DNA from: Sneathia sanguinegens
Lineage (GTDB): Bacteria; Fusobacteriota; Fusobacteriia; Fusobacteriales; Leptotrichiaceae
Length of the DNA: 64,000 nucleotides
Direction: 5' to 3'
Assembly (NCBI RefSeq): GCF_001517935.1
Contig: NZ_LOQF01000002.1
Location: 62,001-126,000 of the forward strand
The notes below the pieces were generated by a model. That model saw only the letters and a program-made list of their open reading frames with translations, did no database searches and was not told the DNA's origin. Both the position numbers and the translations under genes were made by a program. Of this stretch, positions 1 through 64,000 are shown piece by piece. Numbering within the stretch: the first letter of the stretch is position 1; each line of letters opens with the position of its first letter.

Positions 1-424
1 AACAAACTAATATATTTTCTAATTTACATTTATATTTATTTAACATTAAATCTATACCTTTTTCCAATATTTTATTTGCACTTCCTCTCCAACCTCCATG
101 CAAAACTCCAAATACATCCTTTGTTGGATCTAATAAGAATATTGGTAAACAATCTGCATAATATGTAATTAAAGTGTAGTTAGTATCATTTGAGATAAAT
201 CCATCTATAACTTCATTTTCATCTATATCTACTTTTTCATTTTTTTCTATGCAATATATGTTAGTTGTATGTTTTTGATTTCCCTTAATACAATTTTCAG
301 AAATATTTAAATCTGTTAAAATTTTATTTAAATTAAACTTATCTTTCATATCTCCTGCTTGTTTTGTTGTTTGTATTGCAAGATATCCATATTTTTCTAT
401 TTCATTAAAATGAATATATTTCAT
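1..424 (-). CDS. pgeF: YfiH/PgeF-family purine nucleoside phosphorylase (laccase-domain), 3' part cut off
   Basis: Only the first 141 codons are in the window; the gene runs off the left edge. The translation begins MKYIHFNEIEKYGYLA and carries the family's metal/active-site motifs in order: GNQKHTTN, then YADCLPIF, then GVLHGGWRG, matching the usual QxH, ADCxP and H(A/G)GWRG signatures. The family cleaves purine nucleosides with phosphate and was formerly called multicopper polyphenol oxidase or laccase. Its ATG overlaps the stop of the upstream prenyl synthase gene as TAATG, so it is the last visible gene of the prfA operon. The call rests on the motifs; the C-terminal half cannot be seen. 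Confidence 0.85.
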   Translation of the reverse strand, partial: MKYIHFNEIEKYGYLAIQTTKQAGDMKDKFNLNKILTDLNISENCIKGNQKHTTNIYCIEKNEKVDIDENEVIDGFISNDTNYTLITYYADCLPIFLLDPTKDVFGVLHGGWRGSANKILEKGIDLMLNKYKCKLENILVC

Positions 425-1209
425 TATTTTTGCCTTTCAATTATTTTCATTATAAATTGGGTTAAGTTTGTGTTAGTAGGTAAAAGCTCTTTTAACTCTT
501 TGATATATTTTTCTAATTTTTCTTTTGCCTTCATTTCTCCTAATATATTAACATAATTTGAATTATCAGTTTCATTTTTTGAATCAAAAATGTCATCCTG
601 TAATTGATAAATTAAACCTAATAAAGTAGCTATTTTTAGATATTTTTCATTTTCAAGTCCTTTATGTATCATTACCATTTCAAAACATGCTTTTATTAAG
701 GCCCCAGTCTTATATTCATGAATTGTATTAATTGTTTTTTCATCAAGTTTTTTATTTAAATTTTGCATATCAAGATATTGACCTTGAACCATACCTCTAA
801 GTCCTGCATTTTTACTTAAACATTCTATAAGTTTATCCTTATTTTTTAACTTTTCTGATCTTGCTATTATACTAAAAGCTTCTGTAAGTAGAGCATCCCC
901 TACCAAAATACCTATATACTCTCCGAATTTCGCATGAGTAGTAAGTTTGCCTCTTCTATACTTATCATTATCCATTCCTGGTAAGTCGTCATGTACCAAA
1001 GAATAGTTATGTATAAATTCTATAGCTATTGCTATATCTACAATTTCATCTTTTTTTATGTTCAATACTTCAGAAAAGTATAGTACCAAAAGTGGTCTTA
1101 TTCTTTTTCCACCAGAATTTATTGAATATTCTATTGCCTTATACAAATTATCTTGAGTATTATAATAACTAAGTGCTTCATTTAATTTTTTTTCAAAATA
1201 TTCTTTCAT
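424..1209 (-). CDS. ispA: short-chain polyprenyl diphosphate synthase (farnesyl-PP synthase type)
   Basis: Condenses isopentenyl-PP with allylic diphosphates to feed undecaprenyl and quinone precursors. Both Asp-rich Mg-binding motifs are present: DDLPGMD at residues 74-80 and QDDIFD at 204-209; GGKRIRP near residue 33 is the IPP-binding motif. At 261 aa it is shorter than the roughly 300-aa E. coli IspA, mostly at the C-terminal end. It starts inside the xseB stop (ATGA overlap) and overlaps the YfiH gene by TAATG. xseB followed by ispA is a common bacterial order. Product chain length (C10, C15 or C20) cannot be told from sequence alone. Confidence 0.88.
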   Translation of the reverse strand: MKEYFEKKLNEALSYYNTQDNLYKAIEYSINSGGKRIRPLLVLYFSEVLNIKKDEIVDIAIAIEFIHNYSLVHDDLPGMDNDKYRRGKLTTHAKFGEYIGILVGDALLTEAFSIIARSEKLKNKDKLIECLSKNAGLRGMVQGQYLDMQNLNKKLDEKTINTIHEYKTGALIKACFEMVMIHKGLENEKYLKIATLLGLIYQLQDDIFDSKNETDNSNYVNILGEMKAKEKLEKYIKELKELLPTNTNLTQFIMKIIERQK

Positions 1210-1433
1210 TTCTTTTCCTTAAAGTCTTCTAATTCATATCCTTCATCTGTTTTTTCTATTATTTTTTTCACTTTACCTGAAGCTTCATCTAAAAGTTCAT
1301 TCGCTGATTCTAAAATTTTTTTACTTTCTTCATAAATTTTCAATGATTCCTCTAAACTTATGTCACTTTCTAAAATTTTCATATTATTTTCTAATTTTTC
1401 TATTTTCTTTTCAAAGCTCTCTTTTCTAGCCAT
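1206..1433 (-). CDS. xseB: exodeoxyribonuclease VII small subunit
   Basis: A 75-aa protein of XseB type: the segment SFEKKIEKLENNMKILES is followed by ISLEESLKIYEE, the typical two-helix pattern of the family. XseB binds XseA to form the ssDNA-degrading exonuclease VII. No xseA is seen in this window, so the large subunit must be encoded elsewhere. It sits one base after rsmD and overlaps ispA by four bases, so translation is probably coupled. Length and neighbours both fit. Confidence 0.88.
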   Translation of the reverse strand: MARKESFEKKIEKLENNMKILESDISLEESLKIYEESKKILESANELLDEASGKVKKIIEKTDEGYELEDFKEKK

Positions 1434-1434
1434 T

Positions 1435-1995
1435 TTATTCCCCTAACTTATATTTAAAAAATGTAACTATTTTTCTATTATAGTCTCTTTCATCATATTT
1501 TATAAATTGTCCTATTTCATCAGCTAATTTTTCATACTTTCCATGTTCACAAATTATTACTCCATCTTTTTCTAAAAGATTACAATCAGATATTTTTTCA
1601 ATTGTTTCTGTAGTTAAATTTTTTGCATATGGTGGATCCATAAAAATTATATCAAATTTCTCATTTTTATTTTCCAAAATTTCTATTGCTCTTAAAACAT
1701 TATTTTTATATGCTCTACACTTACTTGATAAGTTAAGTCTTTCAACATTATCTATTATTACTTTTAAAGCTTTTACATCTTGTTCTATTAATATTGCTTT
1801 TTTAGCTCCCCTAGATAAGGCTTCAAAACTCATATTTCCTGTACCTGCATACAAATCTAAAAATTTAGCTTCATTTATTTTATCATAAATAATACTATAA
1901 ATAGCTTCCTTTAATCTTTCCAAAGTTGGTCTTGTATCTCTACCCTCTCTTGAAAGTATTAATCTATTTTTTAAATTTCCTGAAGTTATTCTCAT
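1435..1995 (-). CDS. rsmD: 16S rRNA (guanine(966)-N2)-methyltransferase
   Basis: 186 aa, the standard RsmD length. The N-terminus has the family's RITSGNLKNR and DTRPTLERLKEAIYSII segments, then a SAM-binding motif LDLYAGTGNM (residues 47-55) and the N-methyltransferase motif DPPY at 120-123. The enzyme methylates G966 of 16S rRNA during small-subunit assembly. It overlaps queA by four bases (ATGA), placing it in the translation and RNA-modification operon led by prfA. Confidence 0.93.
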   Translation of the reverse strand: MRITSGNLKNRLILSREGRDTRPTLERLKEAIYSIIYDKINEAKFLDLYAGTGNMSFEALSRGAKKAILIEQDVKALKVIIDNVERLNLSSKCRAYKNNVLRAIEILENKNEKFDIIFMDPPYAKNLTTETIEKISDCNLLEKDGVIICEHGKYEKLADEIGQFIKYDERDYNRKIVTFFKYKLGE

Positions 1996-3026
1996 ACATT
2001 TTCTCCTATATACATTGCATCTCCTAAGCTAAAGAATCTATATTTTTCCTCTACTGCAATTTTATATGCATTAAACAAATTATCCTTACCCATAAATGCT
2101 GAAATCAACATTACTAAAGTTGATTTTGGTAAATGGAAATTTGTTATTACTGCATCAACAATTTTGAAATTATAGTTTCCATATATGAAAATCCCAGTTT
2201 CACTTTTTTGTGCTATTAATTCTCCTTTTTCATTTAAAGAAGATTCTAAAGTTCTAATTGATGTAGTTCCAACTGCAATAACTCTTCTTCCTTCTTTTTT
2301 AGCCAAATTAACTATCTTTGCTGTTTCTTCTGGAACTTCATATTCCTCTGTATGCATAATATGTTCTTCAATATTTTTACATTTTACTGGTCTAAATGTT
2401 CCCAAACCAACTGTTAAATTAATTTCTGCAAAAATTACACCCTTATCTTTTATTTTTTCTATTAATTCTTTTGTAAAATGTAAGCCTGCTGTTGGAGCTG
2501 CTACAGATTCTCCTTCTTTTGCATATACAGTTTGATATCTATTCTTATTTTCTAATTTTTCATGTATATATGGTGGTAATGGCAACTCTCCTAATTCATC
2601 CAATATTTCTTCAAAAACTCCTGAATAAATAAATTCAACTATTCTATTTCCATCTTCTTTTATTTCTAATAATTTTAATTTCAATTTATCTTTTACAAAA
2701 ATTAATTCATCGCCAACTTTTAATCTTTTCGCAGGCTTTAATAAAACTTCCCATTTATTTAATTCTAATCTTTTTAGTAATAAACATTCTATAACTACAC
2801 CATTTTCTTTATGCCCTATTAATCTAGCTGGTATAACCTTTGTTCTATTTATTACTAAAACATCACCCTTATTCAAAAAGTCTATTATATCATAAAAATG
2901 TTTGTGCTTTATCTCACCAGTTATTTTATTAACTGCTAACAATTTAGAATGATCTCTTGGTTCACAACCTTTTTGTGCTATTAATTCCTTTGGCAAATAA
3001 AAATCAAACTCTTCTATATCTATCAT
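1992..3026 (-). CDS. queA: S-adenosylmethionine:tRNA ribosyltransferase-isomerase
   Basis: QueA transfers and isomerises the ribosyl part of SAM onto 7-aminomethyl-7-deazaguanine in tRNA to form epoxyqueuosine. The 344-aa protein is full length and shows the family segments FDFYLPKELIAQ at the start, VLVINRTKVIPARL, ELPLPPYI, AAPTAGLHFT and VGTTSIRTLES. It overlaps prmC upstream and rsmD downstream by four bases each. No other queuosine genes are in the window. Confidence 0.96.
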   Translation of the reverse strand: MIDIEEFDFYLPKELIAQKGCEPRDHSKLLAVNKITGEIKHKHFYDIIDFLNKGDVLVINRTKVIPARLIGHKENGVVIECLLLKRLELNKWEVLLKPAKRLKVGDELIFVKDKLKLKLLEIKEDGNRIVEFIYSGVFEEILDELGELPLPPYIHEKLENKNRYQTVYAKEGESVAAPTAGLHFTKELIEKIKDKGVIFAEINLTVGLGTFRPVKCKNIEEHIMHTEEYEVPEETAKIVNLAKKEGRRVIAVGTTSIRTLESSLNEKGELIAQKSETGIFIYGNYNFKIVDAVITNFHLPKSTLVMLISAFMGKDNLFNAYKIAVEEKYRFFSLGDAMYIGENV

Positions 3027-4087
3027 TTGTCATCCCTTCCTTCATATTTACATAATATAACCCTATCATGAGAATCTAAATCTTTAATGACCCTTATATC
3101 TTTATATGAAAATTCTAATAAAATATTTTTTACTGCTTCTGCTTGGTTAAATCCTATTTCAAAAGCTAGCATACCCTCATTTTTCAAATAATCTCTAGCT
3201 TTTTCTGCTATTAAATAATAAAAATACAGCCCATCTGCATTAGCAAATAAAGCTTCTTTTGGTTCATGTATATATGTTTGTTCACTGACCAAAGCTATTT
3301 CATCATTTGATATATATGGTGGATTAGAAACAATAATATCAAACGATTTAAAATTTACATTTTCAAATAAGTCTGATAAAACAAATTTTACATTTTTAGC
3401 TCCTAAATCATCCCTATTTTTTTTTGAAATTTCTATAGCTTTATCTGAAATATCTATTCCTAATACCTTACTTTCTGGAATTTCAAGTCCTAATGTTATT
3501 GCTATTGCCCCTGAGCCTGTGCCTATATCTAATATAAAAGGTGCTTTTATTTTTAAATTTTTTATTACATTTTCAACTAAACATTCTGTATCATATCTTG
3601 GTATAAGAACTCCTTTATTAACATAAAAATTTCTTCCATAAAAATTTTGTTGATTTATCAAATACTGATATGGTAATTTATCTATAGCTATTTTTTTTAA
3701 TGCTTCCCTTATATCATTTTTTTGTTTATCCGTAATATTTTTATCATAATTCATAAAAAGTAGCATTCTATCTATTTTCAATATATTGGAAAAAATTAAT
3801 TCTGCTATTAATCTTGCCTCATCAATTTTATATTTTTTTAAATATTCTATTGAACTATCCAATATATCTTTCAAATAACCACTTTTTATTTTTGTATCAT
3901 TAATATATGTTTTTATTTTATTTTTTTCTTCATTTGTTAAAATTCTATCATACTGTGTATAAAGAGTTATTCTATCAATATTCAAAGATTGTGAAAATAT
4001 TCTTTCAGCTTCTAATCTAGGTTTTTCAACTTTATTTTTTTTCAAATATTCTTCAGTTTTTTTTAATAATTCTAACAAAGTTTGCAT
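3023..4087 (-). CDS. prmC: peptide chain release factor N5-glutamine methyltransferase with a duplicated N-terminal domain
   Basis: Methylates the Gln of the GGQ motif in RF1/RF2; its substrate RF1 is encoded directly upstream with a TAATG overlap. The catalytic part is normal: DIGTGSG at residues 187-193 and NPPY at 255-258. The protein is 354 aa where about 280 is usual. The extra length is a tandem repeat of the helical substrate-recognition domain: residues 13-59 align with 81-127 at an offset of 68 with about half the residues identical (EYLKK, RL-AE-IFS, L-IDR and YD recur). The reading frame is intact, so this is an in-frame duplication, not an artefact of start choice. Confidence 0.93.
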   Translation of the reverse strand: MQTLLELLKKTEEYLKKNKVEKPRLEAERIFSQSLNIDRITLYTQYDRILTNEEKNKIKTYINDTKIKSGYLKDILDSSIEYLKKYKIDEARLIAELIFSNILKIDRMLLFMNYDKNITDKQKNDIREALKKIAIDKLPYQYLINQQNFYGRNFYVNKGVLIPRYDTECLVENVIKNLKIKAPFILDIGTGSGAIAITLGLEIPESKVLGIDISDKAIEISKKNRDDLGAKNVKFVLSDLFENVNFKSFDIIVSNPPYISNDEIALVSEQTYIHEPKEALFANADGLYFYYLIAEKARDYLKNEGMLAFEIGFNQAEAVKNILLEFSYKDIRVIKDLDSHDRVILCKYEGRDDK

Positions 4088-5163
4088 TATTCATCTCCGA
4101 CTGTTTGTAATAATTCTGCTTGATTATATGCTATTAATGCATTTATCATTTCATCCAAATCTCCATCTAAGAAAGCATCTAATTTATGTAAAGTTAATTT
4201 TATTCTATGATCTGTAACTCTTCCTTGTGGGAAATTATATGTTCTTATCTTTTCAGATCTATCTCCCATACCTACTTGTGCTCTTCTTTGAGATTCAATT
4301 TCTTTTCTTTGAGTTTCTCTTTCAAGATTAAATAATTTTGAAGCTAATACTTTCATTGCAGCTTCTTTGTTTTTTATTTGTGATCTTCCGTCTTGAGATG
4401 TTACAACAATACCTGTTGGTTTATGAGTAATACGAACTGCTGAATCTGTAGTGTTTACGTGTTGTCCTCCAGCACCAGATGATCTATATGTATCTATAAT
4501 TAAATCACTTGGATTTATTTCAACTTCAGCTACATCTTCAACTTCAGGTAAAACTGCAACTGTTATTGTTGAAGTATGAATTCTTCCAGAAGATTCAGTA
4601 TCTGGAACTCTTTGAACCCTATGAACTCCACTTTCAAATTTTAGTCTTGAATAAGCTCCCTTACCTTTTATCATAAAAGTTATTTCTTTTAATCCTCCAA
4701 CACCTATTTCATTTTTATCTAAAACTTCAGTTTTCCATCTACATCTTTCAGCATATCTTGTAAACATTCTAAAAATATCTGCAGCAAATAAGGCAGCTTC
4801 ATCTCCACCTGCAGCAGCTCTTATTTCTACTATTACATTTTTTTCATCATTTGGATCTTTTGGTAATAATAAAATTTTAAGTTCATCTTCTATCTTAGGA
4901 ATTTCTTTTTCTAAATCATTGATTTCCTCTTGCATTATTTCTTTCATTTCATGATCTTTTTCTTCTTTTATATCTTGTTTTAAATTAGTAAATTCTGTAT
5001 TTTTCGCCTTATATTCTCTATATTTTTCAACAATATCTTCTATTGCATTTATTGCTTTATTACATTCCATTATTTTTTTAGGATCTGACATAATTTTAGG
5101 ATCCATTAATTGTTTATTTAATTCATCATATTTTTTTTCAACTTCTTCTAATTTTTGAAACAT
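4087..5163 (-). CDS. prfA: peptide chain release factor 1
   Basis: Class I release factor for UAA and UAG. 358 aa, as expected. The GGQ peptidyl-hydrolysis motif lies at 232-234 in [16 protein letters not shown], and the codon-recognition tripeptide is PDT at 187-189 in [16 protein letters not shown], fitting the RF1 PxT pattern rather than the SPF of RF2. It is the first gene of a tight minus-strand run (prfA, prmC, queA, rsmD, xseB, ispA, pgeF). A TATAAT preceded by TGC (an extended -10) lies about 35 bp upstream of the ATG. Confidence 0.97.
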
Positions 5164-5189
5164 ATTTTTTCCCTTCTTTTAGTGTTTTT

Positions 5190-5206
5190 AATACAATTAT
5201 AGCACA
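5190..5206 (-). promoter_or_regulatory. extended -10 promoter for the prfA operon
   Basis: On the minus strand the sequence reads GTGCTATAATTG, a TGnTATAAT extended -10 about 35 bp before the prfA ATG. No convincing -35 is present at 17 bp, which is compatible with an extended -10 promoter. Confidence 0.45.
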
Positions 5207-5227
5207 ATATCATTTAAAATTATAGAG

Positions 5228-5266
5228 CACAAAAAAAGATACAAATTAAAGCTAATTCATATCTTT
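5228..5266 (-). terminator. Rho-independent terminator after the 127-aa hypothetical gene
   Basis: The arms at 5253-5266 and 5235-5248 form a 14-bp stem with two G-U pairs and a 4-nt AGCTT-type loop, followed on the minus strand by seven T. The stem begins at the stop codon of the gene that ends at 5265, so it closes that unit and separates it from prfA. Confidence 0.8.
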
Positions 5267-5648
5267 ATTTTTCATATAGTATATCTTCTATTTCATTAGC
5301 TGATAAATCAAAATTTTGAAATTCAATATATGATTTTATACTATCTTTGTTTAAATTATTAATTAAGAATAAAAAATTTGAATATACCAAACCATATTCA
5401 TTCAATTGATTCAATTTGACATAAATTACATCTTCAAAATCAAATATCAATTTTTTACCATTTTCTAAATAAAATATAAATATCCTTTTTACTATTTCAT
5501 CTATATCATCTTTAAATTCAAATTCTTCTACTTTTACACTACCTTTATACACTATACTAGCATTATTTCTATCTAAAATAACCAAGTATTTATTATTAAA
5601 ATTATTTTTTAATTCATCTATAGCCTTATTGTATAAATCCACATTCAT
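5265..5648 (-). CDS. hypothetical protein, 127 aa
   Basis: I do not recognise this family. The product is soluble (no signal peptide or membrane segment), acidic and rich in Asn, Asp, Ile and Phe; it alternates predicted strands and helices, e.g. KYLVILDRNNASIVYKG near the start. An AGGAG lies four bases before the ATG at 5648; a GTG one codon earlier is possible. It is a single-gene unit with its own promoter (TTGACA at 5701-5706, 16-bp spacer) and a strong terminator, lying between the ppaC and prfA operons. Long uninterrupted frame and flanking signals make it a real gene. Confidence 0.7.
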   Translation of the reverse strand: MNVDLYNKAIDELKNNFNNKYLVILDRNNASIVYKGSVKVEEFEFKDDIDEIVKRIFIFYLENGKKLIFDFEDVIYVKLNQLNEYGLVYSNFLFLINNLNKDSIKSYIEFQNFDLSANEIEDILYEK

Positions 5649-5678
5649 CACTCTCCTTGAATGCTTTTTATTACTATA

Positions 5679-5706
5679 AGTTTAACCTATTTTTACGGAT
5701 TGTCAA
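5679..5706 (-). promoter_or_regulatory. promoter of the 127-aa hypothetical gene
   Basis: Minus-strand TTGACA (5701-5706) and TAAACT (5679-5684) are separated by 16 bp. An imperfect inverted repeat (AACCTTAT ... ATAGGTT) spans the elements and could be an operator, though that is speculative. Confidence 0.55.
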
Positions 5707-5734
5707 TAAGGTTTACACATATTGAAAATTTATT

Positions 5735-6667
5735 TTAATTATTACTTGCAGCCCTTGTTAATGGTGGTACAATTTGTTTCTTTCTTGAAACTATACCTTT
5801 TAATAAAATAGTATCATTTTCTGCCTTAGTTTCAAAAGCTTTTTCTATAATATCTACTCTATTTCCTCTTATAACTCCAACTGAGTCATTTGTTAAAATA
5901 TTTGTTATTACAAACATAAAGCCTTCAAGATTTAAATCTTTTAACATTTTGTCTATTTCGTTTATAAATACTTCCTTTTTGGCTAATAATTCTTCTTCAT
6001 TTACTGTATTTACTTGTGCAATTCCAAATCTTCCCTTATCTAATTCAAATATTTTCATGTCCATATTCAAAATTTCTTTTTCAGTTTTAGAACTTAAATT
6101 AGTTCCTGCTTTTAATAAAGCCATACCATATTCTTTCAAATCTACACAAGCAATCTTAGCTAAATATTTACAAGCTTCAACATCATGTTCTGTACAAGTT
6201 GGTGATTTAAATAAAAGAGTATCTGATATAATTGCACTTAGCATCATTCCTGCCATTTTCTTACAAGGAATTACATTTTTTTCTTGATACATTTCACAAA
6301 CTATTGTTGATGTACAACCATAGGGTTCAACTCTAGCATGTAAAGGTTCATCTGTTTTAAAATTAGCTATTCTATGATGATCAATTAATTCTAAAACTTT
6401 CGCTTCTTCAAATCCATCTGCTGTTTGTGTTCTTTCATTATGATCTACTAATATTATTTTTCTACCTGAAACATTTTCAACATATTCTGGAGCTTCTACA
6501 CCAAAATATTTTAAGGCATATTTTGTTTCTTCATTTACATCACCTATTCTAACAGCAACAGCCTTTTCTTTTGGCTTGATAATATTTCTCAAATTTGCAT
6601 AAGCTATTGCAGTACAAATAGCATCTGAATCTGGATTTCTATGTCCATAAACTAAAATTTCTTCCAT
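5735..6667 (-). CDS. ppaC: manganese-dependent inorganic pyrophosphatase (family II, DHH)
   Basis: Hydrolyses pyrophosphate to phosphate and drives biosynthetic reactions. The 310-aa protein has the family II metal ligands: GHRNPDSDA (H9, D13, D15), VDH at 74-76 and the DHH triad at 96-98, with a C-terminal DHHA2 segment ending SRKKQIVPPL. There are no CBS domains, so it should not be adenine-nucleotide regulated. It is the last gene of the pgpH-ybeY-lipid kinase unit, nine bases after the previous gene. No clear terminator follows. Confidence 0.96.
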   Translation of the reverse strand: MEEILVYGHRNPDSDAICTAIAYANLRNIIKPKEKAVAVRIGDVNEETKYALKYFGVEAPEYVENVSGRKIILVDHNERTQTADGFEEAKVLELIDHHRIANFKTDEPLHARVEPYGCTSTIVCEMYQEKNVIPCKKMAGMMLSAIISDTLLFKSPTCTEHDVEACKYLAKIACVDLKEYGMALLKAGTNLSSKTEKEILNMDMKIFELDKGRFGIAQVNTVNEEELLAKKEVFINEIDKMLKDLNLEGFMFVITNILTNDSVGVIRGNRVDIIEKAFETKAENDTILLKGIVSRKKQIVPPLTRAASNN

Positions 6668-6676
6668 TATTTCCTC

Positions 6677-7426
6677 CTAATAAAAAATCTTTCCTAATTT
6701 TATTAATGTTATAAATATTATATATGTTACACTAAAGCCAATAATACTTCCTACAACGACTTCTTTAAATGTATGTATTCCTGCTTTAATCCTACTTTGA
6801 CAAACTAACAAATATAGTAGAAAAGTTAATAAAATTACTCTTGTGTCGTGTGTCATAAACATTACAATTATTACCAAAGAACTTGCTATTGTTGCATGAC
6901 CACTAGGCATACCTCCCTCAAAAGCTGTACCTTTTTTAAAATAGGCCTTTAAACTTACTACTATAATACACAAAAGTGCTAAAATTAATAAGGCAATATT
7001 TGAAATTCTACCTGTTATTCTTGCAATATAATGTGCTGTTACAACAAATTTTAATATTCTATCAAAGAATATAATATAGCCTATAAAAATTGCTGCAATT
7101 GCTGCTATCATGACTGCTCCAGCTGCTGCATCTTTTGCAAATTTTGCCAAAGGATTGTTCTCTTGTATAACAAGATCAACTGTTTTTTCAATACTTGTAT
7201 TTATTATTTCTGTAATAAAAACTAATGAAACTACAAGTATTAAGATTAATAATTCTGCCTTTGTTATTTCAAAGATCATAGCTAAAATTATTATAATAAA
7301 AGCTATAAAAATATGAAATCTCATATGCGATTCGCTTCTTATAGTTGCTATAATACCATCTATAGAATGATTAAAACTTTCAATTATTCTATTTTCTTTT
7401 TTATTTTTATTATCTCTTGTACTCAT
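6677..7426 (-). CDS. undecaprenol/diacylglycerol kinase fused to a PAP2-type phosphatase
   Basis: The N-terminal half is a DgkA-type membrane kinase: NRIIESFNHSIDGI, an E-rich start, then FITEIINTSIEKTVDLV and AKDAAAGAVMIAAIAAI, the conserved catalytic helix with E and KD. After a short linker the C-terminal half (about residues 140-249) is a PAP2 domain with GGMPSGHA and SRIKAGIHTFKEVVVG; the usual Arg before the PSGH motif is absent and the acid after the second His is Glu rather than Asp. Such enzymes act on undecaprenol and undecaprenyl (pyro)phosphate in cell-wall carrier recycling. An ATG at 7426 is a better start than the GTG two codons upstream. It overlaps ybeY by 17 bases. Confidence 0.85.
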   Translation of the reverse strand: MSTRDNKNKKENRIIESFNHSIDGIIATIRSESHMRFHIFIAFIIIILAMIFEITKAELLILILVVSLVFITEIINTSIEKTVDLVIQENNPLAKFAKDAAAGAVMIAAIAAIFIGYIIFFDRILKFVVTAHYIARITGRISNIALLILALLCIIVVSLKAYFKKGTAFEGGMPSGHATIASSLVIIVMFMTHDTRVILLTFLLYLLVCQSRIKAGIHTFKEVVVGSIIGFSVTYIIFITLIKLGKIFY

Positions 7427-7868
7427 AAGCACTCAAATATCTTTCTTCTTTTTCTCTCATTATTTTTCTTTCATCTGCTTCTATATGATCGTAACCTAAA
7501 ATATGTAACATACCATGTGTCAAAAGATAAAAGAATTCTCTTTTATCTGAATGTCCATATTCTTTAGCTTGTTCTTTAACTTTATCTATAGAAATTATTA
7601 TATCTCCAACAACTTCCATTGGGCCTATATTTTCAGTTTCATTATATGCAAATGAAATAACATCTGTTGGTCTATCAACATTTCTATATTCTTTATTTAT
7701 TTTATGTATAACAGGATTAGTTGTTAACATAAATGAAATATAATAAGTTTTACTATCAAAATCATTTTTTTCATTTTTTAAAATATATTCTAAATATTCT
7801 TTAATTTTATCTTCATCATAATATTCTTCTATTTTTTCAACATCATAACATATGTCTATATCTAACAT
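7410..7868 (-). CDS. ybeY: endoribonuclease YbeY (rRNA maturation)
   Basis: Single-strand endoribonuclease for 16S rRNA 3'-end maturation and ribosome quality control. The zinc-binding signature HGMLHILGYDH is present near residue 115, preceded by the family segment NRPTDVISFAY-like VDRPTDVISFAYNE. At 152 aa the length is normal. It lies nine bases after the pgpH gene and overlaps the lipid-kinase gene, an order (PgpH-family HD protein, ybeY, dgk) well known from Firmicutes. Confidence 0.96.
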   Translation of the reverse strand: MLDIDICYDVEKIEEYYDEDKIKEYLEYILKNEKNDFDSKTYYISFMLTTNPVIHKINKEYRNVDRPTDVISFAYNETENIGPMEVVGDIIISIDKVKEQAKEYGHSDKREFFYLLTHGMLHILGYDHIEADERKIMREKEERYLSAYEYKR

Positions 7869-7877
7869 AATTACCTT

Positions 7878-9923
7878 CTACTTTCTATTAATTTTAGGAT
7901 ATTGTATTCTTTCATGATAAGCTGCTTTTAAAACTTTTAAGAATGCCTGTACTAAAGTTTCAATATCTTTTAAATTAATTTCACATTCATATAATTGATT
8001 ATCATCTATCTTATACTTTATTAAATATCTTATGGTATTTTCTATACCTTCTTTACTCTTATCAGTTGATGCTCTAACTGCTGCTTCTACTGTATCTGCC
8101 AACATTACTATAGCTGATTCTTTTGTTTGTGGTCTAGGTCCTGCATATCTAAAATCTGTTTCACTTATATTTTCCCCTGTTTCAACTGCCTTATAATAAA
8201 AATATTGCACCATTGTTGTCCCATGATGTTGTATTATTATATCCAACACTTCTTGTGGCAAGCCATATTGTTTTCCTAAAATATATCCATCTCTAGGATG
8301 AGAAGTTAAAATTAAAGAACTAAGCGAAGGCTTCAATTCATCATGCAAATTACTTAGACCTCCTTGATTTTCAACAAAATAAATTGGTCTTTTTAATTTA
8401 CCTATATCATGATAATATGCCCCAACTCTAGCGAGTATAGGGTTTGCTCCTATTGCTTCTGCAGCTTGTTCTGCTAGTGCTCCTACCATTACACTATGAT
8501 AAAAAGTTCCGGGAGCTTCAAGTAGTAATCTTTTAAGTAATGGTGATGAATAATCTCCTATTTCTAAAAGTTTTATGTCTGTTAATATTGAAAAGGCATT
8601 TTCAAAATATGGCATAATACCTAAACAAATCATACCTGTTAAAAAACCAGAGATTATAGAAAAAGTCAATATTATTGTCATCAACTTCAAATCATAGTTA
8701 TAAACTGCTGAATATATAATAGCAAAAATAGCTTGTAATGCTCCTACTTTAAATCCATTTTTTACTAATTCCATTCTATTAGTTATTTTTGAATTATTAT
8801 ACATTGCTACCAATGATACTATCATCATAGCTATGAACCATTCCAAATTAGGTGCTAATAAATAGTTCGTCATTGCTGATATCGCTAATGAAAACATTTT
8901 ATCAGTGGTTAGAATAGATGCAATTATTGATACAACTGCGAAAGGTATTAAATATAGCAAAGTATCTGATTTATTTATAGTTAATAAATAAATAAAATTA
9001 ACAAAAAAGAAACTTATTAATGTTGGATAAAAACCTTTAGAATTAATACCTTTTTTCAAAAATTTTTTTCCACTTATATAAAATGAAATTGCTATCATCA
9101 AAGTGTATACTACCGTAAAAATATTTCTAACAGTTTTATCATAACCCGTAACAAGACCTAATACTTTTAATTGTTCATAAGCACTTGAGGTAATTTCATC
9201 ACCTTTTTTAAGAATAAAATCTCCTTTTTTTATAACTATAGTATTATTCTTTAAAGCCTTTATATTATTTTCAATTTTTAATTTTGTTTCTTCTTCATTT
9301 ATAACTAAATTAGGTTTAACAAAATTCTTTATTAATTCTTTTTCATAGTCATCTAAAACTATTTGTTTTTTAGATAATATCTTTGTTAGATCTTCTGGAG
9401 ATATAACTCCTTCTTCATATATTTTTGATAAAATATCTATTAAATATATGTGATATTTATTTCCACCATTTATACCAACACTAATCAAATCTTCTGTCTT
9501 TATATCTAAATTATTTGCATCTATAAATTCTCTAACTAATTTTTCATTTTTTAAATCTAAACTACTCAATTCTGTTAGAACTTTTGTAAATCTAGCTATT
9601 TCTTCCTTTTCGACATCTTCTTTTCTATTATATTCAGGCTTTGTATTCTTTAAAATTTTGCTTTTTAAATCTTTATCTAAAATGTCTTTTTCATATTTAA
9701 TTGTTTTATATGCAATAACATCATGTTTAGCCTGAGTCCCTATTATATATTCATTTTTATTTTTGTAATATATAAAAAGGGCAGAAAAAAACATAAATAT
9801 TAACAAAAATATGGATATTTTAAAATTATATCTGTCATATATATTTCCTTTTTTAATTTCTTCTATGTCTTCCTGCTTTTTTATACTTAACTCAAATTTA
9901 TTTCCAAAAAAATTAAATTCCAT
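7878..9923 (-). CDS. pgpH: membrane HD-domain c-di-AMP phosphodiesterase (PgpH type)
   Basis: 681 aa. One N-terminal membrane helix (about residues 33-52) is followed by a large 7TMR-HDED extracytoplasmic domain, then a block of seven membrane helices and a C-terminal cytoplasmic HD domain with FYHSVMVGALAEQA, GAYYHDIGKLKRP, SHPRDGY and IIQHHGTT, which supplies the metal ligands. The family hydrolyses c-di-AMP to pApA. The cognate cyclase DisA is encoded at 38207-39277. A promoter with TAGACA and TATAAT separated by 17 bp lies directly upstream, and the gene heads the pgpH-ybeY-kinase-ppaC unit. Confidence 0.9.
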   Translation of the reverse strand: MEFNFFGNKFELSIKKQEDIEEIKKGNIYDRYNFKISIFLLIFMFFSALFIYYKNKNEYIIGTQAKHDVIAYKTIKYEKDILDKDLKSKILKNTKPEYNRKEDVEKEEIARFTKVLTELSSLDLKNEKLVREFIDANNLDIKTEDLISVGINGGNKYHIYLIDILSKIYEEGVISPEDLTKILSKKQIVLDDYEKELIKNFVKPNLVINEEETKLKIENNIKALKNNTIVIKKGDFILKKGDEITSSAYEQLKVLGLVTGYDKTVRNIFTVVYTLMIAISFYISGKKFLKKGINSKGFYPTLISFFFVNFIYLLTINKSDTLLYLIPFAVVSIIASILTTDKMFSLAISAMTNYLLAPNLEWFIAMMIVSLVAMYNNSKITNRMELVKNGFKVGALQAIFAIIYSAVYNYDLKLMTIILTFSIISGFLTGMICLGIMPYFENAFSILTDIKLLEIGDYSSPLLKRLLLEAPGTFYHSVMVGALAEQAAEAIGANPILARVGAYYHDIGKLKRPIYFVENQGGLSNLHDELKPSLSSLILTSHPRDGYILGKQYGLPQEVLDIIIQHHGTTMVQYFYYKAVETGENISETDFRYAGPRPQTKESAIVMLADTVEAAVRASTDKSKEGIENTIRYLIKYKIDDNQLYECEINLKDIETLVQAFLKVLKAAYHERIQYPKINRK

Positions 9924-9951
9924 AAGTCCTTCTCCAACTTCTATTTGTTAA

Positions 9952-9980
9952 ATTATATCATATAGAAATGCAATTGTCTA
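9952..9980 (-). promoter_or_regulatory. promoter of the pgpH operon
   Basis: Minus strand: TAGACA (9975-9980), 17-bp spacer, TATAAT (9952-9957), about 30 bp before the pgpH ATG. Confidence 0.65.
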
Positions 9981-10083
9981 TTTAAGACTTATAAATAAAT
10001 AACTGAAAAATTTGCATTTCTTTCACCTATTTAAAATGCTAAAATAACTAAGATTATTTATACAAAGAACTGAATTTGGCTTA

Positions 10084-10112
10084 TTGACTTGCTAAAAATG
10101 TTGTTATATAAT
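10084..10112 (+). promoter_or_regulatory. promoter of the His-rich secreted protein gene
   Basis: TTGACT (10084-10089), 17-bp spacer, TATAAT (10107-10112), followed by AGAGGAG just before the ATG at 10145. Nearly consensus vegetative promoter. Confidence 0.75.
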
Positions 10113-10144
10113 CGTGATAATCAAAAATAAAGAGGAGAAATAAG

Positions 10145-10744
10145 ATGAAAAAACTATTATTAATTTTAACAATGTCTTTTGCATTATCAACTTTTGCACA
10201 TGGCAATCATGCTGATGTTAAATTAGAAAATGCAACTACTTATCATTCAGTAAATTCTGCTTTAAATACTACATTAAGCATTGGAACTCATGAAGGAGAA
10301 CTACATGCTCTTATAGGTGATTTTGGTTTAGTTGATATAGAAAAAACAAGTACTGGATATGAAACAGCTAACAAATTAATAACTATAACTACATATGGTA
10401 AAAATGCTTACCTAGAAGCTAAATTCCTATTATTCGATAGAGCTGATTATGCACCTGAAAAATTTGAAAAAGAAATGCATTTCCATTCATACAACGCTGG
10501 TTTCCCACACACACACATTGATTTCTTAAATAAAGACTATACTGAAGTTAGATTACAAGAAAATGAAAATCTTACTTTTAAAGGTAAAATGGTTGTAAAT
10601 GAAGAAACAAAAGATAGAATTTTCACTGAAGAAAAAGGTAGATTTACTATTATTCTATTTGGAAAATATGACGATAAAAAGACAATGTCTAACAAATTAA
10701 CAAGAACTGGTATGTTAATCTTAAATATGAATTTATCTGAATAA
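10145..10744 (+). CDS. secreted histidine-rich protein of unknown function
   Basis: 199 aa. A clear Sec signal peptide (MKKLLLILTMSFALSTFA, cleavage probably after FA) leaves a mature protein beginning HGNHADVK. A second His cluster, MHFHSYNAGFPHTHIDF, lies near residues 118-134. There are no Cys, no lipobox and no membrane segment, so it should be soluble in the periplasm or outside the cell. The rest is strand-rich (LSIGTHEGELHALIGDF, RFTIILFGKY). The His clusters suggest metal binding, but this is inference. It is monocistronic with its own near-consensus promoter and a strong terminator, and is the only plus-strand gene in its neighbourhood. I do not recognise a family. Confidence 0.8.
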   Translation: MKKLLLILTMSFALSTFAHGNHADVKLENATTYHSVNSALNTTLSIGTHEGELHALIGDFGLVDIEKTSTGYETANKLITITTYGKNAYLEAKFLLFDRADYAPEKFEKEMHFHSYNAGFPHTHIDFLNKDYTEVRLQENENLTFKGKMVVNEETKDRIFTEEKGRFTIILFGKYDDKKTMSNKLTRTGMLILNMNLSE

Positions 10745-10750
10745 AGATTT

Positions 10751-10780
10751 GGCTGTATTACATAATACAGCCCCTTTTTT
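10751..10780 (+). terminator. terminator of the His-rich protein gene
   Basis: Perfect inverted repeat GGCTGTATTA / TAATACAGCC (10751-10772) followed by a run of T, seven bases after the stop codon. Confidence 0.85.
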
Positions 10781-10942
10781 TATATAAATTTTTTTCATTA
10801 TTATACCCATTTTTTTAATTTTAAAAGATAATTATGTAAAATTTCATAAGAAGCTAAACTAATATAAAAATCAATTTGTCTAATACTCTATTAATTTAAA
10901 ACATTTAATTAATGCATGAATAGTTTCACATTTTAACTAATT
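10781..10942. other. intergenic AT-rich stretch between two converging terminators
   Basis: Between the plus-strand terminator at 10751 and the minus-strand terminator at 10943 there are about 160 bases with no open frame, hairpin or promoter that I can support. Confidence 0.6.
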
Positions 10943-10970
10943 AAAAAAAATGCACCTTTTACAAGGTGCA
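10943..10970 (-). terminator. terminator of rpsT
   Basis: TGCACCTT / AAGGTGCA stem with a TTAC-type loop at 10951-10970, followed on the minus strand by eight T. Confidence 0.85.
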
Positions 10971-10996
10971 TAAATATTAGTTTTGTTAAGAGTTTA

Positions 10997-11260
10997 CTAT
11001 CCTAATGCTTTAACTTTTAACGATAATCTTGACTTTGTTCTTGAAGCAGTATTTTTCTTTAATACTCCTTTAGTAACTGATTTATCTAATTCTTTGAAAG
11101 CTACAGACAATGCTGCTTTAGCATCTTCTATATTTTTTTCTTCAATAGCTAATAAAACTTTTTTTACGAAAGTTTTAACTCTGCTTCTTATAGCTTGATT
11201 TCTAAGTCTATTTCTTTCTCCTAAAACAATTCTTTTTTTAGATGATTTAGTATGTGCCAT
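10997..11260 (-). CDS. rpsT: 30S ribosomal protein S20
   Basis: 87-aa basic protein with the S20 pattern: MAHTKSSKKRIVLGERNR, an NQAIRSRVKTFVKKV segment and a C-terminal KGVLKKNTASRTKSRL. S20 binds helices of 16S rRNA early in small-subunit assembly. Monocistronic: its own promoter at 11297-11325, a GGAGG before the ATG and a hairpin terminator behind it. Confidence 0.96.
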   Translation of the reverse strand: MAHTKSSKKRIVLGERNRLRNQAIRSRVKTFVKKVLLAIEEKNIEDAKAALSVAFKELDKSVTKGVLKKNTASRTKSRLSLKVKALG

Positions 11261-11296
11261 TATTCCTCCTTTATAAGCTTCAATTAATACCTTAAC

Positions 11297-11325
11297 ATAA
11301 TAACACTTTTTTATATAAAAATCAA
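11297..11325 (-). promoter_or_regulatory. promoter of rpsT
   Basis: Minus strand: TTGATT (11320-11325), 17-bp spacer, TATTAT (11297-11302) preceded by TGT. It starts 12 bases beyond the stop of the HAD gene. Confidence 0.65.
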
Positions 11326-11337
11326 GTATTTGTTTAC

Positions 11338-12081
11338 TTAAATTTCTTCTATTTCACAAATAGATTTTACTATTAAATCTGCTTCTTGTTTCACATTTTC
11401 TGGAGCATGATGCATACAAATAGAATAATCTGCTTCTTTAAACATTTCTACATCATTACCTGAATCTCCTAATGCTATAATGTCAAGCTTATCAATTTCT
11501 TTTATTTTTTTTATTGCTACTCCTTTTGATAAATTTTTTGAACAAACTTCTATTCTTGTTTTTGCTGTTTTAAAAATTGATAAATCTTCAAAATTTTCTT
11601 TTAGCCTTTTTAATATTTCATCACATTCTTCTGCCTTTGGTCTTATATTTACCTTATATATTTTTAAACCTTTCAACAGTCCATACGGATTATGTACACA
11701 AATAAGTTCCATATTCCATAAAGATTTTGGATTTTCATGATTAAAATTTCCTATCCTTTTTTCTCCATCTAAAGCATCAAATATCAGATTATTTTCTTGT
11801 AAAAATTTGTATAATCTTTCTAAGATATCTTCATCTATATGTTTTTCAAAAATTAGTTCATCATCTTTTTGAATTTGTGCTCCATTAAAGGCTATTTTAT
11901 AGCTAAATTTAAGATTATTATTTTTTTCAATATATTTAATTTCTTTCAATGATCTTCCAGTTGCAACACCTATTAAATATTTTTCTTGAAACTCTCTCAT
12001 CTTTTCAAGATCTTTTTTATATATTTCAACTGAATTTTGTAATAAAGTTCCATCTAAATCTGTAATTATTAATTTTTTCAT
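11338..12081 (-). CDS. HAD-superfamily (Cof/IIB type) sugar-phosphate hydrolase
   Basis: 247 aa. The HAD motifs are DLDGTLL (motif I, residues 8-14), ATGRSL (motif II), the Lys-bearing NLSKGVAIKKI (motif III) and ALGDSGNDVEMF (motif IV); the long insert between motifs II and III is the type IIB cap. It starts one base overlapping the end of the PTS gene, so the two are almost certainly one transcript, suggesting a dephosphorylating role on a sugar phosphate brought in by that PTS. The real substrate is unknown. Confidence 0.87.
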   Translation of the reverse strand: MKKLIITDLDGTLLQNSVEIYKKDLEKMREFQEKYLIGVATGRSLKEIKYIEKNNNLKFSYKIAFNGAQIQKDDELIFEKHIDEDILERLYKFLQENNLIFDALDGEKRIGNFNHENPKSLWNMELICVHNPYGLLKGLKIYKVNIRPKAEECDEILKRLKENFEDLSIFKTAKTRIEVCSKNLSKGVAIKKIKEIDKLDIIALGDSGNDVEMFKEADYSICMHHAPENVKQEADLIVKSICEIEEI

Positions 12082-13721
12082 TAGTCTTCTAATCCTAGTA
12101 TATCTATTATTTCCATTTTTAACACTTGTGCATGTGCACCATATATTGATTGCACTTGCATACCATTTTCTGTAACACCCATTGCTTTAAATTCTTTTTT
12201 TATTCTTTCTTTATCTACAATGCTTTTATCTTTAACATCAATTCTAAGTCTTGTAATACAAGCATCTACAGATACAATATTATCCTTTCCACCATAACAT
12301 TCTATCAAACCTAATGCTTGTTCATGTTTATCCATCTTAGTCTTATTTTTTTCATCTTTTAAAGTTTTTAAGCCATATTTGCTTCTTGCTTCTTCCTTTG
12401 TAGAAATATGTATATCTTCGATATTTCCTTCTCTTCCTGGTGTCTTATAATCAAATTTTAAAATCATAAACTTAAATACAAAGTAATAAACGATGAAACA
12501 TACAACACCTGCTATAGGTAATAAATACCATTTTGTTCTTGTTCCTTGTAAAACTCCATAAATTATGAAATTTATTAATCCATGACCTGTTGGTGTAAGA
12601 AAAGCTGCTCCCATAATATGCATAGCTAATAATGTTAATCCTGCTAAAAATGCATGTACAGCATATAGCATTGGTGCAACAAATAGGAAAGTAAATTCCA
12701 ATGGTTCTGTAATTCCAGTTAAGAATGAAGTTCCTGCAGCTGCAAATAATAAAGAGGCAACCATTTTTTTATTTTCTTTTTTAGCAGTCTTATACATAGC
12801 ATATGCTGCTCCTGGTAAACCAAACATGTTGTATACAAATTTTCCAGAACTAAATCTTGTAATATTTGGATCTATTTTTGTATTTGCATCTCCTATTGAA
12901 GCCATATATGCATTAATTGTTCCACATACTGTTTTACCATTGATAACAAAAGTACCACCTAATTCTGTTGTTCTAATTGGCCAATTTAAACCATGATGTA
13001 GTCCAAATGGAAGTAAGAATCTTTCAGCTAATGCATATAGGAAAGTTCCAATATATCCAGATTTAAGAATCATTACTGATACAAAATTTATTCCATGTTG
13101 TACAGTTGGCCAAATTACAAACATAATACTTGCAACTATTGCCATTGCTGGCATTACAATGATAGGTACAAATCTAGGTCCACTAAAGAATCCTATTACT
13201 TGTGGTAATTGTACATTAAGTGCTTTTTTATGTACATAATATGCTACAACACCTACTATTAATCCTCCAAACACATTCAAATCCATTGTTTGAATACCTA
13301 ATACTTTTGTTTGCATGCTTTGTGCCATCAATTGACTTACTTGAGCTTTAGTCAAACCATCACTAACAACTAATGTATTTGTTACTTTTAACAAAAAGTT
13401 CATTATATAATGGAAAGATAAAAATCCTAATACTGCTGATAGAGCAGCTGAACCTTTTTCTTTTTTTGCTAATCCTACACAAACACCTACAGCAAACATA
13501 AGCGGTAAATTTTTAAATGCTACATCTCCTAATGTAACTAATAATTTCATAAATATTTGTAAAAATTTAACATCTAAAAATGAGTACATTTTTATTGTAT
13601 TTGAATTTGTAAAAGCCGATCCTATTCCTTTTAATATTCCTGCTGCTGGTAGTACAGATACTGGTAATAAAAAACTTCTACCAAATTTTTCGAATGCTAC
13701 TACTACTTTGTTACGTTCCAT
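12081..13721 (-). CDS. PTS enzyme IICB, glucose/maltose-type
   Basis: 546 aa. Residues 1 to about 425 are a multi-spanning EIIC of the glucose superfamily, with GLHHGLNWPIRTTELGGTF, FLTGITEPLEFTFLF and MGAAFLTPTGHGLINF. A linker leads to a EIIB domain whose phosphorylated Cys is in DACITRLR (Cys488). No EIIA domain is attached and none of the glucose (Crr) type is in the window. The sequence is closest in character to maltose/alpha-glucoside transporters (MalX, MalB), and an RpiR regulator is encoded just upstream, the arrangement known for fusobacterial alpha-glucoside loci, but no glucosidase is present. Substrate is therefore an inference. Confidence 0.85.
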   Translation of the reverse strand: MERNKVVVAFEKFGRSFLLPVSVLPAAGILKGIGSAFTNSNTIKMYSFLDVKFLQIFMKLLVTLGDVAFKNLPLMFAVGVCVGLAKKEKGSAALSAVLGFLSFHYIMNFLLKVTNTLVVSDGLTKAQVSQLMAQSMQTKVLGIQTMDLNVFGGLIVGVVAYYVHKKALNVQLPQVIGFFSGPRFVPIIVMPAMAIVASIMFVIWPTVQHGINFVSVMILKSGYIGTFLYALAERFLLPFGLHHGLNWPIRTTELGGTFVINGKTVCGTINAYMASIGDANTKIDPNITRFSSGKFVYNMFGLPGAAYAMYKTAKKENKKMVASLLFAAAGTSFLTGITEPLEFTFLFVAPMLYAVHAFLAGLTLLAMHIMGAAFLTPTGHGLINFIIYGVLQGTRTKWYLLPIAGVVCFIVYYFVFKFMILKFDYKTPGREGNIEDIHISTKEEARSKYGLKTLKDEKNKTKMDKHEQALGLIECYGGKDNIVSVDACITRLRIDVKDKSIVDKERIKKEFKAMGVTENGMQVQSIYGAHAQVLKMEIIDILGLED

Positions 13722-13749
13722 GCTTTCAATGCCTCCTATTTATTTCTTA

Positions 13750-13802
13750 TATGGATAGTATAACCTACATATTCAAAATGTCCATTATATTTGCCATTTT
13801 TG
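13750..13802 (-). promoter_or_regulatory. candidate promoter and operator region of the PTS gene
   Basis: Minus strand TATACT lies 16 bp from TGGACA. An inverted repeat CAAAATG ... CATTTTTG (13774-13802) surrounds the -35 and could bind the RpiR protein encoded next door. This is pattern only. Confidence 0.35.
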
Positions 13803-13841
13803 ACTTATAATAAAAAAAATGCCTATTATAGTAATTTTTTA

Positions 13842-14588
13842 CTAAATCGACATTATTAATTTTTCTATTATTAAAGTAGCTGCTAAATGTAGCATTAATC
13901 TTGATCTTATCCTTTTTCTTTCAATTCTTGTATTATAAACAGTTATTAATGTATCACTTAAATTTGCTAAACTATTATTACTCAAAGAACATATACCTGC
14001 TATTCTTGCTCCCTTCATCTTTGTGTTTAATAGCATTTTATTTATCTCACTGTCTTCACCACTTAATGAAAAATCTACAATCAAATCATTTTGATCTATT
14101 ATATCAGGTATAGTTTGTATTGCATATTTTTCAATATAATCATTTGCCCAAAAGCCCAACAATTTAAGTTGTCTATTAAATTCTATGCATACCTGTGAAC
14201 TCATTCCTATCCCTATACAAAATATTCTTTTTGCCCTTTTTATTTCTGATATAATTTGTTCTAATTTTTCATCAGTAATTAGTGATAAGGTTTTTTCAAA
14301 ATCTTTTTTTATATTATTTTTAAAAATATCAATAGTTTTATTATTTTTCAATACCTCTTCATGTTCTGAATTAATTAAAGCAAATTTGAATTGATTAAAA
14401 GAATCATAACCTATTTTTTTGCAAGCTCTAATTATTGTCGATGATGAAATATACAAACTTTCTTCTATTATTTTTATTTTTAATTCTTTTTTATTTTTGA
14501 AACCCAGAACATAGTCAATAACTTGTTTTTCACTGTCTGATAATTTTTTATAGTTTTCTGTTATTTTTTCAATAATATTAGTCATCAT
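13842..14588 (-). CDS. RpiR-family transcriptional regulator
   Basis: 248 aa: an N-terminal RpiR helix-turn-helix (KLSDSEKQVIDYVLGF, SSSTIIRACKKIGYDSFNQFK) followed by a SIS sugar-phosphate-binding domain from about residue 105 (RAKRIFCIGIGMSSQVCIEF; LIVDFSLSGEDSEI). RpiR proteins sense phosphosugars and control sugar catabolism. It lies just upstream of, and in the same direction as, the PTS EIICB gene, so it probably regulates it. Two consecutive ATGs occur at the start; the first overlaps the stop of the Fur-family gene by four bases. Confidence 0.88.
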   Translation of the reverse strand: MMTNIIEKITENYKKLSDSEKQVIDYVLGFKNKKELKIKIIEESLYISSSTIIRACKKIGYDSFNQFKFALINSEHEEVLKNNKTIDIFKNNIKKDFEKTLSLITDEKLEQIISEIKRAKRIFCIGIGMSSQVCIEFNRQLKLLGFWANDYIEKYAIQTIPDIIDQNDLIVDFSLSGEDSEINKMLLNTKMKGARIAGICSLSNNSLANLSDTLITVYNTRIERKRIRSRLMLHLAATLIIEKLIMSI

Positions 14589-14989
14589 TTACCACCAGTG
14601 CATTTTTCGCACAACCCTTTAATATAAAATTGAACTGTGTCTATTTTTATATTTTCTAAAATTTTAATATTTATGCCCTTTATATCAAAATCAAAATCAC
14701 ATATTTTATTGCAATTCAGACATTTAAAATGCCCATGAGGTTGTGGAAGTGCATCATATCGCACTTCCTTTCCCTCTATGGCTATTTCATTAACTATACC
14801 TTTTTTTACAAATAATTTTAATGTATTATAGATAGTTGTCTTAGATAAAGTAGGTATTTTATTTGAAAGGCTTAGATAAATCATATCAACACTAGGATGA
14901 TTTTTAGCTAAAAGTAAATAATTAAGTATTTCAACTCTTTGTATTGATAACTTTATATTATTTTCAATAAGTATATCTTTTGCCCTCAA
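14585..14989 (-). CDS. perR: Fur-family regulator, PerR-like
   Basis: 134 aa. Winged helix with PTLSKTTIYNTLKLF, then the dimerisation/metal domain. Residues matching the five regulatory ligands of B. subtilis PerR are all present: H31 (HPSVDMIY), D79 (RYD), H85 and H87 (PHGHFKC) and D98 (KICDF). The Asp in the last position, not Glu, is the known mark favouring PerR over Fur. The structural zinc site is C90/C93 and C127/C130. PerR represses peroxide-defence genes until oxidised, and PerR-type boxes stand in front of dps at 58821-58852. The gene lies 13 bases behind a lipoprotein gene in the argS unit. Confidence 0.8.
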   Translation of the reverse strand: MRAKDILIENNIKLSIQRVEILNYLLLAKNHPSVDMIYLSLSNKIPTLSKTTIYNTLKLFVKKGIVNEIAIEGKEVRYDALPQPHGHFKCLNCNKICDFDFDIKGINIKILENIKIDTVQFYIKGLCEKCTGGK

Positions 14990-15002
14990 TTAAAATTCAC
15001 TC

Positions 15003-16346
15003 CTATCTAAAACTTCCAATAGCATTATTTATGAAATAATTTGCTGCATTATCTATATCATAACTTTTTAAATTAAGCATTCTATTTTTTCCTAATGGCA
15101 TACCATATCCATAATCATTACTATATCTAACAACCTTATCAGAAATAATACTATTTCCATTAAATAAGAAAAATCTTACTTCTAACATTTCTTTTCCTGA
15201 ATAGTTATCGTTATAATAACTATATTCTTCTTTATATGTTAAATCATAACTAGGATTATATTCTGTTCTTGTGTAACCTTTGCTGAAAAGTAATCTTTCT
15301 ATCAAAGATTCTCTACTAAATTTTTCGGCATATAATTTGTATGTTTTTGATTTATAATTATAATCATTCAAATTATTTTCCATTCTTTTAGCTAAATCAT
15401 AGCTTCCTTTATAATTATTAATCACATTATGTGCTTCATAGAAATATTTAGCAGCCATCATATAATCTCCTTTTGCTTGATAAATACAAGCTTTTTGGAA
15501 ATATTCTTCTGCTTTATTTTCCTTTATTCTATTATTTAAATTTTCAATATATACATCTATATCTCTAATTCTGCTATTATATTCATAATATTTATTATAT
15601 AAAGCACGAGCTTCTTTGAACTTCATTAAAGCTGTATTATAGTCATTCATAGAATAATAACTTTTTGCTACTTCATATAGCTTATTTGCCATTTGTATAT
15701 CAAGTTCTCTTTGTAATTCTTTATATTTTGTTTTTGCTCCTCTATAATCGCTATAAAAATCACTATAAGCTATATAACAAGACTTATAATAATCAATTGC
15801 TTTTTGAATACTTGTTGTATTTTCAGCTAATTTATAATATTTATCTGCAATAGCTTTTGAAATATTTTTATACATATTTGCATATTTAGAATAAGGTATT
15901 CTTATTTCCTTCATATCACATCTTATTGCTTCCATAGAGTCAACTTCATTTTTTTCATATCCATTTGCTAAATTACTAGTTATCTTATATTCCAAAGTAT
16001 TTGCTAATCTATCTACTGTATTTTTATTTAAATTAACCATTTGTTGTGATAATTCAGGTACTTTAGTATTTATCATATAACCTATTGCAAAAGCATCATA
16101 CATAGTTGAAATATTTGGATTATTTTCTGCATTAGCATAAAAATTATCAATTATTTTCATTCTATTCAAAATTTCTTGTTTTTCTTCTAATTTCAAATTA
16201 CTATATTTACCATTTTCTAGTAAACTTAAACTTGTTTTTACACTTTCTCTATATTCTCCTCTTTCAAATTGACTTTTTGCAATTTGACCAGCACATGAAA
16301 AAAGTAATAATAACATTGAAAAATAAAACACAATTTTTTTAAACAT
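15003..16346 (-). CDS. lipoprotein with TPR-like helical repeats
   Basis: 447 aa. Signal peptide with lipobox LLFSC (Cys18), so lipid-anchored. The bulk is a chain of helical repeats resembling TPRs: KLYEVAKSYYSMNDYNTAL, YFQKACIYQAKGDYMMAAKYF and similar units with the small-Tyr-Ala spacing. The last 100 residues change character (EVRFFLFNGNSIISDKVVRY), probably a small strand-rich domain. Function unknown; such proteins are often scaffolds in envelope assembly. It sits between argS (14 bases) and perR (13 bases) in one transcript. Confidence 0.82.
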   Translation of the reverse strand: MFKKIVFYFSMLLLLFSCAGQIAKSQFERGEYRESVKTSLSLLENGKYSNLKLEEKQEILNRMKIIDNFYANAENNPNISTMYDAFAIGYMINTKVPELSQQMVNLNKNTVDRLANTLEYKITSNLANGYEKNEVDSMEAIRCDMKEIRIPYSKYANMYKNISKAIADKYYKLAENTTSIQKAIDYYKSCYIAYSDFYSDYRGAKTKYKELQRELDIQMANKLYEVAKSYYSMNDYNTALMKFKEARALYNKYYEYNSRIRDIDVYIENLNNRIKENKAEEYFQKACIYQAKGDYMMAAKYFYEAHNVINNYKGSYDLAKRMENNLNDYNYKSKTYKLYAEKFSRESLIERLLFSKGYTRTEYNPSYDLTYKEEYSYYNDNYSGKEMLEVRFFLFNGNSIISDKVVRYSNDYGYGMPLGKNRMLNLKSYDIDNAANYFINNAIGSFR

Positions 16347-16360
16347 AACTTTTCCCCTCT

Positions 16361-18070
16361 TTACATTTTATCTACTGTTTTAATTCCTAATAATGCCAAA
16401 CTCTTTTTCAAAGCTTCCCCAACCTTTTCTGATAAAAGTATACGAGAATTTCTTAATTCTTCTGATGAAGCTGTCAATATTTTTTCATTATTGTAAAAAC
16501 TATTAAATTTTTTAGCTAAATCATAAACATAATCTGCTATTACATTAGGTTTTTTTGTTTCATAAGCTTTAATAACTGCTGTAGGTAATTTTAATATTGT
16601 AGAAACTAAATCTCTTTCTGCTTCAGTTGAAGATTCTACTAAAACTTTTGCATTTTCATCTATCTTATCAACTTTATTTAATATAGACTTAATTCTAACA
16701 TAAGTATATTGTAAATATGGACCTGTATTACCTTCAAAACTTAAAACCTTATCCCATTCAAATAAAATAGGTGAAGTTCTATTTTGACTTAAATCAAAAT
16801 ATTTTATTGCACAAACTCCAACAGCTTCAGAAATTTTATCTCTTTCTTCTTCTGAAAGATTAGGATTTTTTTCGTCAACCACTTTCTTAACTTCTTCTTT
16901 TGCTTGATCTAATAAATCTGTAAGTCTTATTACATTTCCACCTCTTGATGAAAAAATCATTCCATTTCCAAATCTCATAATTCCAAATTGTGTATGGTGT
17001 TTTTCATATTCATATAAACCACCTAATAATCTTGAAATTTCAAATACTTGTTTAAAATGACCTGCTTGTCTTTCATCAACAACATATAAGGCAATGTCAA
17101 CATTCAATTTTTCTTTTCTATATTTTATAGTTGCTAAATCTGAAGTTGAGTACAAGAAACTACCATCCTTTTTTTGAACTATGCAAGGTGGTAATTTATT
17201 TTCATCAAAGAATACTACTAAAGCTCCGTCATCTTCCTTAGCCAAACCTTTTTGTCTCAAATCATCTAATACTTTTGGCATCATTTCGTTATAAAATGAC
17301 TCACCATTAACTAATTCAAAATGGATATCAAGTCTATCATAAACCTTTTGATATTCTTTCATTGAGTAAGTTATAAATTCCTTCCACAATGCTAAATTAA
17401 CTGGATCTCCTATTTGAACTTTTCTTAATTCTTCTCTTGCTTCTTCTTCTAAGCTAGGATCTTTTTTAGATTCTGTTGAAAATAAAACATATAGCCTTTC
17501 TAATTCTTCTATTGCATTTTTTTCATATGCTTCTTTATTTAACCATTTATTATATGCAACTATAAGTTTACCAAATTGTGTACCCCAGTCTCCTATATGA
17601 TTATCTCCATAAACTTTAAATCCTATTTCTTCATAAATCTTTTTTAAAGCATCTCCTATTATTGTAGATCTCAAATGTCCAACGTGCATTCTTTTTGCAA
17701 TATTTGGTGATGAATAATCTATTGCTACTATTCTGCTTGTATCTATTCCATATTCAAATTTTTCACTTCCAAATCTTGTTATTTCTTCATTTAATTTTTC
17801 ATCTGAAACATATATATTTATAAAGCCAGGACCAGCTAATTCAATTTTCTTTATTATTCCCATACCATCAAATTGTTCTACTAATTCTTTAGCAATTTCC
17901 CTTGGATTTTTACCTATTTTTTTTGAATTAACCATAGCAAAATTCGTTTGAAAATCTCCAAATTCTTTTTTTGTAGAATTTTGTAAATCTTTTTTTTCAA
18001 TTTCTACATTAAATATTTTTTTTATATTTTCATTTAACACATCAAATACTTGATTTATAAGTAATTTCAT
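16361..18070 (-). CDS. argS: arginyl-tRNA synthetase
   Basis: 569 aa, class I synthetase. The HIGH motif is HVGH at 129-132 in SSPNIAKRMHVGHLRS; the KMSKS loop is the relaxed form MIFSSRGGNVIRL, common for this enzyme; an N-terminal additional domain and a C-terminal anticodon-binding region (LSQNRTSPILFEWDKVLSFEGNTGP onwards) are present. First gene of the argS-lipoprotein-perR-rpiR run, behind a promoter at 18099-18128 with GGAGG before the ATG. Confidence 0.97.
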   Translation of the reverse strand: MKLLINQVFDVLNENIKKIFNVEIEKKDLQNSTKKEFGDFQTNFAMVNSKKIGKNPREIAKELVEQFDGMGIIKKIELAGPGFINIYVSDEKLNEEITRFGSEKFEYGIDTSRIVAIDYSSPNIAKRMHVGHLRSTIIGDALKKIYEEIGFKVYGDNHIGDWGTQFGKLIVAYNKWLNKEAYEKNAIEELERLYVLFSTESKKDPSLEEEAREELRKVQIGDPVNLALWKEFITYSMKEYQKVYDRLDIHFELVNGESFYNEMMPKVLDDLRQKGLAKEDDGALVVFFDENKLPPCIVQKKDGSFLYSTSDLATIKYRKEKLNVDIALYVVDERQAGHFKQVFEISRLLGGLYEYEKHHTQFGIMRFGNGMIFSSRGGNVIRLTDLLDQAKEEVKKVVDEKNPNLSEEERDKISEAVGVCAIKYFDLSQNRTSPILFEWDKVLSFEGNTGPYLQYTYVRIKSILNKVDKIDENAKVLVESSTEAERDLVSTILKLPTAVIKAYETKKPNVIADYVYDLAKKFNSFYNNEKILTASSEELRNSRILLSEKVGEALKKSLALLGIKTVDKM

Positions 18071-18098
18071 CTATTTCCTCCAAACCTTATTTACTTAA

Positions 18099-18128
18099 AT
18101 TATACTATAATTTTTAATTTTGTGTCAA
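18099..18128 (-). promoter_or_regulatory. promoter of the argS unit
   Basis: Minus strand: TTGACA (18123-18128), 18-bp spacer, TATAAT (18099-18104): consensus hexamers. The -35 lies four bases past the end of the mgtE stop. Confidence 0.8.
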
Positions 18129-18131
18129 TTA

Positions 18132-19568
18132 TTATAACTTATCTATTACAGTTGTTGCTAAACCTAAGAAAAGGAAAAATCCACATACATCTGTAACTGT
18201 AGTTAATATTACTGCTGACGCCATAGCAGGGTCTATATTTATAGCTTGCAAGCCTATAGGTATTAGATAGCCTACTAAACAAGCTATTATACAATTTCCT
18301 ATCATAGATAATAAAATAACAATTCCTAAATAAACATTATGAAAAGCAACTGCTATTATAATTCCACAAAAAAGACCTAATACTAAACCATTTATAAAGC
18401 CTAATACAATATATTTTATTGAAATCATCAAATTTTCATTACCATCATATTCTCCCAATGCTATTGATCTAATTGTTACAGCCAATGCTTGAGTCCCTGC
18501 ATTACCACCCATACCACTAACTATTGGCATGGTTACAGCCAAAGCAACAACTTTATCTACTGTATTTTGAAAAATTCCAACTGTAAATGATGCTAAAAAT
18601 GCTGTAAGTAAATTTATAAATAACCATGGTAACCTTTTCTTTATAGATTCATAAAGACCTGTATAAATATCTTCATCATCACCTGTACTTGCCAATTTTA
18701 GCATATCTTCTGTATGTTCTTCTTGAATTACATCTACAACATCATCTATTGTAATTATTCCCATTAAAGCCATTTTATCACTAACTACAGGCACAACTTT
18801 CAAACTATATTTTGAAACTAATAAGGCAACCTCTTCTTGGTCAACCATAGGTTTTACATATTTAAAATTTTCATTTGTTATTTCTTCCAATATGGTATCA
18901 TCTGATGATCCAAGTATATCTCTTAAGTCCGCTTCTCCCATTAAAGACCCATCAACATCTAAAACAAATATTGTTTCAATATATTCTGTCTTAGGACCAA
19001 TAATTTTAATTTTTTCTAAAATATCCTTTATCTTCAAATCTTTTTTAAATGCAATAAATTGTGTTGTCATTATACCACCAGCACTGTCTGTTTCATACCC
19101 TAAAAGTTCTCTTAATTTATTTGCATCGGATCTTTTCATATTATTTAGTAAATTTTTTCTCTTTTGGAAATTAATATATCCCAATATATCAACAATATCA
19201 TCTGGTGACATATGTGAAAAAATATCTAGCACATCATCTTCTGGCAAAAGTTCAACTATCCTCTTTTGTATGTCCTCATCTGCCTCTTCTAATATCGCAG
19301 CTTTTTCTTCATCTGTCATAGCATTCAAAATTTTCAACAAATCTTCATCTTTGTCAATTTCTTCAAATGATTCTGCAATATCTACATCATGATGCTCTTC
19401 TAAGTATTCATGTAATTTTTCATTATCATCTATATGCCTTAATTCCTGTGCCAATTCTTCTCTGCTTATATTCTCATCTTCATCTATTTCTTTATTATCT
19501 ACATCTGATAATCTAGCTTTTATCTCTTGCTTCAATTCTTCAACTTCTTTGTTACTAAGTTTTTCCAC
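18132..19568 (-). CDS. mgtE: magnesium transporter MgtE
   Basis: 478 aa with the MgtE plan: N-terminal helical gating domain (IVELLPEDDVLDIFSHMSPDD), two CBS domains (around GGIMTTQFIAFKKDL and ALMGIITIDDVVDVI), then five membrane helices with PIVSGMGGNAGTQALAVTIR and the ion-path segment PIGLQAINIDPAMASAVILTT. Imports Mg2+ and is gated by the cytosolic Mg2+ it binds. The start is GTG at 19568, six bases after GGAGG; an ATG two bases upstream is out of frame. The leader is too short for an M-box riboswitch. Confidence 0.95.
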   Translation of the reverse strand: MEKLSNKEVEELKQEIKARLSDVDNKEIDEDENISREELAQELRHIDDNEKLHEYLEEHHDVDIAESFEEIDKDEDLLKILNAMTDEEKAAILEEADEDIQKRIVELLPEDDVLDIFSHMSPDDIVDILGYINFQKRKNLLNNMKRSDANKLRELLGYETDSAGGIMTTQFIAFKKDLKIKDILEKIKIIGPKTEYIETIFVLDVDGSLMGEADLRDILGSSDDTILEEITNENFKYVKPMVDQEEVALLVSKYSLKVVPVVSDKMALMGIITIDDVVDVIQEEHTEDMLKLASTGDDEDIYTGLYESIKKRLPWLFINLLTAFLASFTVGIFQNTVDKVVALAVTMPIVSGMGGNAGTQALAVTIRSIALGEYDGNENLMISIKYIVLGFINGLVLGLFCGIIIAVAFHNVYLGIVILLSMIGNCIIACLVGYLIPIGLQAINIDPAMASAVILTTVTDVCGFFLFLGLATTVIDKL

Positions 19569-19632
19569 ATCGCACCTCCTTTTTTATTGTACATATAGTA
19601 TAACAAAAAAAGAAAGATATATCCATTTAAAA

Positions 19633-19662
19633 TTGGACTTTTTTTTTATTTTATGCTACAAT
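19633..19662 (+). promoter_or_regulatory. promoter of tuf
   Basis: TTGGAC (19633-19638), 18-bp T-rich spacer, then TGC-TACAAT (19657-19662), an extended -10. GGAGG follows at 19687-19691. Confidence 0.6.
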
Positions 19663-19699
19663 TTGTAAAAATATATGTATTTTTATGGAGGAAAAACAA

Positions 19700-20884
19700 A
19701 TGGCAAAACAAAAGTATGAAAGAAGTAAGCCCCATGTAAACATAGGGACAATAGGCCATGTAGACCATGGTAAGACAACAACAACAGCAGCAATATCAAA
19801 AGTATTAGCAGCAAAAGGATTGGCACAAAAGGTAGATTTTGAAAATATCGACCAAGCCCCAGAAGAAAGAGAAAGAGGAATAACAATCAACACTGCTCAC
19901 ATAGAATATGAATCAGAAACAAGACACTATGCACACGTAGACTGTCCAGGGCATGCTGACTATGTAAAGAACATGATAACAGGAGCAGCACAAATGGATG
20001 GAGCAATTCTAGTAGTATCAGCAGCAGATGGACCAATGCCACAAACAAGAGAACACATCTTGTTGGCAAGACAAGTAGGAGTACCTTACATAGTAGTATT
20101 CTTAAATAAGGTAGATATGGTTGATGATGAAGAATTACTAGAATTAGTAGAAATGGAAGTAAGAGAATTATTAACTGAATATGGATTCCCAGGAGATGAA
20201 ATACCAGTAATAAAAGGATCAGCATTAAAAGCCTTAGAAGGAGATGCAAAAGCAGAAGAACAAATCTTAGAATTAATTAAGGCAGTAGATGACTACATTC
20301 CAACACCAAATAGACCAATAGACGAACCATTCTTGATGCCAATAGAAGATGTTATGACAATAACAGGAAGAGGAACAGTAGTAACAGGAAGAGTAGAAAG
20401 AGGAGTTGTAAAAGTTGGGGATGAAGTAGAAATAGTAGGAATCAAGCCAACATCAAAAACAACAGTAACAGGAATAGAAATGTTCAGAAAATTATTAGAC
20501 CAAGGACAAGCAGGGGATAATATAGGAGCATTACTAAGAGGAGTTAAGAAAGAAGAAGTAGAAAGAGGACAAGTATTAGCAAAACCAGGAACAATAACAC
20601 CACATACAGAATTCAAGGGAGAAATATATGTTCTAACAAAAGAAGAAGGTGGAAGACATACACCATTCTTCACAGGATACAAACCACAATTCTACTTTAG
20701 AACAACAGATATAACAGGAGAAGTACAATTACCAGAAGGAGTAGAAATGGTAATGCCTGGAGATAATGTATCAGTAGAAGTAAAATTAATACACCCAATT
20801 GCAATGGAACCAGGATTAAGATTTGCAATAAGAGAAGGTGGAAGAACAGTTGCTTCTGGAGTTGTTGCTAAAATTGATAAATAA
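19700..20884 (+). CDS. tuf: elongation factor Tu
   Basis: 394 aa. GTPase motifs GHVDHGKTT (G1), the RGITI switch I, DCPGHADY (G3), NKVDM (G4) and SAL (G5) are followed by domains 2 and 3 ending [14 protein letters not shown]. It delivers aminoacyl-tRNA to the ribosome. The start is the ATG at 19700, eight bases after GGAGG; an earlier in-frame ATG at 19685 overlaps that ribosome site. The gene stands alone, not in a str operon. Codon use is striking: A-ending codons (GTA, ACA, GCA, ATA, GGA) dominate until the last dozen codons, which switch to GTT, GCT and ATT. Confidence 0.98.
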
Positions 20885-20899
20885 AAATAATAAATTTAA

Positions 20900-20934
20900 T
20901 AAGTGAGATTATACAAATCTCACTTATTTTTTAT
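20900..20934 (+). terminator. terminator of tuf
   Basis: Perfect 11-bp stem TAAGTGAGATT / AATCTCACTTA with an ATACA loop (20900-20926), then T-rich sequence. Confidence 0.88.
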
Positions 20935-20958
20935 AAAAAAAAACAGCAAAAGCTGTTT
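20933..20958 (-). terminator. terminator of the membrane-anchored hypothetical gene
   Basis: Minus strand: AAACAGC / GCTGTTT stem (20941-20958) followed by a long T run; it abuts the stop codon of the gene ending at 20958. Confidence 0.78.
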
Positions 20959-21515
20959 TATTTTATACTAAAAATTATATTTGAATTATCTGTAATTTCT
21001 AAGGTATATATTAAATTATTTTTATACTTCAATTGTGATGAATTTTTATTTTTATCTACTGTTAATAGTAATTCAGAACATATTTTCTTACTTTCTATTT
21101 CATCTATATTTTTATCAGAAACACAAATTAAAGTAGTAATAATATTTTCCACAGTAGGCATATTCGCCTCATTTACATTGAAAATACTTGCATACAAGGC
21201 ACTTACATTTATTCCCTCATAATGGATTAAATATTCTGAATTTTTCAAATTATTTATACTCATTTTATAATAAGTCTTATTATCATATTTTATTAAGGAA
21301 AATTTACTAATTTCTATATTTGATTTTTTAGTTTCTACTTTAAATTTTTCAATTGTATCTTCTAATAATTCCGATTTGAAATTTCCTTTTTTTATATTTG
21401 CTATATTAATGCCATTTTTATCGTTTATATTATTTAATTTCCATAGTTGAAATACTATTAAAGAACTCACTAAAATAATAACTATAAGAAAACTAAAATA
21501 TAAGTACTTTTTCAA
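20958..21515 (-). CDS. hypothetical membrane-anchored protein
   Basis: 185 aa, unrecognised. One N-terminal membrane helix (YFSFLIVIILVSSLIVFQLW) without a signal cleavage site, then a domain likely outside the cytoplasmic membrane, rich in Asn, Lys, Ile and Ser, with two Cys (ICVSDKN, KKICSELL) that could pair. A GAGG lies eight bases before TTG at 21515, favouring this TTG over the GTG nine bases earlier. It follows rpsR after a hairpin, so it is probably separately transcribed or read through at a low level. Confidence 0.6.
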   Translation of the reverse strand: MKKYLYFSFLIVIILVSSLIVFQLWKLNNINDKNGINIANIKKGNFKSELLEDTIEKFKVETKKSNIEISKFSLIKYDNKTYYKMSINNLKNSEYLIHYEGINVSALYASIFNVNEANMPTVENIITTLICVSDKNIDEIESKKICSELLLTVDKNKNSSQLKYKNNLIYTLEITDNSNIIFSIK

Positions 21516-21543
21516 ATATTTCACCTCATATCTTACAATATTC

Positions 21544-21569
21544 TAAAAAAGCTAGTTTTCACTAGCTTT
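21544..21569 (-). terminator. terminator behind rpsR
   Basis: AAAGCTAGT / ACTAGCTTT stem with a GAAA-type loop at 21548-21569, followed on the minus strand by T-rich sequence. Closes the rpsF-ssb-rpsR unit. Confidence 0.7.
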
Positions 21570-21572
21570 AAT

Positions 21573-21806
21573 TTATTTTTCAATTTTTGTATATGGTAAT
21601 AAAGCAATTTGTCTTGCTCTTTTTATTTCTTTTGCTACTTTTCTTTGAAGTTTTGCATCAAGACCTGTTACTCTTGCTGGAGATATCTTACCTTTATCAT
21701 TCATAAAGTTTTTCAATAATTCAACATTCTTATAACTTAATTCTTCTATTTTAAATTTTACCTTTGGTCTTCTTTTTCTTCTTTTAAATTCAGCAACTGG
21801 TTTCAT
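21573..21806 (-). CDS. rpsR: 30S ribosomal protein S18
   Basis: 77-aa basic protein with S18 features: an [17 protein letters not shown] segment, [16 protein letters not shown] and [15 protein letters not shown] near the end. S18 pairs with S6 on the platform of the small subunit. AGGAGG precedes the ATG. Gene order rpsF-ssb-rpsR is widely conserved. Confidence 0.96.
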
Positions 21807-21818
21807 TTTTACCTCCTT

Positions 21819-22220
21819 TTAAAATGGAAAATCTTCACCATCATCTGAATCTTCATCCATTGTAGTTTCATAATCCATAGTATCATCATTTCTAGTACTA
21901 TTTGTTGAACTACCATTAGCCATACTTTCTATAAAGTCTGCCTTATCTACAACTATATCAAATGAAGTTCTTTTTTCACCATTAACTTCATATGTACCTG
22001 TATTAATTCTTCCTTGTATTAAAATTTTTTGCCCTTTTTTAAAATAATTTGCAATAAATTCTGCTCTTTTATCCCAAGCAACACAATTTATAAAATCTAC
22101 TCCGTCTTTAACAAAATCTTTTTTTACTGCTATAGAAAATCTGCTATATGTTTTACCAGATGATGTTTGCTTTAATTCAGGATCCTTTGTTAGTCTCCCC
22201 ATCAAACCTACATAATTCAT
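21819..22220 (-). CDS. ssb: single-stranded DNA-binding protein
   Basis: 133 aa. OB fold from MNYVGLMGRLTKDPELKQ to about residue 105 with FINCVAWDKRAEFIANYF, a short disordered linker rich in Ser, Asn, Thr and Asp, and the acidic tip DDGEDFPF that docks partner proteins. Binds ssDNA in replication, repair and recombination. Twelve bases upstream of rpsR in the S6-SSB-S18 unit. Confidence 0.96.
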   Translation of the reverse strand: MNYVGLMGRLTKDPELKQTSSGKTYSRFSIAVKKDFVKDGVDFINCVAWDKRAEFIANYFKKGQKILIQGRINTGTYEVNGEKRTSFDIVVDKADFIESMANGSSTNSTRNDDTMDYETTMDEDSDDGEDFPF

Positions 22221-22240
22221 ATTAGTCCACCTTTCTTGGT

Positions 22241-22528
22241 TTACTTTTCATTCTTAACAATCATGTATTTTAATATATTTTCAGTTATATTCAACTTTGT
22301 TTCCACATTAGTTAATTTTGTTCCATCCATAACAAAACTTGTTAAAACATAATAACCATTTTCTTTTTTCTTTATAGGATAAGCTAATTTTCTTTCTCCC
22401 ATAATTTCAGTACTAACTTCTGTAGCTCCATTTTGTGTTAATAAAGTTTCAACTGTTTCAACACAAGCTTTTTTTTCTTCATCAGAAATTTGTGTTGTTA
22501 GTATAAACATTATTTCATACTTTGTCAT
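22241..22528 (-). CDS. rpsF: 30S ribosomal protein S6
   Basis: 95 aa with the S6 fold signature: MTKYEIMFILTTQISDEE at the start, MGERKLAYPIKKKENGYY in the middle and ITENILKYMIVKNE at the end. Binds 16S rRNA with S18. AAAGGAG precedes the start. The 5' leader from 22586 can fold into stacked helices that might serve autoregulation. Confidence 0.95.
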   Translation of the reverse strand: MTKYEIMFILTTQISDEEKKACVETVETLLTQNGATEVSTEIMGERKLAYPIKKKENGYYVLTSFVMDGTKLTNVETKLNITENILKYMIVKNEK

Positions 22529-22544
22529 TCTTCATTTCTCCTTT

Positions 22545-22586
22545 CCTTATGGTTTTTAGCCCAAAGACATATGTCTAAAAGCAAGG
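22545..22586 (-). promoter_or_regulatory. structured 5' leader of rpsF
   Basis: The transcript predicted to begin near 22587 can pair CCUU with AAGG (22583-22586 / 22545-22548), UUUUAG with CUAAAA (22575-22580 / 22554-22559) and contains the palindrome AGACAUAUGUCU (22565-22576). Several bacteria have an S6:S18-binding leader here; I cannot match the published consensus base by base, so the role is inferred. Confidence 0.4.
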
Positions 22587-22593
22587 TATTTTC

Positions 22594-22622
22594 ATTATAT
22601 CAAATTATCAAATTTCTGTCAA
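22594..22622 (-). promoter_or_regulatory. consensus promoter of rpsF-ssb-rpsR
   Basis: Minus strand: TTGACA (22617-22622), exactly 17 bp, TATAAT (22594-22599): a perfect vegetative promoter located just behind the YadA-like gene. Confidence 0.85.
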
Positions 22623-22628
22623 ATTATA

Positions 22629-23198
22629 TCATTTTTTATTTATCAATTCTTTTAATTGCTTTATTTGTTCTTTTAAGTCACTCACTTCATTATTTAAATC
22701 TTTAATTTCTTTTTTCATTGAATCAATTGAGTTATTCTTATATTTTCCAAATTGAACTCCTAAACCTAATCCTACTGAAAAATTCCCTTTATGTGTAACT
22801 GAACTTGATAATCTATATGTTACTCTATCATCTGGCGAAACACCACTAACACCTAAAGCAAACGCATGATTTTTACCATAGTAACCATATGCTCCACTTA
22901 TTTGATGGCTATATTTAAAGCTTGAATTTGCCATTCCCAAATTAGCTATTGCTACAGCTGCAGATGTTCCATCATACAACCCACTTTTTTGATTTTCAGC
23001 CTCTTGCATTTCAATATTTTTTACACTCATTTTTTTAAATTCTTCATCTATATATTTTTTTGTATCTTCATTTAAACCTGCATTATGTGGAGTTTGTGAT
23101 CCTCCTTTATTAGGATTTCCTCCATTTCCGTCAAGCAATTGATTTCCAAATGCTAAAATTTGTAATAAAAATAATAATAAAGCTATTTTCTTTTTCAT
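22629..23198 (-). CDS. small YadA-type outer-membrane anchor protein with C-terminal coiled coil
   Basis: 189 aa. Signal peptide MKKKIALLLFLLQILAFG; a Gly/Asn-rich stretch; a short stalk (about residues 42-70); then a YadA-type anchor (about 70-153): ENQKSGLYDGTSAAVAIANL, the strand AYGYYGKNHAFALGVSGV, DDRVTYRLSSSV and GNFSVGLGLGVQFGKY. Such anchors trimerise into a 12-strand barrel. Most end at the last strand; here 36 more residues follow (IDSMKKEIKDLNNEVSDLKE...), a heptad coiled coil that should lie in the periplasm. There is essentially no adhesive passenger. It is 46 bases behind the outer-membrane protein gene and probably shares its switchable promoter. Confidence 0.82.
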   Translation of the reverse strand: MKKKIALLLFLLQILAFGNQLLDGNGGNPNKGGSQTPHNAGLNEDTKKYIDEEFKKMSVKNIEMQEAENQKSGLYDGTSAAVAIANLGMANSSFKYSHQISGAYGYYGKNHAFALGVSGVSPDDRVTYRLSSSVTHKGNFSVGLGLGVQFGKYKNNSIDSMKKEIKDLNNEVSDLKEQIKQLKELINKK

Positions 23199-23244
23199 TT
23201 ATTCTTCCCTTTCTTCAATAATATTGCCAAGTTTGGAAAATTTA

Positions 23245-24780
23245 TTATTTCCATTCATATTTCATATTAAAATTCAATTTCAAATATTCATTAATTGCCT
23301 TATCTGATAAATTTCTTTGTTTTTCTTTAGAAATATACTTATATTCTCCTTTAACAAATTTTAAACCTGCTATAGCTTCAGCATTAAGCATCAAATTATT
23401 TGTTACATTATATTTCAATTCTAAACCTACTTCACCTTTTAATCTATGCAAAAAATATTCATTATAGAACTTAGTATAATCATCAAGAGTTCCAATATGC
23501 TTTAAATGTCTATTTAAATATTCAACTCTTATTTTAGGAATTAAAGTCAATTTATCATTAATTTTACCTTCATATGCAGAATAAACATCCAAATCTAGAA
23601 AATTTCCCTTTGAAAAAAAACGTTCATTTCTTAAAGTCTCTACTATTCTAACTTTTGATCCAAGTAAATACTTATTTAAAAATTTATTACTTATTTCTGT
23701 ATTAAGTCCATATATAACTCCATTATTTTTTTCATATGTAACATAGGTGAAAATTGCATTTGCAAATGGCATAACCTTAATTTTAAAATCTTTATTAACA
23801 TATTGTACTTTTAGATATGATTTAAATACACTGCTTGGCTTACGTACATCATCTAAGTTAACACTATTAAAATAAAAATTTTGTGTCATTAATTGATCAT
23901 GTTCTTCACCATTATACGCTTCATATAAATATCCAGTTTCTTCTTCTGTATATAACTTTCTATAATCTCCAATACCAAAATAATTTAGATGTGCATATGG
24001 TTTTAACTTACTATATTTATAGTTCTTTATTGTAGCAAATTTTCCATCTATATTCACATTTTCATTAGCTTTTACACTAAAATCCAATCCTGTTGTAAAA
24101 TACGTATCATTTTCAGAACCCCAATCAGAACCATAATATTCAGGATCATTTATTACTACTTTTTCATTAAAATGATCTATGCCAAAACTTGTTTTAATAT
24201 TTGCTTTATTAGAAATATTAACATCCAAATAAATCTTATTTTGTGTTCTAAGTCTTTGTTCTTTTTCAATATAGCAATTAAGCTTATTATCTAAACCTAA
24301 TTTCACTCCACCTTTAAATTTAAAAGCTACATCTGCACCAAGTTGAACATATTCTCTATAAATATCTCCAAAATCTTCAGATTTAACTTTAGCTTTTAGT
24401 GTTACATCTGCTTTTTCATCTCTTATCATTGCATATTCTAAACTGGCTTTACTAGCTTTAGCAACATTTTGTTTGACATTATACATATAACTATTTAGTT
24501 CATCATAATTATCTGCATATTTAGGATAGTCAATTAATTTTCTTTTTTCCATATCTTTATTTAAAAAACGACTATATCCAATCTTTTTAAAATATAACTC
24601 ATCAAACCCTATATTAGTTTTAAATTTGAACTTACCTTGTTCTACATTCAATCTAATTCCTGCTTTATCAACCTTATTATTTCCATTACTTTCAACATAG
24701 AATTTTCCATATGTTTCTACATAACCCTTTGAAAAACTTACTAATGAAAGTAATAGGCTTAATACACATATTTTTTTCAT
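23245..24780 (-). CDS. putative outer-membrane beta-barrel protein
   Basis: 511 aa. Signal peptide MKKICVLSLLLSLVSFSKG, then strand-rich sequence with alternating polar and hydrophobic residues throughout (YVETYGKFYVESNG; LMLNAEAIAGLKFV) and an aromatic-rich final strand LKLNFNMKYEWK, typical of barrels in fusobacteria. No plug or passenger domain is recognisable and I cannot name a substrate. Its promoter has a nine-G tract between the -35 and -10, so expression is probably phase variable. The small YadA-type gene follows in the same direction. Confidence 0.78.
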   Translation of the reverse strand: MKKICVLSLLLSLVSFSKGYVETYGKFYVESNGNNKVDKAGIRLNVEQGKFKFKTNIGFDELYFKKIGYSRFLNKDMEKRKLIDYPKYADNYDELNSYMYNVKQNVAKASKASLEYAMIRDEKADVTLKAKVKSEDFGDIYREYVQLGADVAFKFKGGVKLGLDNKLNCYIEKEQRLRTQNKIYLDVNISNKANIKTSFGIDHFNEKVVINDPEYYGSDWGSENDTYFTTGLDFSVKANENVNIDGKFATIKNYKYSKLKPYAHLNYFGIGDYRKLYTEEETGYLYEAYNGEEHDQLMTQNFYFNSVNLDDVRKPSSVFKSYLKVQYVNKDFKIKVMPFANAIFTYVTYEKNNGVIYGLNTEISNKFLNKYLLGSKVRIVETLRNERFFSKGNFLDLDVYSAYEGKINDKLTLIPKIRVEYLNRHLKHIGTLDDYTKFYNEYFLHRLKGEVGLELKYNVTNNLMLNAEAIAGLKFVKGEYKYISKEKQRNLSDKAINEYLKLNFNMKYEWK

Positions 24781-24812
24781 AATTCACCTTCATTTTTTTA
24801 ATAGCATTAATA

Positions 24813-24842
24813 ATTGTACCCCCCCCCGCCTTTTTTTGTCAA
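24813..24842 (-). promoter_or_regulatory. promoter with poly-G spacer (putative phase-variable switch)
   Basis: Minus strand: TTGACA (24837-24842), an 18-bp spacer made of six A, GGC and nine G, then TACAAT (24813-24818), about 33 bp before the ATG of the outer-membrane protein gene. Loss of one G would give the optimal 17-bp spacing; gains would weaken the promoter. Confidence 0.8.
24819..24827 (-). repeat. homopolymeric G9 tract in promoter spacer
   Basis: Nine consecutive G on the minus strand (C on plus) in an otherwise extremely AT-rich region; no other G/C run of this length was noticed in the window. Simple G tracts mutate by slipped-strand mispairing. Confidence 0.95.
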
Positions 24843-25090
24843 TAGCATTTTACTTTTTATTTACATTTTAAAAATAAATTAAACTTTTTTTAAAACATAT
24901 TTTTATATAAGCCATATTTGTGACATTTTATTACCTTCAACACTTTATTCTTAATTCTTGTTAAACAAAAAAATTTAATTTTAATATTTATTTGAATGAA
25001 GTAATCAATATATTATTTTTTTACTAAAAAATTTTTTTTATTTATATTTCCATTTGACTTTCCATAAAATTTAACTTATAGTATTTTGCT
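24843..25090. other. AT-rich intergenic stretch between divergent promoters
   Basis: About 250 bases with several A and T runs and no open frame, hairpin or repeat I can support. It separates the outer-membrane promoter (-) from the pfkA promoter (+). Confidence 0.6.
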
Positions 25091-25095
25091 ATATA

Positions 25096-25124
25096 TTGAA
25101 AAAAAAATTAAAAAGTGCTATTAT
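25096..25124 (+). promoter_or_regulatory. promoter of the pfkA-pyk unit
   Basis: TTGAAA (25096-25101), 17-bp spacer, TATTAT (25119-25124) preceded by GTGC. AAGGAG follows just before the ATG at 25155. Confidence 0.6.
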
Positions 25125-25154
25125 TGAATTAAACTATAGATACAAGGAGTTTAT

Positions 25155-26123
25155 ATGAAAAAAATAGCAATTTTAACAAGCGGTGGAGATGCACAAGGAA
25201 TGAATACAGCTATTCGTGCCGTTGCAAAAGCCGCAATGTATAAAGGTTGGGAAGTTTATGGAATAAAAAGAGGTTATAAGGGGATGTTAACTGATGACAT
25301 TTACTTAATGACACCTCTTGATGTTGCAAACATCGCCGATAAAGGTGGAACAAAATTATTAACTGCTCGTTTACCAGAATTTAAAGATCCAAAAATCAGA
25401 GCACAAGCCGTTGAAAATTTGAAAAAAAGAGGTATTGAAGCTCTTGTTGTTATAGGTGGAGATGGTTCATATCATGGAGCACATTTTCTTAACTTAGAAC
25501 ATGGTATTCAAACTGTTGGTTTACCTGGTACAATTGATAATGATATTGCCGGTACAGATTATACAATTGGTTTTCATACAGCACTTAACATTGTAATCGA
25601 TGCTATATCAAAATTACATGATACTGCACAATCACATGATAGAACTATATTAGTTGAAGTTATGGGAAGAAATTGTGGAGATCTTGCACTTAATGCTTGT
25701 ATAGCAGGTGGAGCTAATGGAGCTATCATCCCAGAAGTTCCTTACAAAATAGAAGATATTGAAAATATAATTCGTAAAAGAAGAGCCGAAGGAAAGAACT
25801 TTGATGTCATAGTTGTTTCTGAAGGAGTAGGTAATACAAAAGAAATTGCAGATACATTACAAAAAAGAAATCCTGATCTTGACGTAAAGGTTACTACTTT
25901 AGGTCATATACAAAGAGGGGGAGCACCTACTGCATTTGATAGACTACTTGCAACAAGACTTGGAATTGCTGCCGTTGACTTAATTGAAAAAAATGAAGCT
26001 AATGGTATAATGTTAGGAATTGAAAAAACTAAGGTCGTTACACACAAACTTGCTTATGCTTGGGAAAATTACGAAAAGAAAGACCAAAAATTTTATGAAA
26101 TTGCTATGATGTTATCAATATAA
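25155..26123 (+). CDS. pfkA: 6-phosphofructokinase (ATP-dependent)
   Basis: 322 aa. Phosphorylates fructose 6-phosphate in glycolysis. GGDGS at 101-105 with Gly104 fits ATP rather than PPi use; the catalytic TIDND is at 126-130 and MGRNCGDLAL contributes substrate binding. The first nucleotide-binding loop reads GGDAQGMN where GGDAPGMN is usual. AAGGAG precedes the ATG. Pyruvate kinase follows after 31 bases, so two control points of glycolysis are co-transcribed. Confidence 0.96.
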   Translation: MKKIAILTSGGDAQGMNTAIRAVAKAAMYKGWEVYGIKRGYKGMLTDDIYLMTPLDVANIADKGGTKLLTARLPEFKDPKIRAQAVENLKKRGIEALVVIGGDGSYHGAHFLNLEHGIQTVGLPGTIDNDIAGTDYTIGFHTALNIVIDAISKLHDTAQSHDRTILVEVMGRNCGDLALNACIAGGANGAIIPEVPYKIEDIENIIRKRRAEGKNFDVIVVSEGVGNTKEIADTLQKRNPDLDVKVTTLGHIQRGGAPTAFDRLLATRLGIAAVDLIEKNEANGIMLGIEKTKVVTHKLAYAWENYEKKDQKFYEIAMMLSI

Positions 26124-26154
26124 TAATTAATATATAATTAATTTAGGAGGAATT

Positions 26155-27606
26155 ATGAAAATTAAAATGACAAAAGTTGTTTGTACTATAGGTCCTAAGA
26201 GTGAATCACCTGAAGTACTTAAGGAACTATTATTAAGTGGTATGAACGTTATGAGACTTAACTTTTCTCACGGTGATCATGAAGAACATGGTAAGAGAAT
26301 TGTAACATTAAGAAAATTATGTAAAGAAACTGGTAAATTTGTTGCTATAATGTTAGATACTAAAGGTCCTGAAATCAGAACAGGTGAATTTAGAGACGGA
26401 GACATTAAGTACAATCTTGTTGAAGGACACAAAATTATTTTAACTACTGATTATTCTTTCAAAGGAGACGATAAGAAAATATCTGTTTCATACAAAGATA
26501 TAACAAAAGATTTAAAACCTGGTAATACTATTTTAATAGACGATGGTTTAATTGCATTAAATGTTGACTCTATAAAAGGTGAAGAATTATATTGTACAGT
26601 TAAAAATAGTGGTTCTTTAGGACAAAAGAAGGGTGTTAACTTACCAAATGTATCAGTTAGCTTACCTGCATTAGCACCTAAAGATATTGACGATTTGAAA
26701 TTCGGTTGTGAACAAGGTGTTGACTATGTTGCAGCATCATTTATTAGAAAGGCTTCTGATGTTGCTGAAGTTAGAAGAGTTCTTGATGAAAATGGTGGAG
26801 AAAATATTAAAATAATACCTAAGATTGAAACTCAAGAAGGTTTTGATAATTTTGATGAAATTCTTGAATTATCAGATGGTATAATGGTAGCAAGAGGAGA
26901 CTTAGGTGTTGAAGTACCCGTTGAACAAGTTCCTTATATGCAAAAAGTTATGATAAGAAAATGTAATGAAGCTGGTAAACCAGTTATAACTGCTACTCAA
27001 ATGTTAGACTCAATGCAAAAAAATCCAAGACCTACAAGAGCCGAAGCAGGAGATGTTGCTAATGCAATACTTGATGGTACTGATGCAGTAATGTTATCAG
27101 GAGAATCTGCAAATGGTAAATACCCAGTAGAAGCTGTTAAAACTATGACAAAAATTTCAGCTGTAACTGATAAAATTGGAGTTCAAAGAAGAACTTATAC
27201 ACCTAGTACAATGACTATTACAGAAGCAATAAGTAAAAGTGCTGTATATGCAAGTGAAACATTAAATGCTAAATTAATAGTTTGTTGGACTAAGACAGGT
27301 AGAGCAGCTAAAATGATAAGAAAATACAATCCAGTTGTACCTATAATTGCCTTGACAGATAACGAACAAACTGCAAGACAATTATCAGTAGTTAGAGGTG
27401 TTAGAGCTGTATTAGCTACTGAACTTGATAAAACTGATGATTTCTTTAAGAAGGCTGTTGAAGTTGCTGAAAGTCATTCAATCACAACTGAAGATGAAAA
27501 TTATACTGGAATTAAAAAAGGTGATTTAGTTGTATTAGTAACAGGTATTTCTGAAACAGGAACTACAAATACTCTTAAAGTTACTAGAATTGGTGAAAAT
27601 CAATAA
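26155..27606 (+). CDS. pyk: pyruvate kinase
   Basis: 483 aa. Converts phosphoenolpyruvate and ADP to pyruvate and ATP. Family segments in order: TKVVCTIGPKSESPEVL, MRLNFSHGDHEEH, MLDTKGPEIRTGEF, IPKIETQEGFDNFDEI, DGIMVARGDLGVEV and ITATQMLDSMQKNPRPTRAE (catalytic region), then a C-terminal allosteric domain ending GTTNTLKVTRIG. AGGAGG precedes the start. A terminator-like hairpin follows. Confidence 0.97.
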   Translation: MKIKMTKVVCTIGPKSESPEVLKELLLSGMNVMRLNFSHGDHEEHGKRIVTLRKLCKETGKFVAIMLDTKGPEIRTGEFRDGDIKYNLVEGHKIILTTDYSFKGDDKKISVSYKDITKDLKPGNTILIDDGLIALNVDSIKGEELYCTVKNSGSLGQKKGVNLPNVSVSLPALAPKDIDDLKFGCEQGVDYVAASFIRKASDVAEVRRVLDENGGENIKIIPKIETQEGFDNFDEILELSDGIMVARGDLGVEVPVEQVPYMQKVMIRKCNEAGKPVITATQMLDSMQKNPRPTRAEAGDVANAILDGTDAVMLSGESANGKYPVEAVKTMTKISAVTDKIGVQRRTYTPSTMTITEAISKSAVYASETLNAKLIVCWTKTGRAAKMIRKYNPVVPIIALTDNEQTARQLSVVRGVRAVLATELDKTDDFFKKAVEVAESHSITTEDENYTGIKKGDLVVLVTGISETGTTNTLKVTRIGENQ

Positions 27607-27622
27607 ATACTAACAAATATTC

Positions 27623-27651
27623 AAGGGAGTATCTAATACTCCCTTTTATTA
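27623..27651 (+). terminator. hairpin terminator between pyk and recR
   Basis: Perfect 10-bp stem AAGGGAGTAT / ATACTCCCTT with a CTA loop (27623-27645) and a short T-rich tail. With recR starting 20 bases on, it may be a partial terminator. Confidence 0.7.
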
Positions 27652-27665
27652 GTAAAGGAAAAATT

Positions 27666-28256
27666 ATGACTAAATTAGAAGATTTAATTACTGCTTTTTC
27701 AAAATTACAAGGTATAGGGAAAAAAAGTGCTACTAGAATTGCCTTTGATTTTTTAAGTAAAAAGCCTGAAGATGTTAATGCATTTTTAAATGTTTTAAAG
27801 TCTTCTTATGAAACTATTAAACCTTGTAAGATTTGCCAAAGCTTAACTGATACTGAAATTTGTGATATTTGTCGTAATCCTAAAAGGGATCATTCCATCC
27901 TTTGTATTGTTGAAGATACAAAAGATGTATTTGCAATTGAAAAATCTTCTATCTATACAGGGCTTTATCATGTTTTAGGTGGAAAAGTTGACCCTCTTAA
28001 TGGTATTGGCATTGATGATTTAAATATTAAAGAATTGTTAGATAGACTTGCTGATATTAAAGAAATCATTTTTGCACTTAATCCTGATATTGAGGGTGAA
28101 ACAACTATACTTTATTTAACAAAACTTTTACCTAAACATATTAAAATAAGTAAAATTGCAAGTGGTATCCCAATGGGAGGTAATATAGAATATACTGACA
28201 TTATCACACTTACAAAATCTTTAGAAGGGAGACAAATAATAAATTATGAACAATAA
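27666..28256 (+). CDS. recR: recombination protein RecR
   Basis: 196 aa. Helix-hairpin-helix ([14 protein letters not shown]), a four-Cys zinc finger ([16 protein letters not shown]) and a Toprim domain ([24 protein letters not shown]) in the order and length of RecR. Works with RecF and RecO (recO at 62759) loading RecA at gaps. It overlaps metK by 11 bases, so the two are translationally linked. Confidence 0.96.
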
Positions 28257-29397
28257 TACATTTTTTACATCTGAATTTGTATCACCTGGGCATCCTGACA
28301 AAATTTGTGATCAAATATCTGATGCAATTTTAGATGAATGCCTTAAATATGATGAAAATTCAAGAGTTGCCTGTGAAACATTTGCAACTACTGGTTTAAT
28401 CTTAATTGGTGGTGAAATTACAACAAAAACTTATGTTGATGTTCAAGATATTGCTAGAGGAGTTATAAAAGAAATAGGATATAAGCCGGGGTTAGGTTTT
28501 GATTATGATTGTGGAGTAATTAATACCATTCATTCACAATCACCTGATATTTCTATGGGTGTTGATACTGGAGGTGCCGGAGATCAAGGTATAATGTTCG
28601 GAGGTGCCGTAGATGAAACTCCTGAACTTATGCCACTTGCCATTACATTAGCTAGAGAGATTATAAGAAAATTAACAGAACTTACAAGAAATAATACTCT
28701 TAGTTGGGCAAGACCTGATGCAAAGTCACAAGTTACTCTTGAATATGATGGTAATAAAATAGTTGATATTGATACTCTTGTTTTATCTGTTCAACATGAT
28801 GAAAAAGTTGATCTTGATAAAATAAAAAGTGATATTAAAGAACTTGTTTTCAAACCCGTAGTAGAAAAATATGGATATAAATTAGAAAATGTTAAACATA
28901 TCTATATTAATCCTACTGGTAGATTTGTAATTGGTGGTCCACATGGAGATACTGGACTTACTGGTAGAAAAATTATTGTCGATACTTATGGTGGATATTT
29001 TAGACATGGTGGTGGAGCATTTTCAGGAAAAGATTCATCAAAAGTTGATAGATCTGCTGCATATATGGCAAGATATATTGCAAAAAATATTGTTGCAGCT
29101 AAGCTTGCTAAAAAATGCGAAGTTCAATTATCTTATGCTATTGGTGTAAATAAACCTACATCAATAAAAGTTGAAACATTCAATACATCAAAATATTCTG
29201 AAAAAGATATTGAAAATGTTGTAACAAAATTATTCGACTTGAGTCCTCGTGGAATAGAAAAAACTCTTAATTTAAGAAAACCTAATTTCAAATATAGAGA
29301 TCTTGCTGCATTTGGACATATTGGTAGAACAGATATAGATGTTACTTGGGAAAAAACAGATATGGTTAATAAAATTTTGGAGGAACTTAACAAATAA
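28246..29397 (+). CDS. metK: S-adenosylmethionine synthetase
   Basis: 383 aa. Makes SAM from methionine and ATP. Signatures: [20 protein letters not shown] at the N-terminus, [15 protein letters not shown] (ATP/phosphate loop), [20 protein letters not shown] and the P-loop-like [19 protein letters not shown]. It starts inside recR and its TAA overlaps the ATG of the next gene (TAATG). No SAM riboswitch precedes it; there is no room. Confidence 0.97.
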
Positions 29398-30890
29398 TGA
29401 ATAAAAAAATTTTTATTTTATTTTCTTTACTTTTAGTTTTTTTTGTTAGCTGCCAAAGCAATACTGAAAAAACTTTAACATACAACTTAGTTTCAGAACC
29501 AACAACAATAGATCCTCATAATTTTAATGAATTAGTTTCAGTACAACTTATGAATAATATTTATGAAGGTTTACTTCGTATAGATGAAAAAGGTAATTAT
29601 GTGCCTGCCTTAGCAAAATCATATACAGAAAATGGAACTAAATTAACTTTTACTTTGAAAGATAATTTAAAATGGTCTGACGGCTCTAAACTTACAATAG
29701 ATGATATCATTTTTGGCTTTAAAAGAGCTTTAGATAAAAATACAGCTTCTCGTTTTGCTGAATATCTATTTCCTATTAAAAATGCTAAAAAATTTAATGC
29801 AGGCTTAATATCTGAAAAGGAATTAGGTATACAAAATGTAGATGGTAAACTTGTAATAACTTTAGAAAAACCTACACCATATTTTAAAGATATCTTAACT
29901 TTACCTATTTCATTTCCAGTAAAAAAAGGAATAACACAAGACATAGGTGATTATACAAAAGCACTATATAACGGACCTTATATTATACAAAAAATGGATA
30001 ATTCTAGTATTATTTTAAAAGAAAATAAGTACTATTGGAATAAAAAAGAAACTAAATTCAAAAATGTAAAACTTTTATTTGTTTCTGACTTTGGTGTATT
30101 GGAAAATTTAATAAAAAATTCTGAAGTAGATCTTGCTAGAGTTGAACCCTATGATTTAAATAGTAAAAGAAAAAATAATGAATTACTTTCATATACTAAT
30201 GGTCGTATTTGGTACTTAGACTTTAATCTTGATAATCCTATATTAAAAAATATGAAATATCGTATTGCAATCAGAAATAGTATCGACAGACAAAAATATG
30301 TTGATGTTATTAAAGAAGATGGATCAAAGGTTGCAAAATCTGTTATTTCTGGTATATTAGGAAATTATAGAAAAGAATTTCCTGATAACAATTATTTTAA
30401 AGATAATATTAAATCTAATATTTTAGCTGGTAAAAAATTAAGACTTTTAACTGGTAATTCTTCAGTTGAAGTAAAAGAAGCTAATTTTATTCAAGAAGAA
30501 CTTAGAACAAAATTGAAACTTAATGTTGTAGTTACAACTGTTTCTTTCAAAGATAGACTTGCTTTGACAAGAAGTAAAGATTTTGATATGGTTCTAAATA
30601 CCTATAGTCCAAAATTCAATGATCCTATTAGTATTTTGAATCGTTGGTATAATAAAAAATTAAATAATTGGTCTCAAGCTAAATATGATGCTCTTATTGA
30701 TCAAATAAATGAAGAACAAGATACACAAAAAAGATATTTACTAATGAATAAAGCAGAAAAATTGTTAATTGATGAAGCAATAATAGCACCCTTATACTAT
30801 TCATCAGAAAATTGGTATATACGAAAAGGCTTAAGCAATATTGTTATTCATCCTATTACAAATACAATGGATTTATTTAGAATAAAATAG
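29397..30890 (+). CDS. peptide ABC transporter substrate-binding lipoprotein (OppA/DppA family)
   Basis: 497 aa. Lipoprotein signal with lipobox FFVSC (Cys19). The family 5 solute-binding pattern is clear: EPTTIDPHNFNELVSVQLMN, NIYEGLLRIDEKGNYVPALA, FTLKDNLKWSDGSKLTIDDI and, near the end, LLIDEAIIAPLYYSSENWY. Binds oligopeptides outside the inner membrane for an ABC importer, but no permease or ATPase partner is near, so it must use components encoded elsewhere. It overlaps metK by one base. Confidence 0.9.
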   Translation: MNKKIFILFSLLLVFFVSCQSNTEKTLTYNLVSEPTTIDPHNFNELVSVQLMNNIYEGLLRIDEKGNYVPALAKSYTENGTKLTFTLKDNLKWSDGSKLTIDDIIFGFKRALDKNTASRFAEYLFPIKNAKKFNAGLISEKELGIQNVDGKLVITLEKPTPYFKDILTLPISFPVKKGITQDIGDYTKALYNGPYIIQKMDNSSIILKENKYYWNKKETKFKNVKLLFVSDFGVLENLIKNSEVDLARVEPYDLNSKRKNNELLSYTNGRIWYLDFNLDNPILKNMKYRIAIRNSIDRQKYVDVIKEDGSKVAKSVISGILGNYRKEFPDNNYFKDNIKSNILAGKKLRLLTGNSSVEVKEANFIQEELRTKLKLNVVVTTVSFKDRLALTRSKDFDMVLNTYSPKFNDPISILNRWYNKKLNNWSQAKYDALIDQINEEQDTQKRYLLMNKAEKLLIDEAIIAPLYYSSENWYIRKGLSNIVIHPITNTMDLFRIK

Positions 30891-30892
30891 TT

Positions 30893-30926
30893 ACAAAAAA
30901 GCTGTGCAATAAACACAGCTTTTTTC
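30893..30926. terminator. bidirectional terminator between the oppA-like gene and envC
   Basis: GCTGTG / CACAGC stem (30901-30919) flanked by six A on one side and six T on the other; it can end transcripts from both strands. The end of the envC frame touches it. Confidence 0.82.
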
Positions 30927-32214
30927 ATAGATACCCCATTGGATTTACTATATTAACTCCTCTTCTAACTTCAAAATAAAGAGTTGATTTCTTTGTTTCT
31001 GAATCTCTTCCTAATGTTCCTATACTTTGTCCTTTTTTAACCACAGCATTTCTTCCTACTCTTACAGAAGCTAAATTTCCATAAACTGTAACTAAGCTAC
31101 CATGATTTATTATTACAACTTTACCTAAACCTCCAAGACTTCCTGCAAATATTACTGTTCCTGTATCTGCAGCAGAAACTGATTGTCCTAAAGAACCTAA
31201 AATTTCTATACCCTTACTCTTTAAACCTTGTACTTTTTCATGTCCAAAGCCTACAACTACTTTACCTCTTATTGGGTACATAAGAGACCCTGTTCCCTTA
31301 ACAACATTTATTGGTTCTATATCTTTTTCTATAACCTTTTGTCCCTTCTTTTTCTTAGCTTCTTCTAGTTTTCTTTTTCTTTCTCTTTCTAGTCTTTGTT
31401 GTCTTAAAGCATTTTGTCTAATAATTTCATTTATTTGTGCTTCTAATCTTGATCTTTCTGAAGCTAACTTTTTATTTGTACTTTCCATTTTACTATTTTC
31501 AGAAATTAATCTAGATTGTAGAGCTTTTAATTCTGCAACAGCAGTATTTTTTCTTGCAACTGCAGTATTTAATTCTCTCTTTTTATTTTCCAATTCATTT
31601 CTTGCATTCATAACTTTGTTCGCTTCAGTTTGATTCTTTTGTTTTATTCCTTCAACTTTTTTCTTATTAGTTTCTACACCTTGCTTATAGGTTTCAATAC
31701 CCTTAATTTTATTAATTTGTAAATCTAATATTGCCTTAGCATCATGTCTTAACTTATCATTTTTAGCACTGTTACTCATTTCAAGTTTTATGCTTCTAGC
31801 TTTTCTTAATATATCATAATTTTTTACTTTTACATTATATTCATCTTTATTTATTTTTATTTGTGCGTCACTATTTTGTATTTTTTGTATACTTGCTTTT
31901 ATATCTTGTTCATTTGCACCAATGGCCTTTAATAGATCTATATATTTTTTTTCCAAAATATTATATTCATTTTGTAATTTTGAAATTTGTATATTTAGAT
32001 CTTTAATTTCTCCTTGTAAGCTTGCTTGTGTTTTTTTAGATACAAAAATTTGTGTATTATTTTTTGAAATTTTTGTCCTATTTTGTGCAACTTGTTGATT
32101 AATTTGTGCAATTCTTTTTCTATTTTTATTAATCTTAGAATCTGAAAAAGCCATATATGGAAGACAAAAAGCTAGTAAAATAGAAACCATTCTATATTTC
32201 CCAGTTATTTTCAT
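30925..32214 (-). CDS. envC: EnvC-like murein hydrolase activator (degenerate LytM/M23 domain)
   Basis: About 429 aa. A signal peptide around MVSILLAFCLPYMAFS is followed by a long coiled coil (residues about 30-290, with many KN, QN and EL heptads) and a C-terminal LytM fold. The zinc ligands of active M23 peptidases are gone: KSKGIEI replaces HxGxD, VYGNL replaces YxHL and STLYFEV replaces HLHFE. As in E. coli EnvC, it should therefore activate amidases rather than cut wall itself. AGGAG lies six bases before ATG 32214, preferred to the ATG at 32220. It overlaps ftsX, its expected partner. Confidence 0.88.
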   Translation of the reverse strand: MKITGKYRMVSILLAFCLPYMAFSDSKINKNRKRIAQINQQVAQNRTKISKNNTQIFVSKKTQASLQGEIKDLNIQISKLQNEYNILEKKYIDLLKAIGANEQDIKASIQKIQNSDAQIKINKDEYNVKVKNYDILRKARSIKLEMSNSAKNDKLRHDAKAILDLQINKIKGIETYKQGVETNKKKVEGIKQKNQTEANKVMNARNELENKKRELNTAVARKNTAVAELKALQSRLISENSKMESTNKKLASERSRLEAQINEIIRQNALRQQRLERERKRKLEEAKKKKGQKVIEKDIEPINVVKGTGSLMYPIRGKVVVGFGHEKVQGLKSKGIEILGSLGQSVSAADTGTVIFAGSLGGLGKVVIINHGSLVTVYGNLASVRVGRNAVVKKGQSIGTLGRDSETKKSTLYFEVRRGVNIVNPMGYL

Positions 32215-33139
32215 CTTCATCTCCTATTTCTTCAGTTGAAGTTGCATCTTCCTTTTCATCATTTTCTTCAACAATTATCTTTTCTAAACTTTTAATTTTG
32301 AAATATCTATTCATAGCAAAGAATGAAATAATTGCTGAAATAATTATTGCTGCTACAAATAGAACTATTGCTACACTTGCTTCTTCTAATATTGATACTG
32401 TTGTTGTGTAACTTGGTAAAATTTGTTTTATATTCTTTACCAATAATTGCCTAATTAGTTGATATAGACCAAAACTAATTAAAGTTGATAAGAATATAAC
32501 AGCAACACTTTCTAAGAAGAATGTTTTCTTAAGTACTTTTGCTTTTACACCTTCTTCAAGAAATTCGTGTATTTCTTTTTTTCTTGTTTTAATTGAAAAA
32601 CTTACAATGTTATATATCATAAATAGACATATAACTGTTGAAACAACTGCAACTTTTACACTCAAAGAATCTATTCCCTTAGAAAAATTAATATTTTTTT
32701 CCAAAGCCTTTGTTCTAAAATCTACAGCTGATATTTCTGGCATATTTAATAAGCTTGTCTTTAATTGATCTAATTTAACTGATTTATTTAAATATACAAA
32801 GAATGCATCATTTAATGGATTTTCACTTTCATCAATTGCTACTCCTAATTCCTTAGCAGCTATCTTCAATGCTATTTCCTTAGATTCATATCTTATTGAT
32901 GAAACACCAGGTAATTCTATAATTTTTTGTGAAAGATTATTTTTGGTATTTTCATCTAAATCATTAAGATAAACTATAACTTGATTTGTATTTGCTTGCA
33001 TAGAACTATATTCTTTTAAATTAAGTAAAGCAAAGGCAAAAAATTCTACTATTACAAAGACTATTGTTAAAGTAATAATTGCCGATAAAAATATTCCCTT
33101 ATCTGTTAATTTTTTTGTATATTTTTTATTATCTTGCAT
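32192..33139 (-). CDS. ftsX: cell division protein FtsX
   Basis: 315 aa. One N-terminal membrane helix (GIFLSAIITLTIVFVIVEFF), an extracytoplasmic loop with the FtsX pattern (NQVIVYLNDLDENTKNNL, ELPGVSSIRYESKEIAL, NPLNDAFFVYL), then three helices with the coupling segment FSIKTRKKEIHEF, and a long acidic C-terminal tail (EENDEKEDATSTEEIGDEDE) not usual in the family. FtsX transmits the state of FtsE to a periplasmic hydrolase activator; EnvC follows directly. ftsE is not next to it: the gene upstream is transketolase. Confidence 0.9.
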   Translation of the reverse strand: MQDNKKYTKKLTDKGIFLSAIITLTIVFVIVEFFAFALLNLKEYSSMQANTNQVIVYLNDLDENTKNNLSQKIIELPGVSSIRYESKEIALKIAAKELGVAIDESENPLNDAFFVYLNKSVKLDQLKTSLLNMPEISAVDFRTKALEKNINFSKGIDSLSVKVAVVSTVICLFMIYNIVSFSIKTRKKEIHEFLEEGVKAKVLKKTFFLESVAVIFLSTLISFGLYQLIRQLLVKNIKQILPSYTTTVSILEEASVAIVLFVAAIIISAIISFFAMNRYFKIKSLEKIIVEENDEKEDATSTEEIGDEDENNWEI

Positions 33140-33150
33140 ATCACAGCTCC

Positions 33151-34077
33151 TTACATATTTTTAAGAACTAAATCTACTATATTTATAGCTCTCAATCCAT
33201 ATTTATCTAACATTTCATTTCCTTCACCGCTTTGTCCAAATATATCATTGACTCCATGTCTAATAATTTTTGTTGGATATACTCCTGATAAGTATTCACA
33301 AACTGCTGAACCCAAACCTCCAATGATAGAATGTTCTTCTGAAGTTACTATAAATTTACATTCTTTTGCTGCTTTTAATACTACTTCTTCATCCAAAGGT
33401 TTAATAGTTGACATATTTATAACTCTAGCTTTTATACCTTTTTCTTCTAGCATTTCTGCTGCCTTTAAAGCTTCATATACTAATAAGCCTGTAGCTATAA
33501 GGGCAACATCATTTCCTTCTTTTAAAGTTGTTGCTTTTCCAATTTCAAATTTATAATTTTCATCAAATAAGATAGGTACTGCCAATCTTCCTAATCTCAT
33601 ATATACAGGTCCTTTATAATCTGCAATTGCAAATACCATTTTTTCTGTTTCTACAGCATCTGATGGTGATAAAACTACCATACCTGGCAAAACTCTCATT
33701 AATGCTATATCTTCTATTGATTGATGTGATCCACCATCTTCACCTAATGATATTCCTGCATGTGTTGGACAAATTTTTACATTAAGATGTGGATAAGCAA
33801 TACTATTTCTTATTTGATCAAAGGCTCTACCTGCGGCAAATACAGCAAATGTAGAGGCAAAAGGAATTTTTCCTGTTGTTGCAAGTCCTGCTGCTGTTCC
33901 CATCATATTTGCTTCTGCTATACCCATGTTAAAATGTCTATTCGGAAATTCTTTTTGAAAAAAAGTAGTCATTGTTGATTTTGTTAAATCTGCATCAAGA
34001 ACAACAACATCTTTATTGACTTTACCTAATTTAACTAAAGCTTCACCATATGCTAATCTAGTAGCTTTCTTTTCCAT
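33151..34077 (-). CDS. transketolase, C-terminal subunit
   Basis: 308 aa. The second half of a split transketolase: the pyrimidine-binding domain (MGIAEANMMGTAAGLATTGK carries the conserved Glu; FAVFAAGRAFDQIRNSIAYP) and the C-terminal domain (EVALIATGLLVYEAL-type stretch, VTSEEHSIIGGLGSAVCE). With the N-terminal subunit encoded 15 bases upstream it forms the thiamine-diphosphate enzyme of the non-oxidative pentose phosphate pathway. 1-deoxyxylulose-5-phosphate synthase is related but is normally one chain. Confidence 0.92.
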   Translation of the reverse strand: MEKKATRLAYGEALVKLGKVNKDVVVLDADLTKSTMTTFFQKEFPNRHFNMGIAEANMMGTAAGLATTGKIPFASTFAVFAAGRAFDQIRNSIAYPHLNVKICPTHAGISLGEDGGSHQSIEDIALMRVLPGMVVLSPSDAVETEKMVFAIADYKGPVYMRLGRLAVPILFDENYKFEIGKATTLKEGNDVALIATGLLVYEALKAAEMLEEKGIKARVINMSTIKPLDEEVVLKAAKECKFIVTSEEHSIIGGLGSAVCEYLSGVYPTKIIRHGVNDIFGQSGEGNEMLDKYGLRAINIVDLVLKNM

Positions 34078-34092
34078 ATTAATTTTTCCTCC

Positions 34093-34905
34093 CTAATCTT
34101 CTAACTCTTTCATTGCTTTTTCATATTCTTCTTTATTTGGTGCTTTACCATGCCATCCATAGTTTCCTTCCATAAATGAAACACCTTTACCTTTTATAGT
34201 ATGTGCAACTATTGCTGTTGGTTTACCTTTTGTATTTCTTGCTTCTTTTAAGGCTTCTTTTATTTGATCAAAATTATGACCATCTATTTCAATTACATTC
34301 CAACCAAATGCTAAGAATTTATCCTTTATTGATATTAAATTCATAACATCTTTTACATTACCATCTATTTGTAGTCCATTTGAATCTATTATTGCAACTA
34401 AATTATCTAATTTATAATGAGCTGCAGCCATTGCTGCTTCATAACATTGCCCTTCTTGTAATTCACCATCACCTAATATAGCATAAACTCTATATTCTGG
34501 TCCAAATTTCTTAGATGCTAAAGCCATACCATTAGCTGCTGATAAACCTTGACCAAGTGAACCTGTTGACATTTCTATTGCCTTAATTTTTTTCAAATCA
34601 GGATGTCCTTGTAAAGGAGAACCAAATTTTCTAAGTTGTGTTATTAAACTTTTATCAAGAAAACCTTTTTCCATCAATGTTGAATATAGACCTGGTGCAG
34701 CATGCCCTTTACTCAATACTAATCTATCTCTATTTACCATTTTAGGATCAGAAACATTCACATTCATTTCATCAAAATAAAGTACAGTTAATATATCTGT
34801 TATTGATAATGATCCACCTGGATGTCCTGATTTTGCATGATATATCATTTCAACTATATCTTTTCTAATATTTTTTGCAATTTTAGCTAATTCAATATTT
34901 TTCAT
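34093..34905 (-). CDS. transketolase, N-terminal subunit
   Basis: 270 aa. Thiamine-diphosphate-binding half: AKSGHPGGSLSITDIL, LSKGHAAPGLYSTL, EMSTGSLGQGLSAANGMAL and the GDGELQEGQCYEAAM motif that binds Mg and cofactor. GGAGG lies five bases before the ATG at 34905, which is preferred to an ATG four codons upstream that overlaps the previous gene. A GPH sugar symporter is directly upstream, suggesting pentose or nucleoside sugar use. Confidence 0.93.
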   Translation of the reverse strand: MKNIELAKIAKNIRKDIVEMIYHAKSGHPGGSLSITDILTVLYFDEMNVNVSDPKMVNRDRLVLSKGHAAPGLYSTLMEKGFLDKSLITQLRKFGSPLQGHPDLKKIKAIEMSTGSLGQGLSAANGMALASKKFGPEYRVYAILGDGELQEGQCYEAAMAAAHYKLDNLVAIIDSNGLQIDGNVKDVMNLISIKDKFLAFGWNVIEIDGHNFDQIKEALKEARNTKGKPTAIVAHTIKGKGVSFMEGNYGWHGKAPNKEEYEKAMKELED

Positions 34906-34916
34906 AAAAACCTCCA

Positions 34917-36236
34917 TTATATTTCTTTTTTCTTAATAGCATAAAAGGCAATTGAGATAATGAGCATAACTATAGCAAAGCATAAACTTATAATAACTCC
35001 TTCTTTTGTTGCATTTCTTAAACCTTGCTCATCTGCTATACTTCCATATACAATTGTAGAAACTGAAATTATTGCTTCCACCATAAAGGCTAATTTTAAG
35101 AAAAAACCTTGTATTCCAAATAGTAAACCTTCAACAGAAACTCCTGATTTTTTACTTATCTCTGTTGAAATTTCACTAAGCATAGCTGGTGGAAATATAA
35201 AGGCAGCTCCACTGATACCTACACCTATTATAGCACAAAATGTATAAATTGTTATTATATTTGCTCCATTAAACAATACCAAACCTAAAGTTCCTAGTAT
35301 AATAATTAAAATATCTAATATCATTATCTTTTTAAAACCATATTTTTTCGTAATACTATTTGTAATTGGAAAAAATATTGCAGAAGTTAAAAATATCACT
35401 GCTGATACTATTGTAACAAAACCTGCATCCTTATTTAAAATTAAGCTAACATAATATGCTAAGCTCCCTCTTATTATATTAAATGCACTAAAGAAAAAAA
35501 ACAGTCCTAAAAAATAGCTCAATACTTCAAAATTGCTAATTTCTTTTATTGTTTTTCTAAAACTTGAACCTTTAGATAATTCATTCTTATTTGTCAATTT
35601 TGATTCACCAAGAAATAATGCACAAATATAAATACCTATAACTGAAATTAAAGAAAAACATATTATCATAAGTCTGAATCCTAAAATAGAGCTTTTAGCA
35701 GTTTCTGTTAATTTAGATAGAATTATTCCTGAAAATACCAAAGGTATAGCTGTAAATACAAGTCTAAAAATTGATTGTACTGTTGATAAATTAATTCTTT
35801 CATACTTATCATTTGCTAAATCTGGTATCATTGAATTATATGGTCCTCCAACTAAAGTATAGGCAACAAAATATATTGATCCTATAATAGAAAAATATAC
35901 AAATCTTTGAAATACTGTTGTCCCCATTGGATAGAAAAATAATATCATTGCTATTCCTAAAGGTATTCCACCAATTAACATAAAAATTGATCTTCTTCCT
36001 AATTTTGAATGATTATGATCTGACATATATCCAACTATAGGATCTGTAATTGCATCAACTAAACGCATTATTATAAATCCCAATACAATATATCTAGTTG
36101 GTAATATAGTTTTTAATCCAACACCTTTAGGTGGTAAATAAAAATATTTAAGCCATTGAACAAATAATTGATCTAGCATAAAATATGAAACACCTATACC
36201 ATATAAAATATAGGCTTTTTTTGATAATTTATTCAT
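34917..36236 (-). CDS. GPH-family (MelB-like) sugar:cation symporter
   Basis: 439 aa, about twelve membrane helices. The family signatures are RLVDAITDPIVGYMSDHNHSKLGRR-like near residue 60-85 (Asp residues that bind the cation) and LVGGPYNSMIPDLANDKYER. GPH transporters import glycosides, pentosides or hexuronides with Na+ or H+. Substrate cannot be read from sequence; the adjoining transketolase genes point to pentoses. It overlaps the hydrolase gene upstream by four bases (ATGA). Confidence 0.87.
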   Translation of the reverse strand: MNKLSKKAYILYGIGVSYFMLDQLFVQWLKYFYLPPKGVGLKTILPTRYIVLGFIIMRLVDAITDPIVGYMSDHNHSKLGRRSIFMLIGGIPLGIAMILFFYPMGTTVFQRFVYFSIIGSIYFVAYTLVGGPYNSMIPDLANDKYERINLSTVQSIFRLVFTAIPLVFSGIILSKLTETAKSSILGFRLMIICFSLISVIGIYICALFLGESKLTNKNELSKGSSFRKTIKEISNFEVLSYFLGLFFFFSAFNIIRGSLAYYVSLILNKDAGFVTIVSAVIFLTSAIFFPITNSITKKYGFKKIMILDILIIILGTLGLVLFNGANIITIYTFCAIIGVGISGAAFIFPPAMLSEISTEISKKSGVSVEGLLFGIQGFFLKLAFMVEAIISVSTIVYGSIADEQGLRNATKEGVIISLCFAIVMLIISIAFYAIKKKEI

Positions 36237-37135
36237 ATTTTCTCACTTTCTAAAAATTTATTTATTGTTTGTGTATATTCTTCTTTATATTCTAAATAAA
36301 TACGAACATGTTGCCCTTTTCTAAAGGCTTTAAATCTTACTTTTTCTTTTTTTTCATCAGATAAATTAAAATATTCTTTTTCAATAATACGAAATGGTGT
36401 CAATTTATCTTTCTTAGATTGAAGTAATAATGTCGGAATATCACCTAATAATTCTGATAATCTTAATTTTTTTAAATTTTTATCTACTATCTTATTTAAA
36501 GCTATAAATGAAGGAATTAAAAATACTTTTGGTATAGTATAATCCTTTATTTTTGAATGATGTAAAATAATTTTTTGTATATTAGATACTGGGCTATCTA
36601 AAATCATCTTACTTATTTTTATATTTTTTTCACTCAACTCTTTCTGAAATAATTTTGAGCATATTGCAGCCCCCATACCTCCTTGAGAAAACCCATATAG
36701 TACAAAATTATTTAACTTATATCTTTCATTTAGCATTTTCATACTACTATAAATATCTCTTGCAAAAAAATATCCAAATGCTGTCATTGCTTCATCAGAT
36801 TTTCCTGAATTTCTTAAATCTGGTATGAAAATATTATATTTATTTTCTTTATCAATTTCAGAAAATATTTGTAAAAATTTAAGACAAAATATTCTATTAT
36901 TATTTCTTCCATGTAATAAAAGTATTGTGTTTTTTGGTTTATCACTTCTTTTTATATACCAGCCGTATAAATTAAGCCCATCAATAGACTTATATTTAAC
37001 TTCTTCATAATTCATAGAAAAAATAGTCGGAGAATATTTTCCAGAAATCATTTTATTTTTACTTTTCATAACCTCTTTTAATGATTGCTCTAACGTTTTT
37101 TTTGGATATTTTATTATTTTATTTAATATATACAT
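36233..37135 (-). CDS. alpha/beta hydrolase
   Basis: About 300 aa. Alpha/beta hydrolase with the oxyanion region NTILLLHGRNNNR, nucleophile elbow YGFSQGGMGAA (Ser in GFSQG), an acid near LLQSKKDKLTP and the catalytic His in FRKGQHVRIY. An N-terminal hydrophobic stretch is absent when the ATG at 37135 is used; earlier ATGs at 37150 and 37183 exist but overlap tmcAL and lack a ribosome site. Substrate unknown; it resembles peptidase- or esterase-like members (BEM46/FrsA style). Confidence 0.82.
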   Translation of the reverse strand: MYILNKIIKYPKKTLEQSLKEVMKSKNKMISGKYSPTIFSMNYEEVKYKSIDGLNLYGWYIKRSDKPKNTILLLHGRNNNRIFCLKFLQIFSEIDKENKYNIFIPDLRNSGKSDEAMTAFGYFFARDIYSSMKMLNERYKLNNFVLYGFSQGGMGAAICSKLFQKELSEKNIKISKMILDSPVSNIQKIILHHSKIKDYTIPKVFLIPSFIALNKIVDKNLKKLRLSELLGDIPTLLLQSKKDKLTPFRIIEKEYFNLSDEKKEKVRFKAFRKGQHVRIYLEYKEEYTQTINKFLESEKI

Positions 37136-37136
37136 A

Positions 37137-38198
37137 TTATCTACTTTCATAATATTTAGTATTTGTAAAGCTATATTCTTCAAAAAGATATGAATATAAC
37201 TGCTTAAATTTATCTTCTTCTATTAAATCTTTAAAATTAACACAAATCTTATCTCTATTTTTTATATACTTAGCTCCTTTTTCATTAATTCCTAAGATTT
37301 TAATTTGTTTTATTTCAGAATTTTTTGATATATCTTCTTTCTTAATTTCTAATATTATATTTAACATAAGTCTTTTTACCCTATTAATTGAAATATTTCT
37401 TGAAGACATTAATTTTAAAAATTCAAAATAATCATTTGTTTTCTTAACTACCTTCAACATCTTATTAAAAATATCTTCTTTTAAATCAAATATATTTTCA
37501 AATTTTCGAGTTAAAATTAGAAATTTAAATAATGTATATAGCTTATTTTCATAATTTAAATTATATTGATATTTTTTAGAAAAAGGTAAATATTTTTCTA
37601 CATTTTGCCCATTTTTTATCATTTTTCTTATATTCGTTGCTGAACTTATATTAGAACATATCTTTTCTTCATTATAGTTCACTAGCTTTCTTTTTATTAT
37701 ATAAGGTTTAATATTTAAGTTATAATTCCTTATTGTCCTTAAATATTCCATAGCTAATATATTATTCGAAGTATACAAGTAACTTAAATCTCCAAGAGCT
37801 TTTTCACAAGATTTATTATATGAAAAACCACTTTTCAAATGATCTTTTAAAATACTTTTCTCTAATTTATCCATCATTAAATATATATCTTCTATTTTAT
37901 CTGTTTCAGCTCCAAAGACTTGATAATCTGCTCCTAATTCTTCAAGTAATCTTGTTGAATAATTGCAAAAAATTTCTGCATTTTGTATTGCATATTTTGT
38001 TGGAATGCCAACAACTATATCATAACCCATTTCCAAAGCTATTTCTGTCTTATCTCTTTGATTTAAAATACTAACTTCTCCCCTTTGAACAAAATCAGGA
38101 GAAATAACTGCAATTTTTATATCTGCTTTTATTTTATCAACTTGATATTTATGCCCATAATGAAAAGGATTAAATTCTGCAACAACACCCGCTACCAT
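37137..38198 (-). CDS. tmcAL: tRNA(Met) cytidine acetate ligase
   Basis: 353 aa. VAGVVAEFNPFHYGHKYQVD is the HIGH-like nucleotidyltransferase motif of the TmcAL (DUF795/YlbM) family; VVGIPTKYAIQNAEIFCNYS and ATNIRKMIKNG follow. The enzyme acetylates the wobble cytidine of elongator tRNA-Met using acetate and ATP. The ATG at 38198 has GAGG six bases upstream; an in-frame TTG four codons earlier overlaps that site and is unlikely. Nine bases after disA. Confidence 0.92.
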   Translation of the reverse strand: MVAGVVAEFNPFHYGHKYQVDKIKADIKIAVISPDFVQRGEVSILNQRDKTEIALEMGYDIVVGIPTKYAIQNAEIFCNYSTRLLEELGADYQVFGAETDKIEDIYLMMDKLEKSILKDHLKSGFSYNKSCEKALGDLSYLYTSNNILAMEYLRTIRNYNLNIKPYIIKRKLVNYNEEKICSNISSATNIRKMIKNGQNVEKYLPFSKKYQYNLNYENKLYTLFKFLILTRKFENIFDLKEDIFNKMLKVVKKTNDYFEFLKLMSSRNISINRVKRLMLNIILEIKKEDISKNSEIKQIKILGINEKGAKYIKNRDKICVNFKDLIEEDKFKQLYSYLFEEYSFTNTKYYESR

Positions 38199-38206
38199 TG
38201 TACACC

Positions 38207-39277
38207 TCAAAATACTTCCATTTCTATTCTATTTTTATATTTGTCACAAACTCTTACAACCTTATATGCCTTATTTTTTGTTAAACCTTTTACTGCTTGT
38301 ATTTCCTTAACTGAAGCATTTAGAATACCACTCACATCCTTAAATTCTCCAATTATATTTTCAGTTTCCTTTTTTGTTAAACTAGGTATATTACCTAATA
38401 ATCTATAACCTTTTGCTATTAAAGAATCTTCCATTATTAAATTTTTAACATTATATCCTAATAAATTAACAATATATTCATCTTCTGTAATATCTGTACT
38501 ATCTACTTTTAAAACTTTATCTAGTATTTTGTCATATTTTTCTTTTTTATCACAATTAAAACTATAATCTTTAATTAAATTTGTAAAATTCTTTTTATGT
38601 CCTATCATAATTTCTTTATTTTGTAATTGCAATGTTTTACCTTCAGTACCTAATTCTAATATATATTGATTAATTTTATTTTCCATATTGAAAAGTAATA
38701 TAAAAAATCTAATAACTCTAACAACTTCTTCAAGAGTAACTAATTTTTCATACTCTAAATGATTAATATTATTTAAACAACGATTTATTATACTAGAATA
38801 TTTTTCCAAAGACATTATTGCTTGAGAAGATTTAATTAATAAATCTCCAAGAGAATCTAATGAATATTTTATATTATCTTTATATATCGTAATCTTATTT
38901 CTTCTTTCAGATATAGTTATTACAATATTACCAGTTTGCATTGCCATTCTATGTGCTGTTCTATGTCTTGTACCACTTTCATCAGTAATTAGAGTATGGT
39001 CAGGTTGCAATTGCAAGTTAGCTCCATATATTTTCTTTATATCTTTTGAAACAATAACAGCTCCATCCATTTTTGCTAATTCATATACTTTTTGCGGAGA
39101 AAAAGTAGTATCTAGTATAAAACCACCTTCCATTAATCCCTCTATTTCACTAGGTTCACATAAAATTATTAAGGCTCCTAATGAAGCTTCTTGTATTCTA
39201 TCTATTGCATTTCTCAATGGTTGTCCAGGTGCAATTATTCCAAATATTTCTTTTAATATTTCTCTTTTATCTGTCAT
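38207..39277 (-). CDS. disA: DNA integrity scanning protein DisA (diadenylate cyclase)
   Basis: 356 aa. N-terminal DAC domain with the catalytic DGA (AKMDGAVIVSKD) and RHRTA (DESGTRHRTAHRMA) motifs, a central helical linker and a C-terminal helix-hairpin-helix DNA-binding region (IPSLTKKETENI, VKGLTKNKAYKVV). Makes c-di-AMP from two ATP while scanning DNA. It directly follows radA with a TAATG overlap, a conserved pairing in Firmicutes. A PgpH-type c-di-AMP phosphodiesterase is encoded at 7878-9923. Confidence 0.96.
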   Translation of the reverse strand: MTDKREILKEIFGIIAPGQPLRNAIDRIQEASLGALIILCEPSEIEGLMEGGFILDTTFSPQKVYELAKMDGAVIVSKDIKKIYGANLQLQPDHTLITDESGTRHRTAHRMAMQTGNIVITISERRNKITIYKDNIKYSLDSLGDLLIKSSQAIMSLEKYSSIINRCLNNINHLEYEKLVTLEEVVRVIRFFILLFNMENKINQYILELGTEGKTLQLQNKEIMIGHKKNFTNLIKDYSFNCDKKEKYDKILDKVLKVDSTDITEDEYIVNLLGYNVKNLIMEDSLIAKGYRLLGNIPSLTKKETENIIGEFKDVSGILNASVKEIQAVKGLTKNKAYKVVRVCDKYKNRIEMEVF

Positions 39278-40626
39278 TAATTAATCCTTTCTACCAATTC
39301 ACTTATATTATCAATAAAACTTAATTTTATTTTAAATTTTTCTTTTTCTACTTCATCCTTTTGTACTTTAGGTAAATAAACTCCTGTAAAGCCAAGTTTT
39401 TCTAACTCTTTTAATCTCTTTCTTAAAAAAGATACAGCTCTAACCTCACCTCTAAGTCCTAGTTCTCCTAATACAGCTATTTTAGCACTTATTTCTATTG
39501 ATTTAACAGAAGATATTAATGATAAAATTATTGCTAAATCACTTGCTCTTTCTTTTATCTCTATTCCTCCTGGGACATTTACATATACATCATTTAAATT
39601 AAAATCTAATTTCATATGCTTTGATAAAATAGCTAACAATATTTCTAATCTATTTTTATCTAAGCCTTGTATAATTCTTTTTGGATATCCATATATAGCC
39701 TTATTAATCAATGTTTGTATTTCAAATAGTACTACTCTACTACCTTCTATACTAGGAACTATTATACTTCCTACATTTTTTTCATCTCTTTCAGAGATAA
39801 AGAATAATGACGGATTTTTAACCTCTTCTATTCCTTGATCATGTATTACAAATATTGAAATTTCATTAGTTGAACCATATCTATTTTTTGTACTTCTAAT
39901 TATTCTATATGTGTTTTCCTCATTTCCTTCAAAAGAAATAACACAATCTACCATATGTTCTAATAACTTAGGCCCTGCTAATTTTCCATCTTTTGTAACA
40001 TGACCAACTATAAAAAAAGATATTTCATTTTCTTTAGCAAGTTGTATTAATTTTAAGGCACACTCTCTTATTTGACTAACACTTGCAGGTAATGAATTAA
40101 CAGTTTCACTATATAGGGTTTGTATTGAATCAATAACTACTACTTTCGCTTTTACCTTTTTAATTGAATCAATTATATATTCTAATCTTGTATCACTTAA
40201 TACATTAAGTTTTTTAGCTGAAATATTAATCCTATTTGCCCTTTCTTTTATTTGTTTTTGTGATTCTTCACCAGAAATATATAGACAAATATTTTCTTTA
40301 GAATATTCTGCTAATAACTTTAATAAAAAGGTTGATTTACCTATTCCTGGTTCTCCAGTTATTAGAATAACTTCAGAATTAGTTAAACCTCCTCCTAGTA
40401 CCCTATCAAATTCTGTAAAACTTGTTTTTAATCTAAATTCTTCCTCTATTTCTATATTATCTATACTTTTTACTTCCTTTGATAAGTTTGTATCTATATA
40501 AAGATTTTTCATCTCTACTTCTTCTTCAATAGTACCCCACATACTACAATTTGGACATTTTCCTAACCATTTTGTAGTTCTATAGGCACAAGTTGAACAA
40601 ACATACTCATGCTTATTTTTTGCCAT
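39277..40626 (-). CDS. radA: DNA repair protein RadA
   Basis: 449 aa. N-terminal zinc finger (CSTCAYRTTKWLGKCPNC), RecA-like ATPase with Walker A GEPGIGKST and the RadA-specific KNRYGS motif, then a Lon-like C-terminal domain (GGIEIKERASDLAIILSL; AVLGELGLRGEVRAV). Processes branched recombination intermediates and partners with DisA, encoded next. It overlaps coaD by 14 bases. Confidence 0.97.
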   Translation of the reverse strand: MAKNKHEYVCSTCAYRTTKWLGKCPNCSMWGTIEEEVEMKNLYIDTNLSKEVKSIDNIEIEEEFRLKTSFTEFDRVLGGGLTNSEVILITGEPGIGKSTFLLKLLAEYSKENICLYISGEESQKQIKERANRINISAKKLNVLSDTRLEYIIDSIKKVKAKVVVIDSIQTLYSETVNSLPASVSQIRECALKLIQLAKENEISFFIVGHVTKDGKLAGPKLLEHMVDCVISFEGNEENTYRIIRSTKNRYGSTNEISIFVIHDQGIEEVKNPSLFFISERDEKNVGSIIVPSIEGSRVVLFEIQTLINKAIYGYPKRIIQGLDKNRLEILLAILSKHMKLDFNLNDVYVNVPGGIEIKERASDLAIILSLISSVKSIEISAKIAVLGELGLRGEVRAVSFLRKRLKELEKLGFTGVYLPKVQKDEVEKEKFKIKLSFIDNISELVERIN

Positions 40627-41128
40627 TCATTTCATCAACCTTTTTCATTAATTCTTTTTTCACATAATCTGTAACAAAATATTTAAGTTCTCCTTTATGC
40701 AAGGCAACATCCCTAACTATACTTGAACTTAAATAAAGATATTTTCTTGATGAATTTAAAAATATTGTTTCAAATTCTTTTTTTGTCAATTGTTTATTAG
40801 TTAAATCTAATTGCACTTCATATTCGTAATCTGATACAGCTCTTAAACCTCTTATTAATACATCTACATCTTCTCTTTCTATTAAATCTACTAATAAACC
40901 TTTAAAAGCTATAACTTTTATTTTACAATTTTCTACATCTAATTCTGAAATACTATGTTTTAATAAATTAATTCTTTCTTCCACACTAAACCATATGTTA
41001 GATTTACTTGAATTTTGTAAAACTGCAACTATTAATTCCTCTGTTAATTTACTTGCCCTTTGTATTATATCTAAATGTCCTTTTGTAACAGGGTCAAAAC
41101 TTCCAGGATATATTGCTCTTTTTATCAT
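40613..41128 (-). CDS. coaD: phosphopantetheine adenylyltransferase
   Basis: 171 aa. Penultimate step of CoA synthesis. The nucleotidyltransferase motif is YPGSFDPVTKGHLDII near the start; LIRGLRAVSDYEYEVQL and YLSSSIVRDVALHKGEL complete the signature. Length is normal. Overlaps rnc by four bases and radA by 14. Confidence 0.96.
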   Translation of the reverse strand: MIKRAIYPGSFDPVTKGHLDIIQRASKLTEELIVAVLQNSSKSNIWFSVEERINLLKHSISELDVENCKIKVIAFKGLLVDLIEREDVDVLIRGLRAVSDYEYEVQLDLTNKQLTKKEFETIFLNSSRKYLYLSSSIVRDVALHKGELKYFVTDYVKKELMKKVDEMNGKK

Positions 41129-41829
41129 TTTATCGTCCCCATATTATCCAATGCATTTTTAGCTGCCATTTTTTCAGCTTCTTTTTTATTTTTTGCTACT
41201 CCTTCACCCATTATTTTTCCATTAACCTTAACGACTACAGTAAAAATTTTATCATGATCAGGACCTTTTGTATCTATTATTTCATATTCTGGTGTATGTT
41301 TATATAAAGCTTGTATATATTCTTGAAATTTTGTCTTATAGTCAAGTATTCCTTCTATACTACTCAAATGTTCAACATTTCTTTTCAAGTAACGCAAAAT
41401 TATCTTCTTTGTTGTATAATAATCTGAATCAAGAAATATCGCTCCAACTAATGCTTCAAAAGCATCACCTAATATAGACTTTCTAGTTCTACCTCCAGAA
41501 GAATTTTCTCCATTGCTTAAATATAAATAAGCTCCAAGATTTAATGAAGTTGCTATAGTTGAAAATGAATTTTCACTTATTAATTTACTTTTTATCTTGG
41601 ACATATCTCCTTCTTTTAAATTTTTATATTTTCCTACTATATATTCAGTTGAAATTAAATCTAAAACAGAATCACCTAAGAATTCTAATCTTTCATTATC
41701 TTTAAAATTATGTAAATTATGTTCATTAGCATAGGACCTGTGGGTCAAAGCTTGAATCAACAAATTTATATTTTTAAATTCATAATGTATTTCTTCTTGT
41801 AAGGATACCAAATTTAATTCTTGTTCCAA
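41125..41829 (-). CDS. rnc: ribonuclease III
   Basis: 234 aa. Catalytic domain with the NERLEFLGDSVLDL signature and a second acidic site at SILGDAFEALVGAIFLD, followed by a dsRNA-binding domain ending GEGVAKNKKEAEKMAAKNAL. Cuts rRNA precursors and structured RNAs. The start is TTG at 41829, eight bases after GAGG; no ATG fits. Directly behind acpP, a very common pairing. Confidence 0.96.
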   Translation of the reverse strand: MEQELNLVSLQEEIHYEFKNINLLIQALTHRSYANEHNLHNFKDNERLEFLGDSVLDLISTEYIVGKYKNLKEGDMSKIKSKLISENSFSTIATSLNLGAYLYLSNGENSSGGRTRKSILGDAFEALVGAIFLDSDYYTTKKIILRYLKRNVEHLSSIEGILDYKTKFQEYIQALYKHTPEYEIIDTKGPDHDKIFTVVVKVNGKIMGEGVAKNKKEAEKMAAKNALDNMGTIK

Positions 41830-41840
41830 TATTTACACCT

Positions 41841-42062
41841 CTATTTTTTTTCTAATAAAACTATTATATCTTGTATAGTTTCTATATCATTTAATTCTTC
41901 TTTTTTAAATTCTACATTAAATTCTGTTTCTATTGCCGAAATTATTTCAGCGACATCTAATGAATCAGCACCTAAATCTTCTATTAGCTTGCTATCTAAT
42001 TTTATATCTTTTTCATCAATATCTAACTGTTCTAGTAATATATTTTTAATTTTTTCAAACAT
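41841..42062 (-). CDS. acpP: acyl carrier protein
   Basis: 73-aa acidic helical protein with the phosphopantetheine attachment motif DLGADSLDVAEII (the Ser of DSL). Carries acyl chains in fatty-acid synthesis. GGGAGG precedes the ATG. First gene of a run of twelve minus-strand genes that reaches envC with no gap larger than a few tens of bases. Confidence 0.96.
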   Translation of the reverse strand: MFEKIKNILLEQLDIDEKDIKLDSKLIEDLGADSLDVAEIISAIETEFNVEFKKEELNDIETIQDIIVLLEKK

Positions 42063-42087
42063 TTTTTTCCTCCCATTTATCTATTAA

Positions 42088-42116
42088 ATTATACCAATAT
42101 ATTCATTTTTTTTCAA
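42088..42116 (-). promoter_or_regulatory. promoter of the acpP run
   Basis: Minus strand: TTGAAA (42111-42116), 17-bp spacer, TATAAT (42088-42093), just before acpP. Confidence 0.75.
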
Positions 42117-42127
42117 TCTTCGGCAAA

Positions 42128-42164
42128 TAAAAAAGTACCTATAAGCAAAATTGCTTATAAGTAC
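42128..42164 (-). terminator. terminator of the PEGA-like lipoprotein gene
   Basis: The arms 42151-42164 and 42135-42148 give a 14-bp stem with one G-U pair, followed on the minus strand by six T. The apparent direct repeat AGTACCTATA at 42134 and 42160 is part of this hairpin. Confidence 0.85.
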
Positions 42165-42174
42165 CTATAATTAA

Positions 42175-42564
42175 CTATCTAATTGTTGCTGAATCTAATG
42201 GTTGTCCATTAACTTCTAAATCGAACATTGCTCCATCAACACCATCTATTATATATCCTAAGAAAGTTGGAACGAAGAAGTTACCTACTCCAAAAGCTCC
42301 TATATTAATTTTAGATTCAACATTTAATTTTTGAAGTGGAGTTTCTACAACATAATATGCAGCCTTAAATGCTCCATCTCCTCTTTTAACTTTTGCAGTA
42401 ATTTCTCCTCTACCTTGAGCTAAAATTGTTCCTCTCTTATCCTTTAATGTAATCATTTGATTACTTGAAGATTTAATTCTAACATTTGAGTTAGTTCCGT
42501 GTACTACTGATGCACAGCTAGATAATGCTAGTGTTGTTAAGATTAAAAATAATGTTTTTTTCAT
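42175..42564 (-). CDS. small lipoprotein, PEGA/YceK-like
   Basis: 129 aa. Lipoprotein signal with lipobox LALSSC (Cys17) then ASVVHGTNSNVRIKSSS, a strand-rich body (ITLKDKRGTILAQGRGEIT) and FFVPTFLGYIIDGVDGAMFD near the end, a hydrophobic hairpin plus GAM pattern seen in small PEGA-like lipoproteins. Function unknown. AGGAG lies eight bases before the ATG at 42564, preferred to a GTG three codons earlier. It has its own TATAAT upstream and a strong terminator, so it is not simply the end of the pot unit. Confidence 0.8.
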   Translation of the reverse strand: MKKTLFLILTTLALSSCASVVHGTNSNVRIKSSSNQMITLKDKRGTILAQGRGEITAKVKRGDGAFKAAYYVVETPLQKLNVESKINIGAFGVGNFFVPTFLGYIIDGVDGAMFDLEVNGQPLDSATIR

Positions 42565-42611
42565 TATTAACACTCCTTTTTTTATAGATATTTCAATTAT
42601 ATCATATTTTT

Positions 42612-43394
42612 TTATTTTAACAAATATTTTTGTAATTTTCTACTCGAAATTGATAATATAAGTGTCCCAATAATTAAAATTGTTGACAATGCATTAATTG
42701 TTGGTGAAATTCCAAATTTTAACATCGAATATATTTGTATAGGCAAAGTATCTGAATTAGTTCCAGTTACAAAACTTGTTATTACATAATCGTCTAAAGA
42801 TAAGGTTAAAGACATCAAAAATGCTGATATAATTCCCGGTGTCATAGTTGGTATAATTATTTTAATCAATGTTTGAAATTCTGTAGCACCTAAATCTCTT
42901 GCTGCTTCAACTATAGAAAAATCAAATTCATCTAATCTTGACATTATTATAAACAATGAAAATGGTATATTAAATGTTGTATGTGCTATAAATATAGTCG
43001 TTAGTCCCAATGTTATATTAGAATTCATATTGAAAAATATTAAAAGTGAAACACCTATTATTAAATCCGGTAAAACCAAAGGAACATAAGTCAATATCTT
43101 AACATAATTTTTCATTTTAAAATTATACCACTTTATCCCTATTGCACCTAAGGTTGCAATTACTACTGAGGCACTAGAAGATAAAAGTGCAATAACTATA
43201 CTTCTCCAAAAAGTTATCCATAAATGTGGCGAATTGAAAAATAATTCCTTATACCATTTTAGTGAAAAACTATCCCAAACATATGCTTTTGATGCATTAA
43301 ATGATAGTATAACTAACATTATTATTGGCACATAAAAGAATATTATCACTAAGGCGAAAAATAGAGTTGAAATTATTTTTTTATCATTATTCAT
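42612..43394 (-). CDS. potC: spermidine/putrescine ABC transporter permease PotC
   Basis: 260 aa, six membrane helices with the importer coupling motif EAARDLGATEFQTLIKIIIP (EAA loop). The start ALVIIFFYVPIIMLVILSFN and the LPDLIIGVSLLIFF helix are PotC-like. Overlaps potB by eight bases. Forms the polyamine import pore with PotB. Confidence 0.92.
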   Translation of the reverse strand: MNNDKKIISTLFFALVIIFFYVPIIMLVILSFNASKAYVWDSFSLKWYKELFFNSPHLWITFWRSIVIALLSSSASVVIATLGAIGIKWYNFKMKNYVKILTYVPLVLPDLIIGVSLLIFFNMNSNITLGLTTIFIAHTTFNIPFSLFIIMSRLDEFDFSIVEAARDLGATEFQTLIKIIIPTMTPGIISAFLMSLTLSLDDYVITSFVTGTNSDTLPIQIYSMLKFGISPTINALSTILIIGTLILSISSRKLQKYLLK

Positions 43395-44220
43395 CTATTT
43401 CACCACCCTTACTAATTAACATACATATTATAGTTATTATTATGAAAATAGTAGAAATTGCGGCAGCTGATGGCCAATCACGCAAAACAAACATTTTATT
43501 TGCAATAACATTTCCTAACATTATTCCGTCAGTTCCCCCTACTATATCTGGAACTGCATATGATCCTATAGCAGGTATAAATGTTAAAACTATTGCTGTA
43601 ATAATACCCCCTTTTATTCCCGGTAAGAATATTTTTATTAAAGCCTGATACTTATTTGCTCCCAAATCTCTTGCAGCATCTATTAATGAAAAATCAAACT
43701 TTTCTATAGAAGTATACAAAGGCAAAATAGCATAGGGCATTAATATATATACACTAATTATTATTACTGCTCTTTGATTATATAACAGGGCTACTGGTGC
43801 TTTCAATCCAAAAATAACCATTATTAATTTATTTATCAAACCGTTATTCCCTATTAAACCAATCAATGCAAAAATTCTTACCAAAAAATTTGTCCAAAAA
43901 GGGATAACTATTAATAATAACCATAAATTTTTATTCTTTGATGTTGAAATGAAATATGCTGTTGGTACAGATAAAATTATTACAACTGCTGTTATTATTA
44001 TAGATATCTTTAAAGTTTTAAATAAAATTGTAAGTAATTGAGGATCTGCTAAATCTTTATATGCTTTCAAAGTGAAAGTTGTATAATTTTCTATTCCCCC
44101 ATAAGCCGATTTTTTTAAAAAACTAAAATAAACTATTATTGCTGTTGGTATAGCAAAAAATATTGTCATCCATATTGTTAGTGGTAGGTAATAAAGTAAT
44201 TTCAAATTTTTCTTATGCAT
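43387..44220 (-). CDS. potB: spermidine/putrescine ABC transporter permease PotB
   Basis: 277 aa with six membrane helices and the EAA loop DAARDLGANKYQALIKIFLP. PYAILPLYTSIEKFDFSLI and FIPAIGSYAVPDIVGGTDG are typical PotB segments. It follows potA with no gap and overlaps potC. Together with PotA and an unseen PotD it would import polyamines. Confidence 0.92.
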   Translation of the reverse strand: MHKKNLKLLYYLPLTIWMTIFFAIPTAIIVYFSFLKKSAYGGIENYTTFTLKAYKDLADPQLLTILFKTLKISIIITAVVIILSVPTAYFISTSKNKNLWLLLIVIPFWTNFLVRIFALIGLIGNNGLINKLIMVIFGLKAPVALLYNQRAVIIISVYILMPYAILPLYTSIEKFDFSLIDAARDLGANKYQALIKIFLPGIKGGIITAIVLTFIPAIGSYAVPDIVGGTDGIMLGNVIANKMFVLRDWPSAAAISTIFIIITIICMLISKGGEIDE

Positions 44221-45321
44221 TTACATCACCTCTACCAAATATGCATCCTCATAATTCCAATAGAAATAAACCTTTTCTTTCCATTCAAATAATTCATCTT
44301 CTTCCAAGAATTCCCTATGTTGATCAAAAGCCTTTATTATTCTATCGCTACCTTCAATTTTAATAAACAATTTACTTTGAAAGCCTGAATATATAACTTC
44401 ATCTATAATTCCTTGTAATATCTTATATTTTTCATTTGCTTTAGGTGGCTTATTATCTACCTTTATTTTTTCTGGTCTTAATGTTAATTTAACTTTATTT
44501 CCAACTTTTACAGGTTTATCTAATTCAACCTTAAATTCCCCTATTTCTTCTGATACTGCTATTGCATAATTATCATAAACTTCCTTTATTTTTCCATATA
44601 TAAAATTAGTTTCTCCTATGAAATCTGCAACAAAAGTATCAGCAGGAGTTTCATATATTTCATTAGGTGTTCCCACTTGTAAGACATTTCCATTATGCAT
44701 TACAGCTATTCTATCAGAAACACTCAAAGCTTCTTCTTGATCATGTGTAACAAAAACAAAGGTTATTCCTACTTCATCATGAATATCATCCAAATCTATT
44801 AGTAATTTTTGTCTTAATTTTGCATCTAATGCTGACAATGGTTCATCTAGCAGAAGAACTTCTGGCTTATTAATCAAAGCTCTTGCTATAGATACTCTTT
44901 GTTTTTGACCACCAGATAAAGAAATTGGATATTTTTTTGCATATTTTTGCAAACCTACTAAATCTAAATATTTATTTACTTCCCTTTTTATTTCATCTTT
45001 TTTCATTTTCTTTAACTTTAAAGGAAAAGCTATATTATCAAAAACCGTCATATTGGGAAATAGTGCATAATTTTGAAAGACTGTATTAACATTTCGCTTA
45101 TTTGGAGCTAAAATATCAATTCTTTCTCCATTTACTTTTATTTGACCTTCATCTGGGCTAATAAATCCTGCTATCATTCTAAGCAATGTTGTTTTACCAC
45201 AACCTGAAGGTCCTAATATCGAGAAAAATTCTCCTTTTCTTATACTTAAATTTACATTTTTTAAAACTTTTTCTTCACCAAAAGCCTTAGATATATTTAA
45301 AATTTCTAAATCTTTTTCCAA
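44221..45321 (-). CDS. potA: spermidine/putrescine ABC transporter ATPase PotA
   Basis: 366 aa. Walker A GPSGCGKTT, signature LSGGQKQRVSIARAL, Walker B LLLDEPLSALD and the H-loop THDQEE, then a C-terminal TOBE regulatory domain (KVKLTLRPEKIKVDN). Energises polyamine uptake. The start is TTG at 45321, five bases after GGGGG; there is no ATG nearby. Nine bases behind the M18 peptidase gene. potD is not in this cluster. Confidence 0.93.
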   Translation of the reverse strand: MEKDLEILNISKAFGEEKVLKNVNLSIRKGEFFSILGPSGCGKTTLLRMIAGFISPDEGQIKVNGERIDILAPNKRNVNTVFQNYALFPNMTVFDNIAFPLKLKKMKKDEIKREVNKYLDLVGLQKYAKKYPISLSGGQKQRVSIARALINKPEVLLLDEPLSALDAKLRQKLLIDLDDIHDEVGITFVFVTHDQEEALSVSDRIAVMHNGNVLQVGTPNEIYETPADTFVADFIGETNFIYGKIKEVYDNYAIAVSEEIGEFKVELDKPVKVGNKVKLTLRPEKIKVDNKPPKANEKYKILQGIIDEVIYSGFQSKLFIKIEGSDRIIKAFDQHREFLEEDELFEWKEKVYFYWNYEDAYLVEVM

Positions 45322-45330
45322 TTCTACCCC

Positions 45331-46653
45331 CTATTTATTAAAATATTCTCTTGCTAATTCTTTCAAATAAAAGACATCATATATACCGCATAATTCTCTT
45401 ATTGAGTGCATTGATAAAATAGGCACTCCTAAATCTACTGAATCTATATCCAAATGTCTTGCACTTAATGGACCTATTGTAGTTCCTCCTACTTCATTTG
45501 AATTATTTACAAAAATTTGTAATTTAATATCTTTATCTTGTGCAATTTCTTTAATTACTGCCATTGAATAACCATCTGATGTATATTTTTGATTTACACT
45601 TAATTTAAGTGCTACTCCTTCATTAATCAAACATTGATTTGTTATATCTGATTTTTCTAAGAAAGCAGGATGTGCTATATGTCCACTATCTGCTGACAAC
45701 ATAAATGAAGAACTTAAAATTTGCAAGAATACTTCTCTATCATAGCCTAAGGCATACATTATTCTTTCTAAAATATTTGATAGATAATTTGAATCTGCTC
45801 CTTGTTTTGTAGAACTTCCTATTTCTTCATTATCAAAACCAACAAAAACATTTATTTTTTCTGATTCATTTTCTGATTCAACTAAACCTATTAAACCAGT
45901 ATATACTGATAAAAGATTATCTAATTTTGTACAAGACATCATTTCTTCATTTAAACCTACAAGACAACCTTTTTCTTTAGGATATAGGGCTAAATCAAAG
46001 TCCAATATTTCTTCAATTTTTACATTTAATTCTTTTGAAATATGTTCTAGTAATAAGTTTTTTGTTTCTAATTTATTTTTTATAATACTCAAAATTGGCA
46101 ATAATTCCTTTTGTTTATCTATTTTATGACCATTATTGACATCTCTATTTTGATGTATTGCAAGATTAGGTATAACTACTGTTAATTTTTCTAATTTAAC
46201 ACTAATAGTTTTAGGTCTAAAAGCATCTGAACTTCTTAATATTATTCTTCCTGCAATACCTAAAGGTCTATCAAACCATGTTGATAAAATAGGCCCTCCA
46301 TATACTTCTGTATTTAATCTTACAATATTATTTGTCTTTATTTCTGAATTAGGTTTTATTCTTATACTTGGGCTATCTGTATGAGATGCAAATATTTTTA
46401 TTCCCTTTTGTAAATCAAATTTCTTAGGTATAGTAAAGGCTATTATTGTAGAATTAGTTTTTTTCATATAATAACGCCCACCTAATTTTAAATCCCATTT
46501 TTTTGTTGGTTCTAATCTTGTAAATCCATTTTCATCCAAAATTGCTGAACTATTTTTTATAACATGATAAGTACTAGGACTATCATCAACAAATTCTATT
46601 AATTCTCTTGAAAATCCTTTTATTTCTAATTTTTTTATATCATCTTCGCTCAT
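45331..46653 (-). CDS. M18-family aminopeptidase (aspartyl aminopeptidase type)
   Basis: 440 aa. Cocatalytic zinc motifs of the M18 family: FASHTDSPSIRIKP, AIHQNRDVNNGHKID, VGFDNEEIGSSTKQGADS and SADSGHIAHP, with the last His in ILSMHSIRELCG. Removes N-terminal (often acidic) residues from peptides in the cytosol. Nine bases behind the M32 carboxypeptidase gene, so two peptide-degrading enzymes are expressed together with the polyamine importer. Confidence 0.93.
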   Translation of the reverse strand: MSEDDIKKLEIKGFSRELIEFVDDSPSTYHVIKNSSAILDENGFTRLEPTKKWDLKLGGRYYMKKTNSTIIAFTIPKKFDLQKGIKIFASHTDSPSIRIKPNSEIKTNNIVRLNTEVYGGPILSTWFDRPLGIAGRIILRSSDAFRPKTISVKLEKLTVVIPNLAIHQNRDVNNGHKIDKQKELLPILSIIKNKLETKNLLLEHISKELNVKIEEILDFDLALYPKEKGCLVGLNEEMMSCTKLDNLLSVYTGLIGLVESENESEKINVFVGFDNEEIGSSTKQGADSNYLSNILERIMYALGYDREVFLQILSSSFMLSADSGHIAHPAFLEKSDITNQCLINEGVALKLSVNQKYTSDGYSMAVIKEIAQDKDIKLQIFVNNSNEVGGTTIGPLSARHLDIDSVDLGVPILSMHSIRELCGIYDVFYLKELAREYFNK

Positions 46654-46662
46654 TGTTCTCTC

Positions 46663-48156
46663 CTAAAAATATATTTTTGAAAATTTTTCTATTAAATAAT
46701 CTATATAATAATCTGAATTAAAAGCTTCCCCACAACATTCTCTAATCATTTCATTTGGTTCTTTAAAATTACCATATTTATGTATATGCTCTGCTAAGAA
46801 ATTAGATATCTTACTAAAGTCCTTATTTTCAATTGCCTTTGCTACATCAACTTTTTTTGATAAGGCTTCATATATTTGACTAGCATAAGCACTACCTATT
46901 GCATAAGATGGGAAATATCCAAAAGCTCCACCTGACCAATGTGAATCTTGTAATATTCCTTCTTTTGAATTTCTAGGTCTTATACCTAGATATTTTTCAT
47001 ATAAGTCATTCCATTTTTCTTCTAAAATTGTTACATCAACTTCTTGATTTTTCTCAGAAAAAATTTCTTTTTCTATTTCATATCTAATCAATATATGAAT
47101 TGGATAAGTTAACTCATCTGCTTCCATACGAATATATTGATCTTTCACTTCATTTACAAGAATATAAAATTCATTTTTATCTATATTAAGCTTATGATAT
47201 TCTTCTAAAATATCATAAATTAAATTAGTAAATTCTCTCATTTTTCCTATAACATTTTCATAAAATCTTGATTGAGCCTCATGTATTCCCATTGTAGAAC
47301 CACCTGCTAAAACACAGGTATCATTATACTTATCTTCTACTTGTTGTTCATAGATAGCATGACCTGTTTCATGAATAGTTGAATATATTCCTGATAATAC
47401 ATCATCTAAATAATAGTGTGTTGTAATTCTAACATCTTTATTACACATATTAGTTGTAAATGGATGCTCACTTTCTTTTATAACCCCTTTGTTATAATCA
47501 AAACCTAACATTTTTGATAATTTCAATGAAATTTGCTTTTGTTCTTCTAAGCTAAATTTTACAGAGTAAAATCTCTTTTTTATATCTTCTAATTTTGTTT
47601 TATCCACTTTTCTTATTTTTTTTATAAGTGGTGTTAATTTCTTTTTTATTTTTTCAAAAAATTTCTCTAAAATTTCTACATTTAAGCCTGTTTCATAATC
47701 ATCAACTAAAACATCATATGGGCAATTTGAATAACCCCTATAATTTATAAATCTTTTATTAATTTCTATTAATTCTTTTAAATAAGGCTTAAATATTTCA
47801 TAGTCTCCCTTATTTTTAGCTTCTTCCCATGCAGCTTGTGCCTTAGTTAAAAGTGCTGAATATTTTGAAAATTCATCCTTTGGTATTTTACTCATTTTTT
47901 CAAATATATCTTTTTTTAATTTTATTACAACTTTTTTGTCTATTTCACTTAATTTTTCCTCATCAAGAGAATATAATAAAGTTTTAAATTTTGTATTTAC
48001 AAGATTATCATATTGTAATTCAGCTAAAGTTGACATTGTATCACTTAAATTATCAACTGCTAATTTTGGAGCTTCTGTTTCTAAATCCCAGCTCAATAAG
48101 GTCAAAGCATGTTTATATGCCTTATCCCTTTTTATATACTCATAAATTTCTTTCAT
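46663..48156 (-). CDS. M32-family carboxypeptidase (Taq type)
   Basis: 497 aa. Metallocarboxypeptidase with the HExxH motif in STIHETGHAIYEQQ and the family segments GSTMGIHEAQSRFYEN, YPIHILIRYEIEKEIF and DSHWSGGAFGYFPSYAIGS. Trims C-terminal residues from peptides. AGGAAGGTG stands five bases before the ATG, and the right end of an IS605-type element lies immediately beyond it (48170), so the gene may now depend on transcription through, or from, that element. Confidence 0.93.
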   Translation of the reverse strand: MKEIYEYIKRDKAYKHALTLLSWDLETEAPKLAVDNLSDTMSTLAELQYDNLVNTKFKTLLYSLDEEKLSEIDKKVVIKLKKDIFEKMSKIPKDEFSKYSALLTKAQAAWEEAKNKGDYEIFKPYLKELIEINKRFINYRGYSNCPYDVLVDDYETGLNVEILEKFFEKIKKKLTPLIKKIRKVDKTKLEDIKKRFYSVKFSLEEQKQISLKLSKMLGFDYNKGVIKESEHPFTTNMCNKDVRITTHYYLDDVLSGIYSTIHETGHAIYEQQVEDKYNDTCVLAGGSTMGIHEAQSRFYENVIGKMREFTNLIYDILEEYHKLNIDKNEFYILVNEVKDQYIRMEADELTYPIHILIRYEIEKEIFSEKNQEVDVTILEEKWNDLYEKYLGIRPRNSKEGILQDSHWSGGAFGYFPSYAIGSAYASQIYEALSKKVDVAKAIENKDFSKISNFLAEHIHKYGNFKEPNEMIRECCGEAFNSDYYIDYLIEKFSKIYF

Positions 48157-48169
48157 AAAACACCTTCCT
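48154..48169 (-). other. predicted guide segment of the TnpB omega-RNA (M32 ribosome site plus start codon)
   Basis: If the element ends at TTCAC (48174-48170), the next 16 bases on the minus strand, AGGAAGGTGTTTTATG, would be the natural guide. They are exactly the ribosome-binding site, spacer and ATG of the M32 gene. The exact element end is inferred. Confidence 0.4.
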
Positions 48170-48300
48170 GTGAACTACCCATAGTCTAAAGCCTATGGGC
48201 TTCCTGCTTCGCTGACCTCGTAACCTACTATCTCCACAGGCGTTAATTTGGGTAGTCCCTACCCTATATTTTTTTTATTACGCTATTTGTCTTAATCCTT
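48170..48300 (-). ncRNA. predicted omega-RNA (right-end RNA) of the TnpB element
   Basis: From the tnpB 3' end to the element right end the minus strand is unusually GC-rich and structured. It includes GAAGCAGGAAGCCCATAGG and a CCCATAG / CTATGGG hairpin (48178-48199) followed by TAGTTCAC, the layout of IS605-family right ends whose transcript guides TnpB. Boundaries are approximate. Confidence 0.6.
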
Positions 48301-49381
48301 CTGCTAATATATTCTTTGCGGCATTGACATCTCTATCGTGTATTTCCCCACAATTTGGACATTTCCATTGCCTTACGGATAAATCTTTTATGTTCTTATT
48401 TTGGCAACCACAACAAGAACATAACTGACTACTTGCGTAAAAACTATCTACCTTAACATATATTCTATTGTTCCACTTTGCTTTATACTCTAGCTGTCTT
48501 GTAAGCTCATACCATGAAACGTCACTTATAGACTTAGCCAATTTATGGTTTTTTATCATATTTTTTATCTGCAAGTTTTCTGAAACAATCACTTGGTTTT
48601 CGCTTATTATTTCACTTGAAATCTTATGAAGATAATCTTTTCTGGTATTTGTTATTTTCTCATGGCATAATGCTATTTGCTTTCTTTTTTTCTGATAGTT
48701 ACTGCTCCCTTTTATTTTATGTGCAAGCTGTCTTTGCAATTTTGTAAGATTTCTCTCATACTTCTTTATTGTCTTTGGATTTTCGTATTTTCTCCCATCT
48801 GATGTAATACACAAATCCTTTATCCCCAAATCTAAACCTATTTTACCTCTTGTATCCTGCTTTTTTACATTCTCTGTTTCTACTAAGATTGCTACATAAT
48901 ACTTTCCACTCGGCAGTTGTGATATAGTTGCCGATTTTATTTGCCCTGCAAAATTCCTATGAATTTTTGCTTTTATCTCTTTTAACTTTGGCAACTTTAT
49001 TCTTTCTCTATCAAAATCTACAGTTATATTCCCATTTGTAAAATTAGTTGTGTAGGATTTATGCCTATCGTGTTTACTCTTAAACTTTGGGTAACCTGCA
49101 TGCTCTTTGAAAAACTTTTGATAAGCACTATCCATATGATGAATTGCATTTGTTAAAGCAAATTTGTCTACTTCTTTCAGCCATTCATAAACTTTTTTCA
49201 GCTCTCTATTGCAATAATTATTACAGTCTGTTTTACTGATAGAGTTTTTTTCTTTTTCATAAGCATCTTTCCTGTATGCAAGGGTCTGATTATATACAAA
49301 ACGGCAACAGCCAAATGTCTTTTCCAACTGTATTTCTTGCTCTTTACTTGGATAAATCCGATATTTATATGCTTTTAACAT
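48278..49381 (-). CDS. tnpB: TnpB, RNA-guided RuvC nuclease of an IS605-type element
   Basis: 367 aa, complete. N-terminal helix-turn-helix and wedge region ([27 protein letters not shown]), then a RuvC domain with all three acidic residues: D184 (GLDLGIKDL), E268 ([10 protein letters not shown]) and D351 ([10 protein letters not shown]), and a four-Cys zinc ribbon (CSCC at 321-324, CPNC at 341-344). TnpB uses the element's right-end RNA to cut DNA next to a short TAM and so helps the element persist. The ATG lies 18 bases behind the tnpA remnant. Nothing suggests inactivation. Confidence 0.95.
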
Positions 49382-49398
49382 TCAGCTTACCTGCCTTT

Positions 49399-49609
49399 CT
49401 ACCCTTGATTTTCTATGTATTGCTTTAATATTTCTTCAGAAACATTGCCTATACTACAAGCAAAATATCCATCAGTCCAAAATTGTATATGGTCTTTGTC
49501 TGTTTCCATATATTTTCGGCACTAATAATTTCTTTCTATACTTGCATACAAAAATAATGTGATACTGCAATAAATACTTATGCCTATTCTTTGATTTCCA
49601 CGTTCCCAT
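49399..49609 (-). pseudogene. tnpA: tnpA (Y1 transposase) remnant with internal deletions and a frameshift
   Basis: The N-terminal part reads MGTWKSKNRHKYLLQYH then IIFVCKYRKKLLVPKIYG, typical for the TnpA start. In another frame the sequence continues METDKDHIQFWTDGYFACSI then GNVSEEILKQYIENQG-stop, the TnpA end. Only about 70 of some 130-150 codons survive: the stretch between KIYG and METDKDHI, and the catalytic middle between the HUH His and FWTDGYFA, are missing, and the parts are out of frame. The element cannot move by its own transposase, although a related copy elsewhere could act in trans. Confidence 0.88.
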
Positions 49610-49619
49610 AATGCCAATT

Positions 49620-49648
49620 ATTATACCACTAAATCATAATTTTTGCTA
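49620..49648 (-). promoter_or_regulatory. candidate promoter of the IS605-type genes
   Basis: Minus strand TATAAT (49620-49625) with TAGCAA 17 bp upstream, just ahead of the tnpA start, within the left end. Confidence 0.4.
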
Positions 49649-49687
49649 CCTTAACCCACAGTCTAAAATCAGTGGGATTGCGGTAGC
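49645..49687 (-). repeat. left-end hairpin of the IS605-type element
   Basis: Nested inverted repeats: GCTACC (49645-49650) with GGTAGC (49682-49687), and inside them CCCAC (49655-49659) with GTGGG (49672-49676) around a TCTAAAAT-type loop. The loop matches the TCTAAAG loop of the right-end hairpin. Confidence 0.75.
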
Positions 49688-49735
49688 TTTAATTTCAAGA
49701 CATTCAAGTATATTGTACTATAATAGAATAATTTT

Positions 49736-50350
49736 TTAAAGTTTTTTATTTATAAATTTTTTTGAAATTGCTATCGCATAAAATACAATTTTTAAATTAA
49801 CATATTTTAATCTCAATTCCTTTTCTATTTCTCTTATTGTTGCCCCTGTTGTAATAATATCATCAACAACTAAGACAGTCTTATTTGATAAATTTAAATT
49901 TCCTACATTGAAACTTTTTGAAATATTTAGATTTTTTTGATAAGTTTTTTGAAGTTTTGACATTTTTTTTGTATCTCTAATTTTTTTTATCTTTAAAAAT
50001 TTATAAGGTAAATTATGATATATCAATTCTACCTGATTAAAGCTCCTTTCTTTTTCCCTTTTTTTACTTGTTGGAACACAAATAATATAGTCAATTTGAT
50101 TAGCTTTTATAATAAAATTTAGTTGTTCTTGTATAATTGAATAAATTGCTTTTGCAACATATTTTTTTCTTTTATATTTTAATTCATATATCATATCTCT
50201 AAAGTAGTTATTATAAAACATAGAAAAATGCACATTCTCAACTGAATAAAAATGTGCTAATTCTTTAACCTTATTATATTTCAATTCACCAATTTCATAT
50301 TCATGTTTATCAAAGAATATGTTTCTAAAAAATTTTAAAATTTGTTCCAT
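49736..50350 (-). CDS. comF: ComF-like phosphoribosyltransferase-domain protein
   Basis: 204 aa. C-terminal phosphoribosyltransferase fold with the PRPP loop VLVVDDIITTGATI near residue 160 and the ComF-type stretch SFNQVELIYHNL. The usual N-terminal four-Cys zinc finger of ComF is missing here, but a separate small zinc-ribbon protein is encoded immediately upstream with no gap, so the two may act as one. ComF proteins help transforming DNA uptake. Last gene before the IS element. Confidence 0.82.
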   Translation of the reverse strand: MEQILKFFRNIFFDKHEYEIGELKYNKVKELAHFYSVENVHFSMFYNNYFRDMIYELKYKRKKYVAKAIYSIIQEQLNFIIKANQIDYIICVPTSKKREKERSFNQVELIYHNLPYKFLKIKKIRDTKKMSKLQKTYQKNLNISKSFNVGNLNLSNKTVLVVDDIITTGATIREIEKELRLKYVNLKIVFYAIAISKKFINKKL

Positions 50351-50557
50351 TTAAAATTTACCTTTTTCTATTTCTTTATTGACTAATTTTGCACAGTATA
50401 ACTCTGTATACCCACATTTTTTACATATTTTGATATAAAATAATTCCGATGTTGGCAACATATTTACAAGCCAAGAATCCAATTCTTTAGTTGGTAACCA
50501 AACACTTTTTATATCATGTTCTTTATTATTACATTTTATACAACTACTTAATTTCAT
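50351..50557 (-). CDS. small zinc-ribbon protein
   Basis: 68 aa with two CxxC pairs: SSCIKCNNKEHD at the start and KICKKCGYTELYCAKL near the end, the pattern of small nucleic-acid-binding zinc-ribbon proteins (DUF2082-like, with the CGYTE signature). The ATG at 50557 lies one base after the rnhB stop with GGAAG eight bases upstream; a TTG five codons earlier is less likely. It abuts the comF-like gene. Confidence 0.75.
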   Translation of the reverse strand: MKLSSCIKCNNKEHDIKSVWLPTKELDSWLVNMLPTSELFYIKICKKCGYTELYCAKLVNKEIEKGKF

Positions 50558-50558
50558 T

Positions 50559-51140
50559 TTAATCACTTCCAAGTATTTTTTTTAAAAAACTTTTTCTATG
50601 TTCCTCTAAAATTCCATATTTTTTTATTGCTTCATAATGCTGTTTTGTTCCATAACCCTTATGCTTTGCAAAACCATATTCCTTATATTTCTTATCATAT
50701 TCGTATAAAATATTATCTCTATAAACTTTAGCTATAATAGAAGCCGTTGCTATTTCTAAAACTTTACTATCTCCCTTAACAATACTTTCTTGTTCACCTT
50801 CATAATTTCTAATCAATAAATTCCCATCTACCAAAACCTTTTTATTTAAATTCATTTTTTTTAAAGCCCTATTCATCGCTAAAAAAGTTGCATTTAATAT
50901 ATTTAGCTTATCTATTTCTTTATTACTTGCCTTTCCAATTGCATATATCAATTTATCTGATTTTATTAATCTTTCATATAATTTTTGTCTTTTTTTCTCA
51001 GATATTTTTTTTGAATCTTTTATTTCATCAAAAAGTTCATCAGAAGTATCTAAAATATATACACAACAAGCTACAACTGGACCAAATAAAGGTCCTCTTC
51101 CAGCTTCATCTACACCTATACATTTCTTATTCTCTAACAT
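50559..51140 (-). CDS. rnhB: ribonuclease HII
   Basis: 193 aa. GVDEAGRGPLFGPVVACC carries the first catalytic Asp-Glu; DSKKISEKKR, VKGDSKVLEIATASIIAKVYRD and HKGYGTKQHYEAI complete the RNase HII signature. Removes RNA primers and misincorporated ribonucleotides from DNA. It follows rluD after a hairpin. Confidence 0.96.
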   Translation of the reverse strand: MLENKKCIGVDEAGRGPLFGPVVACCVYILDTSDELFDEIKDSKKISEKKRQKLYERLIKSDKLIYAIGKASNKEIDKLNILNATFLAMNRALKKMNLNKKVLVDGNLLIRNYEGEQESIVKGDSKVLEIATASIIAKVYRDNILYEYDKKYKEYGFAKHKGYGTKQHYEAIKKYGILEEHRKSFLKKILGSD

Positions 51141-51154
51141 TTTTCTTTCCTTTT

Positions 51155-51182
51155 AAAATAAAATAGCTAGATACTAGCTATT
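51155..51182 (-). terminator. hairpin (possible terminator) between the rluD-like gene and rnhB
   Basis: Perfect 9-bp stem AATAGCTAG / CTAGCTATT with an ATA/TAT loop (51162-51182) overlapping the stop codon of the pseudouridine synthase gene; the minus-strand tail is TTTATTTTAAAA. Probably partial termination within the run. Confidence 0.5.
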
Positions 51183-52055
51183 ATTTAATTTTAATTTTTC
51201 TATATTTTCTTCCATATCCTTAGGAATTTTTGCTATAAATTCTTGTTTTATATTTAAAAATGGATGTACAAATTCCAATTTATATGAATGTAATTGCTGT
51301 CTTTCACACTTATCATTTCTACCATAAACATGATCCCCTAGTATAGGATGCCCTAGTTCTTTGGCATGAACTCTTATTTGATGAGTTCTACCAGTTTCAA
51401 TATTAACCTTTACCAGACTATATTTATCCGTTATAGCTAAAGGATAAAATGTACTAATTGCTAATTTCCCATTTTTACAATTTGAGCTAAATATTTTTCT
51501 ATTTCTTTCACTTCTACCTATATAGCTTTCTACTCTTTTTTCATGAGTAAATTTTCCTTTTAAAATTGCTAAATATGTCTTATGTATTTCATGATTTTTA
51601 AACATTTTTACTAATTTTTCATGTGCTTCATTTGTCTTAGCTATAATTAAAAGCCCACTTGTATTTTTATCTATTCTATGAACTATTCCAGGTCTTAAAG
51701 GATCTAAATCTGATAATTTTTTTATTCTATATTTTATTGCATTTATCAAAGTATCACCTACATAACTATCGCAAGGATGTATAACCATATTATATGGTTT
51801 ATTAATTATAGCTAAATATTCATCTTCATAAATAATTTCAATATATATATCCTTAGCTTCTAAATTGTAGCTAACTTCTTTTATTTCAAAGTCTACCTTA
51901 TCATTTAATGCTAATTTATATGACATCTTAACCTTATTATCATTAACATATATTTCAGCATGAGTTAAAAGTTTATTTCTTGAAATATTAAATATTTCAC
52001 TCAAAGCCTTATCAATTCTTACATTAACATATTTTTCACTTACTACATAAGTCAT
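51174..52055 (-). CDS. RluA/RluD-family pseudouridine synthase
   Basis: About 293 aa. N-terminal S4 RNA-binding domain (VRIDKALSEIFNISRNKLL) and the synthase domain with catalytic Asp in RPGIVHRIDKNTSGLLI (the family HRLD motif, here HRID) and ETGRTHQIRVHAKELGHPI. Isomerises uridines in 23S rRNA; the S4 domain and length fit the RluD branch. AGGAG stands five bases before the ATG at 52055; the GTG six codons earlier overlaps the previous gene. Confidence 0.9.
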   Translation of the reverse strand: MTYVVSEKYVNVRIDKALSEIFNISRNKLLTHAEIYVNDNKVKMSYKLALNDKVDFEIKEVSYNLEAKDIYIEIIYEDEYLAIINKPYNMVIHPCDSYVGDTLINAIKYRIKKLSDLDPLRPGIVHRIDKNTSGLLIIAKTNEAHEKLVKMFKNHEIHKTYLAILKGKFTHEKRVESYIGRSERNRKIFSSNCKNGKLAISTFYPLAITDKYSLVKVNIETGRTHQIRVHAKELGHPILGDHVYGRNDKCERQQLHSYKLEFVHPFLNIKQEFIAKIPKDMEENIEKLKLNNS

Positions 52056-52056
52056 G

Positions 52057-52473
52057 CTAACTCCTATCGTCACAGTCTTGAAATATTTTTAAAAGCCCTT
52101 TTGTATTTTTATCATGATGATGTAAAATTAACTCAGCAACTTCTTTATTAATATCTTTTAACATTAAATACCCTATTTTTGGATGTTCTTTTAAACGAGT
52201 TTTAAAATTTAATTTTGTCAAAACTCTTAATAAAAAACTTGCCCTATGTTTCCCGCAATCATGTAATAAACTAAATTTCAAATAAAGTTCATCTGAAGTT
52301 TTATCTTTCATTTTCTTATAAACTTCCATACCATGCCATTTATCATAATAGTCCATTTTATTAAAAATTTCTTTTTCTTTAGTAGACAAAAGTTCACTAA
52401 TCTCTAATTCCAAAAGCTTATCAATTTTTCTAAAGTAATAATCACAAAATTTTCTAATTGCATATCTTATCAT
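52057..52473 (-). CDS. HD-domain phosphohydrolase
   Basis: 138 aa. HD-type metal motifs: WHGMEVYKKM (H), LLHDCGKHRA (HD) and LILHHHDKN. A basic N-terminus (MIRYAIRKFCDYYFRKIDK) precedes them. Likely hydrolyses a nucleotide or other phosphate ester; the substrate is unknown. The ATG at 52473 overlaps the stop of the HAD gene (ATGA) and it is one base from the pseudouridine synthase gene. Confidence 0.83.
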   Translation of the reverse strand: MIRYAIRKFCDYYFRKIDKLLELEISELLSTKEKEIFNKMDYYDKWHGMEVYKKMKDKTSDELYLKFSLLHDCGKHRASFLLRVLTKLNFKTRLKEHPKIGYLMLKDINKEVAELILHHHDKNTKGLLKIFQDCDDRS

Positions 52474-53114
52474 TTTATCAATTCCATTATTTCTTTTGCA
52501 CAAGCAACACTATTTTCATATATACTTGCTTTTTTTTCATAACCATATTTACAATGAATTTGCTTTATACCTGCATTTTTTGCCATGTCGTAATCTACTT
52601 TCATATCACCTATATGCACTATTTCATCTTTTTTATAGCCATCTTTTAAAATTTCATTTATTGCATAAGGATTAGGCTTAGCTGGATAAGACTTATCTTC
52701 AGGATTACCATAAATATACTTGAATTTCCATTTTGATAAAATTGTCTTCACATGTTTTAAAGTCGCTATCTGATCTTTATTAGTAATAATAGCCAAAATT
52801 TTGCCTTTTTTTTGTAAATAATCTAATAATTCCGGTATACCTTCATACAAATAAATACCTTTATAATAGTTTTCATTATAGTAAGATCTAACTTCTGCTA
52901 AAAATTGCTCTTTTTCTTCTTTTATATTTCTTATTATTTTAATTTTATCAAAAACGACTCCAAAACCCTTGCCAATAAAATCCATATATTTTTCTTCTTC
53001 AAAAGTCTTATATGAATATTTTTTTAAAATTTCATTAAATGCTTTTGCTATTGCAGGCAAAGTATTAACTAATGTACCATCTAAATCAAACGTTACAACA
53101 TTTACATTCATCAT
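52470..53114 (-). CDS. HAD-family phosphatase (phosphoglycolate phosphatase-like)
   Basis: About 214 aa. FDLDGTLVNT (motif I), LAIITNKDQ (motif II), AKPNPYAI (Lys, motif III) and HIGDMKVDYDMAKNAGI (motif IV) in the Gph/PgmB order, with a helical cap between motifs I and II. Probably dephosphorylates phosphoglycolate or a sugar phosphate. AAGG lies nine bases before the ATG at 53114; a second ATG follows it, and a GTG three codons earlier is also in frame. It overlaps the end of the upstream gene by about 29 bases. Confidence 0.87.
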   Translation of the reverse strand: MMNVNVVTFDLDGTLVNTLPAIAKAFNEILKKYSYKTFEEEKYMDFIGKGFGVVFDKIKIIRNIKEEKEQFLAEVRSYYNENYYKGIYLYEGIPELLDYLQKKGKILAIITNKDQIATLKHVKTILSKWKFKYIYGNPEDKSYPAKPNPYAINEILKDGYKKDEIVHIGDMKVDYDMAKNAGIKQIHCKYGYEKKASIYENSVACAKEIMELIK

Positions 53115-53817
53115 GATACTCACCCTTCATCGCAAAATTAACAAATCTTTCTATACCTTTTAAGCCATAACCATCATGCTTATAGCAAGCAACATCATTT
53201 AAAACTTCCATATATTTTTGTGAAAATAATTGATAAATATATTCATCAAAGAAAAAACATTTATCCATATCTTCTTCTTTAATATTCTTTTTAATAAAAT
53301 TAATATATTTACACATATCTGTATTTTCTTCCATTAATTCTAAAATTAAATCTATAGAGCCACAACTTTGTAAATTTTGATCTAATTCCAAAATATCTTC
53401 TGCTATTTTATCAGTTATTTCCATAGTCCCTAATTCTTCAAAAGAATTAACACCTTTTTCGAATAAGACTAAATTGCATTCATCTTGAATTTTAAATTCA
53501 GAATTTCTAAGAACTAGATAATATTCTCCCTTGTATTCATATAAATTAGAATAATTAGATACTCCATCTATGTCGCTTAAAAAATCCTTATATCCTTCAT
53601 CCCAAATATGTTTTAATTTTTCTATTAATTCTTTAGATTTTGTTTTTAAAACTGGCAAAGGATATGATAAAATTTGTACTTCATTTTCTTCTGATTCTAT
53701 TGTCTTTAATTTTTTTGATAAAAATAAAGGATAAGCTTTATTCTTATCAAATTTTGCTTTTTCAACCATTTCAAATTTACCATAGTCTGTAGTAAATTCA
53801 TATTTTATCTCATTCAT
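53086..53817 (-). CDS. hypothetical protein with Cys-rich C-terminal tail
   Basis: 243 aa, unrecognised. Soluble and acidic, no signal peptide. It begins MNEIKYEFTTDYGKFEMVEK and ends HDECKCCNV; the cluster HxxCxCC together with scattered Cys (ECNLVLFE, QSCGSID, DMCKYIN, DKCFFFDE, VACYKHDGYGL) could bind a metal or act as a redox switch. GAGG precedes the ATG and the gene fits tightly between udk (7 bases) and the HAD gene (overlap). A real gene by context; function unknown. Confidence 0.72.
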   Translation of the reverse strand: MNEIKYEFTTDYGKFEMVEKAKFDKNKAYPLFLSKKLKTIESEENEVQILSYPLPVLKTKSKELIEKLKHIWDEGYKDFLSDIDGVSNYSNLYEYKGEYYLVLRNSEFKIQDECNLVLFEKGVNSFEELGTMEITDKIAEDILELDQNLQSCGSIDLILELMEENTDMCKYINFIKKNIKEEDMDKCFFFDEYIYQLFSQKYMEVLNDVACYKHDGYGLKGIERFVNFAMKGEYHDECKCCNV

Positions 53818-53824
53818 TTTTGCC

Positions 53825-54448
53825 TCATTTTTTTATTAAATATTTAAGTCTACTTGTAACCATTTTTATACCAACTTTATTTGATTTACCTCTAGGTATT
53901 ATTATATCTGCATATCTTTTAGCTGGTTCTACAAATTCTAAATGCATAGGTTTAACAGTTTTAATATATTGTTCTTTGATATTATCAAAGCTTCTTCCAC
54001 GCTCATTCATATCTCTTTCAATTCTTCTTAATAATCTAATATCATCATCTGTATCAACAAAAATCTTAACATCAAATAAATCTCTTATTTTTGCCAAAGT
54101 CAATATTAGAATACCTTCAACTATTATTATTGGTTTTGATGTTATATGTTCTTTTTCTTCCATTCTCTTATGTTTTGTAAAATCATATTTTGGCTTATCG
54201 ATATCTTCACCATTTTTAAGAGCTTTTATATGTTTTATTAAAAGTTCAAAATCTATTGCATCTGGATGGTCATAATTTAATTTTCTTCTTTGTTCATAAG
54301 TTAATTCTAAATGATCTTTGTAATACGAGTCTTGTTCAAGTAAAGCAACACTTGAACCAAATTTTTCTAAATCTTCAACTATTAAATTAGCAACACTTGT
54401 CTTACCTGAACCTGTACCTCCTGCTATTCCTATTATTATTCTATCCAC
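53825..54448 (-). CDS. udk: uridine kinase
   Basis: 207 aa. P-loop GIAGGTGSGKTSVAN, then DSYYKDHLELTYEQRRKLNYD and HPDAIDFELLIKHI, RRIERDMNERGRSF and PAKRYADIIIPRG, the full uridine/cytidine kinase pattern. Salvages uridine and cytidine to UMP and CMP. The start is GTG at 54448, nine bases after GGAG; no ATG fits. Confidence 0.96.
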   Translation of the reverse strand: MDRIIIGIAGGTGSGKTSVANLIVEDLEKFGSSVALLEQDSYYKDHLELTYEQRRKLNYDHPDAIDFELLIKHIKALKNGEDIDKPKYDFTKHKRMEEKEHITSKPIIIVEGILILTLAKIRDLFDVKIFVDTDDDIRLLRRIERDMNERGRSFDNIKEQYIKTVKPMHLEFVEPAKRYADIIIPRGKSNKVGIKMVTSRLKYLIKK

Positions 54449-54461
54449 TTTTTACAACTCC

Positions 54462-54920
54462 TTATAAACTTTCCAATATTTTAATAACTTCTTTCGCATC
54501 ATTAGTGTTTATAATATTATTTAATTTTTCTTCTTCAAATGATAATTTTGATATAGTTGTTAATATATCCAAATGTTCTCTTTTTGTTGCTTCAGGTGCT
54601 ACTACAAGAAAGAATACCTTAGATTTTTCATCATCTAAAGATGCAAAATCTTTTCCTTGCTTATCAATTGCTACTAACATAGCAACTTTTTTTACTACTG
54701 TTGATTTAGCATGTGGTATTGCAATTCCATCTTGCATGCCTGTTGATGATAAATTTTCTCTTTCATATAGAGCTTCTAATAAAGTATCAAAATCTTGTTT
54801 TTCTATAACAGTATTATCATTTAAAAAATAACTTGCTAATTCTTTTATAATGTCTTCCTTGCTTGTTGCCTTTATACCAAATATTACTCTTTCATCTGAT
54901 AAATAATTTTTAATTTCCAT
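54462..54920 (-). CDS. PTS EIIA domain protein, fructose/nitrogen (PtsN) type
   Basis: 152 aa, a free-standing EIIA of the fructose/Ntr class. The phosphorylated His is H70 in GMQDGIAIPHAKS. No EIIB or EIIC is attached or near. Such proteins relay PTS phosphorylation to regulation rather than transport. It overlaps miaA by 11 bases. A second, similar protein is encoded at 62314-62772. Confidence 0.9.
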   Translation of the reverse strand: MEIKNYLSDERVIFGIKATSKEDIIKELASYFLNDNTVIEKQDFDTLLEALYERENLSSTGMQDGIAIPHAKSTVVKKVAMLVAIDKQGKDFASLDDEKSKVFFLVVAPEATKREHLDILTTISKLSFEEEKLNNIINTNDAKEVIKILESL

Positions 54921-55776
54921 AGTTCCTCCTAATATCTTCTATTATATCATCTATCTTTTTATTATCCATATTATATCTAATATAGCCTTTGTCTCTAAAC
55001 CAAGTAAATTGTCTTTTTGCATATCTTCTACTTGCTATTTTTATTTTTTCTATTGCTTCTTCTAAGCTAATTTTTTCCTCGAAGTATTCAAATAATTCCT
55101 TGTATCCTATACTTTTTATATTTATATTCCCATATCTATTATATATCTTTTTGGCTTCATCTAAAAGACCCTCTTTAATCATACAATCAACTCTATAATT
55201 TATTCTATTGTATAAATTTTTTCTATCTCTTTCCAAAAAAATTTTAAGAAACTTTCTATCATTAGCTTTAACCTTATTTAAATTTAAGCCTCTTAATTCT
55301 ATTTTCCTTATAACTCTAATTTTATTTTTTATATCAATGCTATTTTTTTCTTCTATCGTTAGCATTTCTTGTAATTCTTCAAGACTTTTTTCTTCTAATT
55401 CTTTTCTTTTTTTTCTATCTATTTCAGGAAGCTGTGCTAAGCCTTCTACCAATGCATCTATATATAGACCTGTTCCTCCAACTATCAAAAAAATCTTATC
55501 TTTATTTTTATTTAAAATTTCATTTGCTTGTTTATAGAATAGCCCTGCATTATATTCTTCATTTGGTTCAACAATATCAATTAAATGATGTATAACTCCT
55601 TGTTTTTCTACTTCCCTTATTTTAGCTGTTCCTATATCAAGTCCTTTATACACTTGTGATGCATCTGAAGATATTATTTGTGCATTTAAAAACTTTGCTA
55701 ATTTAATTGATAATTCTGTTTTACCAACAGCAGTTGGTCCTGCTATAACTATTGCATTATACATATTCAAATTCAT
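54910..55776 (-). CDS. miaA: tRNA dimethylallyltransferase
   Basis: 288 aa. P-loop IAGPTAVGKTELSIKLA, then SSDASQVYKGLDIGTAKI, HHLIDIVEPNEEYNAG, GGTGLYIDALVEGL and a C-terminal SRRYAKRQFTWFRDKG. Adds the isoprenoid group to A37 of tRNAs reading U-starting codons, using the product of the isoprenoid pathway. The start overlaps the end of obgE; an alternative ATG lies four codons on (55764). Confidence 0.95.
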   Translation of the reverse strand: MNLNMYNAIVIAGPTAVGKTELSIKLAKFLNAQIISSDASQVYKGLDIGTAKIREVEKQGVIHHLIDIVEPNEEYNAGLFYKQANEILNKNKDKIFLIVGGTGLYIDALVEGLAQLPEIDRKKRKELEEKSLEELQEMLTIEEKNSIDIKNKIRVIRKIELRGLNLNKVKANDRKFLKIFLERDRKNLYNRINYRVDCMIKEGLLDEAKKIYNRYGNINIKSIGYKELFEYFEEKISLEEAIEKIKIASRRYAKRQFTWFRDKGYIRYNMDNKKIDDIIEDIRRNYGN

Positions 55777-57016
55777 ATCCTTCTATGATTATGGTATCTC
55801 CTCTTTTTACACCAGCCTCTTCAAGCTTTTCTTCCATACCTATATGTCGCATAATTTGTAAAAATTGTATAATACCATCATCACCTAAGAAAACATATTT
55901 ATTTAATACATTATCTACAACTTGCCCAGATAATTCATAGGCATTTTCTTCAATTTTCTTTATTATCCAATCTTCTTTATTTGGAATTATTTCTTCTAAA
56001 GCCGTTACTTCTTCTATTTCCTCATCTTCTATATCTTTTAATAAGTCATAAGCTTTTCTCATTAATTCTGCTACACCTTCATTAGTTAGCACAGAAATTT
56101 TCTCTACCTTATGTCCTATAGCTTTCTCAAAGTCTTGTATCTTCGTTTTGTCATATAGTACATCTATTTTATTTAAAACTACTATCTGTTTTTTTGCAGC
56201 TAATTTTTCACTATAATTTTTTAATTCTTCATTTATTTTTTTATAATCATCTATAGCTTTTCTTCCTTCTAATTCTGAAATATCAACTATATGTATTATT
56301 AATTTACATCTTTCTATATGTTTTAAGAATTTATCACCTAAACCTATACCCTTATGTGCTCCTTCAATAAGACCTGGTATATCAGCAATAACAAAAGAAC
56401 TATCTTCGTCAACTTTTACTATTCCCAATTTAGGTTTTAAAGTTGTAAAATGATAACCTGCTACTTTTGAATTAGCATTTGATACTTTATTAATAAGGGA
56501 AGATTTTCCTACACTTGGATAACCAACTAAAGCTACATCTGCTAATAATTTCAATTCTAGTTTTATTTTTAATTCTATACCAGACTTTCCACTTTCAGAA
56601 ATTCTAGGTGCTTTTCTTATTGAATTTTTAAAGTGGACATTACCTCTTCCTCCATCTCCACCTTTAAGAAATACAACACTTTCATTCTTTTTCTTCATAT
56701 CTAAAAGAAGCTTATTTGTTTCATAATCTCTTATCATAGTTCCAACTGGGACATGTATTATTACATCTTCACCATTTTTACCAGAGCATTTAGCTCCACT
56801 TCCTTTACCACCATTTTTTGCTTCTATTCTTTTTATTGTTTTGAAATTTAATAAAGTATTCATATTTGGATCTGCGAAAAAAATAATTGAACCACCTTTT
56901 CCACCATCTCCACCATCTGGTCCTCCGAATTGCACGAATTTTTCTCTTCTAAAAGTCGCTGCTCCATCTCCTCCATCACCAGATTTAACTGTTATTACAC
57001 TTTCATCTATAAACAT
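55757..57016 (-). CDS. obgE: GTPase Obg (CgtA)
   Basis: 419 aa. Glycine-rich Obg fold at the N-terminus (VKSGDGGDGAATFRREKFV, GGPDGGDGGKGGSII), a G domain with GYPSVGKSSLI, DIPGLIEGAHKGIGLG and LNKIDV, and a C-terminal OCT domain. Acts in 50S assembly and stress control. GAGG lies five bases before the ATG at 57016, preferred to the in-frame ATG twelve codons upstream. First gene of the long run that ends with the comF-like gene. Confidence 0.96.
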   Translation of the reverse strand: MFIDESVITVKSGDGGDGAATFRREKFVQFGGPDGGDGGKGGSIIFFADPNMNTLLNFKTIKRIEAKNGGKGSGAKCSGKNGEDVIIHVPVGTMIRDYETNKLLLDMKKKNESVVFLKGGDGGRGNVHFKNSIRKAPRISESGKSGIELKIKLELKLLADVALVGYPSVGKSSLINKVSNANSKVAGYHFTTLKPKLGIVKVDEDSSFVIADIPGLIEGAHKGIGLGDKFLKHIERCKLIIHIVDISELEGRKAIDDYKKINEELKNYSEKLAAKKQIVVLNKIDVLYDKTKIQDFEKAIGHKVEKISVLTNEGVAELMRKAYDLLKDIEDEEIEEVTALEEIIPNKEDWIIKKIEENAYELSGQVVDNVLNKYVFLGDDGIIQFLQIMRHIGMEEKLEEAGVKRGDTIIIEGYEFEYV

Positions 57017-57093
57017 ATATACCTCACTATTTATTTTTTCTAACCTTTTCATTATATCATTATTTTAAAAAAAAAGATACTCAAGTATATAGC

Positions 57094-57115
57094 AAAAAAT
57101 GGAGCTTATGCTCCA
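57094..57115 (-). terminator. terminator of sepF
   Basis: TGGAGC / GCTCCA stem with an ATAA-type loop (57100-57115), followed on the minus strand by six T. Confidence 0.8.
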
Positions 57116-57131
57116 CTTCAATATAATTAAT

Positions 57132-57452
57132 TTAGCTATTTCTTACAGTTACACCTTTTGGTACTGATGCAAATACTTTGTCTGTTATTTCAATAACTGT
57201 TCCACCTAAAACAAATGTTGCTCCACTTAAGTAGTCTATTAATCTTTGTCCGTCTTCTCTTGACATATTTTCTAAACTAAACGCAACTAAATTATTGTCC
57301 TTTATCATTTCAGCTATTTTTTTTGAATCTTCACTATATGATTTTGGTTTTAAAATACTAACTCCATTATATAAAATATCTTCATTATTGATTTCAGTTG
57401 TATTAGTTTGTTCTTCTTCATTATTATTTTTTAAAAAATCCAACATACCCAT
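57132..57452 (-). CDS. sepF: cell division protein SepF
   Basis: 106 aa. The C-terminal SepF core is clear: ILKPKSYSEDSKKIAEMI, NLVAFSLENMSREDGQRLID and YLSGATFVLGGTVIEI, closing VFASVPKGV; the N-terminus MGMLDFLKNN is the membrane-targeting helix. SepF anchors and aligns FtsZ, and is best known from Gram-positives and cyanobacteria. GGAGG lies eight bases before the ATG at 57452; upstream in-frame ATGs fall inside the promoter (57481-57509), which settles the start. Confidence 0.9.
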   Translation of the reverse strand: MGMLDFLKNNNEEEQTNTTEINNEDILYNGVSILKPKSYSEDSKKIAEMIKDNNLVAFSLENMSREDGQRLIDYLSGATFVLGGTVIEITDKVFASVPKGVTVRNS

Positions 57453-57480
57453 TTTCTTTTCCTCCAACGCCATTTTTTTC

Positions 57481-57509
57481 ATTATATAATTTTTTCTTAT
57501 ATAATTCAA
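57481..57509 (-). promoter_or_regulatory. promoter of sepF
   Basis: Minus strand: TTGAAT (57504-57509), 17-bp spacer, TATAAT (57481-57486). Confidence 0.72.
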
Positions 57510-57569
57510 TAGTTTTTTTTATTTTTTACTTTTTTTAAAAAAAATATTATAATTTATATGAGGTGTTTT

Positions 57570-58343
57570 ATGAAAAAATTATGTATTATAACCGGTGCAA
57601 CAAGTGGAATCGGTTTAGAACTTGCTAAATTATTTTCCTGTGAAAATATACAATTACTTTTAATTTCAAGTAATTTAGATAATTTAAAAAGAACAAAAAT
57701 GCTACTTGAAAACAAATTAGCTACTATTGATATTTTAGAAATGGACTTAGCTAATAACTTTAATATTGAAAAAATAAAAGAAAAGATACAAGGCAAACAA
57801 CTATATTGTTTAATTAATAATGCTGGCTTTGGCGATTTAAATTCATTCATACTTTCCGACATAGAAAAAGCAGAAAATATGATTAAACTTAACAATATCG
57901 CTCTTACAAAACTATGTCATTTTTTTCTTAATGAAACTAAAGAAAGTACTGACCCTATATACTTATTGAATGTAGCTTCTATAGCCGGCTTTATGCCAGG
58001 CCCTTTAATGGCTGTTTATTATGCAACAAAGGCTTATACTTTATCTTTCACAAGGGCATTAAGATATGAAATGAGAAAAAAGAAGAATATACGAATTTGT
58101 TGTCTTTGTCCGGGTCCAACAAAGACTAATTTTACAAAAGATTTTATTAAAAAGCCTAAAATATTTTCAAATATTTTTTCTATGCAGGCAAAAGATGTAG
58201 CTATTACAGCATATTATGGTTTATTGAAAAATAAAGAACTGATAATACCTGGTGTTCTTAATTATATTGCAATTAAAATTATTCCTTTTATTCCTAATAA
58301 ATTAATTTCAGCTATTACAAATAAGATTATGAAAATAAAATAG
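57570..58343 (+). CDS. short-chain dehydrogenase/reductase (SDR)
   Basis: 257 aa. Rossmann motif TGATSGIG at 8-15, NNAG at 83-86 and the catalytic set S137, Y150 and K154 (VYYATKAYTLSF) with CLCPGPTKTNF after it, the DltE/YqjQ-like branch of classical SDRs. A NAD(P)-dependent oxidoreductase of unknown substrate. GAGG stands six bases before the ATG at 57570; the ATG at 57558 overlaps that site. Single gene, divergent from sepF, ending in a bidirectional terminator. Confidence 0.88.
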   Translation: MKKLCIITGATSGIGLELAKLFSCENIQLLLISSNLDNLKRTKMLLENKLATIDILEMDLANNFNIEKIKEKIQGKQLYCLINNAGFGDLNSFILSDIEKAENMIKLNNIALTKLCHFFLNETKESTDPIYLLNVASIAGFMPGPLMAVYYATKAYTLSFTRALRYEMRKKKNIRICCLCPGPTKTNFTKDFIKKPKIFSNIFSMQAKDVAITAYYGLLKNKELIIPGVLNYIAIKIIPFIPNKLISAITNKIMKIK

Positions 58344-58370
58344 GTCTCAAAATTTGAGACCTATTATTTT
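58336..58370. terminator. bidirectional terminator between the SDR and dps
   Basis: TAGGTCTCAAA / TTTGAGACCTA stem (58341-58363) with A and T runs on either side; it includes the SDR stop codon and lies just past the dps stop. Confidence 0.85.
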
Positions 58371-58798
58371 TAATATTCTATACTTCTTAACATCCATAAT
58401 AATTTTTCATATCTTATTATGTATTCATCCATCATAGCTGAAGTTCCAAAGTCATCACTTTCATCTGCTTTTATTTTAACTTGTTTAGCTTCATCTACGA
58501 TATATTGATAATCTTCTATTAACTTTTTCAAAGCTTCATCAATAGTTATATCCTTATTTTCACCTTCATTTATTTTTGAATTTTCAAGATAACTCTTCAT
58601 TGTAGATAAAGGTCTACCATTTAATGCTAAAATTCTTTCTGCTACTTCATCTACTACTTCATTTAAATCACTATACATTTTATCTAATTGTTCATGAATT
58701 GAAAAAAAGCTTTTTCCTTTTATATTCCAATGAAAATTTTGAACTTTTTTAGCCAAAGTTGCAAGATCTGCAAGAAATAAATTTAATGTCTTTTCCAT
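58370..58798 (-). CDS. dps: Dps-family ferritin-like DNA-protection protein
   Basis: 142 aa. Dps ferroxidase signature: KVQNFHWNIKGKSFFSIHEQ, then LNEVVDEVAERILALNGRPL, giving the inter-subunit His and acidic iron ligands. Stores iron and removes hydrogen peroxide. The promoter (58856-58884) and two PerR-type boxes (58821-58852) directly upstream indicate peroxide-responsive repression. AAGGAG precedes the ATG. Confidence 0.93.
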   Translation of the reverse strand: MEKTLNLFLADLATLAKKVQNFHWNIKGKSFFSIHEQLDKMYSDLNEVVDEVAERILALNGRPLSTMKSYLENSKINEGENKDITIDEALKKLIEDYQYIVDEAKQVKIKADESDDFGTSAMMDEYIIRYEKLLWMLRSIEY

Positions 58799-58820
58799 AT
58801 AAAAATCTCCTTTTATTTAT

Positions 58821-58852
58821 TTGTAATGATTACAATCTTGTAATCATTCTAA
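58821..58852 (-). promoter_or_regulatory. tandem PerR-type operator boxes at dps
   Basis: Box 1, TTGTAATGATTACAA (58821-58835), is a perfect 15-bp palindrome differing from the PerR consensus TTATAATNATTATAA at two symmetric positions. Box 2, TTGTAATCATTCTAA (58838-58852), is a near copy. They cover the predicted start of transcription. Confidence 0.82.
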
Positions 58853-58855
58853 CTT

Positions 58856-58884
58856 AGTATAAAGCTTTTTCTATATTATGTCAA
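58856..58884 (-). promoter_or_regulatory. promoter of dps
   Basis: Minus strand: TTGACA (58879-58884), 17-bp spacer, TATACT (58856-58861). Confidence 0.8.
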
Positions 58885-58902
58885 GATGATTTTACATTTT
58901 AA

Positions 58903-59208
58903 TTATTTTTTGTCCGCTTTCATATCTTTATATTTTTTTACTTGTCTTATCATTTTATCTAGCATTTCATCAATTGCTGAATAAAGACTCTTGTCTTCAG
59001 CTTCAATTCTTATTGTTTTACCTGCTAAATACATTGTTGCACACGCACTGTGAATTGGCCCTTCAGATTTTGTATCATCTACAGCCAAATTAAGTTTAAT
59101 TTCATTAATACCATCAAAGTATTTTTCAACTTTTCTGCATTTCATAATTGCATATTCTCTTAAAGCATCTGTTAATTTAAGATGTTGTCCACTTACTATT
59201 ATATTCAT
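58903..59208 (-). CDS. hpf: ribosome hibernation-promoting factor, short form
   Basis: 101 aa. The HPF/YfiA fold is recognisable: MNIIVSGQHLKLTDALREY, VEKYFDGINEIKLNLAVDD and KTIRIEAEDKSLYSAIDEM, followed by DKMIRQVKKYKD. Only the N-terminal domain is present, so it is a short HPF/RaiA type without the dimerising tail of the long form. GGAG is ten bases before the ATG at 59208; an earlier in-frame ATG overlaps the ribosome site. Confidence 0.9.
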   Translation of the reverse strand: MNIIVSGQHLKLTDALREYAIMKCRKVEKYFDGINEIKLNLAVDDTKSEGPIHSACATMYLAGKTIRIEAEDKSLYSAIDEMLDKMIRQVKKYKDMKADKK

Positions 59209-59241
59209 AGTAATAACACTCCTTTCATTCACATATAATAT

Positions 59242-59270
59242 ATTATAATGCTAATAATATAAAATTACAA
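59242..59270 (-). promoter_or_regulatory. promoter of hpf
   Basis: Minus strand: TTGTAA (59265-59270), 17-bp spacer, TATAAT (59242-59247), just behind the lolD stop. Confidence 0.65.
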
Positions 59271-59272
59271 TA

Positions 59273-59944
59273 CTACTCTGTTTTTAAAATTAAGTCTTTA
59301 TTATGCAATACGTACTTTTTATCTGCAATATTGGCTAATTCTGTACTATGTGTAACCAATATTATAGTTTGTTTTTCTTCCTTATTTAGTTTTATAAATA
59401 AGTTATTTATTTTTTGACTATTTTCATCATCCAAATTACCCGTTGGTTCATCTGCTAATATTATTTTTGGTTGATTAATTAATGCTCTTGCAATAGCTAC
59501 CCTTTGCTTTTGTCCACCAGATAATTCTGACGGATAAAAATTAAGTCTATCTTTTAAACCTACTACTTCTAATAGTTCTTTCGCTCTTTTTTCTATTTCA
59601 ACTTTTTCTTTTTCTTTCAATGCCAAGGCAGGTAACATTACATTTTCAAGTGCTGTAAATTCTGGCAATAAATAATGAAATTGAAAAACAAATCCTACAT
59701 TTTTCGCTCTAATCTTTTCTAAATTTTTTTCATTAATATGATTTATATAGTCTATCTTACCTTCATATTTTGTATCCAATAAACCTATCAAATTAAGTAA
59801 GGTTGTTTTACCACTCCCTGATTTTCCTTGTATTGAAACAAGATCTCCCTCAGAAATCTCTAAATTTATATTGCTCAATATTGTTAAATTCTCTACCTTA
59901 GTTTTATATCTCTTTGTTACATTTTCTAATTTTAATATCTTCAT
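59273..59944 (-). CDS. lolD: ABC transporter ATPase, LolD-like
   Basis: 223 aa. Walker A GKSGSGKTT, signature LSGGQKQRVAIARAL, Walker B IILADEPTGNLDDEN and H-loop THSTE. The group (LolD/MacB/FtsE type) is set by length, by NVGFVFQFHYLLPEFTALENV, the LolD-like stretch, and by the permease it overlaps by four bases. Powers release of lipoproteins from the inner membrane. Confidence 0.87.
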   Translation of the reverse strand: MKILKLENVTKRYKTKVENLTILSNINLEISEGDLVSIQGKSGSGKTTLLNLIGLLDTKYEGKIDYINHINEKNLEKIRAKNVGFVFQFHYLLPEFTALENVMLPALALKEKEKVEIEKRAKELLEVVGLKDRLNFYPSELSGGQKQRVAIARALINQPKIILADEPTGNLDDENSQKINNLFIKLNKEEKQTIILVTHSTELANIADKKYVLHNKDLILKTE

Positions 59945-61086
59945 AAGTTAAATTTTATCGCCTCCGTAACATCTAATTTAGCAGCTTTTTTAGCTGGTAT
60001 ATATGATGCTAATAATATTATTATAAATGCTATAAAATAAACTAAAGTTAATTCTAAAAAGTCCATTTTAATAGGTAATTTTGTAATATAATAGGTCTTT
60101 ACTAAATAATTTGAAGAAATATATTGAATAATCTTTAAACAAATAGGTGATAAAATTATTGAAATTACTATACCACTTAAACCTAGTATGAGACCTTCAG
60201 TAACAAAAATATGTAAAATTTGTTTCTTAGTATATCCACAGGCTTTTAATATTCCTATATCACTTGTTTTTTCCCTTATCAATATATTTAAAATTATTGA
60301 TACTATGAAACTTGATATTAATACTAGCATACTTAATATTAAAATAAGTATAAATTCTTCAAAATGAACTGCAGCTAATAAATTTTGATTTTCATCAGCC
60401 CAAGTTATTGCTTTTATATCCCCATTAATTGAATTTATATTTTCTTTTAATTTATTAAGTTTTTTAATATCTCCTGGATTTTTAACCCTAACATCTAAGC
60501 TATTAATATTATCTCCAGTTTCTTCTAATATTTGCCCTGTTTCTAATGGTAATAAAACTAAATTGCTATCATATTCTAAATATCCCGTTCTAAAAAAACC
60601 TATTATCTTAACTCTAATTTCACGACCATTTAATGAAATTACATTTATTTCATCGCCCAAATTAAGTTTCATACCATTTGCCATTTCTTGACCTATGTAT
60701 GCATAATCCTGACCACTATTTGATATTTTTTTTACAATATGCAAATTTAATTTATCTATTTGTGTTGCCCTAATAATAGGAGTATAATTATTCTCATTAT
60801 ATTTAACAAAACCTTGAATATATACATTAGATACGGTTGTTTCTGCTCCTTTTTCTTTTATTTCTTCAATTATCTTTTTATAGTCTCCTTCTTTTTTAGG
60901 TGTATATGTAACACTTATATGTGGACTTAAAGACAATAAAGAATTTAGCATATTTTCTTTTAAACCATTTGATATGGTCAATGAAACAACGAAAACTATT
61001 AATGCTAATGCTACTGCAATAATTGAAATTATTGTCTGAAATTTTCTTTCTTTTATATGTCTATATGCTATAAATAGTTCAACCAT
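59941..61086 (-). CDS. lolC: lipoprotein-releasing permease, LolC/LolE-like
   Basis: 381 aa. Membrane helix near the N-terminus (TIISIIAVALALIVFVVSLT), a large periplasmic domain beginning LSLSPHISVTY (LolC/E proteins have a comparable SPH segment) and three C-terminal FtsX-type helices with REKTSDIGILKACGYTKKQI. Only one permease is present, so the complex may be a homodimer. MacB-like exporters are related; the SPH segment and LolD partner favour Lol. Confidence 0.82.
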   Translation of the reverse strand: MVELFIAYRHIKERKFQTIISIIAVALALIVFVVSLTISNGLKENMLNSLLSLSPHISVTYTPKKEGDYKKIIEEIKEKGAETTVSNVYIQGFVKYNENNYTPIIRATQIDKLNLHIVKKISNSGQDYAYIGQEMANGMKLNLGDEINVISLNGREIRVKIIGFFRTGYLEYDSNLVLLPLETGQILEETGDNINSLDVRVKNPGDIKKLNKLKENINSINGDIKAITWADENQNLLAAVHFEEFILILILSMLVLISSFIVSIILNILIREKTSDIGILKACGYTKKQILHIFVTEGLILGLSGIVISIILSPICLKIIQYISSNYLVKTYYITKLPIKMDFLELTLVYFIAFIIILLASYIPAKKAAKLDVTEAIKFNL

Positions 61087-61087
61087 T

Positions 61088-61561
61088 TTATTTTTCTACT
61101 TTCTTTTTTGTAATTTTTGATATTTTTGCTATAAATAAATATTTATTTGAAATATTAAGCCTTATTATATATCTTTCATTTTTATTATCTACTAGTGCTA
61201 AGCAATTATCGTATTTTGTACCGCCAACATGAGTTCTCATAAGCTTTACACTTTTAATTTCTTTTAAATTAATTTTCGTTTTACCATAGCTTAAGATATT
61301 ATTATCAATTACTAATTTGTATTTAAATAATTTATAAATATAAAAAGCTAAATATAATATTACTAATACAATTATTATAATTTGAAGCAAAGGCTTTCTA
61401 GAAAATTTATATATTTCTGTAAAAATAACAAAAACTAAAACGACTATTAAAATAAGCGACTTAATATAATAAGATTTTTCTAAACGAAATACACTTTTTT
61501 CTTGCTGTTCATCTAATTTTTGTTCTGAAACTTTTTCTAATATATCATCAATTTTCTCCAT
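61088..61561 (-). CDS. hypothetical membrane protein with PH-like domain
   Basis: 157 aa, unrecognised. A short cytosolic N-terminus, two adjacent membrane helices (SLILIVVLVFVIFTEIY; LLQIIIIVLVILYLAFYIY) and a C-terminal strand-rich segment (YKLVIDNNILSYGKTKINLKE) resembling bacterial PH domains. It sits one base before lolC and overlaps the DivIC-like gene, so it may serve the envelope, but no function is known. Confidence 0.7.
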   Translation of the reverse strand: MEKIDDILEKVSEQKLDEQQEKSVFRLEKSYYIKSLILIVVLVFVIFTEIYKFSRKPLLQIIIIVLVILYLAFYIYKLFKYKLVIDNNILSYGKTKINLKEIKSVKLMRTHVGGTKYDNCLALVDNKNERYIIRLNISNKYLFIAKISKITKKKVEK

Positions 61562-61850
61562 TTTTATCCTCTTTCTTATCTACAAATTTATAAATTCTTT
61601 CATTTTCTTCTGACATATTCAAATTATCTCTTGCTATTTTTTCTATATTTCCAGTATCTTCATTTTCTTTTATGGCTTTTTCCAAATTTAATTTTTTCTT
61701 CTTCTGTTCCTCTATTTGCTGTTTTAAAACTTTTGTCTTTTGATTTTCAACTCTTATTAAATATTGTTTCTTAAAAAAAGGAAATAATAAAAATATAGCA
61801 AAAAAACACACGAATATATAAAGATACATTTTCCATAATTTACTATTCAT
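61548..61850 (-). CDS. septum formation initiator, FtsB/DivIC-like
   Basis: 100 aa. A short cytosolic start, one membrane helix (MYLYIFVCFFAIFLLFPFF), then a coiled coil (ENQKTKVLKQQIEEQKKKK) and an IEKIARDNLNMSEENE segment: the plan of FtsB/DivIC proteins, which join FtsL at the division site. Overlaps the next gene by 14 bases and is one base after nrdR. Confidence 0.78.
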   Translation of the reverse strand: MNSKLWKMYLYIFVCFFAIFLLFPFFKKQYLIRVENQKTKVLKQQIEEQKKKKLNLEKAIKENEDTGNIEKIARDNLNMSEENERIYKFVDKKEDKNGEN

Positions 61851-61851
61851 T

Positions 61852-62310
61852 TTATTCTTCCTTTTCCTTTTTTATTTTATTTATTATTTCAATAAAACTA
61901 TCTAAATTATCAAATTTATTATATACTGATGCAAAACGCACATAGGCAACTTCATCTATTAGCAATAATTTTTTTAAAATTATTTCTCCAATTTTTTTAC
62001 TATTTATCCCCTTAGAATAACCTTCCCTTATTTCATTTTCTATATCTAAAACTAAATCTTGTATACATTCAGGTTTAATATTTCTTTTTATTAAGGCTCT
62101 AGTTATACTATTATATATCTTATTTTTTGAAAATGGTTGTGTACTTCCGTCCTTTTTTATAACAAGTATAGGTTGTTGTTCAACTTCTTCATAAGTATTA
62201 AATCTTTTTTTACACTTTTTACATTCTCTTCTTCTTTTAATTTTATTATTATCTATCAACCTTGAATCTACTACACTTGTATCTTCATACTTACAAAAAA
62301 TACATCTCAT
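61852..62310 (-). CDS. nrdR: transcriptional repressor NrdR
   Basis: 152 aa. N-terminal zinc ribbon with C3, C6, C30 and C33 (MRCIFCKYEDTSVVDSRL; RRRECKKCKKRFNTYEEVE) followed by an ATP cone (VIKKDGSTQPFSKNKI). Senses dATP/ATP and represses ribonucleotide reductase genes. No nrd genes are in the window. Three bases after the EIIA gene. Confidence 0.96.
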   Translation of the reverse strand: MRCIFCKYEDTSVVDSRLIDNNKIKRRRECKKCKKRFNTYEEVEQQPILVIKKDGSTQPFSKNKIYNSITRALIKRNIKPECIQDLVLDIENEIREGYSKGINSKKIGEIILKKLLLIDEVAYVRFASVYNKFDNLDSFIEIINKIKKEKEE

Positions 62311-62313
62311 ATT

Positions 62314-62772
62314 CTATTCATCCTTTGAATTTAATATTTGAACTATATCTTCTTGTGTTTTAGCATTAAGTAATTGTGTCTTAAAATTATTTTCTCTTAT
62401 GTATCTTGAAATTTTAGCTAACAATATTAAATATTCTTGTGATAATTCATTTGGTGATAAAAACATGAAAAATATGTTAACTGGTTTTCCATCTACAGCT
62501 TCATATTCAATTGGTTCTTTTGAAATACCGACTGTCATAATCAATTCACTAACACCTGTTGATTTTGCATGTGGTATAGCAAAACCTTCACCTATACCTG
62601 TACTTCCAAGTTTTTCTCTTTCTAATAAATCTTCATAGCATTTTTCCTTGTTTGTAACTTCTTTACAATTTTCTAATTTTTCAAACAATTCTTTTAAAAT
62701 AGCTTTTTTATCTTTTGACTTTAAATCTAAGTCTATACTTTGTACCTTTAAATATTCACTAATTTTTTTCAT
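62314..62772 (-). CDS. PTS EIIA domain protein, fructose/nitrogen type (second copy)
   Basis: 152 aa, same length and layout as the protein at 54462-54920. The phosphorylated His is H68 in GIGEGFAIPHAKS. No transport domains are attached. It overlaps recO by 14 bases. It may have a regulatory or sugar-specific role; the two proteins share the active-site region but differ widely elsewhere. Confidence 0.88.
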   Translation of the reverse strand: MKKISEYLKVQSIDLDLKSKDKKAILKELFEKLENCKEVTNKEKCYEDLLEREKLGSTGIGEGFAIPHAKSTGVSELIMTVGISKEPIEYEAVDGKPVNIFFMFLSPNELSQEYLILLAKISRYIRENNFKTQLLNAKTQEDIVQILNSKDE

Positions 62773-63358
62773 ATATACTCCTTTTTATTATTTTATTATA
62801 GTCTATTTCTATATCAAAATATGCTGATAAATATCTTTCAAATATCTTAACTTTTTCTCTAGCTACACTAATATTTTTAATTATACTATCATCATATATT
62901 CCTAAATCTAAACAAAGTCTTTTTAAAAATCTATATAAGAATTTATCTTGATATTCTTGATTCAAAAAGAATTTATTATCTACTTCATTCAAAAATTTAT
63001 ATATTTTTTTTATATCATCATACAAATCTTTTTCACATTGTGTATATTCAAGAACTTTGTCGAGTACATAAACTATATATATAGATATTTGAACTTTTTC
63101 AATACTAGAATAAATTTTTGAAAAATTCTCAAGCAAATAAAAATCTTTTAAAATGCTATTTATCCCCTTCTTATTTATTTCAAAAGAAATATAATTTGTT
63201 GGATTAAGAGCATATAACTCTTTTTTTTTGCTTTTTCTTATCCCATAAGCTAAACAGGTTACTTTTCCATATTCTTTTGAAAATATACTAACAAATATAT
63301 TATCTTCATTATAGAATTTTCTTTTTAAGACTATTGCTTCGTCTTTTAATATGTCCAT
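62759..63358 (-). CDS. recO: DNA repair protein RecO
   Basis: 199 aa. N-terminal OB fold typical of RecO (EAIVLKRKFYNEDNIFVSIF, EYGKVTCLAYGIRKSKKK), then a helical domain. It is shorter than the usual 230-250 aa and lacks the Cys4 zinc finger found in many RecO proteins. Works with RecR (27666-28256) and RecF. Overlaps both neighbours. Confidence 0.85.
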   Translation of the reverse strand: MDILKDEAIVLKRKFYNEDNIFVSIFSKEYGKVTCLAYGIRKSKKKELYALNPTNYISFEINKKGINSILKDFYLLENFSKIYSSIEKVQISIYIVYVLDKVLEYTQCEKDLYDDIKKIYKFLNEVDNKFFLNQEYQDKFLYRFLKRLCLDLGIYDDSIIKNISVAREKVKIFERYLSAYFDIEIDYNKIIKRSIYEKN

Positions 63359-63816
63359 AAAAATTCCACATGATCTTTTCCACTAACTATTGTTATTTTT
63401 CTAGGCTTTTCATTTACATATTCAAAATTTACAGTATAAGTTTTTGTACTTATTTTTTCAATTTTACCATTTTTAACATAATAAGTTTTATTATTCTTTG
63501 TGCAACTTTTATTTATTTTTTTCATTTCATTTAACATTTTAAATAAATCATTGTCTGAATTAGATATACTTTGTTCTACTGTTTGTTTTAACTTAGGAAA
63601 ATATATATATTTTTTACCATTTTTGTATGTATATATTTCACCTTTATTCGTATTAGGAAATTCAACCTTTACTTCTATAAAATTAGGACTATATTTTAAA
63701 AGATAAACTTTTTCTCTATTTCCACTTATTTCATGTATTCTTGCATTAAATGATGTACTTAAAAAATTAGAAAAACTTATAATTGAAAAAAATAAAATTA
63801 ATAAATATTTTTTCAT
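63346..63816 (-). CDS. periplasmic protein, possibly LolA-like
   Basis: 156 aa. Signal peptide (MKKYLLILFFSIISFSNFLS) then a strand-rich body: STSFNARIHEISGNREKVYL, GEIYTYKNGKKYIYFPKLKQ and a final RKITIVSGKDHVEFLW. The KGxxxxYxNGKKxxxYxPxLKQ pattern recalls the LolA/LolB lipoprotein-carrier fold, and LolCD genes lie downstream in the same run, but the match is weak. No lipobox. It starts within the stop of the preceding gene (TAATG). Confidence 0.6.
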   Translation of the reverse strand: MKKYLLILFFSIISFSNFLSTSFNARIHEISGNREKVYLLKYSPNFIEVKVEFPNTNKGEIYTYKNGKKYIYFPKLKQTVEQSISNSDNDLFKMLNEMKKINKSCTKNNKTYYVKNGKIEKISTKTYTVNFEYVNEKPRKITIVSGKDHVEFLWTY

Positions 63817-64000
63817 TATTTTTTACCCCCTTTTACTATTAATACTATTTTTATTTTTGAATAATTATAATTTGGTCTAAATATTAACTCCCTTGTTTGT
63901 TTAAATAAATCCCTATTTTTAACATAATATGCTCCAATATTTATATCTTTCAAAATGGTATCACTTATTCCTGAAGTTTTAATAGAAAACATATTATTTT
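63816..64000 (-). CDS. C-terminal part of an unidentified protein (cut by window edge)
   Basis: An open frame enters from the right edge and ends at TAA (63816-63818), overlapping the next ATG as TAATG. The visible 60 or so residues include FSIKTSGISDTILKDINIG and end KIKIVLIVKGGKK. Too little is visible to name it. It belongs to the same run as recO and nrdR. Confidence 0.6.
   Translation of the reverse strand, partial: NNMFSIKTSGISDTILKDINIGAYYVKNRDLFKQTRELIFRPNYNYSKIKIVLIVKGGKK

Follow-up and report, generated by a model that had tools for sequence, protein, structure and literature searches.

A passenger-less YadA-type anchor with a coiled-coil tail in Sneathia sanguinegens and its possible role in the cell envelope

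The window analyzed in this study, a 64,000-nucleotide stretch of the Sneathia sanguinegens genome, contains on its minus strand (22629..23198) a gene for a type Vc (YadA-type) anchor of 189 amino acids, which lacks a passenger and ends in a C-terminal coil according to its reading frame, Pfam, AlphaFold2 and Foldseek. The gene starts with ATG and its stop-to-stop length is also 189, which means that the reading frame does not extend beyond this start. Since, in addition, the upstream gene ends at 23245, 46 bases from this ATG, no passenger is hidden upstream. The first 18 residues (23145..23198, minus strand) resemble a signal peptide; they were read by eye, cleavage before NQLL was assumed, and AlphaFold2 places a helix at residues 2-21. 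The following G/N/P-rich residues 19-43 (23070..23144, minus strand) were predicted with low confidence (pLDDT about 44-50, with segments 17-27 and 30-39 under 50) and are probably the sole part exposed outside the cell. A short stalk and pore helix (residues 44-85, predicted as one helix by AlphaFold2; 22944..23069, minus strand) lead to four anchor beta strands (residues 98-148; 22755..22907, minus strand), which would form a 12-stranded barrel if the protein is trimeric. The heptad coil (residues 157-189; 22632..22730, minus strand), identified by AlphaFold2 and heptad analysis, ends the protein with NKK. The order proposed in the first-pass annotation, a signal peptide, a short stalk, a YadA-like anchor and a coil, thus holds.

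YadA_anchor (PF03895) was the sole Pfam model above its cut-off in this protein (32.2 bits against 22.7, residues 99-150). The AlphaFold2 model, calculated for a single chain from a 16-row alignment (mean pLDDT 72), has strands at residues 98-107, 110-120, 126-135 and 140-148. Its top Foldseek match was the Hia translocator (3emo, E 8.8e-8; 2gr8, rmsd 1.4 A and target-normalized TM 0.89), and AtaA (9vnj) was also matched. The predicted chain therefore has the pore helix and four strands of a type Vc anchor in the fold of the Hia translocator. Hia and YadA, which share this fold, end at the last strand and carry a long passenger. Here a helix follows at residues 157-188 (block pLDDT about 85-91), so that the tail is predicted to be ordered on an anchor with a type Vc fold. 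The tail had been described as a heptad coil of 36 residues; its coiled character holds, with I, L, V or M at 9 of the 10 a and d positions in one register, while the strict heptad run is 32 residues long; when these residues were shuffled 200,000 times, 1 shuffle did equally well. In Pfam the tail also resembled prefoldin, DivIC and further models, all under cut-off, which reflects generic coil similarity.

No surface passenger (head and stalk) was found. Only 75 residues precede the anchor model, signal peptide included, and neither YadA_head nor YadA_stalk was matched in Pfam. As it has no passenger, the protein was filed under the anchor family and not as an adhesin. The genome contigs gave no matches with the 189-aa protein as a single query, and tblastn against plasmids returned only YadA-like anchors of E. 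coli (34%), with the match stopping at residue 150, before the coil. The 68-residue N-terminus is unique within its own genome, where a search with the N-terminus turned up no long sibling that begins in the same way. Among 58 complete unique genes whose start could be used, only a gene of Oceanivirga miroungae has a shorter stretch before the anchor (47 residues), and a Streptobacillus gene is next with 83; 6 of 64 genes with values of -19, -8, -8, 16, 20 and 29 were left out of this comparison as fragments or as cases in which translation does not begin at the first in-frame ATG.

The probable operon partner of the anchor gene encodes a 511-aa protein (23245..24780, minus strand), which belongs to no known family and has no homologue in 32 other genomes of the bacterial family (1 of 33, itself). 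It is a probable outer-membrane protein and likely co-transcribed with the anchor gene; AlphaFold2 without an alignment gave an uninformative model (pLDDT 29). No OmpA-type wall-binding domain of the kind expected of a co-transcribed partner in the AtaA-TpgA manner was found in it. A consensus scan placed promoter-like sites ahead of the 511-aa gene (11 of 12; 24813..24842, minus strand) and between the anchor gene and rpsF (12 of 12; 22594..22622, minus strand). Because of the latter site, known from the consensus scan only, rpsF need not depend on the anchor gene. The rpsF-ssb-rpsR genes are flanked by long trimeric autotransporters in the three Streptobacillus genomes read and by an OmpA-tailed one in G007 (names read from sequence). 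In Streptobacillus L095, L103 and L109, four to five of these autotransporter genes form an array. At the corresponding site in the congener (G001) lies a TetR-like gene, also named from sequence, and this genome has no orthologue of the 189-aa anchor.

The first-pass annotation regarded a tail after the anchor as unusual, on the ground that trimeric autotransporters normally end at the last barrel strand. This rule describes the Pseudomonadota controls, in which 0 of 14 anchors were tailed and all ended within 2 residues, and fails for this part of Fusobacteriota. The anchor is present at 15 places in the S. sanguinegens genome. Among the anchors selected for reading, we counted unique sequences whose match starts in the first five model positions and dropped fragments (such as L010, L142 and a 74-aa frame in L004). 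Tails of 23-75 residues were present in all 14 complete anchors read in S. sanguinegens and in 19 of 19 of the congener, and 3 of 3 complete anchors from two further genera of the same family were tailed as well. Coil-tailed anchors were also found in the sister family. There, 14 of 46 complete anchors, a set that takes in nearly all of the matches listed plus L031 and L032, have a tail, and 32 end no more than 5 residues past the anchor. For g4, g5 and g7, three genera of the same family, the census covered part of the anchors present; of the 39 counted, 17 run into a coil and 20 into an OmpA-type domain, while 2 lack both. The 189-aa anchor, with a coil that runs past the last strand and ends the protein, belongs among these coil-tailed fusobacterial proteins.

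Such tails are already published. In its available portions, the study of Bechon et al. 2020 (PMC7549365) describes coil or SLH domains after the YadA anchor in Veillonella, reports such additions also in Synergistetes and Fusobacteria, lists eight OmpA-domain trimeric autotransporters in Streptobacillus moniliformis, and calls the function of the coil unknown. The 189-aa anchor resembles these proteins in that it is fusobacterial, its anchor is not C-terminal, a coil follows, and Streptobacillus relatives carry PF00691. It differs from them in that they are adhesins with passengers, and the missing passenger is the distinctive feature here. By its description, Vpar_0045 of Veillonella parvula, almost wholly a YadA anchor domain, is similar; however, it belongs to another phylum and, in the portions available, was thought probably not functional by Poppleton et al. 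2017 (PMC5491611), who proposed wall binding for SLH tails. Long adhesins encoded in this genome also have the coil tail, which is therefore not special to the 189-aa anchor and is not by itself an argument for a tether.

The relatives in which the coil is followed by a further domain are more informative about the periplasmic side. An anchor-coil-OmpA profile matched at least 39 stop-free places in at least 7 genomes of the phylum (98 genomes), and among the matches listed all were in g4, g5 and g7; the named carriers are Oceanivirga miroungae and Streptobacillus notomytis. PF00691 scored above the Pfam cut-off in 10 of 10 OmpA-tailed relatives scanned, one of which (L098) has a YadA anchor slightly under cut-off (21.9 against 22.7 bits). 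In 20 unique relatives, 27-75 residues separate the anchor from the OmpA-type domain, compared with a tail of 38 residues in the 189-aa anchor. The Asp-x14-Arg pair, which binds diaminopimelate in the OmpA of A. baumannii according to the available text of PMC5974059, is kept in 20 of 20 unique OmpA-tailed anchors read. Two of these relatives are poor in passenger. The O. miroungae protein (L100:2280-3119, 279 aa) has its anchor from residue 52, counted from a non-ATG start (47 from the first ATG), and an OmpA-type domain at 171-273. The Streptobacillus protein (L096:2402-3346, 314 aa), with 3 nucleotide differences between two genomes, has its anchor from residue 82 and the OmpA domain at 213-314. 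Both have little or nothing to display and yet retain the putative wall-binding domain. Near the latter gene lies one that resembles an NlpC/P60 wall endopeptidase (L096:918-1445). Searches of open-licence literature, which for Bechon et al. 2020 covered passages of the text, yielded no description of trimeric anchors that lack a passenger and end in an OmpA domain. In the anchor tree the 189-aa protein joins the long adhesins of its own genus (33 tips, support 0.78), apart from the short OmpA-tailed proteins. The short, passenger-poor forms thus probably arose independently, and from this placement any envelope role of the 189-aa anchor would have arisen separately from that of the OmpA-tailed ones.

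Type Vc family topology puts the C-terminus in the periplasm. The OmpA-type peptidoglycan-binding domain at the same place in relatives agrees with this topology and supports the periplasmic C-terminus suggested at first pass. With no passenger to display, the protein most likely has its job on the periplasmic side. We therefore tentatively favor, with a probability of roughly 40%, a rivet-like role in the envelope for this protein, read as one of the coil-tailed fusobacterial trimeric autotransporters that is without a passenger. Three chains would form one 12-stranded outer-membrane barrel with three helices as a plug, only some 25 residues of each chain would lie outside the cell, and a coil of three helices, about 5 nm long, would hang into the periplasm. 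This rivet would lock the trimer and link the outer membrane with peptidoglycan or with a second protein of the envelope. A structural role facing the periplasm is plausible from sequence: in the 20 relatives an OmpA-type domain with the Asp-x14-Arg pair follows anchor and spacer, and two of them about as passenger-poor as the 189-aa protein carry the presumed wall domain. The AtaA-TpgA system of Acinetobacter, in which a type Vc anchor is joined in the periplasm to a peptidoglycan-binding protein (available text of PMC13082670 and PMC8151025), serves as a precedent for coupling of anchor and wall. TpgA is, however, a separate protein, and the 189-aa anchor has no such domain; in L100, the OmpA portion has some resemblance to the model for TpgA (NCBIfam NF047726), at 38.5 bits and so under the cut-off of 350.

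Several observations count against the rivet. No PF00691 domain follows the anchor in the 189-aa protein (Pfam), which is thus without a wall-binding domain. The same tail on the long adhesins of the genome (14 of 14 anchors) indicates that the tail needs no tether function. Coil length varies threefold within the genus, and lengths of 23-75 residues argue against a bridge of fixed length. The tree, too, sets the anchor beside long adhesins and apart from the short OmpA-tailed forms. Finally, the absence of an orthologue in G001 and the unique N-terminus fit decay of an adhesin equally well.

Such decay is the strongest of the alternatives, somewhat less probable than the rivet and on balance unlikely. 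At a site where adhesins recur, an in-frame deletion would have removed the passenger of a longer adhesin, with anchor and tail persisting without a function of their own. The long autotransporter arrays of Streptobacillus beside rpsF-ssb-rpsR suggest that the site turns such genes over; adhesin genes that come and go there keep this explanation alive. The gene was found in one genome only, and decay has a counterpart in the same genome: a truncated 82-aa anchor frame (L010:1090-1338, on C9) has the very tail that an intact gene of 274 aa carries in G001 (L180:163-987). However, the 189-aa gene retains a complete signal-like start, the anchor and an almost perfect heptad run, uninterrupted by stops or frameshifts, its N-terminus bears no trace of a passenger, and passenger-poor forms that keep the wall domain occur in two other genera.

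Less probable again is that the coil serves as an assembly aid or a "nut", which would register and hold three anchors before and after insertion and keep them from being pulled out, without touching the wall; in the present case the anchor it sits on would bear no load. This would account for coil tails on adhesins of every length and copes with variable coil length. In the available text of PMC5670179, the barrel segments of UpaG are already trimeric in the periplasm, and in that of PMC13082670, the N-domain of TpgA raises the force needed to extract simulated AtaA about twofold with no link to the wall, an arrangement compared to a bolt and nut. However, the 32 of 46 tail-less anchors of the sister family (among the matches listed, plus L031 and L032) and the 14 of 14 of Pseudomonadota indicate that a coil is dispensable for assembly in general, and the proposal gives no reason for keeping a copy without passenger.

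A more specific proposal follows the model of Braun lipoprotein (Lpp), a trimeric periplasmic coil with a terminal lysine and a lipid anchor and without a barrel. The 189-aa anchor shares the terminal lysine, has a predicted coil that would be trimeric, and differs in its barrel and in having no lipid anchor. Under this proposal, an L,D-transpeptidase would join the terminal lysine of fusobacterial coil tails to peptidoglycan, the trimeric barrel would replace the lipid anchor, the 189-aa protein would be a minimal dedicated tether evolved from an adhesin, and the sister genera would bind non-covalently through the OmpA domain. The C-terminal residue of 63 unique coil tails from two families is K in 47 and K or R in 54, a strong excess of lysine against a background of K in 15 of 57 window genes, with kinship ignored in this count. 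The genome encodes one YkuD L,D-transpeptidase protein with SHKCVRN, which we take to be its catalytic motif. YkuD is present in all tail-bearing genomes of the census and in 86 of 96 genomes of the order, and its presence is for that reason not discriminating. Since basic residues at helix ends are common and relatedness was left uncorrected as well, we consider a covalent link of this type improbable. Least probable of all is that the 25 exposed residues are themselves the working part as a displayed short peptide, for although topology places residues 19-43 outside the barrel and AlphaFold2 predicts them to be flexible, they match no family, have no homologue in their own genome, and as 25 flexible residues would make a poor adhesin.

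The rivet, favored over decay and over an assembly aid, bears on how the outer membrane is held to the wall in this organism. S. sanguinegens has a single OmpA-domain (PF00691) protein, an OmpA-like protein of 441 aa whose gene lies away from the anchor gene (L039 on C11); it contains a long charged linker, and we read it as the barrel type. No further PF00691 protein that could be Pal, no SLH protein and, by Pfam, no OmpH/Skp was found in the genome. With one OmpA-domain protein and no SLH protein, wall links in S. sanguinegens are few, which makes the attachment of the outer membrane to the wall in this reduced genome a question of interest. If the 189-aa protein is a remnant, it would offer a clear case of an adhesin decaying where such genes turn over. 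Should trimeric anchors without a passenger instead be tethers, parts of adhesins would have become building elements of the envelope, and the coil tails that dozens of adhesins in fusobacteria carry would gain a testable function that the literature, in the available portions of PMC7549365, leaves unknown.

What the first reader, a model, noticed from the sequence alone, without database searches (positions are those of the whole stretch)
24813..24842. Promoter with a nine-G spacer: probable phase-variable switch for two outer-membrane genes
Seen: minus-strand TTGACA and TACAAT separated by 18 bp that include nine consecutive G, the only long G/C run noticed in a window where such runs are otherwise absent. 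Known: poly-G or poly-C tracts between -35 and -10 switch surface genes in Neisseria and Bordetella by changing spacer length. Inference: G8 (17 bp) would be the strong state, G9 intermediate, G10 or more weak. The genes behind it are a 511-aa barrel protein and a YadA-type anchor, both exposed to the host.
Basis: partly seen in the sequence, partly recalled or inferred. Interest (0 to 1): 0.78.

Follow-up and report, generated by a model that had tools for sequence, protein, structure and literature searches.

The report
Poly-G promoter switches for surface adhesins
A run of nine Gs sits between the two RNA-polymerase contact sites of a surface-protein promoter, and it belongs to a genome-wide set of such promoters, almost all driving trimeric adhesins, which these host-associated bacteria can very probably turn up or down at random by gaining or losing a G.

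Summary
In detail: minus strand TTGACA-18 bp (AAAAAAGGC+G9)-TACAAT, 24842-24813. It is the only G/C run above 5 in the window. It is not a lone curiosity. The host genome (1.29 Mb, 26% GC, Sneathia-like) has six G-runs of 8 or more; three are spacers of a strict promoter match and two more of a weaker one. The sister genome has 13 runs of 9 or more: 12 are promoter spacers, and all 12 lead trimeric-autotransporter (YadA-type) genes or operons. Streptobacillus-like relatives have 20-40 each. Over five genomes, 93 of 106 runs lie in the spacer of a sigma-70-like promoter (random anchors 4-5%). Orthologous promoters with near-identical flanks differ in G number, and some surface genes carry the run inside the N-terminal codons instead, in frame in one copy and out of frame in another. 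Slippage-driven phase variation is therefore the best reading, of the promoter-spacer kind known from Neisseria porA, opc and fetA. I found no report of it for Sneathia, Streptobacillus or Leptotrichia in the held literature. Not shown: variation within this species, transcription start, and which tract length is strongest (G8 or G9). The 511-aa product is barrel-like but has no known relative.

The parts
24837..24842 (-). -35 hexamer TTGACA (6/6)
24828..24836 (-). fixed part of the spacer, AAAAAAGGC (9 nt)
24819..24827 (-). variable part of the spacer: G9 tract abutting the -10
   Evidence: genome-wide parallels
24813..24818 (-). -10 hexamer TACAAT (5/6)
24785..24790 (-). ribosome-binding site AAGGTG, 4 nt before the ATG
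   Evidence: sequence
23245..24780 (-). 511-aa secreted, beta-amphipathic protein (probable outer-membrane barrel), no homologue found in the collections searched
22629..23198 (-). 189-aa short YadA-type anchor with C-terminal coiled coil; probably co-transcribed (46-bp gap, no terminator-like site found)
22594..22622 (-). separate consensus promoter (TTGACA-17-TATAAT, extended -10) of rpsF-ssb; shows the 17-bp consensus in this organism and marks the downstream limit of the switched unit

Best explanation
The site is a phase-variable (contingency) promoter. The nine G form the elastic part of the spacer between the -35 and -10 boxes. Slipped-strand mispairing during replication adds or removes a G, changing the spacer (17 bp with G8, 18 with G9, 19 with G10) and so the strength of a sigma-70-type promoter for a two-gene surface operon (511-aa barrel-like protein plus short YadA-type protein). 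It is one of a genome-wide set: Sneathia-like and Streptobacillus-like genomes place most of their long G-runs in promoter spacers, mainly in front of trimeric autotransporter adhesins and other secreted proteins. Independent switching would give a population with many surface combinations. Shown here: anatomy, recurrence, gene targets, tract-length divergence between related genomes. Inferred: slippage within the species, effect on transcription, selective advantage.
For: (1) Exact promoter anatomy, 11/12. (2) Six G-runs of 8 or more in the host genome; order-1 expectation about 1.1 for 8 or more and 0.2 for 9 or more, against 5 observed of 9 or more. (3) 93 of 106 runs in five genomes lie in the spacer of a promoter scoring at least 9/12, with the -10 starting 0-3 nt after the run; controls 3.8% and 5%. 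81 have exact TTGACA and 56 are perfect 12/12. (4) In 98 Fusobacteriota genomes the pattern TTGA-N-G8-TANNNT gives 36 hits against 2 for the reversed pattern. (5) All 12 promoter tracts of the sister genome lead YadA-type genes or operons. (6) Near-identical promoters differ in tract length: L260 G11, L281 and L306 G10; L257 G11, L290 G10; 12 of 19 pairs differ. (7) Related surface genes carry the tract in the N-terminal codons: G007 tandem copies G9 in frame and G10 out of frame; orthologues L288 G9 in frame and L258 G8 out of frame. (8) Spacer lengths run from 15 to 21 bp, as expected of a mixture of phases.
Against: No within-species data: only one genome per species could be searched. Compared lengths come partly from draft assemblies, where homopolymer length is the likeliest error. 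This operon has no orthologue in the sister species, so this particular tract has no comparison. Two of the host's five promoter-like tracts have weak boxes (8/12). MutS and MutL are intact, so slippage is not raised by loss of mismatch repair. No transcription start is mapped.
Confidence: 0.87

Rival explanations
1. The poly-G spacer is a fixed promoter element (for example a regulator site or a DNA-shape element that sets promoter strength); length changes are rare and neutral.
For: The run nearly always abuts the -10, and lengths cluster at 9-11, as a conserved element might.
Against: Lengths differ between promoters with otherwise near-identical flanks; spacers of 15-21 bp are hard to reconcile with a fixed optimum; related surface genes carry the same kind of run inside codons, in and out of frame, where a promoter element makes no sense.
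Confidence: 0.09
2. An ordinary promoter that happens to contain a G-run; chance.
For: One run of 9 or more appears in about 1% of simulated windows (4 of 300); TTGACA/TACAAT-like boxes are common in AT-rich DNA (31 found, 22 expected).
Against: The genome-wide and family-wide association of such runs with promoter spacers (93 of 106 against 4-5% for controls) and with YadA-type genes.
Confidence: 0.02
3. The run acts after initiation (reiterative transcription at a G-run start, or a 5' UTR effect) rather than through spacer length.
For: In C8 a TATAAT also lies just upstream of the run (L014); C15 has its G8 three bases before the ATG (L016).
Against: At the window site the -10 follows the run directly, which would put the start downstream of it, and the perfect TTGACA lies upstream; the same order holds in 93 of 106 runs.
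Confidence: 0.02

Closest known systems
Neisseria meningitidis porA / opc / fetA promoters
   Same: Homopolymeric G or C tract between -35 and -10; changed spacing alters expression of an outer-membrane protein (PMC2791445).
   Different: A handful of genes there; here three strict (five promoter-like) tracts in the host genome, 12 in its sister and 20-34 in each of three Streptobacillus-like genomes, in another phylum and mainly in front of trimeric autotransporters and other secreted proteins. Slippage and expression are not yet measured here.
Moraxella catarrhalis Hag/MID and UspA1
   Same: Phase-variable trimeric autotransporter adhesins; Hag by a G tract near the start of the ORF (PMC1931440), as in the intragenic tracts of G007 and G044/G014 here; UspA1 at the transcriptional level (title of a reference in the same paper; that its tract is poly-G is own knowledge).
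   Different: In UspA1 the tract is, from own knowledge, not placed between -35 and -10; here it is.
Neisseria meningitidis nadA
   Same: A trimeric autotransporter adhesin (own knowledge for the class) whose transcription is switched by a variable repeat (PMC2791445).
   Different: In nadA the repeat lies upstream of the promoter and works with the NadR repressor; not in the spacer.
Fusobacterium nucleatum trimeric autotransporters (CbpF)
   Same: Same phylum and protein class; phase variation was suspected.
   Different: The authors state that no study had demonstrated it in F. nucleatum TAAs (PMC6346709); the spacer pattern is practically absent from Fusobacteriaceae genomes.

Membership tests
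Homopolymer promoter-spacer phase variation (porA/opc type) | Homopolymeric G/C tract of about 8 or more between recognisable -35 and -10 | tested here: met
Homopolymer promoter-spacer phase variation (porA/opc type) | More than chance; recurrent at loci of surface proteins | tested here: met
Homopolymer promoter-spacer phase variation (porA/opc type) | Tract length varies between close relatives with conserved flanks | tested here: inconclusive
   Met for sister promoters in the Streptobacillus-like genomes; this operon has no orthologue to compare; draft-assembly error not excluded
Homopolymer promoter-spacer phase variation (porA/opc type) | Tract length varies within one strain or species | not testable with these tools
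   One genome per species held; no reads
Homopolymer promoter-spacer phase variation (porA/opc type) | Expression changes with tract length | not testable with these tools
   Needs transcripts or reporters
YadA-type trimeric autotransporter (second gene) | C-terminal YadA_anchor domain and signal peptide | tested here: met
   PF03895, 32.2 bits against cut-off 22.7; signal peptide read by eye
YadA-type trimeric autotransporter (second gene) | Head and stalk passenger | tested here: not met
   189 aa, anchor only, then a C-terminal coiled coil; no YadA_head or YadA_stalk match
Outer-membrane beta-barrel (first gene) | Signal peptide and amphipathic beta-strands | tested here: inconclusive
   Beta-moment 126 windows against 32 +/- 12 shuffled; no family match; structure prediction failed

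The most novel reading that the evidence does not exclude
In Sneathia- and Streptobacillus-like bacteria a large part of the trimeric-autotransporter and other surface-protein repertoire is under separate, independently slipping poly-G spacer promoters (12 in one 1.3-Mb genome, 34 in a 1.66-Mb one), backed by intragenic poly-G frameshift switches. That would be one of the densest promoter-type contingency systems known and the first described in the phylum.
Probability: 0.7. Interest if true: 0.8.

Novelty: new member of a known kind. Interest (0 to 1): 0.72.

Why it matters
Sneathia is linked to bacterial vaginosis and preterm birth (PMC13393775), and Streptobacillus causes rat-bite fever (own knowledge). 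A set of randomly switching adhesins would help explain strain-to-strain differences in adherence and antigen profile, and would warn against choosing one adhesin as a diagnostic or vaccine target. The recent 12-genome Sneathia comparison reports adhesins as strain-variable and suggests immune evasion, but never mentions phase variation or homopolymers (PMC13393775). The tract positions listed here make the question directly testable from existing reads.

Tried and rejected
Homologues of the 511-aa protein: none in 30 relatives, genome contigs or viral contigs, none in NCBIfam or PDB and only a sub-threshold Pfam hit; AlphaFold2 from a single sequence was useless (pLDDT 29), so no fold search was run. 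Loss of mismatch repair as the cause of slippage: rejected, mutS and mutL are intact. Synteny: the sister species has neither gene beside pfkA or rpsF-ssb. Literature on phase variation or homopolymers in Sneathia, Streptobacillus and Leptotrichia gave nothing relevant; subscription papers are mostly not held.

Full report
What was claimed.

The sequence is TTGACA AAAAAAGGC GGGGGGGGG TACAAT, followed by an AAGGTG ribosome site and the ATG at 24780. The consensus scanner scores it 11/12. No other G/C run in the 64 kb exceeds five bases, and only 4 of 300 order-1 simulations of the window contain any G/C run of nine or more. Behind it are a 511-aa ORF and, 46 bp on, a 189-aa ORF with a YadA_anchor domain; no terminator-like site was found between them, and the next unit, rpsF-ssb, has its own perfect 17-bp promoter at 22622-22594.

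It is one of a set. The host genome has six G-runs of eight or more, against about one expected, and five of nine or more against 0.2 expected. Their contexts: C2 (this site), C17 and C19 are spacers of promoters scoring 10-11/12; C8 and C10 sit in weaker promoter-like contexts (8/12) before surface genes; C15 lies just before the start codon of a 219-aa protein with no Pfam or NCBIfam match and does not fit.

Family-wide test. In 93, the run is the spacer of a promoter scoring at least 9/12, with the -10 starting 0-3 bases after the last G; random anchors in the same sequences reach this in 3.8% and neighbouring upstream anchors in 5% of cases. Of the 93, 81 have an exact TTGACA and 56 are perfect 12/12. 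As an independent test, the pattern TTGA-N{4,9}-G8-N{0,3}-TANNNT gave 36 hits in 98 Fusobacteriota genomes against 2 for the reversed pattern, nearly all in the window's own family. Long G-runs are few in most Leptotrichia-like and Fusobacteriaceae genomes.

What the set controls. All 12 promoter tracts of the sister genome lead YadA-type trimeric autotransporters, directly or as the second gene after a small, mostly secreted protein. In the host genome C8, C10 and C17 do so as well, and C2 leads the barrel-like protein and the short YadA-anchor protein. In the Streptobacillus-like genomes the first genes mostly start with signal peptides or the extended N-terminus typical of these autotransporters (read by eye, not scanned as a set).

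Evidence that the tracts change length. Nineteen pairs of related promoters could be aligned; 12 differ in tract length. Among the nearly identical ones: L260 G11 against L281 and L306 G10, and L257 G11 against L290 G10. Spacer lengths over the set range from 15 to 21 bp, as expected of promoters frozen in different phases. In addition, related surface genes carry a G-run inside the N-terminal codons: in G007 two tandem paralogues have G9 (in frame) and G10 (out of frame), and the orthologues L288 (G9) and L258 (G8) are in and out of frame. A promoter element would have no reason to be there; a slippage switch would. Mismatch repair genes are intact.

Mechanism. Most likely the replication machinery slips on the G-run; one G more or less changes the -35/-10 distance and rotates the boxes relative to each other. 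For this site G8, G9 and G10 give 17, 18 and 19 bp. The consensus and the rpsF promoter (17 bp) suggest G8 at least as strong as G9 and G10 clearly weaker, so the sequenced clone is probably in an expressed state. The exact order is not shown: from own knowledge meningococcal porA is stronger at 18 than at 17 bp.

Limits. One genome per species could be searched, no reads were available, drafts may miscount homopolymers, and this operon is absent from the sister species, so variation of this very tract remains a prediction. The 511-aa protein is called a barrel from composition only.

Comparison with what is known. Mechanistically this works like the porA, opc and fetA promoters (PMC2791445); by target it resembles the phase-variable trimeric autotransporters Hag/MID, UspA1 and NadA. 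Anatomical criteria are met; switching itself is not tested, so I file it as a predicted new member of that kind. In Fusobacteriota, phase variation of trimeric autotransporters was suspected but stated as undemonstrated in F. nucleatum in 2019 (PMC6346709); the two Sneathia genome papers do not mention it. Absence from the held open-access library is not proof of absence.

Noticed in passing
L057 (G007:C1:18000-26000), L059 (G007:C11:209000-217500): Tandem secreted-protein paralogues with G9-G11 just after the signal peptide, some copies in frame and others out of frame: intragenic frameshift switches in a small-genome relative.
   Followed up: partly
L258 (G014), L288 and L289 (G044), L269 (G014), L299 (G044): A family of small secreted proteins with the motif ITGPRYR carries the G-run in the promoter spacer in some copies and in the N-terminal codons in others.
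   Followed up: partly
G014:C1 (1,662,578 bp): All 22 G-runs on the + strand lie at 112-629 kb and all 18 on the - strand at 902-1650 kb, so G is always on one replication strand; gene-orientation bias not checked.
   Followed up: no
window 22629-23198; C-termini of YadA-type proteins in L017, L053, L055: YadA anchors here are followed by a C-terminal coiled coil (often ending ELKEIVNKLIRK-like), unlike classical trimeric autotransporters that end with the barrel.
   Followed up: no
L067 (G003) and L072 (G037): In two Leptotrichia-like genomes a TTGACA-G14/G11-TATAAT promoter precedes a short ORF with a double-glycine-type leader (ELMTIDGG), suggesting a switched bacteriocin-like peptide.
   Followed up: no
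L051 (G001:C1:576603): G9 within a proline-rich coding region (PEPEPEPDPENPS-GGG), reading frame open for 620 codons: possible intragenic switch.
   Followed up: no
L136 and L177 (WQXN01, Alphaproteobacteria MAG), L189 (Rickettsiales MAG): Several matches to the poly-G spacer promoter pattern on contigs of one genome in unrelated MAGs; may be independent systems of the same kind.
   Followed up: no
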